This document shows positions 1 to 64,000 of a DNA stretch of 64,000 bases, piece by piece. The stretch lies in NCBI GenBank assembly GCA_016861345.1, contig BOLD01000003.1, positions 1-64,000 on the forward strand, read 5' to 3'. The translations under genes and the position numbers were made by a program. The notes beneath the pieces are model-generated. The model did not search any database, had not been told where the DNA came from, and saw only the letters and a list, made by a program, of their open reading frames with translations. Every line of letters begins with the position of its first letter. The first letter of the stretch is position 1. Source of the DNA: Oligoflexia bacterium. Lineage in GTDB: Bacteria; Bdellovibrionota; Bdellovibrionia; Bdellovibrionales; Bdellovibrionaceae.

Positions 1-1118
<1,118 letters not shown>

Positions 1119-1263
1119 TTTTCGAATTAAATTCGAAGGTGGAGTTAACCTTAAGCTAAAAATCACTTAAATCAATCTAACAATTTTTCAAAAGGGTATT
1201 GATAACTTTATTACCGATTAGATTTGGTATAAGAGTAGTCAAAGTTAGTATTATAATTAAAGC

Positions 1264-1381
1264 TTGCTGGTGTTAATAGCGGCGGGGTCACACCTGATCC
1301 CATTCCGAACTCAGAAGTTAAGCCCGCCTGCGGCGATGGTATTGCATGGGTGACTGTGTGAGAGAGTAGCGCGACGCCAGC
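1264..1381 (+). rRNA. 5S rRNA
   Basis: About 118 nt downstream of the 23S gene with the typical 5S pattern: terminal stem TGCTGG...CCAGC, the internal CCCATTCCGAACTCAGAAGTTAAG-type core around 1300-1322, and GGTGACTGTG-like loop E/helix IV near 1350. The spacer between 23S and 5S (1119-1263) is AT-rich and contains no tRNA that I can fold by eye. Confidence 0.95.
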
Positions 1382-1391
1382 TCTAATTTGT

Positions 1392-1425
1392 AAAGCCCGA
1401 TAGGAAACTATCGGGCTTTTTTTTT
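1392..1425 (+). terminator. rRNA operon terminator
   Basis: Perfect 11-12 bp stem AAAGCCCGATAG/CTATCGGGCTTT with a GAAA tetraloop followed by a run of nine T. It ends the rRNA operon. Its T-run abuts the stop codon of the convergent gene on the minus strand, and the A-run on the left side of the stem could make it work in both directions. Confidence 0.95.
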
Positions 1426-1927
1426 ATCGTAGGCCTGATACAGGCGATTTGTATCCAAACTCACCAATTTTATTTGAGGATTTTATTTCAAATATACTGA
1501 ACTGAAAGATAATGTTGCCACGGTTTATATTTTTATTGTCTTGCTCAGCTTTTGATTCTGTTATTGATGCTGAACTTTCTGGCACCTCAATAGTTTCGTT
1601 AGGATCTAGGTCATTGAAGATTTCTACTTCTACTGCGTATTGACCATTTTTTCTGGTTTTGAATGCTTTTGCGAGATCATGCTGAATAGCTTTGTTGAGT
1701 TCAGGATCTTCAAGATGAGTTAAAATGACTAGATTTTGTACTGAACCCAGCTCTCTAGTGTAGCTTGCCAGGGAACCCTGTAGTTTTATTAGTCCCTGAA
1801 CTAGTGGACGCTTTTTTTCTTTTACTTGTATGAGTGCCGGTAGATTTTGCTTAAAATCATCGAAATACAGCCATGCAAATATCAATGAAATAATAAAGAC
1901 GATAATTGAAAAAATCTTCATAGACAT
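1424..1927 (-). CDS. hypothetical membrane-anchored protein
   Basis: A 167-residue protein of unknown function. Residues 3-23 form one hydrophobic segment (an uncleaved anchor or signal peptide); the rest is hydrophilic with a mixed charged central region and a Ser/Glu/Asn-rich stretch (about residues 110-135), probably outside the cytoplasmic membrane. No catalytic motif is evident. It converges with the rRNA operon, whose terminator overlaps its stop codon. The 246 bases upstream (1928-2173) are AT-rich, hold no other gene I can support, and probably contain the divergent promoters of this gene and the VWA lipoprotein gene. Confidence 0.65.
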   Translation of the reverse strand: MSMKIFSIIVFIISLIFAWLYFDDFKQNLPALIQVKEKKRPLVQGLIKLQGSLASYTRELGSVQNLVILTHLEDPELNKAIQHDLAKAFKTRKNGQYAVEVEIFNDLDPNETIEVPESSASITESKAEQDNKNINRGNIIFQFSIFEIKSSNKIGEFGYKSPVSGLR

Positions 1928-2173
1928 CAGGATGATCTAATTTTGTGTGACAAAAAATGTTTTTTTTAAAATTAAGAAGTGAATATGGTCTAATGTGTTG
2001 AAACCACTTGTGGTTTTTGCCCATAATTGATCTTTGTCTAGTAGTTAGACAGTTATCTGAATTAAAATGAGACATCGTTATTTAAAATAAATCAATAATA
2101 TCAAATACATACATAATATGTATAAAACTGGCACAATCATTGGATCATCTGGAAGTAGGTTAGAGGTGTTCAT

Positions 2174-3403
2174 ATGAAAAGTACATACACACATCTTCTT
2201 GGTCTTGTTGTAGCTAGTTACATAGTTGCTTGCGCCCCAGTTAAATTCGAAAAACAGGTGAACTGTGGATCTGGATTTAATTGTGTTAGCGCAAACGGAA
2301 AAAATGTCTATGACTACACCACGAAAATATCAGGAGGTAAGGTAGACATTGTGTTTATTGATGATAATTCAGCATCAATGTCGACGGAGCAGAACAGCAT
2401 TGCTAACCGATTTAGTTCCTTCTTGAGTTCCTTGGATAATAAAAATATTGATTATCGAATTGGAATTATTACGACTGATGTGTCTACTTCTCCGTACAAC
2501 AGCGCTCGAGCCATTAATCAAAATGGAGCTCTTCAGGATGGTCGCTTGATTGTTTTCGGTGATGGTTCGTCTTTTTTAACTCCAAGCACTGCAAATAAAG
2601 AGAGCTTGTTTGGTCAGGCAATCAAAAGGAATGAAACACTAACTTGTGAAGCTTACTTAAATACCAATCCGACTGCTGGGCAGACATCAACAAGTTATCA
2701 GCAGAATTGTCCATCTCCAGATGAGAGAGGGATTAAGGCGGCTAATCTTTTTGTTCGAGGGAATCCGGCATCAATGATTCGTTCGGATGCTCATTTAGCC
2801 TTTGTGGTCTTATCAGATGAAGACGTTCGTAGTTCCCTTTATACAAAAACAACAACATATGCCTTAGAGACAGATGATCTACCGCAAACTTTGATTGAGA
2901 ATGTGAACAATCTATACGCCGGAAAGTCGATGAGCTTCCACTCAATTATTGTTCGCCCAGGGCAGCTCGTGAACGGTGTTACAGCTGAGCAAGTTATAAA
3001 CGGAATCGCTACTTTCGCAAGCAGTAAGTTAGAAGCTACTCAATATTTTTCGCAGTACTTCACTGGGGCAGATGTTGCTTGCTTGAACGTCCAAAGTACT
3101 CAAACAAATAATGTCCTCGGAAGTTATGGTTATATGTACTCATTGCTAACAAAAATGACTGGTGGGATTGAGGGAAATATTTGTGCAAACGATTATGGAT
3201 CTCAACTGTCATCCATTGGTGATAATATTGGTCAGCGAGTGAACGACTTACAGCTAGCCTGTGCTACTCCAGAAAATTTGCAGCTGGACTTTGTAAGTGG
3301 GACGGCTGTCTCTTTCCATATTGAGGGATCTGTACTAAAGTTTGATCAAGCTTTATCAGCAGGGACTGAGGTCCGTGTGCGATATGGGTGTGAAAATAAT
3401 TAA
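2174..3403 (+). CDS. VWA-domain lipoprotein
   Basis: A 409-residue predicted lipoprotein. The N-terminus has a signal peptide ending in a lipobox (IVAC, Cys20). A von Willebrand factor A-like fold starts near residue 57: VDIVFIDDNSASM supplies a metal-ion-dependent adhesion site of the form DxSxS (D64, S66, S68), and FVVLSDEDVRSS near residue 215 fits a later MIDAS strand. Six or more cysteines suggest disulfides in the exported domain. Likely role, inferred from the family: a cell-surface binding or adhesion protein. It precedes a large FecR-domain protein on the same strand, separated by about 190 bases without a visible gene, so co-transcription is uncertain. Confidence 0.85.
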   Translation: MKSTYTHLLGLVVASYIVACAPVKFEKQVNCGSGFNCVSANGKNVYDYTTKISGGKVDIVFIDDNSASMSTEQNSIANRFSSFLSSLDNKNIDYRIGIITTDVSTSPYNSARAINQNGALQDGRLIVFGDGSSFLTPSTANKESLFGQAIKRNETLTCEAYLNTNPTAGQTSTSYQQNCPSPDERGIKAANLFVRGNPASMIRSDAHLAFVVLSDEDVRSSLYTKTTTYALETDDLPQTLIENVNNLYAGKSMSFHSIIVRPGQLVNGVTAEQVINGIATFASSKLEATQYFSQYFTGADVACLNVQSTQTNNVLGSYGYMYSLLTKMTGGIEGNICANDYGSQLSSIGDNIGQRVNDLQLACATPENLQLDFVSGTAVSFHIEGSVLKFDQALSAGTEVRVRYGCENN

Positions 3404-3596
3404 AACTTATAAGCCAGAATGGGAATAAATAAAAAAATAGCACAAATCTGGAAGAGAAATAACTACAAGCACATATATTCACTATAAGATCAATGCAGTC
3501 CAGATGAAGAAATAAGCTTGGATTTAAGCATCATTAAGTGGCCGAAATTTCAGGTAAAAGTATTTAGATAATTAGGAACAAGCCGATAAGAAACAC

Positions 3597-6413
3597 ATGA
3601 AGCTGGATCGGTTTCTTTTGTTGTTTTCATTTTTTGCCCTTGGTCTGCAGGTTATTATTTTGCTGTCAGATCTTGGAGTTGTGCAGATTTCTTTCGTTAA
3701 TTCATCGATAGATCGAAAGCAGAGCGTCTCAGTAGGGCAAGTTATTCAAATTCATAACGAGTTACGACAGAAGTCCTCTAGTGAGATCAATTGGGAGGAT
3801 GTTTCAAGGGGACAAGATATTTATCTATATGACTCCTTATTAACACTTTCAAAAAGTACGGCTCAACTGAAGCTAAAAAATGGGTCAGACATCAGTCTGA
3901 GTGAAAAAACTCTCGTTTTTATCGAGCCGTTTGACCAAGATAAGCAAAGTCAGAAGTTGAAATTAAAATTTCAAGAGGGATCAGTTGTTGCCAAAACCGG
4001 AACAGTAAAAACAGACATTGAGGCAAAATCATTTGTATTAACAGTAGAGCCTGAAAGCGAAGTTAATATTAAGAAAATGAATTCACAACAATTTGATGTT
4101 GTTGTGAGCAAGGGCAGTGTCGACCTCAAATATGAGAATAATTCTAAAAATATTCAGCAAGGTGAGCTTATTCGAATAGATGCGGATAAGGGATTTTCAG
4201 TGAAAAACATATCCCAATCTTTAAAGTGGGACTTTGCAGGACAAAAAATTCGAAAGTATGCCACTGATTTTCCTATCCCGATTCGTTTGGGTTGGGTTGG
4301 TGATGCTCAAGAGCTGGAGTTATTTCAGGCTGGGCAAAAAGTCAAATTACTACCCGTTGAGGGAAGGCAAGAGGTTGAACTTGAGTTGAATGAGGGTGAA
4401 TTTGAAGCTCGGATTGCAGGAGCAAATGAGGTCTCTTCATGGCTCAAAGTTGAAATTCGAAGAACTCCGTTTTTATATTTAGCATTTCCTTTATCACGAA
4501 ATCGATATCAAATAGATGAGCGAGTTACTTATTCATGGAGAAAGAGTCCTGAGATCAAGTCTTGTGAAATCGAAATTCGGCCTATTGAAAATGGGCAGGT
4601 AGATATTAAGATTGGTCAAGCAGATTCCTCAAGGGGAATTACAAGTGAGAAAACCTCAGATACACATTTAGAATACTCTTTTACCAATAGCGGAAAATAT
4701 TTATGGACGCTTCGACCATACGATGATGAGGGCTACGCTATTCCATTTGATGATGGAAACCCAATTTATTTCTCTCAGGAGCTTTTGGAGCCTCCGTCAA
4801 TGTCAACGCCAGAGATTCGTGCACCTGCGGTACAAGAGCAAAGACAACAAAGCGATAGAAATGAAAGAGATATTCCACAGGATGATCAAAGTCCAGCTGA
4901 TCAAAGGCGGGAGGACCAAAAGGAAAAAAATAAAAAACAGAAAAATCAACAGCAGTACAATCAAAAACGAGATGATCAGAGGCAAGATGATCAGAAGCAA
5001 GGTAAACAGAATGTAAACGAACAAAGCTCTCGTCAGGGAGTGGGAAGTAAATTTTTTGGAATGGCAATTTCGGATCAAGTGCATGCTGTTCAAGTTCGAA
5101 AGCTAGATTTCGTCGTTCAAGTTTTGATGAATGTTTCTCACGCAAAGAAGACCGCAAATTCAAATAAGCAAAGAAATGGTGTGAATGACAAGTTGGAATT
5201 TAATCCAGCCGAGGATGATTTAGAGTTTAATTGGTCTGAAGTGAGGGGAGCTGAATTTTATATTTTGGAAATATCTGAGGAGCCTGATTTCAAGAAATTG
5301 TTAGTTGAGCAAAAGACGACAAGCTCCCATTTTCTATGGTCTCATATTCAATTGAAACGAGATCATTTCTATTGGAGAGTTGCGGGTGGTTCAGCTCAGA
5401 AGATGGGAAGATTTAGTGAGCCTAGTAAGGTGAGCTTGGCAGATATTCAGAATAACTCTTCTATTAAGATTCGACATGGGGGTTCTTCTGATAAGAAAAT
5501 TACGAAAAAGAAACAATCTCAGAAAAATGTTAAAATCCTAATTGATATGGGAAATGAAGTTGGGCCATCAGCCGCAGGAGAGACTGAGATTGGGAAGTCG
5601 CACTCATCAAGTGAAGATGGAAAACAAATAAGTCAAGCTGTGGGGGTCATTGCACAACAAGATTCTGAGGTAAATGCCAGCCCTGAAGCATCAGTAATTC
5701 TTGCTGAGAATAAAGATCAAAATCGGAGAACTGAAGACAAGGATAAGGATAATAAGGCGTTGAATTCTGAAAAGAGCAGTCAGCAGAGTGATCTACAGAA
5801 TGATCAAGAAAAGAATCAGCAGAATAGTGAGATAAAGTCTGAGCGGTTCAGAAGTGAAGTGAGTTTTATTCCTAAATATGAAGTTAATCAATATCAAGAG
5901 GCTTCGATTAAATATAATTTCTCTGGGCTTGTTTGGGGTCTGCAGTACAAGTTCTCAAAAATGATCAATGAGGAAGAAATCTACACTTGTGGTTTGTCCT
6001 ATGAGTCTGTGAATTGGAAAAGCCAAAGTGATTTTATAGATCCCGCAAGTGCAAAGCTTGCAGAGACTCGCTATTCTGGTCATTGCATCAAGCTATTCAA
6101 TTCGAAGTGGATTTTAGGTGCACGCATAAATCAATCTCCATATATCGAAAAATACTCATATGAAAGCATAAGGTTTGAGAACGATACTCAATTTGGCATT
6201 GGGATCGGATCTCGACTGAGTTTTATGGATATTTATCTGAATTATTTAAAGGGGTCAAAATTATCTATATCTGAATTGCGTCTTCAAAAGCGACAAGTGG
6301 TTTATCAGACTATATTTGTGGCCTCAGAGTTAATCTATTCAAATATCCAAATGCCAGCCGGAATTTCTGGTCTGAGATATTCTATTGTGATTGGTCTTGG
6401 TCTAAGTTGGTAA
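3597..6413 (+). CDS. FecR-domain surface protein with barrel-like C-terminus
   Basis: 938 residues. Residues 5-24 are a hydrophobic signal/anchor. Residues about 65-190 match the FecR fold (repeated short strands around GQDIYLYDSLLTLSKSTAQL and LSEKTLVFIEPFD). A low-complexity Gln/Asp/Arg/Lys linker spans about 415-480, followed by a fibronectin-like or carbohydrate-binding-like strand region (about 530-610). A second Lys/Gln/Asp linker (about 700-760) leads into a C-terminal region of alternating aromatic and polar residues ending in ...GLGLSW. A terminal aromatic residue is typical of outer-membrane beta-barrels. FecR-domain proteins of this group are probably envelope scaffolds; here a periplasmic N-terminus tethered to an outer-membrane barrel is my inference. 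Its 3' end overlaps the convergent glycine-rich gene by 12 bases. Confidence 0.8.
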   Translation: MKLDRFLLLFSFFALGLQVIILLSDLGVVQISFVNSSIDRKQSVSVGQVIQIHNELRQKSSSEINWEDVSRGQDIYLYDSLLTLSKSTAQLKLKNGSDISLSEKTLVFIEPFDQDKQSQKLKLKFQEGSVVAKTGTVKTDIEAKSFVLTVEPESEVNIKKMNSQQFDVVVSKGSVDLKYENNSKNIQQGELIRIDADKGFSVKNISQSLKWDFAGQKIRKYATDFPIPIRLGWVGDAQELELFQAGQKVKLLPVEGRQEVELELNEGEFEARIAGANEVSSWLKVEIRRTPFLYLAFPLSRNRYQIDERVTYSWRKSPEIKSCEIEIRPIENGQVDIKIGQADSSRGITSEKTSDTHLEYSFTNSGKYLWTLRPYDDEGYAIPFDDGNPIYFSQELLEPPSMSTPEIRAPAVQEQRQQSDRNERDIPQDDQSPADQRREDQKEKNKKQKNQQQYNQKRDDQRQDDQKQGKQNVNEQSSRQGVGSKFFGMAISDQVHAVQVRKLDFVVQVLMNVSHAKKTANSNKQRNGVNDKLEFNPAEDDLEFNWSEVRGAEFYILEISEEPDFKKLLVEQKTTSSHFLWSHIQLKRDHFYWRVAGGSAQKMGRFSEPSKVSLADIQNNSSIKIRHGGSSDKKITKKKQSQKNVKILIDMGNEVGPSAAGETEIGKSHSSSEDGKQISQAVGVIAQQDSEVNASPEASVILAENKDQNRRTEDKDKDNKALNSEKSSQQSDLQNDQEKNQQNSEIKSERFRSEVSFIPKYEVNQYQEASIKYNFSGLVWGLQYKFSKMINEEEIYTCGLSYESVNWKSQSDFIDPASAKLAETRYSGHCIKLFNSKWILGARINQSPYIEKYSYESIRFENDTQFGIGIGSRLSFMDIYLNYLKGSKLSISELRLQKRQVVYQTIFVASELIYSNIQMPAGISGLRYSIVIGLGLSW

Positions 6414-8030
6414 ACTTCTATTTTGCGAATGAATTTTCATTTGGTTTGATTTTCTTAATCCAACAAAAACGAGAACTGGCAGAAAGAGTATTAATATATT
6501 CAAAAATGTATTGGTATGTGAGTCAGATGTTGGCTTTATTGAGCCGCACCCTGATGAAGACGTGTACTTAAATTCATTAGGGCTACCCATTGCGTAATCA
6601 AGAGACAGAGAATCTAGTATAATGGGAGTGGTATCATTTGTATTATTTAGGCTTACTGTGATTTTAATATATCGCGAATTATTTATCGCAGATAGATTGG
6701 CTGAGTCCACAGGGCCAGTTGTCTCTAGGTCAAATCCACGGCGAGAGCCTTCGACTGTGGCGCTGTATGAGCCCGATCCTGAATTGATGAGTAGAGGAGT
6801 GAGTGCTCCAAACTGTATATGATAATTCAATAGGTCTTGTACGATCGAGGCTCTTGTAAAAACGCCTGTCTGAAAGCGGGTGACACCGTCTGAAGTGAGC
6901 CCGCTGCTTGCTGGAGAAACAGTTCCTGTCCCTCCAAATCCTCCAATCGAATCCGTGGTCCAGACTCTGCCAGATGCTCCATTGCCACCATCTCCATTGT
7001 CTCCATGGTTGCCAATATTAAGAGAGTCTCCGCCAAGGCCTCCATCGGCCGTAACTGTTCCATCTATTGTGAGACTTTTTCCCGAGATAAGCCATATAGA
7101 TCCACCAGCGCCACCACCACCTGAGCCTGAAGCTCCAGCTGAGCTTGAACCACCAGCTCCACCATTGGCAGAAATGCTTCCACTGATTAATATATCTCCA
7201 AATGCATGAATGATTATTGTTCCTCCACCGCCGCCGCCACCGCCACCAGATTTGGTGTTTGCAGATCCGCCTGCGCCACCAGATCCACCACCGAGGACAG
7301 TGAATCCCCCATCCATGTAAGAGGTTCCTTTTAATCCTTTTGATGGTCCAAATCCATCTTCTGCCGCAAATGCGGGTTGAGCAAAGCCACCACCTCCGCC
7401 GCCGCCACTCGTGCTGGCCAAACTGTCTGCCTTTGTGCCTGCGCTAATATATCCGACAGGTGCATCGCCCATGTATCCGGAATCGGGCTTTACAGATGAA
7501 GTTCCACCATTGCCGCCGTTTCCGCCACCACAAGCTCCGGATCCTCCAAGAGATGTGATTGTTGGGTCAGCGTTGGCGGCTTCTCCATTTTGCCCATTAC
7601 AAACGATTGAGCCAGCCACTGTTGCATTGCCTTGTACTCGAATAATTAATGGTTTCGATCCGGTTGGGATAATCGACCATCCAGCAAGAAGATTAAATTG
7701 GGTAAATTCAAGTTCAGTATATGTATCAGTATTGATACGGATGATGTTTCCACTGAGGTCGCCGTTTGTTGAAAAGCGAGCATAATCATCTGTACTTGTA
7801 AATGTACCATGATGACCATCACCAATTTGAATATTGGTGTCTGCTGCAGCCGCAGGTGGCTGTTGCCACTGTGAGATGAAAAGGGGAGGATGAAGATAAC
7901 CCTCTGTAAGATTAAGCACAAGTGTGCCCGATGAAAAATTTTGAGTGTTTGAAAAGGTCTCTGAAAGAGTATCGCTGTAGCTCCTAAGCGAATAAGATAA
8001 TATTAAAAATAGAACTAAAATTCTCATCAA
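6402..8030 (-). CDS. glycine-rich surface protein with C-terminal sorting-like tail
   Basis: 542 residues. Signal peptide at residues 1-19; the region of about 150-370 is built from glycine clusters (GGGGGGG, GGSGGAGG, GGAGGSS) alternating with short hydrophobic strands such as GTIIIHAFGDILISGSI, suggesting a parallel beta-structure with glycine turns. The C-terminus has a single Cys (C495) followed by a short polar spacer, a hydrophobic helix (about 509-524) and a basic tail (LRKSN). This layout resembles MYXO-CTERM/GlyGly-CTERM sorting signals, though I cannot assign it to a named class. It is the last gene of a four-gene operon; its ATG overlaps the stop of the CheY-like gene by four bases (ATGA), so it may be an output of that phosphorelay or only co-expressed with it. 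Confidence 0.8.
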   Translation of the reverse strand: MMRILVLFLILSYSLRSYSDTLSETFSNTQNFSSGTLVLNLTEGYLHPPLFISQWQQPPAAAADTNIQIGDGHHGTFTSTDDYARFSTNGDLSGNIIRINTDTYTELEFTQFNLLAGWSIIPTGSKPLIIRVQGNATVAGSIVCNGQNGEAANADPTITSLGGSGACGGGNGGNGGTSSVKPDSGYMGDAPVGYISAGTKADSLASTSGGGGGGGFAQPAFAAEDGFGPSKGLKGTSYMDGGFTVLGGGSGGAGGSANTKSGGGGGGGGGTIIIHAFGDILISGSISANGGAGGSSSAGASGSGGGGAGGSIWLISGKSLTIDGTVTADGGLGGDSLNIGNHGDNGDGGNGASGRVWTTDSIGGFGGTGTVSPASSGLTSDGVTRFQTGVFTRASIVQDLLNYHIQFGALTPLLINSGSGSYSATVEGSRRGFDLETTGPVDSANLSAINNSRYIKITVSLNNTNDTTPIILDSLSLDYAMGSPNEFKYTSSSGCGSIKPTSDSHTNTFLNILILFLPVLVFVGLRKSNQMKIHSQNRSLPT

Positions 8031-8443
8031 CCCGTTTGCTTTCCAAAAACATCTTCATTGCCGAGAAGGGCATCCACCTTTTCCTTTAAGACTCCTCCTC
8101 GAAATGGTTTAACGATGTACGCATCTACTTTCCAATGTGCGGCTCGCGTGATTTTTGTTCTTTCTTGCGATCTTTGTGAAGTGATCATGAGAAACTTCAC
8201 GTCCTTGCGAAGGGGATTTCTTCGAACGGCCTGTAGCAACCCAAGACCGTCAAGCTCAGGCATCTCCCAATCGGAAATGACAAGATCAACTCGATTGTTG
8301 GGGTTTTGAAGATATCGTACTGCAGAAGCACCATCTTTAAGCAAGGTTATATTCTTGTAACCAAAAGTCTGGAGGTACTCCATAATAATATCCCGAACCA
8401 TGGCATCGTCATCGACGATAAGAATAAACGGATTGAGGTTCAT
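8027..8443 (-). CDS. single-domain CheY-like response regulator
   Basis: 138 residues, a stand-alone receiver domain. Acidic pocket D11/D12, phosphoacceptor D58 (VISDWEMP), switch Thr/Ser at 88-89 (MITS) and conserved Lys112 (VKPF) are all present, so it should be phosphorylatable. There is no DNA-binding output domain; it should act through protein contacts or as an intermediate in a phosphorelay. Its start overlaps the stop of the upstream receiver-kinase gene by one base (TAATG), and its own stop overlaps the next ATG, showing tight translational coupling. The likely donors are the two kinases encoded just upstream. Confidence 0.93.
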   Translation of the reverse strand: MNLNPFILIVDDDAMVRDIIMEYLQTFGYKNITLLKDGASAVRYLQNPNNRVDLVISDWEMPELDGLGLLQAVRRNPLRKDVKFLMITSQRSQERTKITRAAHWKVDAYIVKPFRGGVLKEKVDALLGNEDVFGKQTG

Positions 8444-9777
8444 TAGGCACCGTCCTCGTTTTTGTCTTTTTGCTCTTGAGTTCCAGGGTATGGAAGCTCA
8501 ATTGTAATTTCAACTCCCTTAATAGGGTGATTCTTAATTGTAAACTTGCCTTCGTGCTCAATTTCAATAATTTCTTTACAAATTGCGAGCCCTAATCCCG
8601 TTCCGTCGTTGCCTTTTGTTGTGAAAAAGGGCTCAGTGACACGATCAATGATGTCTTCAGGAATACCTGGACCATAGTCTCTAACTTTGACCTCAACTGC
8701 AGAAGGTGTTTTTGCGATTGAGAAGTCAATCTGTCCAGATGAGTTTTTCATAACGTAGATGGAGTTAATAATCAGATTCACAAACACTTGAGTGAGGCCC
8801 CCAGCAGAGGCGTAAACAAGTGCGGGATCATTTTTGGTTCTGCAAACCTTAACGTTTGTTAATTTCAACTGATGATCAAGTAATAACAAAGCATCATCAA
8901 GAGGTTGTGACAAGCGTATGAGATTTTTATCATTCTGGCCGTCAACGTTTCGATTTAAATTTTTAAATCGATCGAGAACTTTACTTGCCATTTCTCCAGC
9001 TTTAATAATGAGATCAAAGGCTTCTTTCATCTCGCGCTCTGATTTTTTCTTAGCAAGGTCGGCACGGCCGATGATTTGAACGAGTATGTTTCCAAATTCA
9101 TGTCCCATACCTCGAGCAACTGTTGCAACCGAAACCAAGCGCTCAGACTCAAGAAGACGTCTTTGCAGTTCGGCGAGTTGAAGATTTCTTTTCTGTTTTT
9201 CTTGTTTCAGATTCCAGTGTGTGACTGCATTTCGCGCTTTTTGGATGATTTCCCCATCTGTAAAGGGCTTGTTCAAATAATCCCATCTTTCTGCTACTTC
9301 GGGCCCGAGGAGCTCGTTGATGGCATTGACGCTACGATCTTGATAGGCAGTTACAAATACAAAATACATATCTTGGTCAATTTTTTGAATTTGACGAACG
9401 AGTTCGATGCCATCCATTCCGCTACCTAAAATGACATCGATGAATCCCATTGAGAAAGGACGTCCTTCGGCGATGGCTTCTTCGATGTAATGGTAGGCTT
9501 CAGCACCTGTGTGCGCTATTGTTAATTCGTACGGAGGAATTTGAAGATTTCGTGCGGGACTACAGCTTTCTGAAGATGATCGGCTTGATCTGCGAAGAGG
9601 GACTACGTTTGATAAAGTTTCGGGATTCAAAATATATTGATAAGATTTAGCGATCTCGGGTTCATCCTCGACAATCAAAATGCGACGATTCACCTCGAGA
9701 GAGGTTTCGGCATCTTTTTCATATTCTGGAACTGAAATTGACTGAATCAATCCTATTTTCTTTGCAGGTGATGTCAT
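8443..9777 (-). CDS. soluble receiver-histidine kinase hybrid
   Basis: 444 residues without a membrane segment. An N-terminal receiver domain (about 32-178) has acidic residues E37/D38, phosphoacceptor D114 (GFIDVILG) and Lys170 (NKPF). It contains an insertion after the first strand (about 52-80, Ser/Arg-rich). A kinase core follows: H-box RGMGHEFGNILVQI with His226, N-box around VNLIINSIYVM, G1 VRDYGPGIP, F-box EPFFTTKG and G2 GTGLGLAI. A receiver placed before a kinase suggests its kinase activity is controlled by phosphorylation from another kinase, plausibly the membrane sensor encoded upstream, whose stop overlaps this start by four bases. Confidence 0.93.
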   Translation of the reverse strand: MTSPAKKIGLIQSISVPEYEKDAETSLEVNRRILIVEDEPEIAKSYQYILNPETLSNVVPLRRSSRSSSESCSPARNLQIPPYELTIAHTGAEAYHYIEEAIAEGRPFSMGFIDVILGSGMDGIELVRQIQKIDQDMYFVFVTAYQDRSVNAINELLGPEVAERWDYLNKPFTDGEIIQKARNAVTHWNLKQEKQKRNLQLAELQRRLLESERLVSVATVARGMGHEFGNILVQIIGRADLAKKKSEREMKEAFDLIIKAGEMASKVLDRFKNLNRNVDGQNDKNLIRLSQPLDDALLLLDHQLKLTNVKVCRTKNDPALVYASAGGLTQVFVNLIINSIYVMKNSSGQIDFSIAKTPSAVEVKVRDYGPGIPEDIIDRVTEPFFTTKGNDGTGLGLAICKEIIEIEHEGKFTIKNHPIKGVEITIELPYPGTQEQKDKNEDGA

Positions 9778-11846
9778 GCTACAGCTCCTTTAGATTTGAT
9801 TTGTGCGGGAAGCGTTAGACGGAATGTTGTTCCATTTTGGGGATGAGAACTAAGTAAAAATAGATCGCCTCCAACTGCGCGGATAAATCTTCTTGAAATA
9901 CTCAGACCAAGCCCAGTTCCTTCTTCTTTTGATTTTGTAGAGAATTGAGTTTCAAAAAGGCGTTTTTGATTCTCTTTTGAGATTCCTGATCCATTATCAT
10001 AAAAATCAACATTGATTTGTCCATTATTATAAGAAGAAGATATTCTTAAAATTCGACGATCAGAATCTTGAGAAGACTTTAGTGATTGAATCGAGTTACG
10101 TATAAGATTCGTTGCACACTGAATGAATTCATCTTTATCCACAAGAACAGTATCTTCCTCACTGACTTGATTGGTTAAAATTTGGATATTTGCTTCTTTG
10201 AGATGATCTCCCATAACTTTGAGTGAATCATTAATAAGACTTTGAAGACTATGGGGCTCTTTATTTCCTCGAACGTGAGAAAGCGATCTCATGCTTTGGA
10301 CTATTTTGCTAATTCTCTGGGTTTCACTTATTAGGAATTCGCTATCCTCGAGTACTTGGGCGCTCTTTAACTCTTGATTTTTTTGAATGCTCAACAAGTT
10401 TTCAAGATCTTCTTCGAAGAGATTTTGCTGAGGATGAAGCGTTGATTTTTGGGACCAGTTGGCAATCAACTGATTAAACCCTCCTTTTTTGTAGTCATTC
10501 ACCCAGGCGTTGAGAATATCAGAGAAGAGGAGAATTTCAGGATCTTTGTACATTTGATGACGTTTTTGAACGATCTGGAGTCGAGTCATCATACTGGTCA
10601 GAGGGTTGAGTACTTCGTGAGCAGCCCGAGCTGCAATTTCTCCTACAGAGGCGAGTCGTGTTGTCTGAATAAGAGCGTCCTGAGTCTCTTTGATAACTCG
10701 ATGTTGTTCTTCAAGTTGCTGGGTGCGATCTTTGACTTTTGCTTCAAGATCCCGATTAATTTCTTCAAGTTGATGTCGAGAATCCTGAAGATCTGCAATC
10801 ATTTGGTTGAATGATTTTGCTAATATTGAGGTTTCATCGTTACTCTTGACGAGAATTCGAGTTTCAAGCTCCCCGTGTGAAACTTTATTCATTCCATCAA
10901 CCAAAGTTTGAAGTGGTCGAGTGAGTGAGCGAGAGAAAAGAATCGCCGCGATAAGAGCAACTGTAGCTACAATTCCGGCAAAAAGAAATGATCTTCTAAG
11001 GAAAGAAGTCAGGGCGCCAAAAGCGACATCCTCGGAAATTGTTGAGAAGACATGTATAGTTCCATTTGCATTTTTTGCATAGGCACCCATCATGGGCTTC
11101 TCATCATCTTTGTAATGAAGGACCTCGGTTCTAATTTGTTTTGATTTTGCAATTTCAATCAGCTTTGATTGGAATTGCTTCATGTCCGATTCTGATTTTA
11201 GTCTTGAGTGAGCAAGTAAAGCGCCGGAGGCATCCGTGACAAAAATATCATTTAATTTAAGCTGTCCTTTTTCTGGTAAGATTCTGCGTGATTGCACAAG
11301 TGCTACTACCGCTGATTGAAATTTAACCTGCCCGCTTTTTGTTTCATGAACAACTGCTTTTGCAATACCTATCAGTGAGGGAACATTATCTTTGTGTATC
11401 AACCATATGGCAGACCCTTTTTCGAGAATTTCAGAAATAGGATATTGAATTTGATTTTCAAAGAAATCGGCATCAACTTCATAGGTCTCTAAAAATTTAT
11501 TTTGTGAGTAAGTTTTGATCACTTCATTTGTTGAGGTATTAATGGCAACAGCATGAGTAATGTCGGGATCGTTTTCAAAAATTTGGTTAATCACTAAATT
11601 CTGAGATGAAGTTGTTGATTGAGATGTGATCGCGAGAAGCTCTAATTTATCCTGTACAGTTTGAATATAGGAATCAATTTCGGATAATCGAGTGGTAACA
11701 ACGCTTTTATTCAAGTCAAAAACAAGTTCTGTTTTATCGCGCTTAAATGTGTAAACGGCCAGGCTCAGATAGGCCATTATGCAAATCATCAGCAGTGAGG
11801 ATATGAGAAGTAAAAACTTGTAGCGGATCGAAAACATGGTGTTCAA
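9774..11846 (-). CDS. membrane sensor histidine kinase with HAMP domain
   Basis: 690 residues. TM1 at about 11-33, a large periplasmic sensor region (about 34-285, Cache-like in size and position), TM2 at about 290-310, then a HAMP domain (RSLTRPLQTLVDGMNKVSHGELE), a coiled coil, an H-box (AARAAHEVLNPL, His near 410) and a catalytic domain with N-box NLIRNSIQSL, G1 FYDNGSGIS, F-box and G2 GTGLGLSI. There is an unusually long spacer between the H-box helix and the ATPase domain. It is the first gene of the operon kinase - receiver-kinase - receiver - glycine-rich protein. M4 is an alternative start. The 220 bases between this gene and the divergent thioredoxin-fold gene should hold both promoters. 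Confidence 0.93.
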   Translation of the reverse strand: MNTMFSIRYKFLLLISSLLMICIMAYLSLAVYTFKRDKTELVFDLNKSVVTTRLSEIDSYIQTVQDKLELLAITSQSTTSSQNLVINQIFENDPDITHAVAINTSTNEVIKTYSQNKFLETYEVDADFFENQIQYPISEILEKGSAIWLIHKDNVPSLIGIAKAVVHETKSGQVKFQSAVVALVQSRRILPEKGQLKLNDIFVTDASGALLAHSRLKSESDMKQFQSKLIEIAKSKQIRTEVLHYKDDEKPMMGAYAKNANGTIHVFSTISEDVAFGALTSFLRRSFLFAGIVATVALIAAILFSRSLTRPLQTLVDGMNKVSHGELETRILVKSNDETSILAKSFNQMIADLQDSRHQLEEINRDLEAKVKDRTQQLEEQHRVIKETQDALIQTTRLASVGEIAARAAHEVLNPLTSMMTRLQIVQKRHQMYKDPEILLFSDILNAWVNDYKKGGFNQLIANWSQKSTLHPQQNLFEEDLENLLSIQKNQELKSAQVLEDSEFLISETQRISKIVQSMRSLSHVRGNKEPHSLQSLINDSLKVMGDHLKEANIQILTNQVSEEDTVLVDKDEFIQCATNLIRNSIQSLKSSQDSDRRILRISSSYNNGQINVDFYDNGSGISKENQKRLFETQFSTKSKEEGTGLGLSISRRFIRAVGGDLFLLSSHPQNGTTFRLTLPAQIKSKGAVA

Positions 11847-12066
11847 TTATGCTCCCTGTTGTTATCTCTCGTCCTGAAAGTATGTTCTGTGTCTCATGTT
11901 GTTTCCTCAAATAAGTCACAAGCAGAACTGCCAATTCTGCCTTATTTTCGAATATCTATAGTCTACAGGGCGGGGTGTAAAATTTGTGTTTTTTTATGAA
12001 TTTGGATCATATTTATACAAGGTTGTGGTCAAATTGAGACCATTATCAATATGAGACAGAGGTTCT

Positions 12067-12558
12067 ATGAAAATCTTAACAAGATTGCTAATTGGATTTG
12101 CTATCAGTTATTCTACAATGTCAGCTCATGCAGAAACGATTCTTTCTGTCTTAAAAAGCGACTCAACTATCAAGCTGGCTACAAAAAATATTAAGTCTTC
12201 AGCGACACAACCTCGGAAACTCATTTTCTATTTCGCATCATGGTGTCAGTTCTGCAAAAAAGAATCTCCTGAGATCGAAAAGATCTTTCAAGAGTATTCA
12301 AAAGAGGTTGATGTGATCGGCATTTCTGGCGATGAAAAGCTCAGTGAAGTTGAATCTGTCGTGACAGGTTGGAGCTTAAGCTTTCCTGTGTATTGGGATT
12401 CAGAACACAATATGAAGCGATTTCTTAAAATTAAGAAAATCCCACGAATTATTTATTTGGATTCCAGTGGAAATGTGCTCCGCGATCAAACAGCGACGAC
12501 CGGAGCTACTGAGTTCTTTGACTTTGTTCAAACAGATTTAAAGAAAATCAAAAAATAA
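12067..12558 (+). CDS. TlpA-like secreted thioredoxin-fold protein
   Basis: 163 residues. A signal peptide ends at AHA (residues 20-22). The redox motif WCQFC (C60, C63) is preceded by the typical strand LIFYFASW, and the cis-Pro region IKKIPRIIYLD near residue 138 completes a thioredoxin fold. Likely a periplasmic thiol-disulfide reductase of the TlpA/ResA type. Its client is unknown; no cytochrome c biogenesis gene is adjacent. It converges with the acyl-CoA synthetase gene and overlaps its 3' end by 11 bases. Confidence 0.88.
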   Translation: MKILTRLLIGFAISYSTMSAHAETILSVLKSDSTIKLATKNIKSSATQPRKLIFYFASWCQFCKKESPEIEKIFQEYSKEVDVIGISGDEKLSEVESVVTGWSLSFPVYWDSEHNMKRFLKIKKIPRIIYLDSSGNVLRDQTATTGATEFFDFVQTDLKKIKK

Positions 12559-14608
12559 GTGAGGCTTCTTCAATCGAGGAAAAGGTCAGAAGACCTAAGC
12601 TCTTTAATGTCTCTCGATAGAGATCAAAGTTTGAGCCGGAATCGATAATAATACCGATTTGTTTGTTATATTTTTGACCAAGGGCAAAGACTTTTTGCCC
12701 AAAATCTCTGATCTTTTCTTGATCGTGGGTGTTGAGCCTTTGAGTGAGGGGAACAATCCCAAGCAAAAGAGTTTGGATTGGCGTTTGAAAAAAGGCATCT
12801 ATGCAATCAAGCCAGACCTCTTCAGAAGCCATTGGGGTCAGGTCAAGAGGATTTGCTGCTGTGACCAAACTTTGAAGATTGTGTTTTTCAATCTGAGTTT
12901 GAACTGATTTCAGTTCATCCGATGTCATTTGATAATGGGCATGCTTGGCAAAGTCTCCTGAACCGACGGATTCGTATCCTGCGTTTGTGATAAAGCCCCA
13001 GGAACTATTTTTTGTGTACTGAGGGTATTTTGCTAACCATTTCAATTTCACTGACCATTCGGTGAAAGATTGGCAGAGGGATACGTTGGGTAAGCTAAAT
13101 AGCGACTGAATGACGCCAAACTCTGTCATCATGGCCCCTGTGTGGCTTTGAGCAGCCTGGGCTCCAAGAGAACTTCGTCCACCTTTGTAGAGAACAAAGT
13201 TTTTCTTTGATTGCTTCATTTTTTGAGCTGTTCGGAGAGCCTCGTCGACATCAAAACCTTCAACATAAAGACCTAATGTTGTCAGTTCTGGATCTTGTTC
13301 AAATACATCAACCAAATCTGAAATTTTCAGATCCATTTTTGACCCAATAGAAATTGCATATTTGGGATGCAGTTCGAGATTTGAGCTGAATCGTGTAATC
13401 AGATAAGCCCCACTTTGACTGATCAAAGCCAGAGGGCTTTTGGGCTGATATTTTATTTCAAGTTTATCCTGAGGAATAAACATGGTGTTCAGTCCAAGTG
13501 GTGAAGAAATAAGTCCTAATCCATTTGGTCCGATAATGGTGGGGGTCCATTTTCCAGCTTCTCGGTGGACTTTTAAAGCGTGAAGAATTTGTTTCCCGAA
13601 GCCCTCGTGATCCGATCCATCCAGAATTCCGCCCGTGACGAGATAGAGATAGTCAGCACCTTTTCCCAGCTGAAGCAGGTTGTTGCAAAGTTCAAAAGTA
13701 TTTTTTGGGTTAATTCCAACAATAAGAAGATCAACAGGATTTGTTTCGAGCTCTGTATAGTCATTGATCACAAGGACTTCAGTTTGTGATCTTTTTGCGT
13801 TCTCAAGGATTATATTCGTTGGGGAATTTTGTCTTTTTGAAACGCCGATGATTCCTATTTTCTGAGGACGAAAGAGTTTCTGTAAAGATCGACAGGGAGC
13901 CTTTGAAGTGAGAGCCGATTTGGTTTCGACGACTCCAACTCCATCTAATGGAATAAATTCTCCTTGAGAATTCAGAACTAAGGGATTGATTTCAAGAAGT
14001 TGGATGGATTTTTCATCAAGGAGAGGCAAGAGACGGTAAATTTTTTGGACAAGGCTGTAAATTTCTTGTTCCTGAGTCAGGGCTTTTCCACCCCGAACTG
14101 TTCCAAGAATAATCTGAGAGATCAGATGATCTTTCATTTTTTTAAAAGTATCTTTTTCTGAGAATGCTTGAAGGGGTATATTGAGGGGAGGAATCTGGTG
14201 AGCCCAAAGTTCAGATTGGACTCCGCCAATTCCCCATAGAAGAATCCAGCCGCAGCTGTCATCGTGCTTTAAAGCAAAGAAAATCTCTGTTGGTAGAGAA
14301 GAGCTCTTTTGAAAAGAAATTTTCTCTAAAACTAGAGCATGGGCCCACTGATACGGCGAGGGAAGTTTTGATCTCATTTGATCAATGGTCTGAGCAGTTT
14401 GGGTGGTGTCGAAATTTTGAAATTGCACTAGACCCAAATCAGATTTGTGCCAGAGATCTGGTGCAAGTCCCTTCAGAACCACTTCTTGGCCTTGAGAAAA
14501 GGTTGTGGTCTTGATGTCTTGACCAGATTTTGCAATTTGAAACAGAGGGGTGCTGAAGCCTGCGGCCTTAAGAATATCATAGACCTCATTTTCCAGCATG
14601 AAGCTCAT
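12548..14608 (-). CDS. ADP-forming acyl-CoA synthetase (acetate-CoA ligase family)
   Basis: 686 residues. An ATP-grasp domain at the N-terminus (about 1-225; conserved ..VVLKGLAPDLWHKSDLGLV.. near 43-62) is followed by a CoA-binding Rossmann domain (KIGIIGVSK at about 252) and two succinyl-CoA-ligase-like domains (SPLALISQSGAYL near 390; SHTGAMM near 487). This fused beta-alpha order is known for NDP-forming acyl-CoA synthetases, which turn acyl-CoA + ADP + Pi into acid + CoA + ATP. The gene is translationally coupled (ATGA) to iorB, so the substrate is probably the aryl- or acyl-acetyl-CoA made by IorAB. This gives substrate-level ATP from amino-acid-derived 2-oxoacids. Confidence 0.88.
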   Translation of the reverse strand: MSFMLENEVYDILKAAGFSTPLFQIAKSGQDIKTTTFSQGQEVVLKGLAPDLWHKSDLGLVQFQNFDTTQTAQTIDQMRSKLPSPYQWAHALVLEKISFQKSSSLPTEIFFALKHDDSCGWILLWGIGGVQSELWAHQIPPLNIPLQAFSEKDTFKKMKDHLISQIILGTVRGGKALTQEQEIYSLVQKIYRLLPLLDEKSIQLLEINPLVLNSQGEFIPLDGVGVVETKSALTSKAPCRSLQKLFRPQKIGIIGVSKRQNSPTNIILENAKRSQTEVLVINDYTELETNPVDLLIVGINPKNTFELCNNLLQLGKGADYLYLVTGGILDGSDHEGFGKQILHALKVHREAGKWTPTIIGPNGLGLISSPLGLNTMFIPQDKLEIKYQPKSPLALISQSGAYLITRFSSNLELHPKYAISIGSKMDLKISDLVDVFEQDPELTTLGLYVEGFDVDEALRTAQKMKQSKKNFVLYKGGRSSLGAQAAQSHTGAMMTEFGVIQSLFSLPNVSLCQSFTEWSVKLKWLAKYPQYTKNSSWGFITNAGYESVGSGDFAKHAHYQMTSDELKSVQTQIEKHNLQSLVTAANPLDLTPMASEEVWLDCIDAFFQTPIQTLLLGIVPLTQRLNTHDQEKIRDFGQKVFALGQKYNKQIGIIIDSGSNFDLYRETLKSLGLLTFSSIEEASLIF

Positions 14609-15183
14609 AAGCTTGATCCTAGTTCAAAGGCCTTCCAGTTTTTATCAACAACAGATTGTCCCTTTGGTAAAAAGAGATCGGTGATCACAGTCTGCCAAGT
14701 GGATTTTTGAATGGGCAATCTTTGAGAAGCTATACCAAGTAAAATTGTGCCCAGTCCTTGCTTAAAACCAATTTGCTGAAGGAGGGGATCAGTATCAATC
14801 AAACGTGTTGGTAGTTTCTCCATTTTTTTCATCAGAAAGTCCAATTCTGGATATCCTGCAAAATTCTTCAGCTGGCTTTTTGTTGAGATGATCACGCCTT
14901 GGGCATTGAGATAGGAAACGTATCTCAAAGACTCAAGGGGTTCTGTTGCCACGATCATTTGAGCTGTGCCTTGAGTGATGATCGGACTTGAGACGGGAGT
15001 TTTTGAAAACTGCACGTGCGAGTTGACCATTCCGCCCCGTTGACTCATGCCATGAATTTCAGATTGAAGAATGTAATAGCCTTCTCGTCGTGCGGCTTCT
15101 AGAGTCAGTTGGGCCAGAGAGAGAACACCTTGTCCGCCGACTCCTGCAAAAATAATTGAGTAGTGTTGAGTTGGTGTTGTCAT
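14605..15183 (-). CDS. iorB: indolepyruvate oxidoreductase, beta subunit
   Basis: 192 residues from the chosen start. The family signature is clear: FAGVGGQGVLSLAQL near the N-terminus, SEIHGMSQRGG and VNSHVQFS. It is the gamma-type subunit of 2-oxoacid:ferredoxin oxidoreductases and partners IorA. A longer upstream reading frame exists, but the ATG at 15183 overlaps the iorA stop by four bases (ATGA) and begins just before the conserved strand, so this start is preferred. It sits in the operon iorA-iorB-acyl-CoA synthetase. Confidence 0.92.
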   Translation of the reverse strand: MTTPTQHYSIIFAGVGGQGVLSLAQLTLEAARREGYYILQSEIHGMSQRGGMVNSHVQFSKTPVSSPIITQGTAQMIVATEPLESLRYVSYLNAQGVIISTKSQLKNFAGYPELDFLMKKMEKLPTRLIDTDPLLQQIGFKQGLGTILLGIASQRLPIQKSTWQTVITDLFLPKGQSVVDKNWKAFELGSSL

Positions 15184-16802
15184 GCCTGAGCCTCGTCTTT
15201 TTGTTTTTTGAAGACACCTCGTTGTAAAGAGCGAACGCATTCGCGGCGGAAGAGAACAACAGAGGGTTCATCCTTCTTCAGAACTTCCATCAGGATTTCT
15301 GTATTTTTAGCTGTTTGAGATGGAAGGGGAGAAAGGACGTGAATATTTTCTTTTTTCATTCCAAGGCCAATCAGCATGCTTTCCAGTTCATCATGTCCCG
15401 TGCTCACTTGTTGTCCCGTCATGGCCACAACTCGGTTGTCCATGATGAGAAGATTGACATTTTTCTTGCTTCGAGCAAAGGGCACAAGACTGGTCAGGCC
15501 AGAATGAATAAAAGTTGAATCTCCGATGACTCCGATTGCGGGAGAGTAACCAGAATTCGCGGCCCCCAGAGTCATGCCAACAGAGGCACCCATTTCAACG
15601 CAGGTGTGGATCGAGAAGAAAGGTGATTGAGAACCCATGGTGTAGCAACCCACGTCACCGAATACGCGATGCCCTTTAAGCCCCAATTTTTCAAGAGCTT
15701 GGTTCAGGGATTGGTAAGCGTCCATGTGTCCGCATCCATCACAAAATCGAGGGGGACGAATGGGAAGATCGTCGATATTTTCAAAGGGAACTGGGATTTC
15801 AAATCCCAATGTCTGACGAATCACAAGTGGGTTGAGTTCGCCCGCAAAAGGAATCGTATGATCTCTTCGTCCATGGATTTTAGCCTTTTGACTGAGAAGG
15901 CGAGCTTTATCTTCAAGGTAAGGATAGCTTTCCTCAAAGACATAAATCTTATCACAGTGAGCGCTTAATTTTTTGATCAGTCCCTCGTCAAGCGGATAAG
16001 CCTTAACAACTAATTGTGAATAATTTTGAAGTTCAGGAACTTCAGAGGCCACTTGATCAAGATTCGCTTTGCCTTGACCGGCAAGGATGACTCCGATTTT
16101 TTCTGATTTCAGAGAGAGGAAATTTAAATCGCCAATTTGAGAAACGATTTTATCCATTTTCGTTCGGAGCTTTTCATATTGCTTACGAGCATAGGCGGGG
16201 ATCAAGATCCAGTTGTTCAGATCGGAATCTGGAACAATGCCTTTATTCGTCAGTGGCAAAGAGATGTGACGGTTGAGGACTCCGCGAGCATGTGAAAGAC
16301 GAGTGACCAAGCGAAAGAGAATGGGTAACTGCATTTTTTCTGAAATTTCAAAAGCCCGCGGAAGCAGATCATAGCACTCTTGAATGGTCGTGGGTTCAAA
16401 GCAGGGCACATTCGCAAAGTCTGCAAGAAATCGAGAGTCTTGCTCATTTTGACTTGAATGCATACCGGGATCATCGGCGACGAGCACGATCAGGCCGCCG
16501 TGAACTCCGGTCATTGCTGCGTTCACAAAAGGGTCCATGGCCACATTTAGTCCAACGTGCTTCATGGTGACCATGGCTCGCTTGCCTAAGTAGGAACTGC
16601 CAAGTCCCATTTCAAGAGCGACTTTTTCATTTGGAGCCCAAATTGCTTTTCGATTTGAATCTTCAGAAAAAAGTTCTTCGCCCTTTTCAAAGACCTCTGT
16701 TGAGGGAGTTCCTGGATACCCGTAAAGGGCTTGAACTCCGCAGTCAAATGCGGCCATCGCAACGGCCTCTGCCCCGAGGGCAAGGACTTGTTTTTCATTC
16801 AT
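15180..16802 (-). CDS. iorA: indolepyruvate oxidoreductase, alpha subunit, lacking ferredoxin domain
   Basis: 540 residues. An N-terminal pyrimidine-binding domain (ALYGYPGTPSTEVFE) and a C-terminal thiamine-diphosphate-binding domain (DGCGHMDAYQ; GDVGCYTMG; GVIGDSTFIHSG; DNRVVAMTG) identify the alpha subunit, which oxidatively decarboxylates arylpyruvates to aryl-acetyl-CoA. Classical IorA has a C-terminal domain with two [4Fe-4S] clusters. Here the protein ends soon after VVLFRRECVRSL, with no CxxCxxC motifs, so the electron-transfer domain is missing. The RBS is good (AAGGTGGGA before ATG). First gene of its operon, divergent from nnrS. Confidence 0.92.
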   Translation of the reverse strand: MNEKQVLALGAEAVAMAAFDCGVQALYGYPGTPSTEVFEKGEELFSEDSNRKAIWAPNEKVALEMGLGSSYLGKRAMVTMKHVGLNVAMDPFVNAAMTGVHGGLIVLVADDPGMHSSQNEQDSRFLADFANVPCFEPTTIQECYDLLPRAFEISEKMQLPILFRLVTRLSHARGVLNRHISLPLTNKGIVPDSDLNNWILIPAYARKQYEKLRTKMDKIVSQIGDLNFLSLKSEKIGVILAGQGKANLDQVASEVPELQNYSQLVVKAYPLDEGLIKKLSAHCDKIYVFEESYPYLEDKARLLSQKAKIHGRRDHTIPFAGELNPLVIRQTLGFEIPVPFENIDDLPIRPPRFCDGCGHMDAYQSLNQALEKLGLKGHRVFGDVGCYTMGSQSPFFSIHTCVEMGASVGMTLGAANSGYSPAIGVIGDSTFIHSGLTSLVPFARSKKNVNLLIMDNRVVAMTGQQVSTGHDELESMLIGLGMKKENIHVLSPLPSQTAKNTEILMEVLKKDEPSVVLFRRECVRSLQRGVFKKQKDEAQA

Positions 16803-16884
16803 AAAATCCCACCTTGATAATGCCGCACAAGAATATATGGTCGGAACTCAGTTTTGTAGAAAATCCTCTGTCTGTGGCGGGCCG

Positions 16885-16902
16885 TGTCTAATGGGGTAGA
16901 CA
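16885..16902. promoter_or_regulatory. inverted repeat in the iorA-nnrS intergenic region
   Basis: TGTCTA-6-TAGACA lies 30 bases before the nnrS start in the divergent spacer to iorA. A twofold-symmetric site here could bind a regulator of nnrS, iorA or both. It is short and may be chance; I see no FNR-type TTGAT-N4-ATCAA box. Confidence 0.3.
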
Positions 16903-16932
16903 TCGGAGGGATATTCACTAGACTAGAATGAA

Positions 16933-18027
16933 ATGAGTCGCTTTAAAAGTTTTGAGGTCTATCGTATTTTATTTCCCTTGGGAGTTCTTTTTGGACTCTT
17001 GGGTGGGCTTTTGGGCGGACTATTTGGGGAAGCGAAGCCCCAGCTGCACCGGCATTTGATGACTTTTGGGTTTTTGATAAATTTTGCGATGGGTTATTTA
17101 TTCACGGCCCTACCTCGAATGACAGGTCGGGGCCAGCCGGAAGAGGGAATCAAATTTTCACTTCTGACTTTGATTACCTTAAGTTCCATTTTTGTTTGGA
17201 TGAAGGACCCTACAATTTTTTATCTGAATCAAAGCTTGTTAGGTGTTTTGCTCATGATCTATCTTTTCACTCAGGTTCGAATTGATCAGGTTCGTGGATC
17301 GCACTGTTTTCTTTATCTCAGTGCTTTGATGATGATTTTTTCATCATTTTCTTTAGCAAGGCAGATTCCTCTTTTTACTTACTCTGCGCATTTGATTTTT
17401 CATGAAGGAATTATTTTGGCTCTGATTATTGGAGTGGGAACGCGAATGATTCCCACAATTCTTGGGCAGATGACCCTTGATCGCAAGGAATCAATTTCAA
17501 TACTGAATTATCCACAAATTTGGTGGGCCCTTGCCGGACTGTTTGGAGTGTCTTATTTTTTAGAAGATACGACATTTCAATTGTGGGGACACCTTTATCG
17601 GGCAATGCTAGTGTCCTTTATTGGTTTTCACTATTGGAAAATGCATCGACAGCCCATCAGACTGACTGCATTTTATTTCTTTATTTTAATTTCAATCTGG
17701 ATTCTGTGTCTGGGGGTTTGGCTTCAGGCGATAAAACTTTTTGATCCCATGATCTCAAGACATCTGATCTCCGTTAGCGGAATGGGACTTCTGACCCTGA
17801 TGATATCAGTGCGAATAGTACTTGGGCACGGAAACTATCCCCTCAGCCATATTGAAGAATCCAAAGATCTTTTCTGGATGGGATTATTTTGTCTTGTCGC
17901 TGCGGTGCTAAGATCATTCAGCTTTATTCCCCTTTATTGGGCAGCTGGGGCATGGCTGATCTCGCTCTTGTTCTGGATTAAGTTTTTATTTCCTAAAGTT
18001 CTAAAAATACAGGGACGGGGGTTTTGA
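16933..18027 (+). CDS. NnrS family membrane protein
   Basis: 364 residues with about ten to twelve hydrophobic segments over the whole length. Family features are the N-terminal glycine-rich helix, HRHLMTFGFLINFAMGYLFTALPRMTGR (about residues 37-64), a central HEGIILALIIGVGTRMIP and HLISVSGMGLLTLMI. NnrS proteins are haem- and copper-containing membrane proteins linked to protection from nitric oxide. The stop overlaps the start of a hemerythrin-like gene by one base (TGATG), supporting a shared job in NO or oxygen chemistry. Confidence 0.9.
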   Translation: MSRFKSFEVYRILFPLGVLFGLLGGLLGGLFGEAKPQLHRHLMTFGFLINFAMGYLFTALPRMTGRGQPEEGIKFSLLTLITLSSIFVWMKDPTIFYLNQSLLGVLLMIYLFTQVRIDQVRGSHCFLYLSALMMIFSSFSLARQIPLFTYSAHLIFHEGIILALIIGVGTRMIPTILGQMTLDRKESISILNYPQIWWALAGLFGVSYFLEDTTFQLWGHLYRAMLVSFIGFHYWKMHRQPIRLTAFYFFILISIWILCLGVWLQAIKLFDPMISRHLISVSGMGLLTLMISVRIVLGHGNYPLSHIEESKDLFWMGLFCLVAAVLRSFSFIPLYWAAGAWLISLLFWIKFLFPKVLKIQGRGF

Positions 18028-18692
18028 TGAATATCTTGACTCATTTTTCAGAGGAACATCGTCAGATTGCACAGGGGTTAACTGTTCTTAATGTCATATG
18101 CAATCAGATGCTCAAAAAAAATTCGCCATCACAAGCAGATATGGAAAATCTTTTTTATTTTTTTCGCACTTTTGTAGAGGAAAATCACCACGGCAGCGAA
18201 GAGGATATTCTTTTTAACAAAGCTGGTGATCTTGACATGGTTCGCGAAGGTGGACCGATGTGCACAGCCTTTATGGGGCATCGAATGGAGTTTGATCTCG
18301 TGGGTAGGGCCAGTCATCGGTTGCAGGGGTATCAATATTCAACGACGGAAAAATCAAAAAAAGATATTCTTCAAAAGTTGTACACGAAAAATCATCCTTT
18401 GATTATGCCGCTTGAGGAGCATCTGATCTCAACAGATTTGCTCAATGCTCTTGAAAAAGAAAAAGACCCTGAAAAATTCTATATGCTGGCGCAGGATTAC
18501 ATTTCGATCACAGAGTCCCATTCGCGTAAAGAAGACGAATGTCTTTTTGTTTTGCTATCGCAATTGTTTACATTGGCTCAACTTGAGCAGATGTACCAGG
18601 AATATCTAGAGAGAAAAAATAGGCCAGATGGCCGAGTTGAAAAAGCTCTTCAGATTTTAAATGAACTCAGCTTGAAGTACAAAAGATCTTAA
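18027..18692 (+). CDS. hemerythrin-like (HHE) protein
   Basis: 221 residues from ATG 18027; a TTG two codons' worth earlier (18024) is possible but less likely. The helical bundle carries the histidines and carboxylates of the HHE family: LTHFSEEHRQI near the N-terminus, ENHHGSEEDILF near 53-64, GHRMEFD near 85, and TESHSRKEDECLF near 168. Such proteins bind a di-iron centre and are often involved in NO or oxygen handling, like RIC/YtfE. Coupling to nnrS by a one-base overlap supports a nitrosative-stress role. It converges with the antiporter gene. Confidence 0.85.
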   Translation: MNILTHFSEEHRQIAQGLTVLNVICNQMLKKNSPSQADMENLFYFFRTFVEENHHGSEEDILFNKAGDLDMVREGGPMCTAFMGHRMEFDLVGRASHRLQGYQYSTTEKSKKDILQKLYTKNHPLIMPLEEHLISTDLLNALEKEKDPEKFYMLAQDYISITESHSRKEDECLFVLLSQLFTLAQLEQMYQEYLERKNRPDGRVEKALQILNELSLKYKRS

Positions 18693-18696
18693 TCCA

Positions 18697-20418
18697 TTAA
18701 GGAATAATTTCCTTTCTTGTTGCTATAAATTCGGAAGCCTTATCTTTTATAACTGTGCTGCTGCCTTCTGTTTGCAGTTTTTCAATAATATCTGCCAAAT
18801 AAAAAGCACTAATTAGCCTTGGCAAGCAAACATAGTCTGCTCCGGCCTGATACATCTCTCGAGCGGACTCGATCTTTTCTGCGGTGACGATGATTTGCGC
18901 CTGCGGAGCAACTTGCTTTAAGATTTTTAAGAGTTTGACGTTTGTAATCCCTTTTAGAATTTGATCCGGGATTGTACTTAAGATGAGTTTTGCTTTGTCC
19001 AAATGGAGGTGTCTTAAGGTATCAACATGACTAATGTCTCCGTATTGGCAGTGTATTCCCATCTTCTGAAGCTGAACATGGGCTTCGGGATTGAAATCAA
19101 CAATCAAGAGATCTTCAAAGAAAGATGTCGAGTAGCGATTATGGAGTTCATAAAGCAGCGAGCTGGCCTCGCGGTGAAAACCAAGAATGACAATTGATGG
19201 ATGTTGTTTGGGAAGTCCCTTTTCTGAGGTCTTGCTGACTCTATCGATAAACCCAATTTTCTGCAGAAACGGATTTATAAATTGGTACACTCGATGTGAA
19301 GAAGGAATGGTGAAAGAAGAAATAAGTGCAGAGACGACCATTGCAATAATAAAGGCTGAGAAGAGATCAGGACTAATGTGTTTATAGGTAATTCCCAGAG
19401 ATGCCATGATCAGTGAGAACTCGGAAAGTTGACTTAGGTTAAGGGCAGGCAAGAGACTGGCACGATTTCCGTATTTCATAAAATGGAGGAAAGGAAAAAT
19501 TGTGATGATTCGACTAAAGAGTACAAAAATGATAATGAGTCCTGCAAGTGCAAGCACATTCCATGTTGGTTCAGGAATTTGTAATCCTAAGCTAACAAAA
19601 AACAGCGTAATGAAAAAATCACGAAGACTTGATATTTTTGCGGCCACATCTAAATGGTAGGGGAAAGAGGCGATTGAAACTCCTGCGACAAGAGCTCCCA
19701 TTTCAAGTGATATGCTCAGAGCGTCGGCAAGACCACAGACAGCAAAGCACCAAGCCATTGCAAGAAGAAGCATGAGTTCAGGATGTTTTCCCGCGCGGGC
19801 AAATATTCTCTGTAATGCAAAGCGAGCTAAAAACCAACAGCTCAGAACGAGAAGACCAACTTTCGCCAGGGAAAGTAGGATGGCCAGTGCACTTAGGTCA
19901 CTGAGATTTGGCTGAATTGCAAGAAAACCGATAGCCCAAAGATCTTGTATGACTAATATGCCCAGGGTTATTCGAGATGGGAGAGCGTCTAAATCCATCT
20001 TGTCGGATAGAATTTTGACAACAATCAAAGTTGAAGAAAGTGAACAGGCAATAGCAAGGTAGGTGAGTTCGTAGGAATTGTTTCCATACCCGAACATCTT
20101 AAAAAAGAGAATCCCCAGTAGATTGCATCCAACAAATTGGGTCACTCCATTAACCAGCACGGCCTTTCCAGCTTGTATCAGCTTTCGGATGTCGATTTCT
20201 AATCCAAGGATGAACATTAAGAGCACTAGGCCGATTTCTGAAAGGGTGGCAATACTTTCGTGACTTTGAATAACTCCAAACCCAAGGTGCGGGCCTAAGA
20301 TTACACCAGCGATCAGATAGGCGAGCAAGAGCGGAACTCGAAGGTAAAGAGCTGGAAAACCTAATGCCGCAGCTCCAACGACAGCCTTACCAATGTCTGC
20401 CAGTAAATGACTAGTCAT
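18697..20418 (-). CDS. KefB-type cation:proton antiporter with RCK domain
   Basis: 573 residues. Twelve or so transmembrane helices (about 5-385) of the CPA2 Na/H-exchanger fold, with LLAYLIAGVILGPHLGFG and LGLVLLMFILGLEIDI-type helices near the N-terminus, then a cytosolic TrkA-N/RCK nucleotide-binding domain (IVILGFHREASSLLYEL near 407; GDISHVDTLRHL near 460). Likely a K+/H+ or Na+/H+ antiporter gated by nucleotide or metabolite binding. It overlaps the small MORN-like gene upstream by four bases, so the two form an operon. Confidence 0.93.
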   Translation of the reverse strand: MTSHLLADIGKAVVGAAALGFPALYLRVPLLLAYLIAGVILGPHLGFGVIQSHESIATLSEIGLVLLMFILGLEIDIRKLIQAGKAVLVNGVTQFVGCNLLGILFFKMFGYGNNSYELTYLAIACSLSSTLIVVKILSDKMDLDALPSRITLGILVIQDLWAIGFLAIQPNLSDLSALAILLSLAKVGLLVLSCWFLARFALQRIFARAGKHPELMLLLAMAWCFAVCGLADALSISLEMGALVAGVSIASFPYHLDVAAKISSLRDFFITLFFVSLGLQIPEPTWNVLALAGLIIIFVLFSRIITIFPFLHFMKYGNRASLLPALNLSQLSEFSLIMASLGITYKHISPDLFSAFIIAMVVSALISSFTIPSSHRVYQFINPFLQKIGFIDRVSKTSEKGLPKQHPSIVILGFHREASSLLYELHNRYSTSFFEDLLIVDFNPEAHVQLQKMGIHCQYGDISHVDTLRHLHLDKAKLILSTIPDQILKGITNVKLLKILKQVAPQAQIIVTAEKIESAREMYQAGADYVCLPRLISAFYLADIIEKLQTEGSSTVIKDKASEFIATRKEIIP

Positions 20419-20648
20419 GATTTTGTCACTTTCTTGTTTTTTAAGTAGTGAATCATGACTTCATCTAGGGTGGGCGTTGGAAAAAATTTTTCTTCAACAA
20501 GCAGACCTTGTTCATTCCATTTTTTCCAAAGTCCAACAGGCAGTCCAAGGATGTATTCTCCCTCTTCTTTGATTTTTCCGTCAGAATGATAGGTTATTGT
20601 TTTTCCATTTTGTAACCCATGAAAGTACGCAATTAAATCATTTGGCAT
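20415..20648 (-). CDS. small MORN-2-like protein
   Basis: 77 residues from the ATG at 20648, chosen because GGAG lies six bases upstream; a longer frame starts at 20669. The centre (GKTITYHSDGKIKEEGEYILG followed by PVGLWKKWNEQG) is the YwqK/MORN-2 repeat pattern, G-x-W/Y strands in about 22-residue units. Function unknown; related short proteins are sometimes labelled as antitoxin-like. Coupling (ATGA) to the antiporter gene suggests it accompanies that transporter. Confidence 0.7.
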   Translation of the reverse strand: MPNDLIAYFHGLQNGKTITYHSDGKIKEEGEYILGLPVGLWKKWNEQGLLVEEKFFPTPTLDEVMIHYLKNKKVTKS

Positions 20649-20733
20649 AAAATACTCCGTCAAGTGCATGAAAGATGTGAACAGGTTTGGGGATGAGCCA
20701 ACACCTAAATTCTTGAATGATCTTCAGAAGAAT

Positions 20734-21093
20734 TTATGCAATTTTCGGAGGTTGAAAAATAGACGGGCAATAGCTGTCTTTATAACTAATGTATGTCGAG
20801 TGAAATAGTCTTTCGCCAGGAACGATCAGCTGAATTTCATAATCTGTCGCTACGGTGGCGTAGCAGACATTGACCTCTTGAAGTCTTGTCGTCTCACGAC
20901 TGGAATCGGATTGAGATGAGTTGTCATTTTGGTCTGGTGAGGGCGAGGTTTCCTGCATGGAAACCTGCTTCGTGCTAACACTTGTTCGAATAAAGTTTGT
21001 CGTCGGGTCCATCAGTTCGATCCCGAGTGCAAAAAGGACAATGAAAATGGTGAACAGTTCCCACTTTTTCAAATAATAACTCTCCGCAGTCAT
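20734..21093 (-). CDS. hypothetical single-pass membrane protein
   Basis: 119 residues. One hydrophobic segment (about 12-29), then a Ser/Gln/Asp-rich stretch (about 44-70) and a short C-terminal region with two cysteines (C77, C108). I recognise no family. It lies 85 bases upstream of the MORN-like/antiporter pair on the same strand and could share their transcript. Divergent from the FmdE-like gene. Confidence 0.6.
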   Translation of the reverse strand: MTAESYYLKKWELFTIFIVLFALGIELMDPTTNFIRTSVSTKQVSMQETSPSPDQNDNSSQSDSSRETTRLQEVNVCYATVATDYEIQLIVPGERLFHSTYISYKDSYCPSIFQPPKIA

Positions 21094-21224
21094 TATATCG
21101 GAAGAGGAACCTTGAAAACAAGACTGACTTTGGATTGGTTTGTATAAGGCTAGTTTTATTTGAAAACGGAATTAATAATGAATAGAATCGTCAGTAATCA
21201 CAATGATATAGGTGAGGAGCACAG

Positions 21225-21788
21225 ATGAAGGCCATTCACGTAGAGGATCTTAAAAAACGGACGATACAAATTCATGAGCCCTTTGCCGAGTTTTTGATGG
21301 CGGATCAGGATGAGTATCAATTCACTATCTCACTTTTAGACGTGGTCCGATTTGCTGGCCACGCTTGTCCCTCGATGGTGGGGGCCTTTCTGATTTCACA
21401 GAGAGCCATTAGAGAACTTTTCCCTGAAACCAACATTTGCATCCGAGGGCAAGTTGCAATCGAAATCCCATCATCCACCACTCAAGGGGCGACGGGCCCC
21501 ATTTCGAACGTCTTCTCCATGATCTTTGGCTCTTGGGAAAAAAGTGGTTTTGGTGGATTGCAAGGCCACTTTGTCAGAAGAGGACTTTTATCTTACGAAT
21601 CGCCAAATGTTCCACCAGGAGTCTATCGCTTTCGCAATCTTCAAACCGGAAAGCATGTTGACATCTCTTATGACCCTTCAAAAGCCACAGTCCCTGCTGA
21701 GGCCAACCAGCTGCCATTTCAGAAAATGTGGCGGTACAAAATCGCAGCAATTTTGAAAAATCCAGATCAGTTTGTGAGGGTAGTTTAG
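21225..21788 (+). CDS. FmdE-like protein
   Basis: 187 residues, preceded by a strong RBS (GAGGAG, 7 bases before ATG). The motif RFAGHACPSMVGAFLISQRA (residues 43-61, H46 and C48) resembles the H-x-C-P-G-x-x-x-G metal-site motif of the FmdE domain, named for formylmethanofuran dehydrogenase subunit E, although nothing else here suggests C1 metabolism. In bacteria FmdE-domain proteins occur alone and are of uncertain function. The C-terminal zinc-finger of some family members is absent. It is the last gene with the AT-rich, chromosome-like look before the accessory region. Confidence 0.6.
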   Translation: MKAIHVEDLKKRTIQIHEPFAEFLMADQDEYQFTISLLDVVRFAGHACPSMVGAFLISQRAIRELFPETNICIRGQVAIEIPSSTTQGATGPISNVFSMIFGSWEKSGFGGLQGHFVRRGLLSYESPNVPPGVYRFRNLQTGKHVDISYDPSKATVPAEANQLPFQKMWRYKIAAILKNPDQFVRVV

Positions 21789-21824
21789 AAAACTGGTGAA
21801 CCACGCTTCCCAATAACCGAACTT

Positions 21825-22319
21825 TTGCAAGCTATTGATTTCACCACGTTTATCGTCAAAATCAGCAAACGAATTTCTGCTGAAGACAGTAAAAATATAG
21901 TCGAAATGTACTCGAAAGGCATGTCCCTTCGCGACATCTCGAACCAGCTTGGAATGTCGAAGAACGGTGTGCGCTCGCGTCTATTGCGAGCTGGGCAAGA
22001 GTTGCGAGACCGTTTGTCCAAAGTCACCCACAAGCGTTCGATCAAGTCAGGAAAGCAAGCGGCTCTTCCGTACTATGGATTTTGTTACTTTGAAGGCAAG
22101 ATCGTAAAAGACCCAAGGGAGTTTCCGACTCTTCAAAAAATCCATCGCCTCTGGATTCAAGGGCAGACCATACATCAGATAAATTTAGAACTGAATCGAG
22201 CTAAGCTTCCATCTCGCACGGGTAAAACATGGAGCTGGGCCGCTCTTCAAAACATCGTCGCTCGATTTGAAAACAAACAAGTCATCTTATCCAAAGGGGG
22301 AAAATATGAATTTAGATAA
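21825..22319 (+). CDS. serine-recombinase remnant (HTH plus recombinase domain)
   Basis: 164 residues from a TTG start; no ATG upstream of the HTH is in frame. Residues about 19-50 form a Hin-type helix-turn-helix (IVEMYSKGMSLRDISNQLG then SKNGVRSRLLRAG). Residues about 80-155 match the Recombinase domain of large serine recombinases (PYYGFCYFEGKIV..., LNRAKLPSRTGKTWSWAALQNIV). The catalytic resolvase domain with its N-terminal serine is absent. It could be a decayed integrase or a DNA-binding regulator. Position at the edge between chromosome-like and accessory DNA fits a remnant of an integration event. Confidence 0.7.
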   Translation: MQAIDFTTFIVKISKRISAEDSKNIVEMYSKGMSLRDISNQLGMSKNGVRSRLLRAGQELRDRLSKVTHKRSIKSGKQAALPYYGFCYFEGKIVKDPREFPTLQKIHRLWIQGQTIHQINLELNRAKLPSRTGKTWSWAALQNIVARFENKQVILSKGGKYEFR

Positions 22320-22524
22320 ACTCATCACGATTGCTGCCGGAGTAGTGCTAGCATTCTCGCTGACTATGAACCTCGATAAAATTCAAACTTTGATCTGGCG
22401 GGCTCAAGCCAAGCTTATCTATGAATCGCGCACGGAGACTTGGGGAAGCCCGCGATTTTTTCCAGTCACATCAAAAATAAAGTCAGCGAAAGTATCTGAT
22501 CAAATCACGAAATCGAAGAAATAA
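22306..22524 (+). CDS. small hypothetical membrane protein
   Basis: 72 residues from the ATG at 22306, which has a strong AAGGGGG RBS; a longer in-frame start upstream would sit inside the recombinase-like gene. Residues 4-22 are hydrophobic, followed by a basic tail. It overlaps the upstream gene by 14 bases and appears coupled to it. No family recognised. Confidence 0.55.
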   Translation: MNLDKLITIAAGVVLAFSLTMNLDKIQTLIWRAQAKLIYESRTETWGSPRFFPVTSKIKSAKVSDQITKSKK

Positions 22525-22543
22525 GATCGTATCGTGCTCGTAT

Positions 22544-22966
22544 TTAACTTTTGGCAATTCCGATGTCGCGACCGAACTGTTCAAGCTTTTGCGTTATCTC
22601 ATCTCGCGCTGACCTAAATGCGTCGGGCTTTTGCTCCTCAGTCGCGTTCGCCGGGTCTCTGATTGGCCAGTGAAGTCGTTTTGCCTTTGATGGTAGAACC
22701 GGACAAACTTCCTCCGCGCAAAGCGTGATTACAAAATCAAGTTGTTCGACAAACTCATGAGAAAGTTGATCTATTGATTTAGACCAATTCTGACTAATAT
22801 CAATTCCCGACTCGCTTAATACCTTTACGGCCCACGGTTGCACTTTTCCTGAAGGCACAGATCCAGCGCTTTCGATATTTGCTTTAGTTCCGAAAAGTTT
22901 CTTTGCGATACCTTCTGCTAACTGACTGCGTGCCGAATTTGCTACGCATAAAAATAGGATATTCAT
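22544..22966 (-). CDS. arsC: arsenate reductase, low-molecular-weight phosphatase type
   Basis: 140 residues. The P-loop C7-x5-R13 (CVANSAR) and the two later cysteines C83 and C88 (TLCAEEVCP) are the triple-cysteine relay of thioredoxin-coupled ArsC, which reduces arsenate to arsenite. The DP pair (RDPANAT near 110) supplies the general acid. It lies one base after the acr3 stop in an arsenic-resistance operon and acts upstream of the exporter: arsenate is reduced, then arsenite is exported. Confidence 0.95.
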
Positions 22967-22967
22967 C

Positions 22968-24026
22968 TTATGCCCCTTTTAAAAAATATTTTTTACGAAT
23001 CCAAAGCGATGCCGAGACTAATCCTATAAGAGCGGGCACCTCAACCAATGGACCGATAACTGCGGCGAATGCCGCTCCGTGATGAATCCCAAAAGTGGCA
23101 ACAGCCACAGCAATAGCTAGCTCAAAATTGTTAGAAGCTGCTGTAAACGATAAAGTAGCTGATTTTTCATAGTCCGCACCAGCTTTTCGGCTCATAAAAA
23201 ATGAAAACAGAAACATTAAAATGAAATACAGAAGTAATGGAATCGCGATACGAACTACATCCAGTGGCAATTCGATAATGCGATCACCTTTAAGAGCAAA
23301 CATCACGATGATCGTGAACAACAAAAAAACAAGAGTGAGCGGAGAAACTCTAGACATAAACTCAGTTTCAAACCATTTTGTGCCTTTGTTCTTAATCAAA
23401 ATTTTTCGAGTTAAAAATCCCGCAATGAATGGAATTCCTAGATAAATGAATACGGCGATGGCCACATCCCAAATTGTAATCTTCAATTCGACGCTTGCGA
23501 TCCCCAGCCACCCAGTCGCTGTTTTCAGAAAGAAATAAGCGAGAAAGGGAAAGGTAAAAATTTGGAACAGTGAATTTAAAGCGACTAGTCCCGCGCAGTA
23601 TTCTCGGCTACCACCCGCAAGGTCGTTCCAGACGATAACCATCGCAATACAACGAGCAAGACCGATCAAGATTAGACCTGTCATGTATTCGGGGTAATCT
23701 CTTAAAAAAGTGACGGCCAAAATAAACATCAGAATCGGCCCCAACAGCCAGTTTTGAACTAGCGAAAGAATCAAAACTTTTGTGTTCGATAAGACCTTAG
23801 GAAGCTCTTCGTATTTTACCTTGGCTAAAGGTGGATACATCATTAAAATTAACCCAATTGCGATTGGGATTGACGTAGTTCCGACCGACATTTTTTCAAT
23901 GACAACCGGGATTCTAGGTATAAACCGACCAAGTAAAATTCCAACAGTCATTGCCGCAAAAATCCAAAATGTTAAATACCGATCTAAAAACGAAAGTTTG
24001 CTCATAACAGAGCTACTATGTGCCAT
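22968..24026 (-). CDS. arsB: ACR3 family arsenite efflux transporter
   Basis: 352 residues with ten hydrophobic helices. Family features include GRFIPRIP, the polar intramembrane residues around [22 protein letters not shown], and [18 protein letters not shown], which carries the conserved Cys of ACR3 transporters, and [19 protein letters not shown]. It exports arsenite using the proton gradient. An alternative start is Met8. Divergent from arsR across an operator-like repeat region and followed by arsC. Confidence 0.95.
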
Positions 24027-24042
24027 TCATATCCTCACTTGC

Positions 24043-24069
24043 TTATCGTATTATTACGATATACGATAA
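24043..24069. promoter_or_regulatory. ArsR operator-like repeats
   Basis: Three half-sites in the 47-base arsB-arsR spacer: TTATCGTA at 24043-24050, and its reverse complement TACGATA(A) at 24055-24061 and again at 24062-24069. The outer pair forms an 8-bp inverted repeat and the first two form a 7-bp inverted repeat with a 4-base gap. A repressor binding here would control both divergent transcripts. The last half-site ends four bases before the arsR ATG, so arsR mRNA may be leaderless. Confidence 0.65.
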
Positions 24070-24073
24070 TTGA

Positions 24074-24409
24074 ATGGCAATATCAAGAAAAGAAGAATTT
24101 CCTGACAACGACCTTAAGTTAGCCGACTGGTGTAAAGCGCTGTCGCATCCAGCTCGTATTGCAATTTTGAGAACATTAGCGGATCGCGGTGAATGTATTT
24201 GTGGAGATCTTGTTTTAGATTTGCCGCTAGCGCAATCAACGGTAAGCCAGCACTTAAAAGCACTAAAAGAAGCAAAACTGATTAAGGGTGAAATAGACGG
24301 ACCTAGATCAAAATATTGCATTGATAAAAAAAATTTCGAAAAGTTTTTGAAATCCGTCGGCGACTTTGGAATCAAGACTTCGAATAAGATTAAAGAGCAA
24401 GACTGCTAA
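24074..24409 (+). CDS. arsR: ArsR/SmtB family repressor
   Basis: 111 residues. A winged-helix core with recognition helix about 54-66 ([13 protein letters not shown]), preceded by the metalloid-binding motif ECICGD with C41 and C43, as in arsenite-sensing ArsR proteins. Arsenite binding should release it from the operator just upstream, which lies between it and the divergent acr3-arsC genes. No Shine-Dalgarno sequence is visible before the ATG. Confidence 0.93.
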
Positions 24410-24419
24410 GGAGTTAGTT

Positions 24420-24854
24420 ATGACTGGAAACCAAAAGTTAAGCTTCGATGTTAGATCAAGCTGGATCAGCCATCAAGAAAGCATATCTTACTGCGAATCA
24501 TCTGGTAAGAATGCTTCTATAAAGCTCGATACTAATTTGCAAGGAACAGTCGACGCCTTTAATCCTGCCGAGTTACTTTTGTCGGCCATATCTGCTTGCA
24601 TGATTAAAGGTGCAGAAAGAGTCGCACCAATTTTAAAATTTTCGTTTCGTGGAATTGAAGTACGATTGCACGGTATTCGACAGGACGTTCCCCCGAAAAT
24701 GGAGTCAATATCCTATGAAATAGTTGTAGACACTGATGAGCCTGACCATCGCTTAGAACTACTTCATACAAATATTAAACAATATGGAACGGTTTTTAAC
24801 TCCGTAGCAGCAGGTACGAATTTGCACGGAAAGATCACTCGTAAATTGGTTTAG
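24420..24854 (+). CDS. OsmC family protein
   Basis: 144 residues from the ATG at 24420, chosen because AAGGAG precedes it by six bases; a longer frame overlaps arsR. The OsmC fold is suggested by FNPAELLLSAISACMI near residues 44-59, containing one of the two usual redox cysteines, and a later beta-hairpin. The usual second cysteine (the VC...CP-type motif) is not evident, which would weaken a peroxidase role. It follows arsR by 10 bases, so it probably belongs to the arsenic-induced transcript. Confidence 0.78.
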   Translation: MTGNQKLSFDVRSSWISHQESISYCESSGKNASIKLDTNLQGTVDAFNPAELLLSAISACMIKGAERVAPILKFSFRGIEVRLHGIRQDVPPKMESISYEIVVDTDEPDHRLELLHTNIKQYGTVFNSVAAGTNLHGKITRKLV

Positions 24855-25104
24855 TTTTTTTCATTTATTTTAATTTCAGTTTCACATCTCCCTGTTGGAT
24901 CGACGCTCTTGCGAAGATCGCCCTTTTCTCGCATCTCCGCACGGGCGTCACGCCAGCCCCTTCGGGATCTGTCATGAGCCCTGCCGCATTCGCGTGTCGA
25001 TGCGCGGTCAATCTTCTTCAGAGCTGGTTTGCCTTCTCGGAGCCCACTCCTTCTTCGAAGGGCTCCTCAAACAAGAGGCAAAGCCCAAAAAACGGGAGAT
25101 AAAC
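24855..25104. other. GC-rich non-coding stretch before the zinc-ribbon gene
   Basis: No supported gene. After an AT-rich stretch, the sequence becomes clearly GC-richer and contains short inverted repeats, the best being GGAGCCC (25039-25045) with GGGCTCC (25060-25066). An open frame through it carries no convincing protein. A similar hairpin-bearing leader precedes the small genes at 53 kb. It may hold the promoter and leader of the next gene. Confidence 0.4.
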
Positions 25105-25542
25105 ATGAACTCTGAACTTAAAGAAAAACTGACTCAGCTAGCTTTCAATCGCTCGATTTCATTTTGCTACAACTGCTATCACGAATGCCCATCCGGTCGT
25201 TGTGAAACTTGCGGCTCTGATGATCTTATGCGCTCCGTGGATGGAGTTGGCTGCGAGTACGGTACAGATTGGGTTATCAAGCACATTCTTGAAACTAACC
25301 TAACACCTGTCGATCTTGAAGAATCCTTCGAGAACATGATTCGTGAATGCTATCCAGAAACAACGAAAGTGGGATGGTTGGAGTTCGACACAGTTACACT
25401 CATGAAAAAAAACGATCCGATGGCTTGGAATTGTGCCGTTGTTGAGCACGAATCTAACGAAGAAGCCAATGGTGTTATCGTCTCATTCGATGGAGGCTCG
25501 ACATATTTTCGCACTGAAGAAGTCGAAGGGCTGTGCTCATAG
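25105..25542 (+). CDS. small zinc-ribbon protein
   Basis: 145 residues from the ATG at 25105 (GGGAGAT upstream). An N-terminal cysteine cluster, CYNCYHECPSGRCETCG (residues about 17-33), has three CxxC/CxxxC-like pairs and looks like a zinc ribbon. The rest is acidic with no motif I recognise; a C-terminal SFDGGSTYFR segment is beta-like. Small Cys-rich proteins of this size are common on conjugative elements, and another occurs here at 53.2 kb. Function unknown. Confidence 0.6.
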   Translation: MNSELKEKLTQLAFNRSISFCYNCYHECPSGRCETCGSDDLMRSVDGVGCEYGTDWVIKHILETNLTPVDLEESFENMIRECYPETTKVGWLEFDTVTLMKKNDPMAWNCAVVEHESNEEANGVIVSFDGGSTYFRTEEVEGLCS

Positions 25543-25699
25543 ATCATGTTACAAATTGTATCTCAATGGCCCTCTTGTCGGGCGGCTATTGGGGCTGGCT
25601 TCTCCCTAATGCTAAATTTCTGTCGTATTGACTAAATGAGTCTATAGTCTTCTGGGTGACGCCAAGATCCGAAAGGGTTAAAATCAACTCAAATTCAAC

Positions 25700-25778
25700 A
25701 AGGGTTTTGCCTTCGATTGCGAAGGACAAAAGTGAGTCGAATGGTAGGGTCGCCATTTATTTTAAAAATGGTGCTCCT
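25700..25778 (+). promoter_or_regulatory. candidate structured RNA leader of nhaA
   Basis: The leader holds a perfect 6-bp hairpin (CCTTCG-ATTG-CGAAGG, 25710-25725) and, 16 bases later, the motif TGGTAGGGTCGCCATTT (25742-25758), 20 bases before the ATG. The same 17-nt motif, also 3' of a hairpin and at nearly the same distance from a start codon, occurs on the minus strand at 27194-27210. Two independent copies in front of two genes point to a cis-acting RNA. Known nhaA leaders include cation-sensing riboswitches; membership in one of those classes is unproven. Confidence 0.6.
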
Positions 25779-26978
25779 ATGTCGAAAAGAAAAATACGCC
25801 CATACAATTTGGTTCCTCAAAGTATTCGCGCATCTTTACAGCGGTTTATCGCAACAGAATCTGCGTCAGGAGTTGTTCTCGCTATTTGCACTGTTTTAGC
25901 GATGGCGATTGCAAACAGCAGGTTCTTTGCTTCATACACAGAGCTTCTTGAATTCAAAGTCCTTGGCCTGACAATTCATCATTGGATCAATGACGGATTG
26001 ATGACGATTTTTTTCTTCGTCGTCGGTATGGAGATAAAAAGAGAAATTGTCGCGGGAGAGCTCAGTACGTTAAGAAAAGCCGCGCTACCGATTGCTGCGG
26101 CCCTAGGCGGAATGATCGTTCCCGCAGTGATCTATTTGTTTTTTAATCGTGGTTCCGATGTGGCAAATGGTTGGGCCGTTCCAATGGCAACCGACATTGC
26201 CTTTGCCCTAGGAGTGCTAACTTTATTCGGTTCACGTGTTCCATTAGCTCTCAAAATTTTTTTGCTAGCATTAGCAATCGTCGATGATCTTGGTGCGGTC
26301 GTCATTATCGCGTTCTTTTACACAGAAGAGATTCGAATTTTCGGACTAGCTGTCCTTGCGACGGCTGTTGGGATGACCTTTTTGGCAAAACACTTTGGCC
26401 TCAGATCCTATTTCATCTATTTGGTTCTGGGTGTTGTTGCCTGGGCTGGGACTTTGTACTCTGGGGTTCATGCGACTGTAGCAGGGGTTCTGTTAGGGTT
26501 AATGACTCCGTACTTAATTCCTGCTGACTCCAAATCTCTGAATAGCTACTCGCCATTAGATGATTTGATTCACAAGCTTCATCCGTGGGTAGGTTTCGGA
26601 ATCATGCCCATTTTTGCTCTTGCAAATGCGGGTATCTCTCTCCATGGCGCAGACTTCGGAAAAATTGCGATTGATCCGATCTTTTCGGGTGTTTGGATGG
26701 GCTTGCTGTTTGGAAAACCAATTGGCATTTTACTTTTTTCTTTTTTCGCTACAGCTTTGGGACTCGCAACTTTACCGGACGGTTTGCTCTGGAGGCAGGT
26801 GGTTGGAGTTTCACTTCTCGCTGGAATCGGATTCACGATGGCCCTTTTTATTTCCGGACTCTCGTTGGACCCACAACATGCCGTTTACGCAAAAACAGGA
26901 ATCTTGGCTGGTTCGCTGATCTCTGGCGTAATTGGATTTATTTGGCTAAATTTTGCGATCCGAAAGCATTCGATCTGA
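25779..26978 (+). CDS. nhaA: Na+/H+ antiporter NhaA
   Basis: 399 residues from the ATG at 25779; a longer frame upstream runs through the structured leader and is rejected. About twelve transmembrane helices. NhaA hallmarks: GLMTIFFFVVGMEIKRE, the unwound-helix sequence MATDIAFALGV, and LALAIVDDLGAVVIIAFFY with the paired aspartates (DD) that bind Na+ and H+. C-terminal GIGFTMALFISGL is also conserved. It exchanges Na+ (or Li+) for protons at the inner membrane. It lies just upstream of a fluoride-resistance operon; Na+/H+ antiporters have been reported under fluoride riboswitches in other bacteria, but no crcB-type core is visible in this leader. Confidence 0.96.
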   Translation: MSKRKIRPYNLVPQSIRASLQRFIATESASGVVLAICTVLAMAIANSRFFASYTELLEFKVLGLTIHHWINDGLMTIFFFVVGMEIKREIVAGELSTLRKAALPIAAALGGMIVPAVIYLFFNRGSDVANGWAVPMATDIAFALGVLTLFGSRVPLALKIFLLALAIVDDLGAVVIIAFFYTEEIRIFGLAVLATAVGMTFLAKHFGLRSYFIYLVLGVVAWAGTLYSGVHATVAGVLLGLMTPYLIPADSKSLNSYSPLDDLIHKLHPWVGFGIMPIFALANAGISLHGADFGKIAIDPIFSGVWMGLLFGKPIGILLFSFFATALGLATLPDGLLWRQVVGVSLLAGIGFTMALFISGLSLDPQHAVYAKTGILAGSLISGVIGFIWLNFAIRKHSI

Positions 26979-27024
26979 ATACTTTCGTGCAAAATGAAAC
27001 TACTTAGCTGGAAGGTAGGAAAAA

Positions 27025-27174
27025 TTATTTCAATTTGTCCTCAATCGGCTTTCCATTTTTAGGTTCCTTTTTTCCGTAGTTCTTTTCCCAGAAAATGATG
27101 CTGGCGATGATGATCGCAGTGGGAATGAGAAAATAGACTATTTCGACGAGTTTGGCAGTGAAAGCAGACGACAT
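27025..27174 (-). CDS. 49-residue single-pass membrane protein
   Basis: A short gene found by reading the minus strand: ATG at 27174, TAA at 27025-27027. Residues 9-29 are a hydrophobic helix (VEIVYFLIPTAIIIASIIFW), followed by a Lys/Glu-rich cytosolic tail (EKNYGKKEPKNGK). The coding potential is supported by its upstream leader, which shares the hairpin and exact 17-nt motif found before nhaA, with the same spacing to the start and both proteins starting ATGTCG. It converges with nhaA, 46 bases apart. It may be a small partner or regulator of a transporter; function unknown. Confidence 0.6.
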   Translation of the reverse strand: MSSAFTAKLVEIVYFLIPTAIIIASIIFWEKNYGKKEPKNGKPIEDKLK

Positions 27175-27260
27175 GATGGCCCGATAATTGGAAAAATGGC
27201 GACCCTACCACTTGAAAACTCCCATTCACCGAAGGCGAATGAAACCCCTTTTTTCGACTT
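27175..27260 (-). promoter_or_regulatory. second copy of the candidate structured leader
   Basis: On the minus strand, the hairpin CATTC...GAATG with a GCCTTCGGT-type loop (27223-27241) is followed 12 bases later by TGGTAGGGTCGCCATTT (27194-27210), then 20 bases to the ATG of the 49-residue gene. A G-run plus TTT precedes the hairpin in both copies. Hairpin sequences differ while the flanking motif is identical, which is the pattern of a conserved RNA and not of a simple recent duplication. Confidence 0.6.
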
Positions 27261-27502
27261 AACTCTTATTATGAGTTTGTATTCAAAAATTGTCGCTACA
27301 AGTTTTGAAGTATGATCGACAAAAACGCTCAACGGACTCACGGAGCAACTGGCGGATTAAAAAACGTTACGGAAAGACCAAAGTGCTGAAAGAAAGATTA
27401 GAAACCCTGTTGCTCTATTGAAGGCCTCTGGATTTGGCACATGCCATGTCATTGTAAGAATCCCATTTACATTTAAGCGAAAATAGATACAATCTGATGC
27501 AA

Positions 27503-27582
27503 GGCAATGGAGTCTGCCTTAACCGCCGCTCGCAATGAGGTCGTGCTGATGGCTCCTACCAACACAAAGGTAGGAGTGCGCC
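27503..27582 (+). promoter_or_regulatory. fluoride (crcB-type) riboswitch
   Basis: The aptamer core is readable: GGCAATGG...GCCTTAACCGCC (27503-27526) and the near-invariant GTGCTGATGGCTCCTACC (27543-27560). The 3' part CTCCTACC (27553-27560) is perfectly complementary to GGTAGGAG (27569-27576), which contains the RBS of the exporter gene. Aptamer folding with fluoride would hold CTCCTACC and free the RBS; without fluoride the 8-bp hairpin would hide it. This is a translation-control arrangement inferred from the sequence. The downstream gene is a fluoride exporter, as expected. Confidence 0.92.
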
Positions 27583-28866
27583 TTGAGATCTAAATTTAAA
27601 AATCTGTTTTATCGATATTTGAAATGGACCTTTCTTAGCTGTCTCAGTGGTCTGTTAGCTGGTATTGCAGCCGCTATTTTTCTCATCTCCCTTGAATGGG
27701 CGACAAACACAAGAGACCGTAACGCCATCATTATTTTGGCACTTCCTATTGCTGGATTTCTAGTGGGATGGATTTATCACCGCTGGGGTAAAGACGTTGG
27801 CCGAGGTCATAATTTAATCCTCGATGAAATTCACGACCCCAAGAATATTGTTCCGATTCGCATGGCTCCGCTAGTTCTAGGCGGAACCCTTCTGACACAT
27901 TTATTTGGCGGATCCGCAGGACGTGAAGGAACGGCTGTCCAAATGGGCGCTTCACTATCCGATCAGCTAAGCCGATTTTTTAAGATCGAAATTGATGAAA
28001 GAAAAATTCTTTTGGCCGCTGGAGCCGGTGCGGGATTCGGAGCCGCTATAGGGACTCCGTGGGCTGGGGTTATTTTCGGGATGGAAGTGATCAATGTTGG
28101 TCGCTTACGGCTGTTTGCTTGGTTTGAGTGCTTAGTTGCATCATTCGTTGGATATTACACCGTGGTGCTTTTGAGAGCTCCGCACTCTCACTTTCCTGAA
28201 TATGTTTCTGATCGCTTTAGTTTTAGGGCTCTATTCTGGGTCGCGATCGCTGGTATCAGTTTTGGTCTGGCCGCGAAGCTTTTTTCTATGCTGACTCATT
28301 TCATCGAAAGAATGAACGCAAAGTTCATTTCTTATCCCCCTCTGAAGCCATTTTTCGGGGGACTCTTCATGGTTGGCCTGTTTTATTTAGAAGCTTCCTA
28401 TCGCTATGTCGGACTTGGAATTCCATTTATCAATGAAGCCTTAAGCACGCCGGACTCGTTCCGAGACCCGATTCTTAAGATGTTTTTCACCGCCTTAACT
28501 GTCGGCTCAGGCTTTAAAGGCGGAGAGTTTGTTCCACTTGTTTTTATTGGAACAACACTTGGAAGTGCACTTTCAATTCTTATTCCGATTTCTTTCCAGT
28601 TACTTGCGAGTGTGGGATTTGCTGCCGTCTTCGCTGGGGCATCCAATACCCCAGTCGCTTGCAGCATTATGGCAATAGAAATATTCGGAGCACCCATCGC
28701 TCCTTACGCTATCGTAGCCTGTTTCGTTAGCTACTATTGCTCTGGTCACCATGGGATTTACAAATCTCAAAGAGTCTATATCAAAAAACATAAAGAACTT
28801 TTGGCGAAGCTTCTCTGGCTGGGTGAGCTACCAAAGAGATTTCTCAACGGGAATGGAGAGAAGTGA
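27583..28866 (+). CDS. CLC-F type fluoride/proton antiporter
   Basis: 427 residues from a TTG start six bases after GGTAGGAG. A CLC fold with about ten transmembrane helices. Motifs fit the fluoride-specific branch: GRGHNLILDEIH in place of the chloride-channel GSGIP loop, GREGTAVQMG (residues 113-122) with Thr in place of Pro and Met121, GFKGGEFVP near 306 and GASNTPVACSIMAIE near 352. CLC-F proteins expel F- in exchange for H+. The upstream fluoride riboswitch agrees with this. First gene of an operon reaching to 32833. Confidence 0.94.
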   Translation: MRSKFKNLFYRYLKWTFLSCLSGLLAGIAAAIFLISLEWATNTRDRNAIIILALPIAGFLVGWIYHRWGKDVGRGHNLILDEIHDPKNIVPIRMAPLVLGGTLLTHLFGGSAGREGTAVQMGASLSDQLSRFFKIEIDERKILLAAGAGAGFGAAIGTPWAGVIFGMEVINVGRLRLFAWFECLVASFVGYYTVVLLRAPHSHFPEYVSDRFSFRALFWVAIAGISFGLAAKLFSMLTHFIERMNAKFISYPPLKPFFGGLFMVGLFYLEASYRYVGLGIPFINEALSTPDSFRDPILKMFFTALTVGSGFKGGEFVPLVFIGTTLGSALSILIPISFQLLASVGFAAVFAGASNTPVACSIMAIEIFGAPIAPYAIVACFVSYYCSGHHGIYKSQRVYIKKHKELLAKLLWLGELPKRFLNGNGEK

Positions 28867-29210
28867 TGCAATCAACCATACTGCGAATCTACATGAAAGC
28901 TTCAGCTAAGGTAAAAGATGCTGATCTATCATTTTGGCAAAGAATATTTAATAACCTTCTTGGGACCTTTCTTCTTCGTAAAGTAAAAGACTTCGGCCTT
29001 CAGCAGGCGCTTCTTCAGAAAGCGTCAGCTGGATACTTGAATGGAAACAGGCTTGTTTTCGATGTGAGCGAAGTAGCTCCCCCTGATCTTCCTCTCTGTT
29101 TAGAGATTATCGACACTGAATCTAACTTACGAAAATTCATCCAAGAGAACAAAAAGCATTTGTCCGAATGCCGAGTTGAGATTTTCCAAACTGCTGAGGT
29201 GGTGAATTAA
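28866..29210 (+). CDS. DUF190 (PII-like) protein
   Basis: 114 residues from the ATG at 28866, which overlaps the CLC-F stop by one base (TGATG) and follows GGAG. The start STILRIYMKAS and the end ...LCLEIIDTESNLRKFIQENK...VEIFQTAEVV resemble the DUF190 family, which has a PII-like ferredoxin fold and is often encoded beside CrcB fluoride channels. Its presence next to a CLC-F exporter extends that link. It may bind a small ligand and tune the transporter; that is inference. Confidence 0.78.
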   Translation: MQSTILRIYMKASAKVKDADLSFWQRIFNNLLGTFLLRKVKDFGLQQALLQKASAGYLNGNRLVFDVSEVAPPDLPLCLEIIDTESNLRKFIQENKKHLSECRVEIFQTAEVVN

Positions 29211-29933
29211 ATGAACACAAAATTTCCGAATAGAAACTCCGGATGGAAGATAAAAATAGTTGGATGTGTATTGCTGATTTTTTCTTTGGCTGCGCACGCT
29301 GAGGATTACAACTTTACTGAGCACGCCAAGTTGACCGCCAAAGATGGTTTTGACCAAACAGGTCTTTGGATTTTAGGTGCAGGCAGTCTGGCAACTCTTA
29401 TTGCCTTTAACTTCGATAATCAAGTTCATGACTCTTGGAAGGATCATCAGCAAATGTCTGCTGATTTAAGCAAGTATGGTGACTTCTGGGGAACAGGAAT
29501 ACCCGAGACACTTATTTTTGCCGGACAAACCTATTACGATAAAGAAAACGGCATTCCAGCTTTTGAGGGATTCATCCTCGGCGGTGTTGTCACTCACTCA
29601 ACAAAATTATTGATCGGAAGAGAAAGACCTGACAGCCATACGAAGACAGCAATGCCATCGGGTCACACTCAAGCTGCATTCTCAATAGCTGCAAGCATGA
29701 CGGAATCTTACGGATGGAAAGTTGGATTGCCTTTCTGGTGTATGGGCGTTTTCACAGGGCTTACACGCTTAGCAGACAATGCTCATTGGCTTAGCGATGT
29801 CGTTGCTGGTGCGACAGTTGGAGCCTTTTTTGGTAGAGCCGGATTTAAACATCACCAGCAGTTTCAGCCAACGGTTCTCTTTAATGAAGGACAAGTGAGT
29901 GGTGCCGGGATAGCTATGAGAATGGAGTGGTAA
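29211..29933 (+). CDS. periplasmic PAP2 superfamily phosphatase
   Basis: 240 residues. Signal peptide cleaved near AHA-E (28-31). The three acid-phosphatase signatures are present: KLLIGRERP (K-x6-RP type), MPSGHTQAAF and TRLADNAHWLSDVVAGA (R...H...D). It should remove phosphate from a phospholipid, polyprenyl-PP or soluble phosphate ester at the outer face of the membrane. It starts immediately after the DUF190 stop within the fluoride operon. Fluoride and metal-fluoride complexes inhibit many phosphatases, so a dedicated copy here could restore activity; this is inference. Confidence 0.88.
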   Translation: MNTKFPNRNSGWKIKIVGCVLLIFSLAAHAEDYNFTEHAKLTAKDGFDQTGLWILGAGSLATLIAFNFDNQVHDSWKDHQQMSADLSKYGDFWGTGIPETLIFAGQTYYDKENGIPAFEGFILGGVVTHSTKLLIGRERPDSHTKTAMPSGHTQAAFSIAASMTESYGWKVGLPFWCMGVFTGLTRLADNAHWLSDVVAGATVGAFFGRAGFKHHQQFQPTVLFNEGQVSGAGIAMRMEW

Positions 29934-31139
29934 ATGAATTCTGAAAATGAAAACGCACTAAATCCGACTGTTGTGAAACTTGGACTGGTTTCATTTTTCG
30001 CGGACGTCGCAAGCGAAATGCTCTATCCGGTAACTCCGATATTTTTGACGACAGTCCTTGGGGCCTCTATGGCGAATCTTGGTCTCATTGAGGGAGTGGC
30101 TGAAGCTATCGCAAGTTTACTTAAGACTTATTCAGGAAGCTGGTCAGATTCTATCGCTAAGAGAAAGCCCTTCATAATTGTTGGCTACTTTTTCGGTGCG
30201 ATTTCTAAGCCTTTTATCGGCATCTCTCAATCATGGACTCATGTGTTGGGCGCTAGAGCGCTGGATAGAACAGGAAAAGGAATAAGGTCAGCGCCACGAG
30301 ATGCGCTGATTGTAGACTCAGTTCCATCTTCAAAAAGAGGGGCCGCACTTGGCTGGCATCGCGGTATGGATACACTAGGGGCCGCAGTCGGACCTGTGCT
30401 TGCAATTCTATTGCTTTCGGTAAATCCGAACGACCTTCGCTCCTTGTACTATTGGGCACTTATACCAGGACTCATATCAGTAATCGTGATTTTCACCATT
30501 CGTGAATCTAAACACGAAGTACGCCCAAAGCCTTTCGAAAATCCATTTAAGACTTGGAGCAAATGCAGTCCAGCATTCAAAGAGTACATATTAGCTTGGG
30601 GTATCTTCTCAATTGCAAACTCAAGCGATGTCTTTCTTTTGATGAAAGCTAAGTCCATGGGTCAGTCTACTCAGTCCGTGATTTTGCTCTTTTGTATCTA
30701 CAATTTGATATACGCGCTCTCTAGTCCGTACCTAGGTAAGTTATCAGACAAAATTGATCGTATGAAAGTGCTTATCGCGGGACTCACGATCTTCACACTG
30801 GTCTATCTTGGATTTGGTTTTGTAAATGCCGGTTGGCAGTTCTGGCTGCTCTTTGGCATTTACGGACTTTACATGGGCGCAACTGATGGAGTTGGTAAGG
30901 CTCTAGCTGTAGATCTTGCACCGAAAGAATATAAGGCAACGAGCATCGGTATCCTCGGGACTGTGACTGGAGTTTGCACAATTGTGGCAAGTGTTCTTGC
31001 TGGGTTAATATGGGATCAATTTGGATCTCAGTGGACCTTTATCTTTGCGGCCACAGGCTCCTTGTTAACAATCGCAATCCTCATATTTCTCATGAAATCA
31101 AAATCTCAAAAAGGAGGCGCAGATGCACCCGTGGCATGA
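29934..31139 (+). CDS. MFS transporter
   Basis: 401 residues with twelve hydrophobic helices. Helix-2/3 loop [18 protein letters not shown] fits the G-x-x-x-D-(R/K)-x-G-R-(R/K) MFS signature, and a pseudo-repeat [19 protein letters not shown] follows in the second half. [19 protein letters not shown] is typical of a bacterial MFS subgroup of unknown substrate. It sits between phosphatase genes in the fluoride operon and overlaps the pyrophosphatase gene by 17 bases. The substrate cannot be told from sequence; phosphate, nucleotide or a fluoride-related solute are possible. Confidence 0.88.
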
Positions 31140-31671
31140 AGTCGAAATAGGCGAAAGTGCGCCTCAAATATTAAATGCAGTCATTGAAATCCCAAAAGGA
31201 TCAAAGGCGAAATACGAGCTAGATAAAAAGAGCGGCCTAATTAAAATGGATCGCATTTTATTTAGCTCAGTTCACTATCCGGCAAACTACGGATTCATTC
31301 CGCAAACATATTGCGATGACAATGACCCACTCGACATTTTGGTTTTAGGTCAAGAGGTGGCCGTACCTCTTTGCATTATGCGAGCTAAGCCTATCGGGGT
31401 AATGAAAATGCTCGATCAGGGCGAGGCCGACGACAAAATTATTGCTGTCCATGCCGATGATCCCGAGTTTGCAGAAATTAATTCTCTTGAAGATCTGCCT
31501 CCACATAGGATCAAAGAAATTCGAAGATTCTTTGAAGACTACAAGGTACTCGAAAACAAAATTGTAAAGGTTGAAAAGTTCTTTGATCGAGCCGAAGCAT
31601 TTCGAGTCATTGATGCGGCCATCGAGCTATATCGAAACAATAGGGAAAAACTGACTGGGAGAACACAATGA
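31123..31671 (+). CDS. ppa: inorganic pyrophosphatase, family I
   Basis: 182 residues. The signature DNDPLDI (D66-I72) plus the conserved [22 protein letters not shown] and [21 protein letters not shown] are typical of family I soluble enzymes, which hydrolyse PPi with Mg2+. This family is classically inhibited by fluoride. Placing a copy behind a fluoride riboswitch suggests extra enzyme is made under fluoride stress. An additional housekeeping ppa elsewhere in the genome is expected but not visible here. Confidence 0.95.
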
Positions 31672-32228
31672 TAATTTTTGAATGGGAAAAAAGCGTCATT
31701 GAGACTGCGAGAACCTGGCCGACTAGCGGACCCGTCTATGATTTCTTTAAATTTTGGACCGACTATCATCAGTCCAGATGGTTACTTCTTGTGTTTGTGA
31801 TCGCCGTTGGAATTCGATTGGGATGGAGGAAGTTAGTTGTTCCATCATTGCTAGCCCTGATCGCATTTCCTCTGGCGGACCTCGCTTCGAGACGGCTTTT
31901 CAAAGCCTACATTATGAGACCAAGACCAAATTTTGTGGACTCGGCTTGTGCTAGCAGCCATTGTTGGGGCTTCGTAAGCTCTCATTCAACAAACATCACT
32001 GCCGCAGCACTTGTTCTTTGTTTGTATGATAGGCGCAATACCTATTGGGCATTACCAGTTGTAGCCCTCGTTTGTTTTTCGAGAATTTATTTAATTGATC
32101 ATTTTCCACTCGATGTCTTGGGTGGAATGGCACTTGGATCGATTGTCGGACTTTGTGTTTGGCTTTTATTTCGAAACGAAAAATGCCAACACTTAGTACT
32201 AAAAATGAATGAAAGGCTTGGCCTATGA
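31668..32228 (+). CDS. membrane PAP2-family phosphatase
   Basis: 186 residues with about five transmembrane helices. PAP2 signatures: KAYIMRPRP (K-x6-RP type, residues about 78-86), a variant second motif with SSHS in place of PSGH ([13 protein letters not shown]), and [17 protein letters not shown] (SR...H...D). Membrane PAP2 enzymes recycle undecaprenyl-PP or act on lipid phosphates. The start overlaps the ppa stop by four bases and its own stop overlaps the next gene, so it is firmly part of the fluoride operon. Confidence 0.85.
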
Positions 32229-32833
32229 GGAAGTGGTTAAGCGCAATTGCCGTTTTTCTGTTTGTTGGTGGAGTGTTTGCCTATACTTCAATATTTCGAA
32301 TCACAAAAAACTTCTATGAAGTCGATCCAGGGCGTTTTTATAGATCAGCCCAAATGACGCCTGCTGAATTGGAGGAAACAGTTCAAAAGTTTGGGATTAA
32401 AACTGTGATCAGTGTTCGTGGCTATCCGCAATCTATTCTGAATATGGAGCCGGAAGCGCAGACTCTCGCGAGACTGGGCGTTCATTTCTACAAGTTTGAT
32501 TTATCGACTGACTATTTTCCTCCACAGCAAGATCTACTAGAAATTCTTAATTTATTTAAAAGCTCACCGCTACCTATCCTCGTCCACTGCCGATCAGGCG
32601 CGGACCGGACTGGACTTATTTCTGCGATTTATCAAATTGAGGAAATGAAAAAACCTAAATCCGAAGCAGAAAATCAGCTTTCTTTCGAATTTTGGCATGT
32701 TCGGAGTTTTCATCCAGCCATGATCAAATTCCTAAGGTTATATCAGGGGCGGGAGTGGGCGGCATTTCACTACAATATCTGCGACTATCCAGAGTTCAAT
32801 GAAGACAAACAGAAGTGCTCTCGTGCGAAGTAG
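32225..32833 (+). CDS. dual-specificity-type cysteine phosphatase
   Basis: 202 residues. An N-terminal hydrophobic helix (about 4-21) anchors or exports the protein. The active-site loop HCRSGADR (C122-x5-R128) is canonical for protein tyrosine/dual-specificity phosphatases and the KAP/phosphoinositide subgroup; an upstream Asp (D96) in STDYFPP may be the general acid. Last gene of the fluoride operon. A phosphoprotein, phosphoinositide or lipid phosphate could be the substrate. It adds a third phosphatase chemistry to the same operon. Confidence 0.85.
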   Translation: MRKWLSAIAVFLFVGGVFAYTSIFRITKNFYEVDPGRFYRSAQMTPAELEETVQKFGIKTVISVRGYPQSILNMEPEAQTLARLGVHFYKFDLSTDYFPPQQDLLEILNLFKSSPLPILVHCRSGADRTGLISAIYQIEEMKKPKSEAENQLSFEFWHVRSFHPAMIKFLRLYQGREWAAFHYNICDYPEFNEDKQKCSRAK

Positions 32834-32886
32834 ATTGTGAAATTCTAAATGTGGCCAGGATCAGACGATTTTAAAAGAAATCTAAA

Positions 32887-32902
32887 TGTATTTGCAAATA
32901 CA
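32887..32902. repeat. 16-bp perfect palindrome
   Basis: TGTATTTGCAAATACA lies in the 149-base gap between the cysteine phosphatase gene and the CoiA-like gene, which are convergent. No T-run follows, so it is a poor terminator; it looks more like a dimeric protein-binding site, but no start codon is near. Confidence 0.45.
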
Positions 32903-32982
32903 GTTGTAAAGCTATTTAGGGGCAAATATTCGAATCACTACGATTAGAAATGAAGAGATGCTGCTTTTCGTAACTAGCCCAC

Positions 32983-33798
32983 CTAAAATCTGCGACGACT
33001 CCTTCCGAATCCAAATCTTTGTTGCCATGCTCTATTAGCCTGCGCTTGCCTGAGAACCTGAAGAACGTCTTGTTGCTGTGATTGTACTCGCTGAACTGCG
33101 ATCTTGTGACTTACGGTCTTCACCAAATCATAGATGTGTAGTTGAAAGTCTTTGCCTCCTGGATCTCCAAAGCCCGCGTGGATTTCGATAAACTTCTTTC
33201 TTTCAAATTTTGCGACATAAGCCCAAATGTCGTCGTTAGAAGGAAGCAAAAGCCAAAGAGTATCTTCCTCGCCAAAATCAAAAAAAACTGCTGAGTTAGG
33301 TCCTTGCCATTCTTCGAATAGCTTACAGTCGTGAATCCAGAGTTTGTAGACTAATGGATCAGATGAGTGTGGTCTTGTTTCTTCGACTATGGCCCTCAGG
33401 AACTTAATTTTATCGCGTTGTCTTCGAGTACCGTCAACTACCCAAACAATTTTCTTATAGAACTCGTTTCGAGCTTTTCGTTCTTCCGGATTTAGGAACG
33501 AGTGTTGAAACTCAAGAACCCAGTTTTTGTCAGTTTTTACGTCCGCTATGTGCTTCTCGCCATCGTCAGCTTCGTGAACAATTTCTTGCCACTCTATTGG
33601 AAACTGAGACTTCCAGTTTCTGTGCCATTCTGTTTCATTTTCCCACCAACGGTCACAAACGAACTTAGCTTTGTGCGCCCAATGCCAAATATTGGTTGCG
33701 CCGCATTTTGCAATAGTTGGCCGACCGCAGCCGATACAGCTTCCCATCAAACCCTTCTCAGGTTCTCGCCTGATGCCATTAACGATAGACAGCTTCAT
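32983..33798 (-). CDS. CoiA-like nuclease-fold protein
   Basis: 271 residues from the ATG at 33798, which has GGAG eight bases upstream; a longer frame exists. Cys-rich N-terminus (CIGCG, residues about 21-25), then HWAHK, ENETEWHRNWK, HIADVKTDKNWVLEFQHS and WVVDGTRRQRD, which are the pattern of CoiA-type competence proteins with a restriction-endonuclease-like core (D...E-x-Q in place of E-x-K). CoiA acts after DNA uptake in Gram-positive competence; in Gram-negative elements the role is unknown. The C-terminal Gln/Arg-rich tail is probably disordered. Confidence 0.78.
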   Translation of the reverse strand: MKLSIVNGIRREPEKGLMGSCIGCGRPTIAKCGATNIWHWAHKAKFVCDRWWENETEWHRNWKSQFPIEWQEIVHEADDGEKHIADVKTDKNWVLEFQHSFLNPEERKARNEFYKKIVWVVDGTRRQRDKIKFLRAIVEETRPHSSDPLVYKLWIHDCKLFEEWQGPNSAVFFDFGEEDTLWLLLPSNDDIWAYVAKFERKKFIEIHAGFGDPGGKDFQLHIYDLVKTVSHKIAVQRVQSQQQDVLQVLRQAQANRAWQQRFGFGRSRRRF

Positions 33799-33851
33799 GT
33801 TAAAATCTCCTTTTTTTATCTTAAAAAGTTTGTTACACCAATATGGTATAA

Positions 33852-33865
33852 AACACGTAACACGT
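33852..33865. repeat. tandem 7-bp direct repeat between divergent genes
   Basis: AACACGT occurs twice without a gap in the 110-base spacer between the CoiA-like gene and the divergent CGNR gene. A repeated half-site in this position could be a regulator site controlling both; no confident -10/-35 pair was found. Confidence 0.3.
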
Positions 33866-33908
33866 TCAAGGGGGTCGTTTTCTGAAAAAAGCGCAACACG
33901 AGCCAATT

Positions 33909-34400
33909 TTGCTTTTCCAAGATGGCCAACTCATCGGCTGGGGAAGCAGTGACGTCAAAAATGTATTAAAATCCGCCAACGAAGCCGTCATTAACGATGA
34001 AGTTACGAAGCGAGAAAATCTAACTTGGAAAGAGCTTTCTGATATTATCGCTTACGAATGGCTAGAAAAGTTTGTTGATACGGGAGTGACAGAAGAAATA
34101 GTTAAGGATTTGAACAAGAGGATTTCTTGGATCGAATATCGTCGCGCACTAATGCACTCGAAAAAAGGACATCCGTACTGGCGCGAAGTAGCTGATGCGA
34201 AAAGTCTGTCTCATCCTGATTTGAAGACAACCTATGTGATTTCCCATTTGCTCGCGATTGGAGCTTTGGAGGGGCTAAAGAGATGCAAGCTGAGCGATTG
34301 TCGAAAGTTCTTTATAGGACCGCCAAACAGGACTTGGTGCTCCAAGTCCTGCGGATCTCTTTTTCGAGTAAGACAGAAGCGGAAAAAAGATAAATACTAG
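33909..34400 (+). CDS. CGNR-type zinc-finger protein
   Basis: 163 residues from a TTG start; a CTG nine codons upstream is the only earlier candidate before a stop at 33858. The C-terminus, RCKLSDCRKFF...RTWCSKSCG..FRVRQKRKK, is the CGNR zinc-finger pattern (C-x4-C...C-x3-C followed by basic residues), a DNA-binding module usually paired with an N-terminal ABATE stress-sensing domain. The helical N-terminal region here is of the right size but was not matched. Likely a transcription regulator; the divergent CoiA-like gene is a plausible target. Its stop overlaps the 3' end of the convergent kinase gene by four bases. Confidence 0.7.
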   Translation: MLFQDGQLIGWGSSDVKNVLKSANEAVINDEVTKRENLTWKELSDIIAYEWLEKFVDTGVTEEIVKDLNKRISWIEYRRALMHSKKGHPYWREVADAKSLSHPDLKTTYVISHLLAIGALEGLKRCKLSDCRKFFIGPPNRTWCSKSCGSLFRVRQKRKKDKY

Positions 34401-35965
34401 ATCGACGGACGAACTACCACTATTGGCAGCGAAGAAATACTGCTTTTGGGGATGATGTAGATGCCCGACGAAGCACAAGATGCCCGTAAACTTGGATCAT
34501 CAAAATTGCCAGTTACAAGACAACGCAATGATCCGCTAGGAAGCTTCGTCAAAAGGTCAAATCCTGAAACTTTAGAGGAAAGGTCGTGATCTACCAAATA
34601 GATTAGATCTTTCGCGGATTCAGATGGTACAGCAGAATCGAGTTCTAAATTTGTTCCATCCATCGAGAATTTTACCTGATTAAAAATCTGCGACTCGTCA
34701 AATTTTATTTTCCATAGTTCTAAGGCGGATTCTTGATCGTCAATAACAACGATCTTTGAAGAAGAGTTAAATTTGAGCCTTGGCAAATACCAGTCAGCTC
34801 GATCTACTATTGGAAGGCTCACAGTTACTGTCGTTCCAACATTCAAAGTCGATTCCACTCCGATGCGGCCACCCCATGCTTCAACATTTTCTTTTGCGTG
34901 AGAGAGACCAATACCAGATCCGTTCGATTTCCCTTCAGAGAAACGTTTCTGAAAAACTTTAGGCAAACTTTCGGGTTTAATTCCGACTCCATTGTCAGAT
35001 ACAGAAATAGAAATTTCAGATGCAAGATCTCGAATCCGTACAAAGATTTTTCCAGTTGAATTCATGGCCTCAATAGAATTGTTGACGATGTTTCCCAAGA
35101 TAGATCGCAACTCAAATGGAATGTGCTTCACATGTGCTGATGCAACAATGTCCTCAGTATCGAAGATAAATTCGATGCTTTTCGGAGAAGCGGCGGTCAA
35201 CTCGCGTTTCGCTTGTTCTAGCGTGCTGTAAATATCGGTAGAGTAAACCTCATCAAACCCATTATTTGGACGATCATCAAGCTTTGAGATTAGATCGCGG
35301 ATCTGGCCGATGGTTAGCTCCAGTAGCTCGCGTTCTCGGGTCACGCTTTTGGGAAGCTTACTTGGAATGTGCATTAAAGCTGCCAGTGGAGTTCTAAGAT
35401 TATGACGAACTTGTTGAGCTACTTCAGTTTTTGCAATTTTCTTTTCAATTTCAATATCACGATCAAATTGCTCCAAAAGACGACGTTTTAAAAAGCGTGT
35501 CTGGGGAATCGAGATCATGTTCAAAATGAACCAAATCAAAATCGCATAGGGCACAAGTCGGAAACGTTCGTATTCAAATATAATTTCATCGCTAGAATGA
35601 GTTGCCGTACTAACATCAACTCGAACGGCGACTTCATCTCGCAGAATTTTGTTCAGAAAACCTTCATCTTTGAAGATCTCAGCCTTTGGAGGGATGACAA
35701 AAGAACGACCAGGCTCTGTTGAATTGTAGTGAATTGTCGTGAAGCTTGAAAGACGAGCTTGCTGTAGAATCAAACTGGCTTCTCGAAAGTCTCCAATTTT
35801 AACCATGCGGGAGAGGAATCGAGTATTTTCCTCTGCGACATTTTGTAAGTGAAGCGCATTGAATACGACCGCTAACCCCGCAAGAAATAAAAAGCACAAA
35901 CCAGACACAATGACCTGTTTTTGCTCGAAGGCTTTTATTCTTTGCTCAGGTGACTGGATTTTCAT
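34397..35965 (-). CDS. hybrid histidine kinase with degenerate C-terminal receiver
   Basis: 522 residues. TM1 about 18-36, an extracytoplasmic loop of about 100 residues, TM2 about 137-153. H-box QQVRHNLRTPLAALMHI with His188; N-box NIVNNSIEAM (near 292-301); G1 VSDNGVGIK, F-box and G2 SGIGLSHA. The C-terminal receiver-like domain (about 403-515) keeps acidic D409/D410, a candidate phosphoacceptor D459 in YLVDHDL, and Lys507 in IIPKSS, though the phosphoacceptor context is unusual. Last gene of a five-gene operon with a periplasmic binding protein, which may deliver a ligand signal to its sensor loop; the operon's NtrC-type protein is the likely output. Confidence 0.88.
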   Translation of the reverse strand: MKIQSPEQRIKAFEQKQVIVSGLCFLFLAGLAVVFNALHLQNVAEENTRFLSRMVKIGDFREASLILQQARLSSFTTIHYNSTEPGRSFVIPPKAEIFKDEGFLNKILRDEVAVRVDVSTATHSSDEIIFEYERFRLVPYAILIWFILNMISIPQTRFLKRRLLEQFDRDIEIEKKIAKTEVAQQVRHNLRTPLAALMHIPSKLPKSVTRERELLELTIGQIRDLISKLDDRPNNGFDEVYSTDIYSTLEQAKRELTAASPKSIEFIFDTEDIVASAHVKHIPFELRSILGNIVNNSIEAMNSTGKIFVRIRDLASEISISVSDNGVGIKPESLPKVFQKRFSEGKSNGSGIGLSHAKENVEAWGGRIGVESTLNVGTTVTVSLPIVDRADWYLPRLKFNSSSKIVVIDDQESALELWKIKFDESQIFNQVKFSMDGTNLELDSAVPSESAKDLIYLVDHDLSSKVSGFDLLTKLPSGSLRCLVTGNFDDPSLRASCASSGIYIIPKSSISSLPIVVVRPSI

Positions 35966-36759
35966 TCTAAACTCGCAATCTGGTAGCGAGCTGTCTGGAT
36001 CGGTGCGCCTTCAAAAATAGGTAACGAGGTCAAATCTAGCTCGATGGACGATAGGGAGGGAGATTTCATTTGATCTGCTTTAAGTCTGTCATCCTCGGCA
36101 AATAACGATTCTAGTTTTTCGATAAACTCAGTCTTCAAATGCCAAGGAAGCTCATTCAATTCAAGTTTTTCGTCTGAAGCTAGCCATGCAAAACTGGGAA
36201 GTGCTTCAAAGAAAGAACGTCGTGCCGCATGGTCTAAAGTTTCAGAAAGTGCAAAGCCTAAAGACGTTTTCTTTGAATCAGCCAAATGAATACGGCAAGA
36301 GATGCCAAAAAGATTTTTCGGAGTATTCATTCTGTAAAAGCTGACTTCAGCCGTTGGTGCTAGTATCTTTAATTTCTCTGCTTCAGGAAAATCCACGGTT
36401 GCGTTGTAAAGTGAAGTGCCATTTTTCAAGTGTTCATTAAGGAAGAATCTTTCTAGGCATTCGTTTTTTGCGTGTTGAGACGGATCGTGCGTTCCGGCGA
36501 TAGCAAAGCCGACGGAATCAAATCCTAAAGTTAGACAAATTAAACGCTCAATGGCTTCGGCAACGGACTTTTCCAGAGCAATTTCTCTGCTCGAATCAAC
36601 GCCTCTCCCATTCGCTTCGATACCTTTCCAACTAATCGTGGTCTCAAAGTCGAAGACGCCTGGAAAGATACGCGAAGGCCAGTTGAACTCTCGAAATCGA
36701 GCGTTCAACTGAGTCCGTTTAGAATAAAGCCACGAGGCTAGCGGAGTGTGATTCGCCAT
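35962..36759 (-). CDS. short YcaO-like protein
   Basis: 265 residues. Two YcaO ATP-binding signatures are readable: GRGVDSSREIALEKSVAEAI (51-70) running into ERL, and FAIAGTHDPSQHAKNECLER (85-104). These match the G-(K/R)-G...A...EAIER and G...A...AL.E..ER motifs of YcaO enzymes, which use ATP to phosphorylate a backbone amide and make azolines, thioamides or related changes in peptides. Typical YcaO domains are near 380-450 residues, so the C-terminal part is shortened or diverged. It overlaps the binding-protein gene by 22 bases and the kinase gene by four. A peptide substrate may be the small secreted protein encoded in the same operon; this is inference. Confidence 0.68.
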   Translation of the reverse strand: MANHTPLASWLYSKRTQLNARFREFNWPSRIFPGVFDFETTISWKGIEANGRGVDSSREIALEKSVAEAIERLICLTLGFDSVGFAIAGTHDPSQHAKNECLERFFLNEHLKNGTSLYNATVDFPEAEKLKILAPTAEVSFYRMNTPKNLFGISCRIHLADSKKTSLGFALSETLDHAARRSFFEALPSFAWLASDEKLELNELPWHLKTEFIEKLESLFAEDDRLKADQMKSPSLSSIELDLTSLPIFEGAPIQTARYQIASLE

Positions 36760-38276
36760 AATTGATTATTTGCGTAAAGATCTGAAAGTTCGATCTTCCA
36801 AGGTTTTCGAGCCAGTGCTGCATACGGAGAGGCTATCAGCGGAACGATGGCTGGTTCTGCAAGGGCTTGGTAGTGCAGCTCTTTCAGTTTATTGATGCGT
36901 GATCCTTTATCGTCGGTCGCCATATAATCAGCTAACCATTTAGATCGCTGTTCCTTTGACAGCCCCAGTAGACCAGCGTTGAGAGAATAAGAAATCAAAC
37001 TGATGTCTTCCATGAATCCCGTATCAGTAGAGGCGATCCATGCGTGAGGAACATCGTCTGACTTATCATACTTCTTGAAATCAGGAACGTTCGTCTCCTT
37101 GTAACAATCGGCCTGTGGCAAAGCAGCCGCGATAGGATTCGCCCACTCTTCATAACCAGTTCTTTTGATTATCCCGATTTTGAAGTGCTTCTTTGGTTCT
37201 GCTTTCTTCAACTCGCGCATAGATTCTAATTTTTCTCGTTGTGCTTGAGTTAGGCCACCTTCGCCGAGACTCGGAAAAAACTCAGCTCGCTGCTCAAAAC
37301 CAGGAATCTCTGCGTAGATCGAAGAAAATACGGTTTTCATCTTGTCGCCAATATAACGACGTTCATCAGAAGACAGTTCTTTGCGTCCTCGTTCTGTGAA
37401 AACAATGAATAGGCTGCGAATTTTCATCGTAACATGACTTTCAAAATCTGGATGCTTCTGCGCAAAGCGAATAATCTTGTCCGCCTTCGAGGCATCAATT
37501 GTCGTTAAGTGGTCAACACGACCTTCCTCTAAATCTTTCAAGCTACTTTCGGGCTTCGTCGTATCAGTAGGAACAAAGATGATTTTTTCCGCAACGTCCT
37601 TTGATGCAAAATAGTGATACGGGTTCAGCTTTAGAGTAGCCTCTCCCGATTCATCTTCCTTCTCTAACCAATAAGGTCCGCTGGTCTCAGAAAAATCGAC
37701 GATCTTCAACGTCTTCGGATCAACGCTTGATCTGGGAATGACGGCAAAATCAATGGCTCCAAGCATCGGCATCAAAAAAGATTTTCGACCTTTGGCATTC
37801 AGATAAACACTGTCTTGGTCTTTTCTAATCCCAGGACAGTCATCTTCTACCGTTTTCAAGTTTACCCCTGGGCAAACAATGTCCTTGAAGTTGCCGTGAG
37901 TATTTCCCGAAAGAACCAACAATCGCTTCAAGGAAAACTCAACATCATCTGGAGTGATCTGCTTTCCTGAAGCCGTCTTTAATGTTTTTCTGATCGTCAA
38001 TTTCAGTTCGTCGCCAATCCAATCCATTTTTTCGGCCACGCCGGATTCGATAGATCCATCTTTCGAGATCTCCACAAGTGGTGAGAATGCATTCTCTAAA
38101 AAAATGTATTCGTGATCGAGATTGATATTTGTTGGCTCATACGCCGCTGCCTTCAGCTTAACTGGAAACGCAACTCGTAAAGTCCTCTCTTTGTTTGTTG
38201 ATTTCATAAAAACTACTCCCGCTGCAAGAAACGCAAGGCCAACAACTAGAATGATCTTAAAGTTAACCCTCTTCAT
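36738..38276 (-). CDS. family 5 (oligopeptide-type) solute-binding protein
   Basis: 512 residues from the ATG at 38276, five bases after the upstream stop. An N-terminal hydrophobic segment (about 5-24) is a signal or anchor without a lipobox. The body fits SBP_bac_5 (OppA/DppA): YEPTNINLDHEYIFLENAFSP, DGSIESGVAEKMDW and TASGKQITPDDVEFSLKRLL near residues 55-135. Such proteins bind peptides, nickel chelates or opines. No ABC permease or ATPase gene is present nearby, so it may be a sensor subunit for the histidine kinase of the same operon and not part of a transporter. Confidence 0.9.
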   Translation of the reverse strand: MKRVNFKIILVVGLAFLAAGVVFMKSTNKERTLRVAFPVKLKAAAYEPTNINLDHEYIFLENAFSPLVEISKDGSIESGVAEKMDWIGDELKLTIRKTLKTASGKQITPDDVEFSLKRLLVLSGNTHGNFKDIVCPGVNLKTVEDDCPGIRKDQDSVYLNAKGRKSFLMPMLGAIDFAVIPRSSVDPKTLKIVDFSETSGPYWLEKEDESGEATLKLNPYHYFASKDVAEKIIFVPTDTTKPESSLKDLEEGRVDHLTTIDASKADKIIRFAQKHPDFESHVTMKIRSLFIVFTERGRKELSSDERRYIGDKMKTVFSSIYAEIPGFEQRAEFFPSLGEGGLTQAQREKLESMRELKKAEPKKHFKIGIIKRTGYEEWANPIAAALPQADCYKETNVPDFKKYDKSDDVPHAWIASTDTGFMEDISLISYSLNAGLLGLSKEQRSKWLADYMATDDKGSRINKLKELHYQALAEPAIVPLIASPYAALARKPWKIELSDLYANNQLWRITLR

Positions 38277-38281
38277 ATAGA

Positions 38282-38566
38282 CTACTTTGTAATTCCACCG
38301 CTGGCACCTACGCATATAGTCGTTGGATGTGCGCCACCGGATTGAATATGACCTTCGGATTCAAGAACATTTAGAATATCTTGGTCGAACTCAACACACT
38401 GATTTTGATTGATCGTAAGTGTTTTTGTTTCACCCAAAATTCTGATGGCCCACGCGATCTGCGCTTTTTGAAGTGGTGTTAACTTCTTGGCCTTTTCAGC
38501 ATCAGCAAACGCAGTGATGTTCACTCCAATTAAGGCTGCTACAACGATTAAGATTGTCTTTTTCAT
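38282..38566 (-). CDS. small secreted protein with two cysteines
   Basis: 94 residues. A clear signal peptide (residues 1-21, ..ITAFA-DA). The mature part has an amphipathic Lys/Ala-rich helix and two cysteines, C57 and C85, either a disulfide pair or modification sites. The C-terminal segment GGAHPTTICVGASGG is rich in Thr, Ser, Cys and Gly, residues that YcaO enzymes typically target. It overlaps the NtrC-type gene by four bases (ATGA). I recognise no family; it could be a ribosomal peptide precursor, a ligand for the binding protein, or a periplasmic adaptor. All three are inference. Confidence 0.65.
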   Translation of the reverse strand: MKKTILIVVAALIGVNITAFADAEKAKKLTPLQKAQIAWAIRILGETKTLTINQNQCVEFDQDILNVLESEGHIQSGGAHPTTICVGASGGITK

Positions 38567-39951
38567 ACTTCTACCCCCTCGGTGAGTTGTTTGAATTCAA
38601 TATCGTATTTTTTCATTTTCTCTCGGACAGTACTTCGGCTGATATTTAAAATCCGCGCCGCCGCGGAAATCGAGCCGCCTTGCTCTAGAGCTTTCAAAAC
38701 CAGACTTTTCTCAGAAGACATTTGCGTAAATTTGAGTGTCGCTAGATCGGCCGGCTTCTGTTTGGTGATAATCAGATCGCTACGGCTCTTTAAAAGGGAG
38801 GCATCCAGATTTTTTTCTGAAGACATATTCGCAAGAAAGCGTATGCAATGCTCAAGTTCACGAACATTCCCAGGCCACTTCATTTTTTGAAGTTCTTCGG
38901 CAGCACTTGCGAGCAATACTTTCTGCTCTCCCGATTCCTGATTGATCTTCTCTAAGAACGAGTACGCTAGAACCGGAATATCTTCTGGACGATCACGAAG
39001 AGGCTTAATGTTGATGGGGAGAACATTGAGTCGAAAGAATAGATCTTCGCGAAAGTTTTTTTCTGCGATGAGTGACTCAAGGTCCGCATTAGTTGCTGAG
39101 ATCAGTCTGAAATCAACCTTTCGACTTGTAACTGCGCCAACCGGAGTAATCGTCTTTTCCTGCAAAACCCTAAGAAGGGTTGCTTGTAGATGCTTCGGCA
39201 TTTCTCCAATTTCATCTAAAAATATCGTTCCTCCATCAGCAGCCTCAAAGTGTCCGATGCGAGGTCGTATTGCGCCCGTAAACGCTCCTTTTTCATGACC
39301 GAATAATTCGCTCTCAATCAAGTTTTCTGGAATCGCGGCGCAGTTAACAGCCACAAAGGGCTTTGCTTTTCTCAATGAGTTTTGATGGATGCCTCTAGCG
39401 ACACGTTCTTTCCCTGTTCCATTTTCTCCTCTTATCAGTACAGAATCAGAAGACGGAGCGAATTTTAAAATTAACCTTGCTACTTCAGCCATAGCTTCGG
39501 AAACACCCACCATTCCAACGGAGGCGATTAGCTTCTGTTTCTCATTATGTGGAGCGATAACGACAGGTTTGATGCGTCTTTCGATTTCACGGCAAGCCCG
39601 ATGAAGTATCCCAAGAAATTTAGCTTCGCCGACGTCTTTTCCAACGAAAAAAACAGCTCCTGATTCCAAAGACTCGTTATGGGCTTCAATTGAATCGTCC
39701 CCAGACAAAGCGAGGATCGTAATGTTTGGGTCTAGCGCACGAATTTTTTGGATTGTTTGCGGTCCCTTCATGTCCGGCATGTGGTAATCAACCAATGCTA
39801 GTGAAAAGGGAAAAACATGCTGACGAATGAGAGCAATTCCTTCGTCGCCGCTCTCGACCGCACGAACGAAAAAGCCTTCATCTTCAAGGAAGTCTGTCTT
39901 TGAACGACGATAGGCAATGTTATCGTCTATTAAGAGTATGCTGTGCTTCAC
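38563..39951 (-). CDS. NtrC-type sigma-54 response regulator
   Basis: 462 residues from a GTG start. Receiver domain: D9/D10, phosphoacceptor D55 (ALVDYHMP), Lys105. The AAA+ domain has Walker A GENGTGKE (175-182), the sigma-54-contacting loop GAFTGA (222-227) and Walker B GGTIFLDEIGEM (near 240-251). A Fis-type helix-turn-helix (SISAAARILNISRSTVREKM) ends the protein. It activates RpoN-dependent promoters when phosphorylated, most likely by the hybrid kinase at the other end of the same operon. A sigma-54-like promoter lies just upstream, so it may activate its own operon. Confidence 0.94.
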   Translation of the reverse strand: MKHSILLIDDNIAYRRSKTDFLEDEGFFVRAVESGDEGIALIRQHVFPFSLALVDYHMPDMKGPQTIQKIRALDPNITILALSGDDSIEAHNESLESGAVFFVGKDVGEAKFLGILHRACREIERRIKPVVIAPHNEKQKLIASVGMVGVSEAMAEVARLILKFAPSSDSVLIRGENGTGKERVARGIHQNSLRKAKPFVAVNCAAIPENLIESELFGHEKGAFTGAIRPRIGHFEAADGGTIFLDEIGEMPKHLQATLLRVLQEKTITPVGAVTSRKVDFRLISATNADLESLIAEKNFREDLFFRLNVLPINIKPLRDRPEDIPVLAYSFLEKINQESGEQKVLLASAAEELQKMKWPGNVRELEHCIRFLANMSSEKNLDASLLKSRSDLIITKQKPADLATLKFTQMSSEKSLVLKALEQGGSISAAARILNISRSTVREKMKKYDIEFKQLTEGVEV

Positions 39952-39976
39952 CCAAGTACCCCCGATATGCGGTAGT

Positions 39977-39990
39977 ACAAGTTTGGTGCC
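39977..39990 (-). promoter_or_regulatory. candidate sigma-54 promoter
   Basis: Reading the minus strand, GGCACCAAACTTGT matches the -24/-12 pattern (GGCAC-N5-TTGC) with exact GG-to-G spacing and one mismatch, T for C in the -12 GC. It lies 25 bases before the GTG of the NtrC-type gene. A sigma-54 promoter at this place would make the activator drive its own operon. Confidence 0.4.
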
Positions 39991-40158
39991 TAGCAGTTTA
40001 CTTAACTTAATGTTTTCTTATTTAATATAGACGATCTGATTCTAGGTGGACCGCCATTTGGAGCTTAGGTCATATATTAAGTTCATGGTCGTTTTGCTAC
40101 CAGTCTTAGCGTTAAGACTAAGTTCTTAGAATTTGGAGGGTTTTTCGGTGTGAGGGGT

Positions 40159-40172
40159 GGCGGATATCCGCC
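40159..40172. repeat. 14-bp perfect palindrome
   Basis: GGCGGATATCCGCC lies in the 261-base gap between the NtrC-type gene and the HTH gene at 40213, downstream of that HTH gene's stop. It has no T-run; it may be a dimer binding site. The rest of this gap has no gene. Confidence 0.4.
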
Positions 40173-40212
40173 AGGGGTAACATAAATGTGATGTGGCTTA
40201 ATATTTCAGTAC

Positions 40213-40467
40213 CTAGTCGTCGAATAAATCCCGCGGTTTAGCACTCAATGCCTTCGCGATCTTTGCGACCACATCCAATCCGACACTCGGACAGTTCTTG
40301 CCTTCGAGTTGTTGGATGTAGCGAACACTTACGTCCATCTTTTCAGCTAACTCTTCCTGGGAAAAGTCATTTTTGACCCTTAATCGCTTCATATTTTTGG
40401 CAAATGTTTTTCTGACAGCTTTCAATAATCCTCCACCCGAACTGATCGGTTCGGCGAACAAATTCAT
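40213..40467 (-). CDS. XRE/Cro-type HTH regulator
   Basis: 84 residues. The HTH core is clear: MKRLRVKNDFSQEELAEKMD then VSVRYIQQLEGKNCPSVGLDVVAKIAKAL (about 26-75), with the recognition-helix pattern SVRYIQQLE. The start is uncertain, as no good Shine-Dalgarno precedes the ATG at 40467 and Met26 is possible. Divergent from another HTH gene at 40606 with 138 bases between them. It probably regulates neighbouring accessory genes. Confidence 0.85.
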   Translation of the reverse strand: MNLFAEPISSGGGLLKAVRKTFAKNMKRLRVKNDFSQEELAEKMDVSVRYIQQLEGKNCPSVGLDVVAKIAKALSAKPRDLFDD

Positions 40468-40605
40468 TCGTATTTTTATTTTGGAAGATTATGCGGCTGC
40501 TAAACACGAAGCGATCAGTTCGTGTTTGATTGTCTTGCCCAACAAAATCATATATATAGATTAACAACGAATCGAAATTTTGGGGTTCGAGTAAGGATGG
40601 GTCTC

Positions 40606-41094
40606 ATGGATGCCGAGATAAATATCGAAGATTTTCATTTCCAATCGCATCGGAAGTACATGACTCCAATTTATTGGAAATTGAGGCACGCTGAACTCCT
40701 CTCGGATGATGAAAAGTTGGCTGTCTTACGTTCCAGCATCCGGCAGTTCTTCGTGAGAATCAGGCTGTTCATAAACCTTTCAATTGAGCAGGTCGCTGAA
40801 AGATTAAAAGTAACCGTGCAGGAAATAGAATCCTTTGAATCCGGTTCTTTAAAATCACCCGAGTTTGAAAGAGCATATTGCGACTTGTGTCACGCATGGT
40901 TTGAGCTGGAATATTTTGAAAGAAGAGTGAGAGAGTTTCAGAATCCAGACATCAGAGAAAAACGAAATGATTTAGGTTTCGCACTGTTAAGATCATTTGG
41001 GATTTTGATGCCAGATTTCAAACTCCAAAAACCTGAAGCGGAGCCCGCCAAGGTTCTTCAGATTCATCGGCAAGATTTTGTCTGTATTGAATAA
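40606..41094 (+). CDS. HTH-domain protein
   Basis: 162 residues from the ATG at 40606 (AAGG nine bases before); ATG at 40597 is an alternative. Residues about 44-85 have an XRE-like helix-turn-helix (SSIRQFFVRIRLFINLSIEQ, VAERLKVTVQEIESFESGSL). The N-terminal 40 and C-terminal 70 residues are not recognised. It sits between two HTH genes and before the defence-type operon; it converges with the next HTH gene, six bases apart. Confidence 0.7.
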   Translation: MDAEINIEDFHFQSHRKYMTPIYWKLRHAELLSDDEKLAVLRSSIRQFFVRIRLFINLSIEQVAERLKVTVQEIESFESGSLKSPEFERAYCDLCHAWFELEYFERRVREFQNPDIREKRNDLGFALLRSFGILMPDFKLQKPEAEPAKVLQIHRQDFVCIE

Positions 41095-41100
41095 AGAGAT

Positions 41101-41385
41101 CTAGCCAGCGGACTTTTTTGTCTTCTTTTTATCTTTCGGATTTTTCGTTTCCTCCTCCTCAAGTAAATCAAAAACGGACACAGATTCGTTTCTAAGTTTC
41201 GATAGCCCATTTGCCAATTGCTCTAGTGCCAGCAGCGTAGGGTTGGCCCCTTTCTTTTTATATGGATAGAGCTGCGTGTAAGTCACGCCAATCTCTTTCG
41301 CAAGTTCACTTATCGAAAGATCCCCAAGCAATTCCGTAAATCTAAGCTTTGTTTTTGGAGCTATTCGTTTCTTCTTTTTATCCAC
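41101..41385 (-). CDS. XRE-type repressor of the adjacent defence operon (putative)
   Basis: 94 residues from the GTG at 41385, chosen because AAGG lies six bases upstream. The longer ATG start at 41421 would sit inside an operator copy. HTH core: LSISELAKEIGVTYTQLYPYKKKGANPTLLALEQLANGL (about 35-73 of the longer form). The C-terminus is a Lys/Glu/Thr-rich tail. It is divergent from the defence operon; two 18-bp symmetric sites lie in the spacer, the arrangement of a self-controlled repressor. Confidence 0.8.
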   Translation of the reverse strand: MDKKKKRIAPKTKLRFTELLGDLSISELAKEIGVTYTQLYPYKKKGANPTLLALEQLANGLSKLRNESVSVFDLLEEEETKNPKDKKKTKKSAG

Positions 41386-41413
41386 TTTAAGCCTTGCTTT
41401 TGCTTTTTTTAAG

Positions 41414-41459
41414 TATAACATTAAAGTTATACGATAAAAGATATAACATTAAAATTATA
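41414..41459. promoter_or_regulatory. two operator copies in the divergent promoter
   Basis: TATAACATTAAAGTTATA at 41414-41431 and TATAACATTAAAATTATA at 41442-41459. Each is an inverted repeat TATAAC/GTTATA (one arm base changed in the second), and their starts are 28 bp apart, nearly three helical turns. They lie between the HTH gene and the first gene of the helicase-methylase-DUF499 operon. Confidence 0.75.
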
Positions 41460-41474
41460 TTTGCGAGGAAAAAA

Positions 41475-41846
41475 ATGGATAACGTCGAGGGAGTGGCGAA
41501 GATCAATGATCGGTTGAGAAAATCAATGTCTGTAAATCAGCTGACAATTGAGCTGTCGCCGATTGTTTCGGCGGCAAGTAACCGTGCACAATTGATTGCT
41601 TGCACGAAAAAGTTTTCTGATTTTGATCCCGAGATAGATCTTCTTGGAGATCATTCTGTTGGGCTATTTTTGGAATCGGGGGAGGTTTATGTGTTTCGTT
41701 TTCTGTACGAAGACGACAGATATGACTACTCGAAAGAAATCGGAAAAAGAAAACTTTCGATTTCGCATATCTCGGAATTCAAATCCCTTAAGTTAGGAAA
41801 GAAGATTCGGGAATCTGCATCGAGAGCAATTCAGAATGAGGCTTGA
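41475..41846 (+). CDS. small protein heading the defence operon
   Basis: 123 residues from the ATG at 41475 (GAGG six bases before). No motif recognised. The centre (FLESGEVYVFRFLYEDDRYDY) is beta-strand-like and acidic, and the C-terminus is basic. It ends two bases before the helicase ATG and its position right after the operator pair suggests a dedicated accessory or regulatory subunit of the helicase. Confidence 0.65.
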   Translation: MDNVEGVAKINDRLRKSMSVNQLTIELSPIVSAASNRAQLIACTKKFSDFDPEIDLLGDHSVGLFLESGEVYVFRFLYEDDRYDYSKEIGKRKLSISHISEFKSLKLGKKIRESASRAIQNEA

Positions 41847-41848
41847 GA

Positions 41849-44800
41849 ATGGCTAAGCTTGAAGATGTTTTGAAAGATGCGTCCGTAAAGGGAATTTTAA
41901 CTGAGCAGTTGGTGACGATAGTTGAGACCAAATGGCATGGAACTGATGCTCTGGAAGTCGTTTTTCGAGACTCTTCGGGTCGCCATGATTCGCAGATTTT
42001 ATTCAGAGACAGAGAGCAGACCTTAGAAGTTGTCAAAGATGGTCAGCCGTGGAGCTTCAATGCCAACGGACATCTTTTGAAATTGGCCTCGGAGGCGCGC
42101 CGGATTCGGCTAGCGTATCTTTTTGATCCTCTATTGGCAGTTCATACTTCGCTCGTGCGACCATTGCCGCATCAGATTAGTGCTGTATATGAATCCATGT
42201 TGCCAAGGCAGCCGCTTCGGTTTCTTCTTGCGGACGATCCTGGAGCGGGAAAAACCGTCATGGCGGGACTTTTGATTAAAGAACTACTCGCCCGCGGAGA
42301 TCTTCAGCGCTGTATGATTGTTTGTCCTGGCAGCTTAGTTGAACAATGGCAGGACGAGTTGTACGCGAAGTTCGGTCTGTCATTTGAAATTCTAACTAAC
42401 GATAAGTTGGAATCCGCTAGAACAGGAAATTGGTTCGGCGAAAACAACCTCGTTATTTGTCGTCTGGATAAGCTCAGTCGGAACGATGAGCTAAAAGAAA
42501 AGCTTCGTGCGACAGACTGGGACTTAATCGTTTGCGACGAGGCCCATAAAATGTCTGCCAGCGAATTCGGCGGAGAAGTTAAGTACACCAAACGTTTCCA
42601 GCTTGGTCGCCTGTTGAGTGAAATTAGTCGACACTTTCTGTTGATGACGGCCACCCCGCATAATGGGAAGCAAATTGATTTTGAATTATTTCTTTCTTTA
42701 TTGGATGGAGATCGTTTTGAAGGTGTCCACCGAGAAGGCGTGCATTCTACTGATCCAAGTGATCTGATGCGACGATTAATTAAAGAACAGTTGGTTACCT
42801 TCGAGGGAAAGGCACTTTTCCCGGAGCGAATTGCTTATGCAATAAATTACGACCTTTCTGATCTTGAGGTGCAGCTTTATAAGGAAGTCACGGAATACGT
42901 TCGGAACGAGTTCAACCGAGCTGATGCGCTTCAGAATGATGGTCGTAAGGGAACTGTAGGCTTTGCGCTAACAATTCTTCAACGTCGCCTGGCTTCATCT
43001 CCTGCCGCCATTAACGAAAGTTTAAAGCGTAGACGCGAAAGACTCGAGTCTCGGTTGCGTGAAACTCGGCTGCTTGGGCGTGGTGGAAATACAGAAATTG
43101 CAGTTCCAAAGCAGATTGCGGATTTTACAGCTGAAGATATCGAAGATTTTGAGGACCTTCCGGAAAACGAATTAGAAGAACAAGAAAATGAATTCGTCGA
43201 TCAGGCAACAGCTAGCAAGACAGTTGCGGAACTTCAGATCGAAATTGATATTTTAAAGGGATTAGAGGCAATCGCTCAACAAGTCATTAGGAGTGGAACA
43301 GATCGAAAGTGGGACGAAGTTTCCAAAATTCTTTCTGAGAGTAAGCTAGTCCGAGACGCGAATGGTAACTGGAGAAAGCTCATTATCTTCACTGAGCATA
43401 GGGACACTTTAAACTATCTCCAGACGCGAATCGCAACATTACTTGGTCGCCCCGAATCAGTAGTTGTTATTCATGGCGGAACCGCCCGAGAGCATCGCAA
43501 GGATTCGGAGAACCGATTCTTAAATGATCCGGACGTTAAAGTTCTGATCGCCACTGACGCCGCAGGCGAAGGGGTTAATCTTCAGCGTGCTCACCTGATG
43601 ATTAATTATGATCTTCCTTGGAATCCAAATCGGATTGAGCAGCGGTTTGGTCGTATTCACCGTATCGGTCAAACCGAAGTGTGTCATCTTTGGAACTTGG
43701 TGGCGAAGGATACGCGAGAAGGCGATGTCTACTTATTACTGCTTCAAAAACTTGAAGATGCGCGAGCTGCGCTTCAGGGAAAAGTATTCGATGTCCTCGG
43801 CAAGCTAACTTTTGACAGTCGAAGTCTGAAAGACTTGATGATTGAAGCTATTCGGTACGGCGACCAGCCCGAAGTAAAGGCTCGCCTGACCCAAGTCATC
43901 GACAACTCCGTGAACAAAGAGCGTCTTCAGGAACTGATTCAAGAACACGCTGTCGGTCACGATACAATGGATTCTTTCAAGGTTCGAGAAATTCGAGATC
44001 AAATGGAGAGGGCCGAGGCGAGAAGATTGCAGCCCCACTTTATTGAAGGATTTTTCGTTGCTGCTTTTCAGAATCTTGGCGGGCAATTGAATGAGCGTGA
44101 GACCCGTCGATACCAGATAAATCATGTCCCTGCGGAAATCAGAAGGCGTGATCGAGTTATTGGTCGCGGTCAGGCGGTATTGCAAAAATATGAACGAATT
44201 GCTTTTGATCGAGATCTTCTCAGCATAACTGGCAAGCCGCGAGCTGAGTTTGTTTGTCCAGGGCATCCGCTTCTGGATTCAGTGATGGACTTGATTCTTG
44301 AAAAATACCGTGACCTGCTCAAGCAAGGGGCCGTCCTGATTGACGAGAACGACTTTGATACGAAGCCGAGGCTCTTGGTCTATTTAGAGCACTCTATCCA
44401 AGATGGTCGTACCGATCGAAATGGAAATCGTCGGATTTGTTCTCGTCGTCTTCAGTTCCTTGATGCAGTTATCGAAACAGATGCGAACGGCAATGCTCGG
44501 TCTGGCGAATTCCGAAGTGCTGGATATGCTCCGTTTCTTGACTTCAATCCGCTTACGGAGGAGCAAAAAGTTGTCGTTTCACCGTGGTTTGAGACGCACA
44601 TCAAAACACTATCTGCACCTGAGCAGTCCGCTATAAGCTACGCAATCACCCATCTTGTTCCAGAGCACGTTCAAGAGGTGCGCTCTCGCGTTGATGTGCG
44701 AATTGATAAGACAATTAAAGCTGTTCACGAACGACTTACAAAGGAGATCGCACATTGGGATCACCGAGCAGAACAAATCAAACTTCAAGAAGAAGCTGGA

Positions 44801-45385
44801 AAAACGCCGAAACTAAACTCTAAAAAGGCATCTCAGCGAGCTGATGATCTGCGCGTCCGCTATCAGCGCAGAATGGATGAGCTGAAACAAGAAAAGGCCA
44901 TCGCTCCTCAGTCCCCGGTTGTTATCGGCTGCGCTCTTGTTGTTCCGAAAGGATTATTTGAATCGCTCAACGGAAAGCCAGAAAGTGCGGCAGCTATGTT
45001 TGCTCGTGAGACAAAACGAGTTGAGCTATTGGCGATGGCTGCCGTTATGGATGCCGAGAAATCACTTGGGTTTTCCCCTCGCGATGTGAGTCAAGAGAAA
45101 TGCGGCTACGATATTGAATCAAAGGACAAAGACGGAGAGCTTCGCTTTATTGAAGTCAAAGGCCGCGTTTCCGGTGCACCCACTGTCACGGTTACTAAAA
45201 ATGAAATCATCCGTGGATTGAATTCGCCAGAGCGATTCATTCTCGCGGTTGTTGAAGTTGAGGGAGATAAAACAAAGTCGCCTCGATACATCCGTCAGCC
45301 CTTCAGCAAGGAACCCGAATTTGAAACAACTAGCGTGAATTTTGATTTGAGCAAGATTCTGAGCAAGGCAACGGAGCCATCATGA
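41849..45385 (+). CDS. SNF2/DEAD-type helicase with C-terminal DUF3883
   Basis: 1178 residues from the ATG at 41849 (GAGG seven bases before). Superfamily 2 motor: Walker A ADDPGAGKT (near 128-136), VCDEAHKMS (motif II, near 230), TATPHNGK (motif III), a second RecA domain with IHGGTAREHR, TDAAGEGVNLQ and QRFGRIHRIGQ (motif VI, near 600). An acidic insertion lies near 430-460. The C-terminal part (about 1075-1130), GYDIESKDKDGELRFIEVKG, is DUF3883, whose D...E-x-K layout resembles a PD-(D/E)xK nuclease. Helicases of this build occur in DNA-modification-linked phage-defence gene sets. Its stop overlaps the methylase start by four bases. Confidence 0.9.
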   Translation: MAKLEDVLKDASVKGILTEQLVTIVETKWHGTDALEVVFRDSSGRHDSQILFRDREQTLEVVKDGQPWSFNANGHLLKLASEARRIRLAYLFDPLLAVHTSLVRPLPHQISAVYESMLPRQPLRFLLADDPGAGKTVMAGLLIKELLARGDLQRCMIVCPGSLVEQWQDELYAKFGLSFEILTNDKLESARTGNWFGENNLVICRLDKLSRNDELKEKLRATDWDLIVCDEAHKMSASEFGGEVKYTKRFQLGRLLSEISRHFLLMTATPHNGKQIDFELFLSLLDGDRFEGVHREGVHSTDPSDLMRRLIKEQLVTFEGKALFPERIAYAINYDLSDLEVQLYKEVTEYVRNEFNRADALQNDGRKGTVGFALTILQRRLASSPAAINESLKRRRERLESRLRETRLLGRGGNTEIAVPKQIADFTAEDIEDFEDLPENELEEQENEFVDQATASKTVAELQIEIDILKGLEAIAQQVIRSGTDRKWDEVSKILSESKLVRDANGNWRKLIIFTEHRDTLNYLQTRIATLLGRPESVVVIHGGTAREHRKDSENRFLNDPDVKVLIATDAAGEGVNLQRAHLMINYDLPWNPNRIEQRFGRIHRIGQTEVCHLWNLVAKDTREGDVYLLLLQKLEDARAALQGKVFDVLGKLTFDSRSLKDLMIEAIRYGDQPEVKARLTQVIDNSVNKERLQELIQEHAVGHDTMDSFKVREIRDQMERAEARRLQPHFIEGFFVAAFQNLGGQLNERETRRYQINHVPAEIRRRDRVIGRGQAVLQKYERIAFDRDLLSITGKPRAEFVCPGHPLLDSVMDLILEKYRDLLKQGAVLIDENDFDTKPRLLVYLEHSIQDGRTDRNGNRRICSRRLQFLDAVIETDANGNARSGEFRSAGYAPFLDFNPLTEEQKVVVSPWFETHIKTLSAPEQSAISYAITHLVPEHVQEVRSRVDVRIDKTIKAVHERLTKEIAHWDHRAEQIKLQEEAGKTPKLNSKKASQRADDLRVRYQRRMDELKQEKAIAPQSPVVIGCALVVPKGLFESLNGKPESAAAMFARETKRVELLAMAAVMDAEKSLGFSPRDVSQEKCGYDIESKDKDGELRFIEVKGRVSGAPTVTVTKNEIIRGLNSPERFILAVVEVEGDKTKSPRYIRQPFSKEPEFETTSVNFDLSKILSKATEPS

Positions 45386-48243
45386 GTTACAGGAAAAAGT
45401 TAATTGAAGTTGCATTGCCTCTTGAGGCAATTAATACCGAATCAGCTCGCAGAAAGCGAAAAGCCCCCGCAGGGTATCCGACGGCCCTTCACAAGTGGTG
45501 GGCGCAACGCCCCATCGCCGCTGCTAGGGCCGTATTGTTTGCTCAACTGATTGATGATCCATCTTCAAATCCAGATTTATTTCCTACGGAACAAGCCCAA
45601 GAAAAAGAGAGAAAACGTCTATTTCACCTTATTGAGGAATTAATTCTTTGGGACAACACGAGAAACGAGGACCTTTTAAATAAAATCCGCAAAGAAATAG
45701 AAATGAATTGGAAGCGCGAGTGTGAGCGAAACGCAAATCACCCCAAAGCGCAGAGTCTTTTTAATCCAAAAAATCCTCCTAGGTTCCATGACCCATTCGC
45801 AGGTGGTGGCTCAATACCTGTTGAGGCGCAGCGCATGGGACTCAGAAGTCATGCGGGCGATTTGAACCCGGTTGCCGTACTAATCAATAAGGCAATGATC
45901 GAAATTCCGCCACGCTTTTGCAACCTCGCACCAGTCGCCGCCAATGCGAGTTCTCAAGGAAAGTTGGTGGAGAAGAAAAAATGGACAGGCGCAGAGGGAA
46001 TTGCTGAGGATGTTAGAAGATATGGTGAAATGGTTCGTCAGGAGTCTGCAAAGAGACTTTCTTCTCTTTATCCCAAAGTTAAAATCACTAAAGAAATGGC
46101 GACGGATCGCGCTGATCTAAAGACGTATATCGGAAAGGAACTGACTGTAGTGGCATGGATTTGGGCTAGAACGGTGAAGAGCCCTAATCCAGCGTTTTCA
46201 AAAATAGACGTGCCGTTAGTCTCTACTTTTGCGCTTTCAGATAAGGCTGGAAAAGAAGCCTACATAGAGCCTGTTATTGATAAGAAAAATTATACTTTTG
46301 AAGTTCGTCGTGGAAAGTCCAAAAATAAAAATACAAAGCTCGGCACGAAATTAGCTCGCGCAAATTTTACCTGCCTTTTGTCCGGGGCCGCAATTTCCGG
46401 CGCTTATATCAAAGATGAAGCGAAGGCGGGTCGACTCGGCTCAAGAATGATGACCGTCGTCCTCAAAGGCGACCGAGGAAGAGTCTATATCTCTCCGACG
46501 AAGGAAATGGAAAAGTTGGCTGAAAAGCTAACTCCAGAGTGGAAGCCTGAAGTACCAATTTCGGGAAGCACTCAATATGTCGGAGTAAAACCTTACGGGA
46601 TAGAACAGTTTTCAGAACTTTTTAGCAATCGACAGATTGTAATGCTCGATACGCTAATACAAGTCATTCACGGACTTCACAAACAGATTGAAAAGGACGC
46701 AGTTAAGTTTGGGATGCAGGATGATCACAAGCAGTTTTCGGAAGGCGGAAACGGAGCCACTGCTTATGCGGATGCAGTGGTGGTGTATCTAACATTTGTT
46801 TTCAGTCGGGTTCTTCACTACAGCAGCAATCTATGCAGTTGGTTGCTAAAAGACGCCGCGATTAGATGCACCTTCAATAAACAGGCATTTCAAATGACCT
46901 GGGATTTTGCAGAAGGTAACGTCTTTGGAAGTTCCAGCACGGAATGGGGTCAATGCTGTGAAGTAGTTGCAAAAACTATTGAAACACTTCCCGCTTTTTG
47001 TGAAGGCACCGCCGAAATGGCAGATGCTATCGACGAAGTTCCTTCTGATTCCGGCCTGATTATTTCGACTGATCCACCATATTACGACAACGTACCTTAC
47101 GCCGACTTATCAGATTATTTTTATGTTTGGCTTCGACGCGCATTGAAGCCGTATTTGCCACAACTCTTCTCGACCATTGCAGTGCCGAAGACCAAAGAAC
47201 TCGTTGCTTTCGCATACAGACATGAAGGAAAGGACGGCGCCGAAAAGTTTTTCTTGGATGGCATGAGTAAGGTAATGCACAGATTGTCCGCGCAAGCACA
47301 TCCCTCATTTCCTGTGACAATTTACTATGCGTTTAAGCAATCAGAGGATGACGATGAGGGCGTTGTTTCAACCGGCTGGGAGACTTTTTTAGCGAGTGTA
47401 ATTTCAGCTGGGTTTAGCATTACTGGAACATGGCCGATGCGGACAGAAGGCGATAACCGAACTCGTGGAGTTGCTTCGAATGCTTTGGCGTCAAGTATCG
47501 TACTCGTATGCAGACCTCGACAGGAAAGTGCGTCGGTTACGACGAGAAGAGATTTTATTTCTCAACTAAAAAAAGAATTGCCGCTTGCGCTTATTCATTT
47601 GCGGCAAGATGGGATTTTACCTGTCGATCTGGCTCAAGCCGCAATTGGTCCGGGCATAGGAATTTATAGTCAATACAAAGCTGTCCTCGAAGCTGACGAC
47701 AAACCGATGCCGGTTAGAACGGCTCTCGCCTTAATTAATCAAATACTGGACGAAATCCTAAATGATACCGACAGCGATTTAGACTCATACACTAAATGGG
47801 CAATTTCTTGGTTCGAGCAACATCAGTTTGACGAAGGCGGATTCGACGAAGCTAATCGTCTAGCTCAAGCTAAAAATATTGGAGTAGATGCCCTGACTCA
47901 CGCTGGGATCGTGGTTTCTAAAGGCGGAAAGGTCCAACTTCTTCGTCGCACTCAACTGGAGGATGACTGGCAGCCGGAAGATAAATCTGTGAGTCATTGG
48001 ATAGCGATGCAACACATGATTAGACGCCTAGAAGAATATGGAGAAGGTGAAGCTGGCCTTCTGTTAAAAGCTCTCGGAGCGAGAGGAGAATTGTGTCGCG
48101 ATCTCGCCTACAGATGTTTTTCTATTTGCGAGCGTAATCAGTGGGCTCATGAAGCATTAGCGTACAATTCTCTCGTCAGCTCATGGAATGAAATTTTAAA
48201 ACAATCAAAAAATACAGCAACTCAAGGAAAGTTTGAGATTTAG
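45382..48243 (+). CDS. DUF1156 adenine-specific DNA methylase
   Basis: 953 residues. The N-terminus, LIEVALPLEAINTESARRKR...HKWWAQRPIAAARAVLFAQL, is the DUF1156 signature. Methylase motif I is FHDPFAGGGSIPVEAQRMG (near 135-153) and catalytic motif IV is DPPYYDNVPYADLSDYFYVW (near 564-583), of the N6-adenine type. Central residues (about 290-420) form a long insertion. DUF1156 methylases occur together with DUF499 ATPases and helicases in predicted defence islands; the methylase presumably marks host DNA. ATGA overlap with the helicase gene. Confidence 0.92.
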   Translation: MSYRKKLIEVALPLEAINTESARRKRKAPAGYPTALHKWWAQRPIAAARAVLFAQLIDDPSSNPDLFPTEQAQEKERKRLFHLIEELILWDNTRNEDLLNKIRKEIEMNWKRECERNANHPKAQSLFNPKNPPRFHDPFAGGGSIPVEAQRMGLRSHAGDLNPVAVLINKAMIEIPPRFCNLAPVAANASSQGKLVEKKKWTGAEGIAEDVRRYGEMVRQESAKRLSSLYPKVKITKEMATDRADLKTYIGKELTVVAWIWARTVKSPNPAFSKIDVPLVSTFALSDKAGKEAYIEPVIDKKNYTFEVRRGKSKNKNTKLGTKLARANFTCLLSGAAISGAYIKDEAKAGRLGSRMMTVVLKGDRGRVYISPTKEMEKLAEKLTPEWKPEVPISGSTQYVGVKPYGIEQFSELFSNRQIVMLDTLIQVIHGLHKQIEKDAVKFGMQDDHKQFSEGGNGATAYADAVVVYLTFVFSRVLHYSSNLCSWLLKDAAIRCTFNKQAFQMTWDFAEGNVFGSSSTEWGQCCEVVAKTIETLPAFCEGTAEMADAIDEVPSDSGLIISTDPPYYDNVPYADLSDYFYVWLRRALKPYLPQLFSTIAVPKTKELVAFAYRHEGKDGAEKFFLDGMSKVMHRLSAQAHPSFPVTIYYAFKQSEDDDEGVVSTGWETFLASVISAGFSITGTWPMRTEGDNRTRGVASNALASSIVLVCRPRQESASVTTRRDFISQLKKELPLALIHLRQDGILPVDLAQAAIGPGIGIYSQYKAVLEADDKPMPVRTALALINQILDEILNDTDSDLDSYTKWAISWFEQHQFDEGGFDEANRLAQAKNIGVDALTHAGIVVSKGGKVQLLRRTQLEDDWQPEDKSVSHWIAMQHMIRRLEEYGEGEAGLLLKALGARGELCRDLAYRCFSICERNQWAHEALAYNSLVSSWNEILKQSKNTATQGKFEI

Positions 48244-48254
48244 TAGAGGAACAT

Positions 48255-51200
48255 ATGGCACTTAGCAATGCAGAACGAATTGGAAAATGTCTCGAACTTC
48301 TCAATCAAGGTCTTGCACCATATATTGAGCGAGAGCTGAAAAGAGGGCTTGGCAAGGACTGGCTTTCTTCTGTGCAAGTGAGTCTACGAGATCATCAAGC
48401 GACAGGTCTTAAAGACAACGTTTCTCAATGGGATACTCAACTACTTCTGCTGGTGATGACCCTTTTTTGGAAGCAAGTGTTCGAGTCCACTCTTGGTAAG
48501 AATGGCCGCAATATGGTGGGTGAACTAATCGATACCCGTAATCGTTGGGCACATCAAAAAGCATTCAATACAGCCGATGCAGTGAGAGGCCTCGATACTA
48601 TTCAAAGACTGTTGCACGCGATTTCTAGTGAAAAAGCTGCCGATGTTGAAAAGCACTATCACGAGGTGATGAGAAATAGATTTGAAGATTTGTCTCGTCA
48701 AGAGAGTAAGAAAATGGAAAGGGCCACCATTGAAGGCAGACCCGAGATGGGTCTGAAAGCCTGGAGAGAAGTAGCTACGCCGCACGATGATGTTTGCTCA
48801 GGGAAGTTTCAAGTTGCAGAGTTCGCAGCCGATCTATGGCAAGTATATCGTGGAGAAGCCAAGGGCGAATACGGCGACCCGGTAGAGTTCTTCGCGAGAA
48901 CCTATCTTACTGAAGGTTTAAAGCAGCTCTTAAAAATGGGACTCGAACGACTGTCGAATACGGGCGGCGATCCCGTCGTTGAACTTCAGACTAATTTCGG
49001 TGGCGGTAAAACACACTCGATGCTCGCCCTCTATCATCTTTTCGGTGGCACTCTTTCTTCAAAGCTTCCTGGTGTTGATGCATTAATTAAAGATTTGAAG
49101 ATTGAAGTTCCAAAGAAAGTAAATCGCGCCGTTATCGTCGGAACTCAGATTGATCCAGGTAAGCCTCATGAAAAAAGTGATGGAACTATCGTTCATACTC
49201 TCTGGGGTGAAATCGCTTGGCAGCTTGGAGGGCAAGACGGCTACAAAATAATAGCTGAATCCGACCAGAAGGGCACGAATCCTGGTGAAGGACTAAAAGC
49301 TATTTTCAAAAAATATAGTCCATGTCTTGTGATGATTGATGAATGGGTGGCCTACGCTCGTCAACTTCGAGACAACAACGATCTCCCTGCTGGCTCATTT
49401 GATACTCACTTCACATTTGCTCAGGCTCTGAGCGAATGCGCAAAGGCAGTTCCAAATACATTTTTGGTAGTCAGCATTCCTGCATCTGATGAACAAGAGA
49501 TTGGTGGCTCAATGGGAGAAAAAGCCCTTGGTCGTCTGAAAAATGCTCTTGGCCGTGTTCAGACTCCTTGGAGACCAGCTACTCCTGAAGAAGGCTTTGA
49601 GATCGTAAGAAGAAGACTATTCATTCAGGATCAGTCGCTTGCCGCTCATCGTGATGCAGTAGTAAAAGCATTTTTTGATAAGTACCAAGCCGAACATCAC
49701 GAGTTCCCTCCAAACTGTAAGGAGATGCTATATCGAGAAAGGATGAAAGCTGCATACCCAATTCATCCGGTTCTATTTGATTTTCTATTTGATTATTGGT
49801 CCACGCTCGAACGATTCCAAAGAACTCGTGGCGTTCTTCGTTTGATGGCAACAGTGATCCATAGTTTATGGAAAAGTGGCGACAAGAATCTCATGATTCT
49901 TCCGGCTTTTGTTCCGATTGATGATCCGAACGTACAGGAAGAGCTGCAGAAGCAACTTGATGATCGTTGGGAAAGCGTTTTAGGAAACGATATCGACGGA
50001 GCATCATCTTCTCCAGTGAGCTTAGACAACGGTAACCCTAATCTTGGTCGGTACTCTGCCTGTAGAAGAGTAGCCCGGACTATTTTCATGGGTTCCGCTC
50101 CAATGGTAAAGCAGCACACGAAGGGGATCACATCGAAAGAAATTGCGTTAGCATCGTTTCAGCCTGGTGAGCAAGTAGCAATCTTTGGAGATGCGCTAAG
50201 AAGAATCTCGCAAGAATCGAGTTATCTAAACGAAGAGTCTGGCCGCTACTGGTTCTCGACCCAAGCTACAATTGCAACTAAAGCGCGGGAACTCGCCCAG
50301 CACTACTTAGAGAAACGTGAGCCTGTCCTTCAGTTTATTCAAGAGCAAGTACGGAAAGAGGTCACTGGCAATTCTGGCCGCGGTGACTTTGTTCGGGTCC
50401 ATCCACTCCCTACAGGGCCGAATGATATACCCGATGAACCAGAAACACGATTGGTCATCCTTGGGGCATCCGCTCCTCACATCAACAGACAGAAAGATAC
50501 TCCTGCTTTAAAAGCGGCGAAGGCATTGCTTGAATCAAGGGGGAGCTCTCCTCGTGTGAATCAAAACTCGATAGTGTTTTTGGCTCCAGATATGGATGGA
50601 CTAGAATCTTTGATTAAAGCCGGAGCCGAATTGCTAGGATGGGAAGAAGTTTTGTCTAAGAAGGACGAACTAGATCTGAGTCCTTCAACCGTAAAACAGG
50701 CAGAGGCCCGCCATAAGGCCGCTAAGAGCACTTTTGAACTTCGTTTACCTGAAGCATTCATGTGGCTAATTTATCCAACTCAAAGTTCGGCGACTAATCC
50801 CGTACAGTGGGTTGATGAAAGGCTTACTGGACAGGACTCGTTAGCGGTTCGTGCCTCTAAAAAACTAATCTCCGCTGAACAGCTTTTAACTTCTTTTGGT
50901 CCGAACAGTTTAAGAAAAGAGCTGGACAATATTCCTCTTTGGAAAGGTGACTACGTCAGAATTAAGGATTTGGCTGGTTACTTCGCGCAGTATTTATATC
51001 TGCCACGATTGAAGTCTTCCGAAGTTCTTTTGGAAGCAATCGAGCAAGGTCTGAGCCGAGTGAATTGGAATTCAGATACATTTGCATATGCAGATGAATT
51101 TGATTCGGGCAGCAATCAGTATCGGGGTCTGGATTCGGGTAAACTTATTCGCCCAGTGTTGAATGAAACTTCTGTACTAGTAAAATGCGATGTCGCCTCG

Positions 51201-51557
51201 GCGATACTTCTGAAGCAGAGAGAAAGCATCAAAGCTCCCGTCTCTGCACCAGTTGAATTTGGACGGGCACCGACGATCACAAATTCATCTTCAATGGGCA
51301 CTCCTGCTCCTGCGAATGTCCAGCCGAAGGTCTTTTACGCATCCGTGCCAATTAAAGATCCAAGTAGGCTTCTCAAGGAGGCAGCAACACTAAATACTGA
51401 AGTGATCTCTCAGCTGACTGCAATTTATGGAGCTGAGGCCGAAATCACTATTGAGGTCAGAATCAATGTTCACGATGGGATTCCCGACAATGTGAGGAAG
51501 GCAGTTACGGAGAACTGTAAGACACTTAAATATCAGAACTTCAATTTCGAGGAATAA
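48255..51557 (+). CDS. DUF499 ATPase with N-terminal HEPN-like region
   Basis: 1100 residues, good RBS (AGAGGA). An N-terminal helical region (about 1-125) contains LIDTRNRWAHQ (near 92-102), the R-x4-H motif of the Swt1-type HEPN fold. The ATPase core has Walker A NFGGGKTHS (near 246-254), Walker B CLVMIDEWVAYA (near 355-366) and a sensor region VVSIPASDEQ. The C-terminal 100 residues are not assigned. DUF499 proteins accompany DUF1156 methylases in defence gene sets; the ATPase may couple target sensing to effector action. The HEPN motif raises an RNA-cleavage possibility, but catalytic activity is unproven. Confidence 0.9.
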   Translation: MALSNAERIGKCLELLNQGLAPYIERELKRGLGKDWLSSVQVSLRDHQATGLKDNVSQWDTQLLLLVMTLFWKQVFESTLGKNGRNMVGELIDTRNRWAHQKAFNTADAVRGLDTIQRLLHAISSEKAADVEKHYHEVMRNRFEDLSRQESKKMERATIEGRPEMGLKAWREVATPHDDVCSGKFQVAEFAADLWQVYRGEAKGEYGDPVEFFARTYLTEGLKQLLKMGLERLSNTGGDPVVELQTNFGGGKTHSMLALYHLFGGTLSSKLPGVDALIKDLKIEVPKKVNRAVIVGTQIDPGKPHEKSDGTIVHTLWGEIAWQLGGQDGYKIIAESDQKGTNPGEGLKAIFKKYSPCLVMIDEWVAYARQLRDNNDLPAGSFDTHFTFAQALSECAKAVPNTFLVVSIPASDEQEIGGSMGEKALGRLKNALGRVQTPWRPATPEEGFEIVRRRLFIQDQSLAAHRDAVVKAFFDKYQAEHHEFPPNCKEMLYRERMKAAYPIHPVLFDFLFDYWSTLERFQRTRGVLRLMATVIHSLWKSGDKNLMILPAFVPIDDPNVQEELQKQLDDRWESVLGNDIDGASSSPVSLDNGNPNLGRYSACRRVARTIFMGSAPMVKQHTKGITSKEIALASFQPGEQVAIFGDALRRISQESSYLNEESGRYWFSTQATIATKARELAQHYLEKREPVLQFIQEQVRKEVTGNSGRGDFVRVHPLPTGPNDIPDEPETRLVILGASAPHINRQKDTPALKAAKALLESRGSSPRVNQNSIVFLAPDMDGLESLIKAGAELLGWEEVLSKKDELDLSPSTVKQAEARHKAAKSTFELRLPEAFMWLIYPTQSSATNPVQWVDERLTGQDSLAVRASKKLISAEQLLTSFGPNSLRKELDNIPLWKGDYVRIKDLAGYFAQYLYLPRLKSSEVLLEAIEQGLSRVNWNSDTFAYADEFDSGSNQYRGLDSGKLIRPVLNETSVLVKCDVASAILLKQRESIKAPVSAPVEFGRAPTITNSSSMGTPAPANVQPKVFYASVPIKDPSRLLKEAATLNTEVISQLTAIYGAEAEITIEVRINVHDGIPDNVRKAVTENCKTLKYQNFNFEE

Positions 51558-51572
51558 GGCAATGGTTTCGTA

Positions 51573-52385
51573 ATGCTTATTGTTCCTTGGAATGGAATTT
51601 TAGTATCTGGAAGACTCCTGCAACGTCGTCATCGTTTTCTTTTGGATGTTCTTTTGGACAATGGAGAGCAGGTTGTTGCTCATTGTATAAACCCCGGACG
51701 GATGGAAGGGTTAATCCGTCCCGGTTCTCGTATTTGGTTGAGCAATGCAGACTCACCGAAAAGAAATTTAAAATGGGTTTGGGAACTGGTGGAAATTGAA
51801 GGTGTGCTAGTTTGTACAAATAGTTGGTCGGCAAATAAGTTAATCAAATATCTTCTTGAATCGAAAAGTCTTAATGGATTTCGGAAATTCAAAGAAATTT
51901 CAGAAGAAGTCAGTCTTGATACAAGAAATCGAATTGATTTTAGAATTCAGAGAGCTAATAGATTTCATTATGTAGAAGTAAAAAGCGTTCAACAGGTTTG
52001 CTCGGGCGTTGGCTATTTCCCGAACTCCAAGGTACTTCGTTCTCAAGCACATATTAAAGCCCTCGTTAAGGAAGTGAACGCTGGTAACGAGGCAACTCTT
52101 CTTGCTGTAATACAAAGGAAAGATGCAAAACTCTTTCGACTAAGTGATTTGCATGATCCTGTATTTGCGAAGGCATTAAGATTGGCTAGTAAGAAAGGCC
52201 TTCGCGTGAGGGCCCTACTTTTTGAGCCCACCGTTAAAGGTTTCAAATTTCATGGGGATGTTCCTGTAGACCTCAAGCAATATGAAAATTCTGAACTTCA
52301 AGCATGGCGTGAAGAGATGAAAGAATATTCCGGTTGGAATCGGACAAAAGCAGACTTGACGGCTGCTTGGAGGAAGCAACGATGA
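51573..52385 (+). CDS. sfsA: SfsA family nuclease-like protein
   Basis: 270 residues. The N-terminal OB-like part holds HCINPGRMEGLIRPGSRIWL (near 37-56) and SPKRNLKWVWELVE, both typical of SfsA. The nuclease-like core has RNRIDFRI, YVEVKSVQ (D...E-x-K) and a later FPNSKVLRSQAH. SfsA was named for maltose metabolism in E. coli, but its fold and DNA binding point to a nuclease. Here it is 15 bases behind DUF499 and coupled (ATGA) to an ASCH gene inside a defence-type operon, so it may serve as the system's nuclease. The C-terminus is about 30 residues longer than in E. coli. Confidence 0.88.
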   Translation: MLIVPWNGILVSGRLLQRRHRFLLDVLLDNGEQVVAHCINPGRMEGLIRPGSRIWLSNADSPKRNLKWVWELVEIEGVLVCTNSWSANKLIKYLLESKSLNGFRKFKEISEEVSLDTRNRIDFRIQRANRFHYVEVKSVQQVCSGVGYFPNSKVLRSQAHIKALVKEVNAGNEATLLAVIQRKDAKLFRLSDLHDPVFAKALRLASKKGLRVRALLFEPTVKGFKFHGDVPVDLKQYENSELQAWREEMKEYSGWNRTKADLTAAWRKQR

Positions 52386-52753
52386 ATAAAAAAGATGTCC
52401 CATCGGGGCGAGCCATCAGCATTCGACAACCATACGTTGAGGACATTCTTCGCGGAAAGAAGAAATTTGAATATCGAAGTAGAGCAACGAAGATTCGAGG
52501 CCGAGTTTATCTCTATGCTTCTTTGGGACCTGGGCATGAATCGTACTGGAAGAAAATTAAACTCGAACCTGGAGACTTGCCTACCGGTGTGATCGTTGGA
52601 TCAGTGGAAATTATAGATTGCAGATTCTTTGAGGACGACGAATGCTACGGCTACAAACTTAGAAATCCTCGTCGATACAAGCGATACTTGAAACCTAAGA
52701 ACCAGCCACAGCCTTGCTTCTTCTTCCCTTTTAAAAATCTAAAAGAAAAATAG
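52382..52753 (+). CDS. ASCH-domain protein
   Basis: 123 residues from the ATG at 52382, behind GGAGGAAG; a longer frame in the sfsA gene is rejected. The ASCH pattern ISIRQPYVEDILRGKKKFEY (near 13-32), then RVYLYASLGP and GVIVGSVEIIDC, matches this PUA-like RNA/nucleotide-binding fold. ASCH proteins bind RNA or modified nucleobases and some have hydrolase activity. As the last gene of the operon it may read a modified base or RNA linked to the methylase; this is inference. Confidence 0.8.
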   Translation: MNKKDVPSGRAISIRQPYVEDILRGKKKFEYRSRATKIRGRVYLYASLGPGHESYWKKIKLEPGDLPTGVIVGSVEIIDCRFFEDDECYGYKLRNPRRYKRYLKPKNQPQPCFFFPFKNLKEK

Positions 52754-52837
52754 GCCTGGCAGAGATAGCCGCCACTGGCGACTCATCGCCATCCCCCTGC
52801 ATCACTCTAACTACTTAAATTACTTTTGAAATCACCT

Positions 52838-52869
52838 AACTAGGGTGGCGGTCTTTCGCCACCCTAGTT
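52838..52869. repeat. 13-bp perfect stem-loop between the defence and conjugation operons
   Basis: AACTAGGGTGGCG (52838-52850) and its reverse complement (52857-52869) enclose a 6-base loop. No T-run follows on either strand, so it is not a standard intrinsic terminator. The 275-base gap also has GGCGA-CTCA-TCGCC (near 52787) and a hairpin AGCCGCG/CGCGGCT (52983-53001) just before the next RBS. No gene is supported in this gap; it likely contains the transfer-operon promoter. Confidence 0.6.
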
Positions 52870-53028
52870 TCGCTCTGCCTGTCTATTCTCATTTTTACTT
52901 CCTCATTCGATTCAGCAGCTTAGCTAACTTGGCTTCTCACTTAGCCAACGAGCCACCTCTTTTGCTTTTACATCTCCTCGAAAGCCGCGATCAGCGCGGC
53001 TCACAACTCAAACAAAGGAGGTGCATTT

Positions 53029-53238
53029 ATGAATGCAAATCAAAACCAAAAACAATCTAAGCATGAGACCAAGCTTAATCTGGTTCTCATTCCACTGGAA
53101 AAGGCTGAACAGCCTTCGCTCTGGCAGAGAGTGAAAATGGCATTCGCCACATCGGACGAACTGGATTTTCAAACCTGGCAGCGACTCGAATCTAAAAGAG
53201 TCAGACCAAATTCCTCTGAACAGTGGAGGAACAACTAA
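53029..53238 (+). CDS. small hypothetical protein at head of transfer operon
   Basis: 69 residues behind a near-perfect RBS (AAAGGAGGTG, 53014-53023). Hydrophilic N-terminus, a Leu/Val/Ile strand (LNLVLIPLEKA) and a C-terminal Trp/Arg-containing helix. No family recognised. The stop overlaps the next start by one base (TAATG). It is the first gene of the conjugation operon. Confidence 0.6.
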   Translation: MNANQNQKQSKHETKLNLVLIPLEKAEQPSLWQRVKMAFATSDELDFQTWQRLESKRVRPNSSEQWRNN

Positions 53239-53489
53239 TGTCACGAACACTTAAAGACAAAAAGCCAATCTATCGACGGGACGACGAGCCTATGTATCAG
53301 ACTCGGGAAGAGCCTGCGATGAAGCGTCGCTTTCTGAATTTTAGAAAGTCAGGTCCACCGCTTGATGGAGAAGAGTGTCCTGAATGTGGAGGCCTCACTG
53401 ATTTCCAGAGTGGCTATCTCACTTGTTGTGAATGCGGTTGGACTGAAGATGTTGTCGAGATGTGCGACATGGAAAGGTTCGCCGTATGA
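53238..53489 (+). CDS. small zinc-ribbon protein
   Basis: 83 residues from the ATG at 53238. Two CxxC pairs, CPECGG and CCECGW (about residues 47-70), form a zinc ribbon; the N-terminus is basic and polar. It may bind nucleic acid or a secretion partner. Coupled by overlap to genes on both sides (TAATG before, ATGA after). Its cysteine pattern differs from the zinc-ribbon gene at 25105. Confidence 0.65.
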   Translation: MSRTLKDKKPIYRRDDEPMYQTREEPAMKRRFLNFRKSGPPLDGEECPECGGLTDFQSGYLTCCECGWTEDVVEMCDMERFAV

Positions 53490-53899
53490 GTAATTCATCA
53501 GACTTTCCATTCGGCAATGTTGTTCCAATTCGTAAAACGGATCGCTTTGGTGTCTACACAGGTGAAGTTACATCTAGTGGAGAGATCATCGAGGGCGAAA
53601 GTGTTGGTATCGCCTTCATGAAGCACGGAAGTAAAAAGTTTCGACTGAAGCTCTTTGTCTTTCCTAGTCATAATTACTTTGTCGTTCCAGATGACAAAGA
53701 CGACACCAAGTACACCGTTCTGAGTCTTGAGGAATACCAACTTCCCACTGGTGAAATGCGTTCCCACTGGAATCGAATTGGCGAAGGAAAACTCGCAGGA
53801 AGCTTCATCGCACTTCGAGTGCAGCTTCTGCCTGAGCCTATCTTTCTTTGCCTTTTCCCGGACAAGAACATCGCTGGGGAGGACGCCATTGCATCTTAA
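53486..53899 (+). CDS. hypothetical protein of the transfer operon
   Basis: 137 residues from the ATG at 53486, which overlaps the upstream stop (ATGA). Predominantly beta-strand with a SHNYFVVPDDKDD turn and LPEPIFLCLFPDK near the C-terminus. No signal peptide or membrane segment, no recognised family. By position it is likely a cytosolic accessory of the secretion system. Confidence 0.6.
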   Translation: MSNSSDFPFGNVVPIRKTDRFGVYTGEVTSSGEIIEGESVGIAFMKHGSKKFRLKLFVFPSHNYFVVPDDKDDTKYTVLSLEEYQLPTGEMRSHWNRIGEGKLAGSFIALRVQLLPEPIFLCLFPDKNIAGEDAIAS

Positions 53900-53924
53900 T
53901 CAATCTAAAAAAGGAGGTGAAAAT

Positions 53925-54209
53925 ATGAATCGAAAACAATTCTTTTTCTATGCTGTGTTGACAGCTCTGATCTTTATCGTTCCTGAGATTGGCTTCGCCA
54001 GCGTTGAATCCTCTCTCATGGGGATTCAGACAAAGCTCACGCGAGTCATTCTCCCGTCACTTTCGATCTGCGCCATTGCCTGGGCTGCATTTTCAATGAT
54101 GTCTGGCAATGACAAATCGAAGACACATCTTTGGTACGCGATCATCGCTACAATTGTGGGATTCGGCGCGGAAGCCATCGTCAACTTCATTTCGCAGACG
54201 GTGCGCTAA
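53925..54209 (+). CDS. VirB2/TrbC-type pilin
   Basis: 94 residues behind AAGGAGGTG. A long signal peptide ending at GFA-S (near residue 25), then two hydrophobic helices (about 39-54 and 64-85) separated by a short polar loop with KSKTHLW. This is the two-helix build of conjugative pilins. It assembles the pilus of the type IV secretion system. First structural gene of the VirB-like cluster; its stop overlaps the VirB3-like start by one base. Confidence 0.85.
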   Translation: MNRKQFFFYAVLTALIFIVPEIGFASVESSLMGIQTKLTRVILPSLSICAIAWAAFSMMSGNDKSKTHLWYAIIATIVGFGAEAIVNFISQTVR

Positions 54210-54532
54210 TGAGTGACGAATCAATTCTGACTTCGACAGTGCCTCGCACTCTCGAAACAAAAAATAAAATTCTAGGACTCGAACTTTCAGACGTTCTTGT
54301 CCTTCTTCTCAACCTTTCGGCTCAAAACCTAATTTTCGGTTCGACGAGTTTCAAAATCCCTATGGTGTTCGGAACAAGCCTACTGCTTGGACTCACTCTT
54401 TTCTTTTTTAAAAGAGGAAAACCCGATCAGTACCTTCAACACTTCTTCGAGCATTTCATTTCACCAACGGTTTTTGCGGCCAACACGATTGATAGGCAGT
54501 ACCGCAGATTTAGCAAAGGGGGTGAACAATGA
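54209..54532 (+). CDS. VirB3/TrbD-like protein
   Basis: 107 residues. Two adjacent hydrophobic stretches (about 29-68), then FFFKRGKPDQYLQHFFEHF, a pattern of VirB3-type inner-membrane proteins that follow the pilin and precede the VirB4 ATPase. The position between pilin and VirB4 supports the call. It overlaps virB4 by four bases. Confidence 0.78.
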   Translation: MSDESILTSTVPRTLETKNKILGLELSDVLVLLLNLSAQNLIFGSTSFKIPMVFGTSLLLGLTLFFFKRGKPDQYLQHFFEHFISPTVFAANTIDRQYRRFSKGGEQ

Positions 54533-56991
54533 TCGAAGCTGCATTGTGCGAACAACTTCCATTTTGGGAATTTGAACAGCATCCAATTCCACACGCCATT
54601 TTATCGGATGGCTCAGTCTCGGCTGGTATCGAGCTTTTGCCGCTGGATATTGAGTGTTTCGATGAGTCTCGAATCAATCAACTGACGTTGGGGCTTAGAG
54701 CGTTTACCAACTCCCTGCCAGAGGGAACCACAGCGCAGTTCTTAGTGAAGGTTGAATCTGATGTCGAAAAGGTTCTTAAGAAGCACTGCCAATTGGTCTC
54801 AACAGAAAATGAGTTCTTAAAGCGTCTCGATGAGAAGCGATCACAACACTTGCTCGATCAGATTCAATCTGAATCTATTTTTCGGCCAAGACTTTTCTTC
54901 TTTTTACGAACATCTGGTGTCCAAAAACCCAAAGCATTTTCTTTCAGTCAAACAAAGAAGTTCTCTTCAGAATTTGAAAAGAACTATGAAGATCAGGTTC
55001 AGACAATCGGCCAAGCTATTGAGAGTGCGACTGGAATTCTCTCCTCGCTTGGATTTTCGACAAGTCGATGCGAGCGAGAAGACCTTGTTCAGATCCTTTA
55101 TAGCTACTTCAATCCAAAACGCTCTAAAGAAATCGGGCAACCGATTATTTCGCCGCGATTGACGGATTTGGACGACATCTCACCAAGGGCTCAAGTTGTA
55201 TTCGGTGATCTGATTCTTGATCGCGAAGACTTTGTTTTAGATCAGCGTCGAACACGAGTGATGACTCTTAAAACGCTTCCCGAGATGACCTTCGGGGGGA
55301 TGATGAGTTCATTTCTGGCTTTGCCATTCAAGTACGAACTGATTTTTTCATTCCGAATCCAAGACCAGGCTAAAGAGATGAAGGCACTTGAAAGTAAACG
55401 CCGTATGGCCCATTCGCTTTCAAGCACAGCCAGCAACCGAGTTTCAGATTTAGAAAGCGAATCTCGGTTATCACAAACAACAGATCTGATCCGTGAACTT
55501 ATCGAAACAGGTCAGCGCATTTACCAAGCTGAAATGATTTTGGTTCTTCGTGAGTCAGCGACTACCGAAGGCGAAAAGAAATTGAACCTACGGACCAAGG
55601 AAGTTTTATCTCGCTTTAAAACTTTGAGTGGTTCTGAGGGAATTCAAGAGACTGTTGGGTCTTGGAAGGCATTCAAATCAGATTTGCCGCTTGCTCCATT
55701 GAGCCTTGTGCGTGCAAAGGCGATGAAGACAAACAATCTTGTCGATTTCCTTCCGCTCTACGGTGCCGCGACAGGAGATGAGAATCCCGTTTGTCTTACG
55801 AAAACTCGCCTCGGGACACTTTACTCGTATGATCCATATTCGTCACGACTGAGCAACTACAATGTCCTAACGACGGGGTCCAGTGGATCAGGAAAAAGTT
55901 TTGCCAATAACTTCCTGATGCTTCAGCAGATTGCTCGCGGCAGCAGGCTTTATGTAATCGACATCGGCGGATCTTACAAAAAGATGACCGAAGTTCTTGG
56001 TGGTCAATACTTCGAGATCAATCTTTCTGGGAAGTACGTTATCAATCCATTTGAGCTACTGAATCCGGCGGAGCCTCCAAGTGGAGATCGGTTGAAAGGC
56101 TTCGTAAGCATCATTGAGCAGATGGTCGTAGATCATGGCGAAAAGTTGAACCGATTTGATCGAGTTCAGCTTGAGGCTGCTTTAACGACAGTTTTTGAAA
56201 AAGCTCGAAATGAAGCAACACCTCGTTCACCTCTGTTGACAGATTTGGCTCGACATTGCCTGAGCGATTCTGAAGAGTCTTTGCGAAGAATTGGAAAGCT
56301 TCTTTTCCCTTGGGTTGGAAAAACACCTTACGGAAAATTGCTCGACGGTGACGGAAAAATTGCGGTCGATAAATCTGTTGTCGCATTCGATCTAAAAGGG
56401 CTTTCTCAGTATCCAGATCTTCAATCGGTGATGATCCTGATTTTGACAAACTTCATCTTGGAGCAAGTCGAAACGGATCGAGCTGTTCCAAAACGCGTGC
56501 TTCTCGACGAAGCTTGGGAGCTTTTGAAAAGCCCCGCTGCAAGTTCCTTTATGGAATACGCAGCCCGCACTTTTCGTAAAACTGGAAGTGGAATTACATT
56601 CATCACCCAGGGCGTGGAAGAAATTATTGCTAGCGGTATGGGTCCCGCGATTTTGAACAACACTGCTACAAAGTTAGTGATGCTTCAAAAGGGAGACACG
56701 AACGTACTTCGGGAGGCGTTAAAGCTTAACTCTCAAGAGCTTCGCTTGATTCAAAGTCTTGAACAAAGAAAAGGACAATTCAGCGAAGGCTTTCTGATGG
56801 AGGGAGAAAGCCGCCAAATCATCCGTATTGAGCCGTCTCCTTTGGAATACTGGATCTCAACGTCGGATGCGCGTGACAACCAATTTCTGAATCAACTGCG
56901 GGAAGAAGGCCATTCTCTCGAATCAGCTTTAATGAAGGCAGCGGAGATTGCACCGTTCGGTGTTTCTTCTATGAAGGCGGTGGCCGCATGA
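54529..56991 (+). CDS. virB4: VirB4/TraC-type secretion ATPase
   Basis: 820 residues. The N-terminal 400 residues form the membrane-associated domain; the C-terminal RecA-like motor has Walker A TTGSSGSGKSFANN (near 447-460), YVIDIGGSYKKM, and Walker B RVLLDEAWELLKS (near 655-667), then FITQGVEEI. VirB4 energises pilus assembly and substrate transfer at the inner membrane. The N-terminus (LSDGSVSAGIELLPLDIECF) fits the TraC/TrbE branch. Overlap with the following gene by four bases. Confidence 0.93.
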   Translation: MIEAALCEQLPFWEFEQHPIPHAILSDGSVSAGIELLPLDIECFDESRINQLTLGLRAFTNSLPEGTTAQFLVKVESDVEKVLKKHCQLVSTENEFLKRLDEKRSQHLLDQIQSESIFRPRLFFFLRTSGVQKPKAFSFSQTKKFSSEFEKNYEDQVQTIGQAIESATGILSSLGFSTSRCEREDLVQILYSYFNPKRSKEIGQPIISPRLTDLDDISPRAQVVFGDLILDREDFVLDQRRTRVMTLKTLPEMTFGGMMSSFLALPFKYELIFSFRIQDQAKEMKALESKRRMAHSLSSTASNRVSDLESESRLSQTTDLIRELIETGQRIYQAEMILVLRESATTEGEKKLNLRTKEVLSRFKTLSGSEGIQETVGSWKAFKSDLPLAPLSLVRAKAMKTNNLVDFLPLYGAATGDENPVCLTKTRLGTLYSYDPYSSRLSNYNVLTTGSSGSGKSFANNFLMLQQIARGSRLYVIDIGGSYKKMTEVLGGQYFEINLSGKYVINPFELLNPAEPPSGDRLKGFVSIIEQMVVDHGEKLNRFDRVQLEAALTTVFEKARNEATPRSPLLTDLARHCLSDSEESLRRIGKLLFPWVGKTPYGKLLDGDGKIAVDKSVVAFDLKGLSQYPDLQSVMILILTNFILEQVETDRAVPKRVLLDEAWELLKSPAASSFMEYAARTFRKTGSGITFITQGVEEIIASGMGPAILNNTATKLVMLQKGDTNVLREALKLNSQELRLIQSLEQRKGQFSEGFLMEGESRQIIRIEPSPLEYWISTSDARDNQFLNQLREEGHSLESALMKAAEIAPFGVSSMKAVAA

Positions 56992-57698
56992 AGAATAAAA
57001 TCACTGGGCTACTGCTGTGCGCCGTGTTGATGCTTTCCCCAAGGTCCGCGAAAGCGGACCTTTTCGGAGGAGACGTTGCTGTTCTTGTGCAGATTCTTGC
57101 GCAGGCGATTCAGACTGTTGCAACACTTCAAAGCGTTCTTGAGAACGGCAAAGACTCCCTGAACCTGATGCGTGATCTTAACGCCGGAATCAGAAGCGGG
57201 ATTGATGTCATTCGCATCATCAATCCTAACTTCAATCCTGGTGTTTATGGAGATCTCAAAGACGCAGATCGCGTTTTGGCCGCCCTTCAAGATGTCTATG
57301 GAGTTGTTCCAAAAGGCATGGATGAAGACTTAATGCGTTCACAAGATCAAAGTGTCGCCGAAGTGATTGCGATGAATCGCAATCTTTACGATTACGCCGA
57401 TCAAGTGGATCGAGAGCGTGACAAGATTATTTATCACGCTCAAGTCGTTAGTCCTCAAGGAGCCGGAAAACTTCAAAATCAAGCACTTGGGGTTTTGATT
57501 GGTGTCACGACGCAACTTCTGCGCACCCAAAGCCAGATGCTCAAGATTATGGCCCAAAACATGGCCTACGATACGCGAAAAGAAAAGCTATCGACTCAGA
57601 ACTTTCAGGAAAACTACCAAGGACTTTCAAAGGGTTTTGACAGTCTTCCAAAAGAGACAAAACTTCCGCGCCTCAATAGCTCGGGAGGTGGCAAATGA
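56988..57698 (+). CDS. VirB5/TrbJ-like periplasmic protein
   Basis: 236 residues. Signal peptide ending near SAKA-D (residue 24). The rest is mostly helical with heptad-like Leu/Ile spacing (VLVQILAQAIQTVATLQSVL; LLRTQSQMLKIMAQNM), as in VirB5/TrbJ pilus-tip proteins. The function is inferred from the fold and from its place between VirB4 and VirB6. No Cys residues in the mature part. Confidence 0.75.
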   Translation: MKNKITGLLLCAVLMLSPRSAKADLFGGDVAVLVQILAQAIQTVATLQSVLENGKDSLNLMRDLNAGIRSGIDVIRIINPNFNPGVYGDLKDADRVLAALQDVYGVVPKGMDEDLMRSQDQSVAEVIAMNRNLYDYADQVDRERDKIIYHAQVVSPQGAGKLQNQALGVLIGVTTQLLRTQSQMLKIMAQNMAYDTRKEKLSTQNFQENYQGLSKGFDSLPKETKLPRLNSSGGGK

Positions 57699-58567
57699 TG
57701 CCAAACCTCGAAGTGTTAGGAACTCTTGTGCGGGATCTTTATCAAGGCTTGAGTCAGCTTTTTTATCTGATGTTGCCAGTCGCAATTTTGTTCTCGGTGA
57801 TCTTTGGCTTTTTAAGGTCAGGAGATCCAAATTATCCAGATATTTTGAAGCGAGCCTTCGTTGCTGCTCTACTTATCGTTTCATTTCCTGAAGTTTCTAA
57901 CTTCATTCTGGACGTTTGCGACGGGATTGCATCGAAGATTGACGATATGTCAGGTCTTGAAGCTTTCATGAAGATAGCTCAAGAAAAATCGCTCGGCTAC
58001 GCAGCTGCAAAAAAGGTTTTGCTGCTTAAGTTCGATGGATTTTTTATGGCGATCTTGAGCTTCGCAAGTTTTGCTCTGCTCTATATCGCAAAGTATCTGA
58101 CGGTCGTTCTCTACTATTTTTACTGGGGACTTTTGTCGATTGCCGCCCCGCTGATGATTCTTTGTTATATGTTTCCGTCTACTGCAAACATCACAACGAA
58201 TCTCTATAAAGGACTTATTGAAGTCGCGTCTTGGAAGATCATCTGGGCGATTTTGTCGGCAATGCTAAAATCGGTTTCGTTCGGATTCATTTATGAAAAC
58301 GAACATTCCTATTTGCCGCTTGTGGCGATGAATTTCATTATTGCCATTGCGCTAATGTTTACGCCGAGGATCTTGCGTTCGTTAATCGGTGAAGGTGTTC
58401 AATCGACGGCCGCCAGTATTGGGGCAACAGCCGTATCCGGTGTTCTGAACGCAGTAGCTCCAGCGGCAAAGCTTGCTCAAGGTGCGAAGCTTTCTCAGGT
58501 CATCATGCCGCGGGCTTGGAGTGTTCCCACTCAAAAATCCCATTCAACAACAAATAAACGATCTTAA
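57695..58567 (+). CDS. VirB6/TrbL-like membrane protein
   Basis: 290 residues, starting ATGATG that overlaps the VirB5-like stop. Five to six hydrophobic helices (near 20-38, 50-70, 105-130, 135-160, 175-195, 210-225) and a hydrophilic C-terminal tail with Ala/Lys. Order and topology fit VirB6/TrbL, the polytopic channel component of type IV secretion systems. Confidence 0.8.
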   Translation: MMPNLEVLGTLVRDLYQGLSQLFYLMLPVAILFSVIFGFLRSGDPNYPDILKRAFVAALLIVSFPEVSNFILDVCDGIASKIDDMSGLEAFMKIAQEKSLGYAAAKKVLLLKFDGFFMAILSFASFALLYIAKYLTVVLYYFYWGLLSIAAPLMILCYMFPSTANITTNLYKGLIEVASWKIIWAILSAMLKSVSFGFIYENEHSYLPLVAMNFIIAIALMFTPRILRSLIGEGVQSTAASIGATAVSGVLNAVAPAAKLAQGAKLSQVIMPRAWSVPTQKSHSTTNKRS

Positions 58568-58587
58568 AGGTCAAAGGAGGTGTTTTT

Positions 58588-59178
58588 ATGAAAGATAAAA
58601 TTTCGATTCAACTTAGTACCTATCCAAGAGCCATGCGAGAGTTCGCTGAAGAAAATTTGAATATCAAGTTCCTTTTGGGTGCTTTGCTTGCTGTTACATT
58701 CCTGATGCTCATTTTGGTTCTCTACCTTGTTAAACAAGGGCCCACGGTGATCGCATTGGAGAGCAGTGGCTCAGTGGCCTCTATCGAAACAAAAGTCACG
58801 GATGCTCAAATCGAGTCGGCAGCAAAAGAATATATTCGCCACCGCTACTCGTGGAACGAACAAAATATTTCTGACGAACTCGCAAAAGCGAAATTTTTCG
58901 TCCTTCCATCATTGGTTTCAGCGTTTGAACGTTCAATGCAGGAGACGATGAAGTTTGTTCGAGAGAAAAAGGTTCGCCAACGTGTCTATCCCAAGTCAGT
59001 GACAGTTGATCTTAAAGAAAAACGAATCAGTGTACTCGCGGATCGAATCACCGAGTTTGATAACCTGAAGGCTGCGACAGAGCTTCGCTTATTGCTTCAG
59101 TTCACAGTCGATGATCGGACAGTTATCAACCCGTGGGGTGTTTATGTGACAAAAGAAACTGAGGAGGCTGCACGATGA
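58588..59178 (+). CDS. VirB8/TraE-like protein
   Basis: 196 residues behind AAAGGAGGTG. One transmembrane helix (about 29-50), then a periplasmic domain with conserved RHRYSWNEQN and LLLQFTVDDRTVINPWGVYV, the NTF2-like fold of VirB8/TraE proteins. It nucleates the inner-membrane complex. Coupled to the VirB9-like gene by ATGA. Confidence 0.82.
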   Translation: MKDKISIQLSTYPRAMREFAEENLNIKFLLGALLAVTFLMLILVLYLVKQGPTVIALESSGSVASIETKVTDAQIESAAKEYIRHRYSWNEQNISDELAKAKFFVLPSLVSAFERSMQETMKFVREKKVRQRVYPKSVTVDLKEKRISVLADRITEFDNLKAATELRLLLQFTVDDRTVINPWGVYVTKETEEAAR

Positions 59179-59885
59179 AATGTAGCCTACTCCCTTTTGT
59201 TTTTTCGCTTCTTGTGACTACGACTGGTTTTGCACAGATCAGAAAAACGCAAGTCAAAGAAGACGACATCCTGACGGTTAAGACAGCATTGGGAATTGCG
59301 ACTATCTTGCAGCTTCCCGAAACTATTCAATCTGCGATTATCGGCGATCAATCAGGTTTCAAAATCGAATATCTCGACAAAGCCGTAACTATCAAACCAC
59401 TTCGGTACGGAGCAAAGACCAATTTGTATCTTGTTACAGGATCTAGACGTTTCAATCTCAGGCTTGTGTCTGGGAGTCAGGATCAAGCCGATTACATAGT
59501 CTATTTGAAAAAGCCAGAACCACCGAAGCCCGAAACAAAATGGCGCAATGTTTTGCGATCAGCTACTAAAAATAATTTGAAGCTTTCGGTAGGTCGTGTC
59601 GGCCAAGCTCCAAGCGGATTCATCTTGATCGATGCACTTCTGTCATCGACTCAAGATTTGCGAACGACGATTAAGCCTGAATCAGTTTGGATTCGACAAT
59701 CGGGAAACTCCAAAGTCATCAACAGCCTTTTTATGTCTGATTCTAAAGTGGAAAAAGGAAAACCATTACGAATAGGCATTTCTTTGGCTAAATCTGATTT
59801 AGTGCTCGGAAAGCCTGTGACGATTGAAGTCAGTTCTGAACAATCCGTTTCACTTCAGATTTCGGAGGCGGATTTATGGAAGTAA
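59175..59885 (+). CDS. VirB9/TraK-like protein
   Basis: 236 residues. Signal peptide ending at GFA-Q (about residue 20). Beta-rich body with KEDDILTVKTALGIATILQLPE and YGAKTNLYLVTGSRRFNLRLV, typical of the VirB9/TraK secretin-like outer-membrane core. The C-terminal domain is likewise strand-rich. It overlaps the VirB10-like gene by ten bases. Confidence 0.82.
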   Translation: MKCSLLPFVFSLLVTTTGFAQIRKTQVKEDDILTVKTALGIATILQLPETIQSAIIGDQSGFKIEYLDKAVTIKPLRYGAKTNLYLVTGSRRFNLRLVSGSQDQADYIVYLKKPEPPKPETKWRNVLRSATKNNLKLSVGRVGQAPSGFILIDALLSSTQDLRTTIKPESVWIRQSGNSKVINSLFMSDSKVEKGKPLRIGISLAKSDLVLGKPVTIEVSSEQSVSLQISEADLWK

Positions 59886-60841
59886 AAAAGGCCCTTTACC
59901 TTGTCAGTGAAAAACTCAAGGGATTCAAAAAAGGAATGAAGACTTCGATCATCGAAGAGAACTCATTCAGTAAAAAGTTTGATCTGAATTTCAAGACCAT
60001 CAAGCTTTTGGCTGTCTTTGGAGTCGTGGTCTTCGTCACGGTTGTATTTTTACTTCCGACCGATGTTCCAGTTGAATTTGCGGAGAAGATTGAACGCGCA
60101 GAAGAAAAGAAGTTGGATTCTAGCAACTCGCAAAGTGCTTCTCAAAATCAAGATTCCGCACAAGCTCTATGGGCTGCTCCAAGAGTTACTGTTCCTAGTG
60201 GATCAGGTGCAAGTCAGATCAATTACAACACATCAATGATTGTGGGATCTAAAAGTGGCAACGCAAAAACTGAGCTGCGATCAGGTGTCCGTGTCGCTTT
60301 AAGACTTATGGATAAAGTGATTGTTTCGCAAGACCCTGTTCCAATTTTGGCCGAGTCCATTCTGGATTCAGTTTCTGATTCGGGATTAAAACTTCCAGCG
60401 GGAACACGATTCTACGGACAAGCCAGTTTTCAAAGAGGCACAGACCGCGCTCAGATTCGATTCGATCAAATTTCTTTACCTAGTGGACAAATCAAGCGCA
60501 TTTCAGCCATTGCGCTTGATAAGGCAGGACAGCCCGGAATCAACGGAAAGGTTTTCTCCGATGGAGTTAAGAACACTGCTGGTCAGGTTCTCACGACATT
60601 TGTAGGCGGACTCGCTGCTGGAAGTATGCAAACCGACATCATGGGAAATTCTAAAGGCGGAGTCGAAAATGGACTTCTCGGAGCCGTTGCCGCCACAGCT
60701 CAATCTCGCGCCCAAGCCTATGGCGAAAAATTAAAAACAGAAAGAGAGTGGATCGAACTCAATCCAGGAGCAGAGTGCGATGCGGTTCTAAACGAATCTT
60801 TCAAATTACAAGAAGGAGGTGAAAACTATGAGCAGCAATAA
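59876..60841 (+). CDS. virB10: VirB10/TrbI-like protein
   Basis: 321 residues. One transmembrane helix (about 43-60) after a cytosolic N-terminus, a Gln/Ser-rich linker (near 80-115), then a beta-barrel domain with LPAGTRFYGQASF, GQIKRISAIALD and a helical antenna region GGLAAGSMQTDIMG. This is the VirB10/TrbI/TraB architecture bridging inner and outer membrane. It shares 14 bases with the coupling-protein start. Confidence 0.88.
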   Translation: MEVKKALYLVSEKLKGFKKGMKTSIIEENSFSKKFDLNFKTIKLLAVFGVVVFVTVVFLLPTDVPVEFAEKIERAEEKKLDSSNSQSASQNQDSAQALWAAPRVTVPSGSGASQINYNTSMIVGSKSGNAKTELRSGVRVALRLMDKVIVSQDPVPILAESILDSVSDSGLKLPAGTRFYGQASFQRGTDRAQIRFDQISLPSGQIKRISAIALDKAGQPGINGKVFSDGVKNTAGQVLTTFVGGLAAGSMQTDIMGNSKGGVENGLLGAVAATAQSRAQAYGEKLKTEREWIELNPGAECDAVLNESFKLQEGGENYEQQ

Positions 60842-62477
60842 ATCTGAAACGTCAGACCGAGGTTTTTTAGTTCTGACAATGGCTCTAGGCATCGCGGTCG
60901 CTTGGCTGCGATACAAAATCCAAATCGTTACATTCATCGTTAATTGGCGAATCGCGGTGGCTACGGCAATTAGCCTGGGAGTCATCGGCTTCTTGATTTA
61001 CCTTCGAGGAAAGATCCGAGCTAAGAACAAAGAGCATGACTCCGAAAACGAGATCATAACTCCTCTCGAAGGCGAAGATTGCGTTTTCGCTGGTCTTTCG
61101 ACAAAGGGCAAAAACGTCTACGTCAAGCAGCCATTCAGAAAGATGCACACTCAGGTTGTTGGAACAACAAACGCCGGAAAGACTGAATCAGTCATTTTAC
61201 CGTGGGCCATTGATGACATTAAGAAAGGCCGAGGCCTTCTTATCATTGATGGTAAGTCAGATATGAGTCTTTTGAATAAGCTTTACGCCTATGCAAAACG
61301 CCATCATCGCGAAAATGATGTTCGAGTGCTTTCGCTTTGCAATGTTGGGATCAGTCACACTTTCAATCCCCTAAGTGGAGGCTCGGCACTTGAAATTACG
61401 GAACGTGTTTTCAACGCCTTCAACTTTGAAAGCGAATATTTCAAAAGTATCCAATATGACGCCTTCCTTCATTCTCTACTAATCTTAGAGGCTGTTGGAA
61501 TTAAACCGACGCCTCTCCGAATGATTGAGTGCATGAAGAACGAAAAGGCATTGGCTGATCTTGCAGTGGCCTCTAAAACGCCAAGGCTTCAAGTCTGGGC
61601 CGGAGAGTTTCTAAAATTAAACCGCGATGAGCGAGAACAAAGAACGAGTGGCCTTGTGGCTCAACTCCAAAGTTTTGCGGTTGGCGAAACAAGTCAGGTA
61701 TTCAATACGGAAATTTCAGACGTCAATCTTGAACAAGCCCTGGAGCATGGTGAGATTATTTATTGTCAGCTCCCAGCTTTGAAGATTCCAGCTCTCGGAA
61801 AAGCGACTGGCAAAATGATTCTTCAATGTTTGCAAAGTGCGGTTTCGTCGAGACATCTTGGAAAATACGAGCGTCAGGGTTTCTTCTCGGTGTATCTCGA
61901 TGATTTCACGGAATACCTCACACCCAGTTTCGTTACACTTTTGAATAAGTCTAGAAGTGCCAATGTTGGAATCGTTTTTGCGCACCAAGCTCTGGGCGAT
62001 CTTGACGGTTTGGGTGATGGTGTAAAGAACACCATTCTCACAAACTCAAACCTTAAGGTTTTCATGCGCACCAATGAGCCGGAGTCTGCCGAATACTTTT
62101 CGTCAGTTATTGGAACTATTCAAGGATCGAAAGTCACCGAAAGACAAACTGAAGGCCTTTTCGGTAGTGAGAAGACAGGAGACGGTTCGGTTCGTGAGGT
62201 CGAAGAATTCAAATATCATCCCAACATCTTCAAACAGGAACTTGGTGTTGGAGAAGCAGTTATGGTGCTTCCTCATGCCAAAGGGAGTCTGCCAATTCGA
62301 TTGAAATTCAAAAAATCTTTCGATCTCGACGCAATTCAGATTCCGTTAATTCAAAAATTAGAGCCAACAGGCCTTCCAAAACTTGAAAACTCAGCTCCGG
62401 CGAATCAGCCGCAGACACCCGTGCGTGCTCGTGCGGATGTGATGGCGGAGCTAACCCAAGAAAGGAAGGCAGTATGA
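60828..62477 (+). CDS. type IV coupling protein (VirD4/TraD-like)
   Basis: 549 residues from the ATG at 60828, behind AAGGAGGTG (60813-60821). Two N-terminal transmembrane helices (about 12-30 and 38-60), a RecA motor with Walker A GTTNAGKTES (near 112-121), the following LLIIDGKSD, Walker B FSVYLDDFTEY (near 355) and FAHQALGDLDG. It brings the relaxosome DNA to the channel. Located at the end of the VirB-like genes. Confidence 0.93.
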   Translation: MSSNKSETSDRGFLVLTMALGIAVAWLRYKIQIVTFIVNWRIAVATAISLGVIGFLIYLRGKIRAKNKEHDSENEIITPLEGEDCVFAGLSTKGKNVYVKQPFRKMHTQVVGTTNAGKTESVILPWAIDDIKKGRGLLIIDGKSDMSLLNKLYAYAKRHHRENDVRVLSLCNVGISHTFNPLSGGSALEITERVFNAFNFESEYFKSIQYDAFLHSLLILEAVGIKPTPLRMIECMKNEKALADLAVASKTPRLQVWAGEFLKLNRDEREQRTSGLVAQLQSFAVGETSQVFNTEISDVNLEQALEHGEIIYCQLPALKIPALGKATGKMILQCLQSAVSSRHLGKYERQGFFSVYLDDFTEYLTPSFVTLLNKSRSANVGIVFAHQALGDLDGLGDGVKNTILTNSNLKVFMRTNEPESAEYFSSVIGTIQGSKVTERQTEGLFGSEKTGDGSVREVEEFKYHPNIFKQELGVGEAVMVLPHAKGSLPIRLKFKKSFDLDAIQIPLIQKLEPTGLPKLENSAPANQPQTPVRARADVMAELTQERKAV

Positions 62478-62767
62478 TTAAACGTGCAATTTTATTCCTT
62501 TCAATGCTTATGGCCGGATGTGCACACTCGCCGAAATGCGGAAATCCTGATGGCGCAAGAATCATTTTTACGGTTGAAAAGACCTGTGAGGTTCGTATTC
62601 GTCAGGTAACAATGGGATCGGAACTTAAAATCCCACAATCTCTTAAAGGGGCTGCACTGGTAGACTTTACCTTAGATTGGGTGGAACCATCACTAGAGTC
62701 CGGTCGGATCGAGCTTGGACATTTTGTTTTGATTCCATCGTCCGCTCCGAAGGAGTCGGCGCGATGA
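62474..62767 (+). CDS. small lipoprotein of the transfer operon
   Basis: 97 residues. Signal peptide with lipobox MAGC (Cys16), a CxxxxC-like pair and mainly beta-strand content. By size and place it could be a VirB7-like lipoprotein that stabilises the VirB9-like subunit, but no VirB7 motif is evident. Overlaps neighbours on both sides by four bases. Confidence 0.7.
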   Translation: MIKRAILFLSMLMAGCAHSPKCGNPDGARIIFTVEKTCEVRIRQVTMGSELKIPQSLKGAALVDFTLDWVEPSLESGRIELGHFVLIPSSAPKESAR

Positions 62768-63579
62768 GAACACCAAGCAAAAAAGTTATTTTAGATTCTT
62801 TAGAATTTGCAGCTCGATGGGGTTTTCTAACGCAGCAAATTTTCTTCGAGTTCATTTGTCAGATGAGTCAGGCACAACAGTACCGATACTGGAGCTATCT
62901 TGTGAGTTCTGGCCTATTTGTGAAATCCCGTCACTCAGCGAACAATCTTATTTTGGGAAAAAAAGGACGAGCGGATTTTGGTGATTCAGCGCGGCCCGCA
63001 CGATCTCATTTTTATGTCGAACACGATGCCATTGTCGCAAGATTCTTATTCGCATTTGAAGATCGAGGATTGATTGTGAATTCCTGGCTTGAAGATGAGT
63101 TCATGCGCAATCCTGTCGAAGCCTATGACATTCTGGGTATGCCCCAGATTCAGCGTGTGCCGGATCTGGTTTTTGATTTGAAAACGGCGAATGATTCTAC
63201 TGTTCGATGTGCGTTAGAAATCGAACGGGTCACTAAGTCTCAATCGCGGTATGCGAAAATGGCGCTGGCGTATTTGAACGCCAGCAAAATTGACGTGATC
63301 CTTTTTGGCTGCGTCCATCCAACGACAGAAAGAGTTGTACGACGGGCTTTCAACACGGCAGCTCATTTGGAATCTAAACGAGTTCCAGGAACATTCTTGA
63401 TTGATGAATTTGATCCTGCATCGCTTGCGACAACGCTCAAATTTCACAGCAATACAATGAGCATTGAACGTTTCATTGAAGTGGCGACAAAGCAAACCGT
63501 CCCGAGCATGAGAAAATCAGGAGAAAAACGCGAGTATGAATTCTCACGCGAAATCAATCAGAAATCGGAGGCTGCATGA
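62764..63579 (+). CDS. replication-relaxation-like protein
   Basis: 271 residues from the ATG at 62764. An N-terminal winged-helix region (EFAARWGFLTQQIFFEFICQ, HTH-like) and a core with PDLVFDLKTANDSTVRCALE then IERVTKSQSRYAKM (near 153-180) resemble the replication-relaxation (MobC-like) family, in which D...E-x-x-R residues form a restriction-endonuclease-like fold. It may bind oriT or act in plasmid processing. It lies between the coupling protein and a last gene cut by the window edge; the relaxase should be further right. Confidence 0.6.
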   Translation: MRTPSKKVILDSLEFAARWGFLTQQIFFEFICQMSQAQQYRYWSYLVSSGLFVKSRHSANNLILGKKGRADFGDSARPARSHFYVEHDAIVARFLFAFEDRGLIVNSWLEDEFMRNPVEAYDILGMPQIQRVPDLVFDLKTANDSTVRCALEIERVTKSQSRYAKMALAYLNASKIDVILFGCVHPTTERVVRRAFNTAAHLESKRVPGTFLIDEFDPASLATTLKFHSNTMSIERFIEVATKQTVPSMRKSGEKREYEFSREINQKSEAA

Positions 63580-64000
63580 TGAGTTTCCAAAGCAAATTCA
63601 ACATGATCGCGGCCACCCAGTCCCGTCCCCCTAAATCTACGATTTTTCCTGACCACTCCCACCCAACGATGTTGGTTGAAAGTGGTCAGGAACCGGGGGA
63701 CGGGACTCGGTGGAAGAGTTGGAAAATAAAAAAGAACAATAAAGAAGAAAATAAAAGGGGGAGATACAAAACGAAACAAAGAGAATTAGATCAGGTAGGC
63801 CAATGGATTGAGTGGCTGTTGATTGAAGATTTGGCGGTGTTTGATGTGAGTGGATTCGGACAAAGCCTTGCGAGAGGCCTACCTGATCTAATTCTCGTCG
63901 CTCCATATGATGAGAGTAGACGTTCCGTCTACTCTCGGCGCGGATGGGATTGCCACAAGTGGCAACCCGCTGTTCTCTGTGTCGCGCTCAGGCGCGACTT
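63576..64000 (+). CDS. unidentified gene, 3' end outside window
   Basis: Open frame from ATGATG at 63576 to the right edge, at least 141 codons without a stop. The ATG overlaps the upstream stop (ATGA) and GGAGG lies four bases before. The N-terminus encodes a hairpin-rich element and then a basic Lys/Asn-rich stretch (near residues 47-70), followed by a more normal sequence (QWIEWLLIEDLAVFDVSGFG...GLPDLILVAPYDES). GLPDLILVA has a nuclease-like D-x-I-x-V look, but no family is recognised. Confidence 0.5.
   Translation, partial: MMSFQSKFNMIAATQSRPPKSTIFPDHSHPTMLVESGQEPGDGTRWKSWKIKKNNKEENKRGRYKTKQRELDQVGQWIEWLLIEDLAVFDVSGFGQSLARGLPDLILVAPYDESRRSVYSRRGWDCHKWQPAVLCVALRRD
63616..63710. repeat. 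95-bp nested inverted repeat
   Basis: Outer arms CCCAGTCCCGTCCCCC (63616-63631) and GGGGGACGGGACTCGG (63695-63710), differing at one position; middle arms TTCCTGACCACT (63646-63657) and AGTGGTCAGGAA (63681-63692), perfect; inner CCAAC/GTTGG (63663-63675). The GGGGACGGGA-type arm resembles the palindromes served by REP-associated tyrosine transposases. It lies inside the last open frame. Confidence 0.75.
63781..63896. repeat. 21-bp perfect inverted repeat, 74-bp spacing
   Basis: The 21 bases at 63781-63801, starting GAGAATTAGATC and ending GTAGGCC, recur as an exact reverse complement at 63876-63896. The match stops sharply on both sides. Both arms are in the open frame that runs to the window edge. 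Confidence 0.85.
63912..63998. repeat. cluster of three perfect hairpins
   Basis: GAGAGTAGACG-TTC-CGTCTACTCTC (63912-63936, 11-bp stem), TTGCCAC-AA-GTGGCAA (63950-63965, 7-bp) and GTCGCGC-TCAG-GCGCGAC (63981-63998, 7-bp), within 87 bases. No T-runs follow. They continue the hairpin-rich tract begun at 63616. Confidence 0.75.

Follow-up and report, generated by a model that had tools for sequence, protein, structure and literature searches.

A candidate cation-responsive leader RNA ahead of nhaA in Bdellovibrionota, related to the nhaA-I riboswitch

A repeated 17-mer within a conserved two-hairpin RNA

Why should one stretch of 17 nucleotides stand, in opposite directions, before both nhaA and a gene for a 49-aa membrane protein in a Bdellovibrionaceae genome? 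In the window, which is the whole 64,000-nucleotide stretch of contig BOLD01000003.1 analyzed here, TGGTAGGGTCGCCATTT has exact matches at 25742-25758 (+) and 27194-27210 (-) (n = 2), and the same two sites are its only exact copies in the 2.76-Mb assembly. These counts agree with an earlier note on this DNA, which had reported two opposed copies, each behind a hairpin of different sequence, as is seen at both sites. The note had also placed each copy 20 bases before a start codon; this holds for nhaA (ATG at 25779, +), but the gap to the ATG of the 49-aa protein (27174, -) is 19 bases. By our own estimate, about 0.2 repeated 17-mer pairs are expected in 64 kb, and a single such repeat is by itself not improbable and proves little. 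Its significance comes from recurrence in relatives, first as exact copies ahead of start codons in five further genomes and then in 61 covarying members, and within the same family and order many genomes have an exact or near copy ahead of a start codon. The only additional window match at up to three mismatches (14809) lies in coding DNA and is an unrelated chance match, as are several two-mismatch matches in relatives that fall in coding DNA or at a tRNA end (L021).

The 17-mer is the 3' part of an RNA of about 55 nt with two hairpins, P1 and P2, and forms most of P2, which the earlier note had missed. Copy A, an aptamer-like RNA 5' of nhaA with covariation support (25702..25759, +; 45.1 bits and E of 6e-9 with covariance model R1, 45.6 bits with R2), consists of GGGU (25702-25705), P1 (25706-25730), AGU (25731-25733), and P2 (25739-25758; GAAUGGU-AGGGUC-GCCAUUU, with the AGGGUC loop at 25746-25751), all on the plus strand. 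Copy B (27193..27247, -; 50.1 bits and E of 3e-10 with R1, 50.1 bits with R2) is likewise aptamer-like, with a UUCG-type loop on P1 and AAGUGGU-AGGGUC-GCCAUUU as P2, and it lies 5' of the gene for the 49-aa small membrane protein (27025..27174, -; called from its translation). That gene is convergent with nhaA (25779..26978, +), whose 399-aa product is a Na+/H+ antiporter by PF06965 (E of 1.8e-138) and TIGR00773 (above cut-off).

Model R1 was built from a seed of 18 sequences with hand-trimmed P1 tips, since MAFFT misplaces P1 on full sequences, and R2 was built from a natural-sequence alignment of the members found with R1; the later alignments A4 and A6 also consist of untrimmed natural sequences. 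Weak R1 or R2 matches inside coding sequence, including L119, L120, L122, and L212, were excluded. At E ≤ 0.3, R1 matched 43 of 141 genomes of the window's order, and about 35 of the places were convincing. R2 matched 41 of 369 genomes of the phylum, which belong to the window's order or are of Bacteriovoracaceae type; the family's own members score 28 to 62 bits in R2. Among the matches listed when the GTDB collection was scanned with a pattern were Bdellovibrio, Bdellovibrionaceae, Pseudobdellovibrionaceae, Bacteriovoracaceae, and Bacteriovorax, together with at least three Opitutales-type records of Verrucomicrobiota at 48 to 52 bits and the Verrucomicrobiota genome LW23 at 33 bits; one more Verrucomicrobiota genome carries the motif beyond these records. 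The motif was found in 1 of 297 sampled Desulfobacterota genomes and in 0 of 349 sampled Proteobacteria genomes, the latter set holding no positive control. Closely spaced or tandem copies occur at L249 (5652-5705 and 5994-6042) and L255 (8246 and 8999).

Alignment A6 holds 61 members, most of them from Bdellovibrionota and a few from Verrucomicrobiota, and gives the consensus GGGU-P1-AGU-P2, with a linker of about 5 nt before a P2 of about 7 bp written GGU[AGGGUC]GCC. GGGU and the AG of AGU are invariant (61/61 each), the U of AGU is present in 58 of 61, and the P2 loop is AGGGUC in 59 members and AGGGGC in 2, so that AGGG[U/G]C covers all 61. Across the 12 pairs of the P1 and P2 helices, 94.8% of cells are paired and 11 pairs show double-sided changes, with a covariation score of 0.79; shuffles score 0.27, and slid partners reach no more than 0.18. 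Because A6 was fitted to the model, it is biased toward the model's structure, but the seed alignment and A4 give the same picture, and these two helices are also what RNAalifold predicts from A4. The structured RNA that the earlier note had suggested is thus borne out by strong covariation in homologs. The two members with an AGGU core, L117 (3111-3167, before nhaA) and L121 (5674-5732, before Mrp genes), are also the two with the AGGGGC loop, a correlated change in sequence that suggests contact between the P1-flank and P2-loop positions.

Genes downstream of the RNA

A recognized Na+ transporter is the first or second downstream gene in 24 of the 61 members. The first gene encodes the tiny membrane protein in 19 members, DapB in 8, a PF07399 antiporter in 7, a GCS2 ligase in 4, and NhaA in 2; single cases are a Na+-dependent nucleoside transporter (CNT), a Na+:alanine symporter (AGCS), and a PHO4-like gene ahead of a Na+/Ca2+ exchanger, and the remaining first genes have unknown or other products. 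In about half of the members the RNA stands before a gene whose product has no known function, most often the tiny protein. Counting first and second genes together, PF07399 is found in 11 members (second in L096, L105, L118, and L098), and two of these proteins also match DUF1646, an overlap with the genes of the Na+-I riboswitch; some PF07399 assignments (e.g., those at L257, L253, L255, and L259, as well as the second genes at L118 and L098) are by plain similarity to Pfam-tested proteins. In L115, GCS2 has a CPA2 gene behind it. Mrp subunits come after the RNA in two members, L121 and L142, the latter from Verrucomicrobia; one of the two is Verrucomicrobia LW23.

NhaA is first or second in seven members. 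Within the window's family, five of seven NhaA genes carry the RNA, placed either immediately 5' of nhaA or ahead of the tiny gene in front of it, and the RNA was absent from 11 other NhaA leaders of the order. The 49-aa protein matched no Pfam or NCBIfam family above cut-off. Its homolog lies directly 5' of a Pfam-confirmed nhaA in an apparent operon in five relatives (L123, L102, L107, L108, and L109), and it is possibly a partner or regulator of NhaA. Its relatives are single-helix membrane proteins of 33 to 70 aa with the pattern K-L..L..hhhP..hF...FF.hE.kRKK, often encoded just before nhaA.

Other genes recur as well. dapB is repeatedly under the RNA (L097, L099, L110, L113, L256, and L258), as is the glutamate-cysteine ligase-like GCS2 (L111, L115, L116, and L118); neither is an obvious Na+ gene, and both count against a Na+ reading. 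Membrane proteins of about 400 aa are found under the RNA at L103 (4820-6019) and L105 (5535-6746, beside the PF07399 antiporter); neither reached the cut-off of any Pfam family, that of L105 having no match at all, and it is possible that they form a new antiporter family.

Kinship with Li+-I and Na+-II and the likely ligand

The earlier note had proposed a search with the nhaA-I, nhaA-II, and DUF1646 models, and this search, run as part of the whole Rfam 15 library, gave no match to the motif: only rRNA and fluoride families reached cut-off on the window, and the motif itself drew no nhaA-type (including nhaA-II/Li+-II), sodium, or otherwise relevant family. At E ≤ 10, the nhaA-I model (RF03057; gathering cut-off of 37 bits) did not match either window copy or five further member loci, the Sodium models did not match the motif, and the Na+-I model (DUF1646, RF03071; gathering cut-off of 40.5 bits) did not match the window copies in either whole-genome or local searches; in the genomes of 100 relatives from Bdellovibrionota, nhaA-I had no match at cut-off. 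In the reverse direction, R2 weakly detected 17 two-hairpin places among Desulfobacterota nhaA-I RNAs at 13 to 29 bits (best E of 2e-4), some of which are one place present in two loci, and the AGU/AGGGUC family and nhaA-I are therefore related. They share the 5' GGGU, P1, AG after P1, the linker, a P2 of about 7 bp with a 6-nt xGGGxC loop closed by GGU/GCC, and nhaA downstream. The Rfam nhaA-I consensus, GGGU-P1-AGGU-linker-GGU[CGGGCC]GCC, and 25 Desulfobacterota nhaA-I matches, nearly all with CGGGCC and AGG(U/A), differ in the core, since AGU and AGGGUC replace AGG(U/A) and CGGGCC as a block; CGGGCC occurs in 0 of 61 members and AGGU only in the two noted above. The family also differs in lacking a GC-rich conserved P1 base, in its wider set of Na+ genes, and in its host phylum, Bdellovibrionota. 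A terminator-like GCGGC-T run is present in many of the Desulfobacterota matches, and several of the matches are in tandem; tandem or closely spaced copies of RNAs of the nhaA-I/Na+-II type are seen at L276, L269, and L273.

We consider it quite probable that both window copies represent one cis-regulatory family of riboswitches that turn translation on in response to an alkali-metal cation, Na+ being the likeliest, and that would add a third core variant to the superfamily of Li+-I and Na+-II. The RNA is a covarying structured leader ahead of functionally related genes, which is the general mark of a riboswitch, and we infer that it would bind an ion, whose identity is suggested by the genes. 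A cation-sensing RNA, as the earlier note had thought plausible, would fit both the mostly Na+-related recognized genes and the nhaA-I/Li+-I sequence architecture; the note had left room for a known class or a new one, and the motif has the superfamily architecture with a differing core and no Rfam match. If the RNA is a cation riboswitch, the gene associations make Na+ a moderately likely ligand, favored because of the range of Na+ genes and especially the Na+-coupled symporters and the Mrp genes in another phylum, and Li+ a doubtful second. A further-reaching reading, to which we would give an even chance, makes AGU/AGGGUC RNAs a separate natural class of Na+ riboswitch whose own ion specificity sets it apart from both Li+-I and Na+-II. 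In that reading they would serve predatory Bdellovibrionota as the main Na+ sensor, with control over antiporters, symporters coupled to Na+, and a new small membrane protein associated with NhaA.

Of the competing explanations, a diverged but functionally ordinary Li+-I riboswitch, with Li+ as ligand and neutral core changes, is unlikely but the most serious. The common two-hairpin architecture and the nhaA association speak for it, as does the closing U of the P2 GGU, which is U in 60 of 61 members as in Li+-I and which, by a mapping that we infer, corresponds to the discriminating position 54, where PMC9646797 gives C as the marker of Na+-II. Against it stand the block replacement in the core, the silence of the Rfam nhaA-I model on the motif, and genes far beyond nhaA, including Na+-coupled symporters, Mrp, and a Na+/Ca2+ exchanger; other gene associations of Li+ riboswitches are described in that paper as rare.

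That the RNA is simply the published Na+-II riboswitch in another lineage is improbable. The Deltaproteobacteria once included Bdellovibrio. It is in this reading's favor that Na+-II is a rare Li+-I variant reported only from Deltaproteobacteria (PMC9646797); it is described there with intrinsic terminators and genes of unknown function, and its sodium response was shown experimentally. Both RNAs are core variants of Li+-I, with sodium in our case suggested by gene context, and Na+-II is the nearest precedent for a change of ion specificity in the Li+-I scaffold. However, the family has predicted start-codon sequestration and Na+ transporter genes rather than terminators and genes of unknown function; no terminator accompanies the window copies, and a terminator-like site sought in 25500-27600 was not found. 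Furthermore, the Desulfobacterota nhaA-I matches with terminator-like tails all carry CGGGCC, whereas the motif has AGGGUC. Judged by the description of Na+-II in PMC9646797, the AGU/AGGGUC core letters likely differ from those of that riboswitch, and the motif, which is absent from Rfam, is probably a core variant set apart from it.

Na+-I resembles the family in having two hairpins with a conserved P1 base and P2 loop and in an ON logic in which P2 competes with the expression platform (PMC9337991), but its consensus is GG-UUG..CAA-GAuuUuu with a bulge in P1.

Predicted control of the start site

In copy A, the P2 loop and 3' arm (UAGGGUCGCCAUUU) can pair with AAAUGG..CCUA to form a predicted OFF hairpin (25745..25779, +; z of −2.86, P = 0.005 versus shuffled spacers) that spans the ribosome-binding region as well as the A of the nhaA AUG and is mutually exclusive with P2. 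This alternative start-site pairing is available in copy A and most Bdellovibrionales members, with a mean z of −1.8 versus shuffled spacers across 40 leaders. Computed without ligand, the OFF state of copy A lies 11.8 kcal/mol below its P2 state, and the OFF state is favored by 6 to 13 kcal/mol in 12 of 13 leaders computed, copy B being the exception; no sequestering hairpin was found in copy B or seen in several Bacteriovoracaceae members. The folding model predicts that copy A and most Bdellovibrionales members act as translational ON switches, because, where the OFF hairpin excludes P2 and is favored without ligand, a ligand linking the base of P1 with the loop of P2 would turn translation on. 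As long as the ion is absent, the loop and 3' arm of P2 would hold the ribosome-binding site and start codon in a pairing that keeps translation off; the ion would bridge the invariant P1 base (GGGU/AGU) and the invariant P2 loop (AGGGUC), and the stabilized P2 would free the start site, so that genes for Na+ export or use would be made when cellular Na+ is high. The direction of switching is probably ON in such a model; in Li+-I, according to PMC9646797, the ligand activates expression, probably by ribosome access.

A hairpin sequestering the Shine-Dalgarno region could also make the leader an RNA thermometer or a target of a protein or other trans factor, and such a hairpin does exist; this reading is still more improbable than identity with Na+-II, since a thermometer has no need of an unpaired core kept invariant across two hairpins with freely varying stems, the gene set points to ions, and known ion riboswitches have the same layout. 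A mobile repeat or chance duplication, for which two near copies within 1.5 kb might speak, can be dismissed, given a genome with only two copies, their unrelated flanks and P1, and about 40 other genomes with the motif before start codons and with compensatory changes.

Telling Na+ from Li+ and K+ is a difficult chemical task for an RNA, and the known natural variants are few. A third core whose block changes fall exactly where the ion is thought to bind, together with a correlated AGGU/AGGGGC intermediate, would allow a direct test, through exchange of two short segments, of how sequence sets the choice of ion. The Bdellovibrio group is studied for its predation on Gram-negative bacteria, and it would gain a cation-responsive regulation that current Rfam annotation misses; the finding also points to an unrecognized small protein that travels with NhaA.

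The surroundings of nhaA hold further ion-related features. A fluoride riboswitch (RF01734, 47.9 bits) at 27494-27565 (+) lies directly 5' of a ClC-type gene (PF00654, 27583-28866), which is likely a fluoride exporter, and an arsenic-type cluster recognized by eye rather than by profile (ArsC-like, Acr3-like, and ArsR-like) lies upstream of nhaA at 22544-24409. The region from 22.5 to 29 kb looks like an ion-resistance island.
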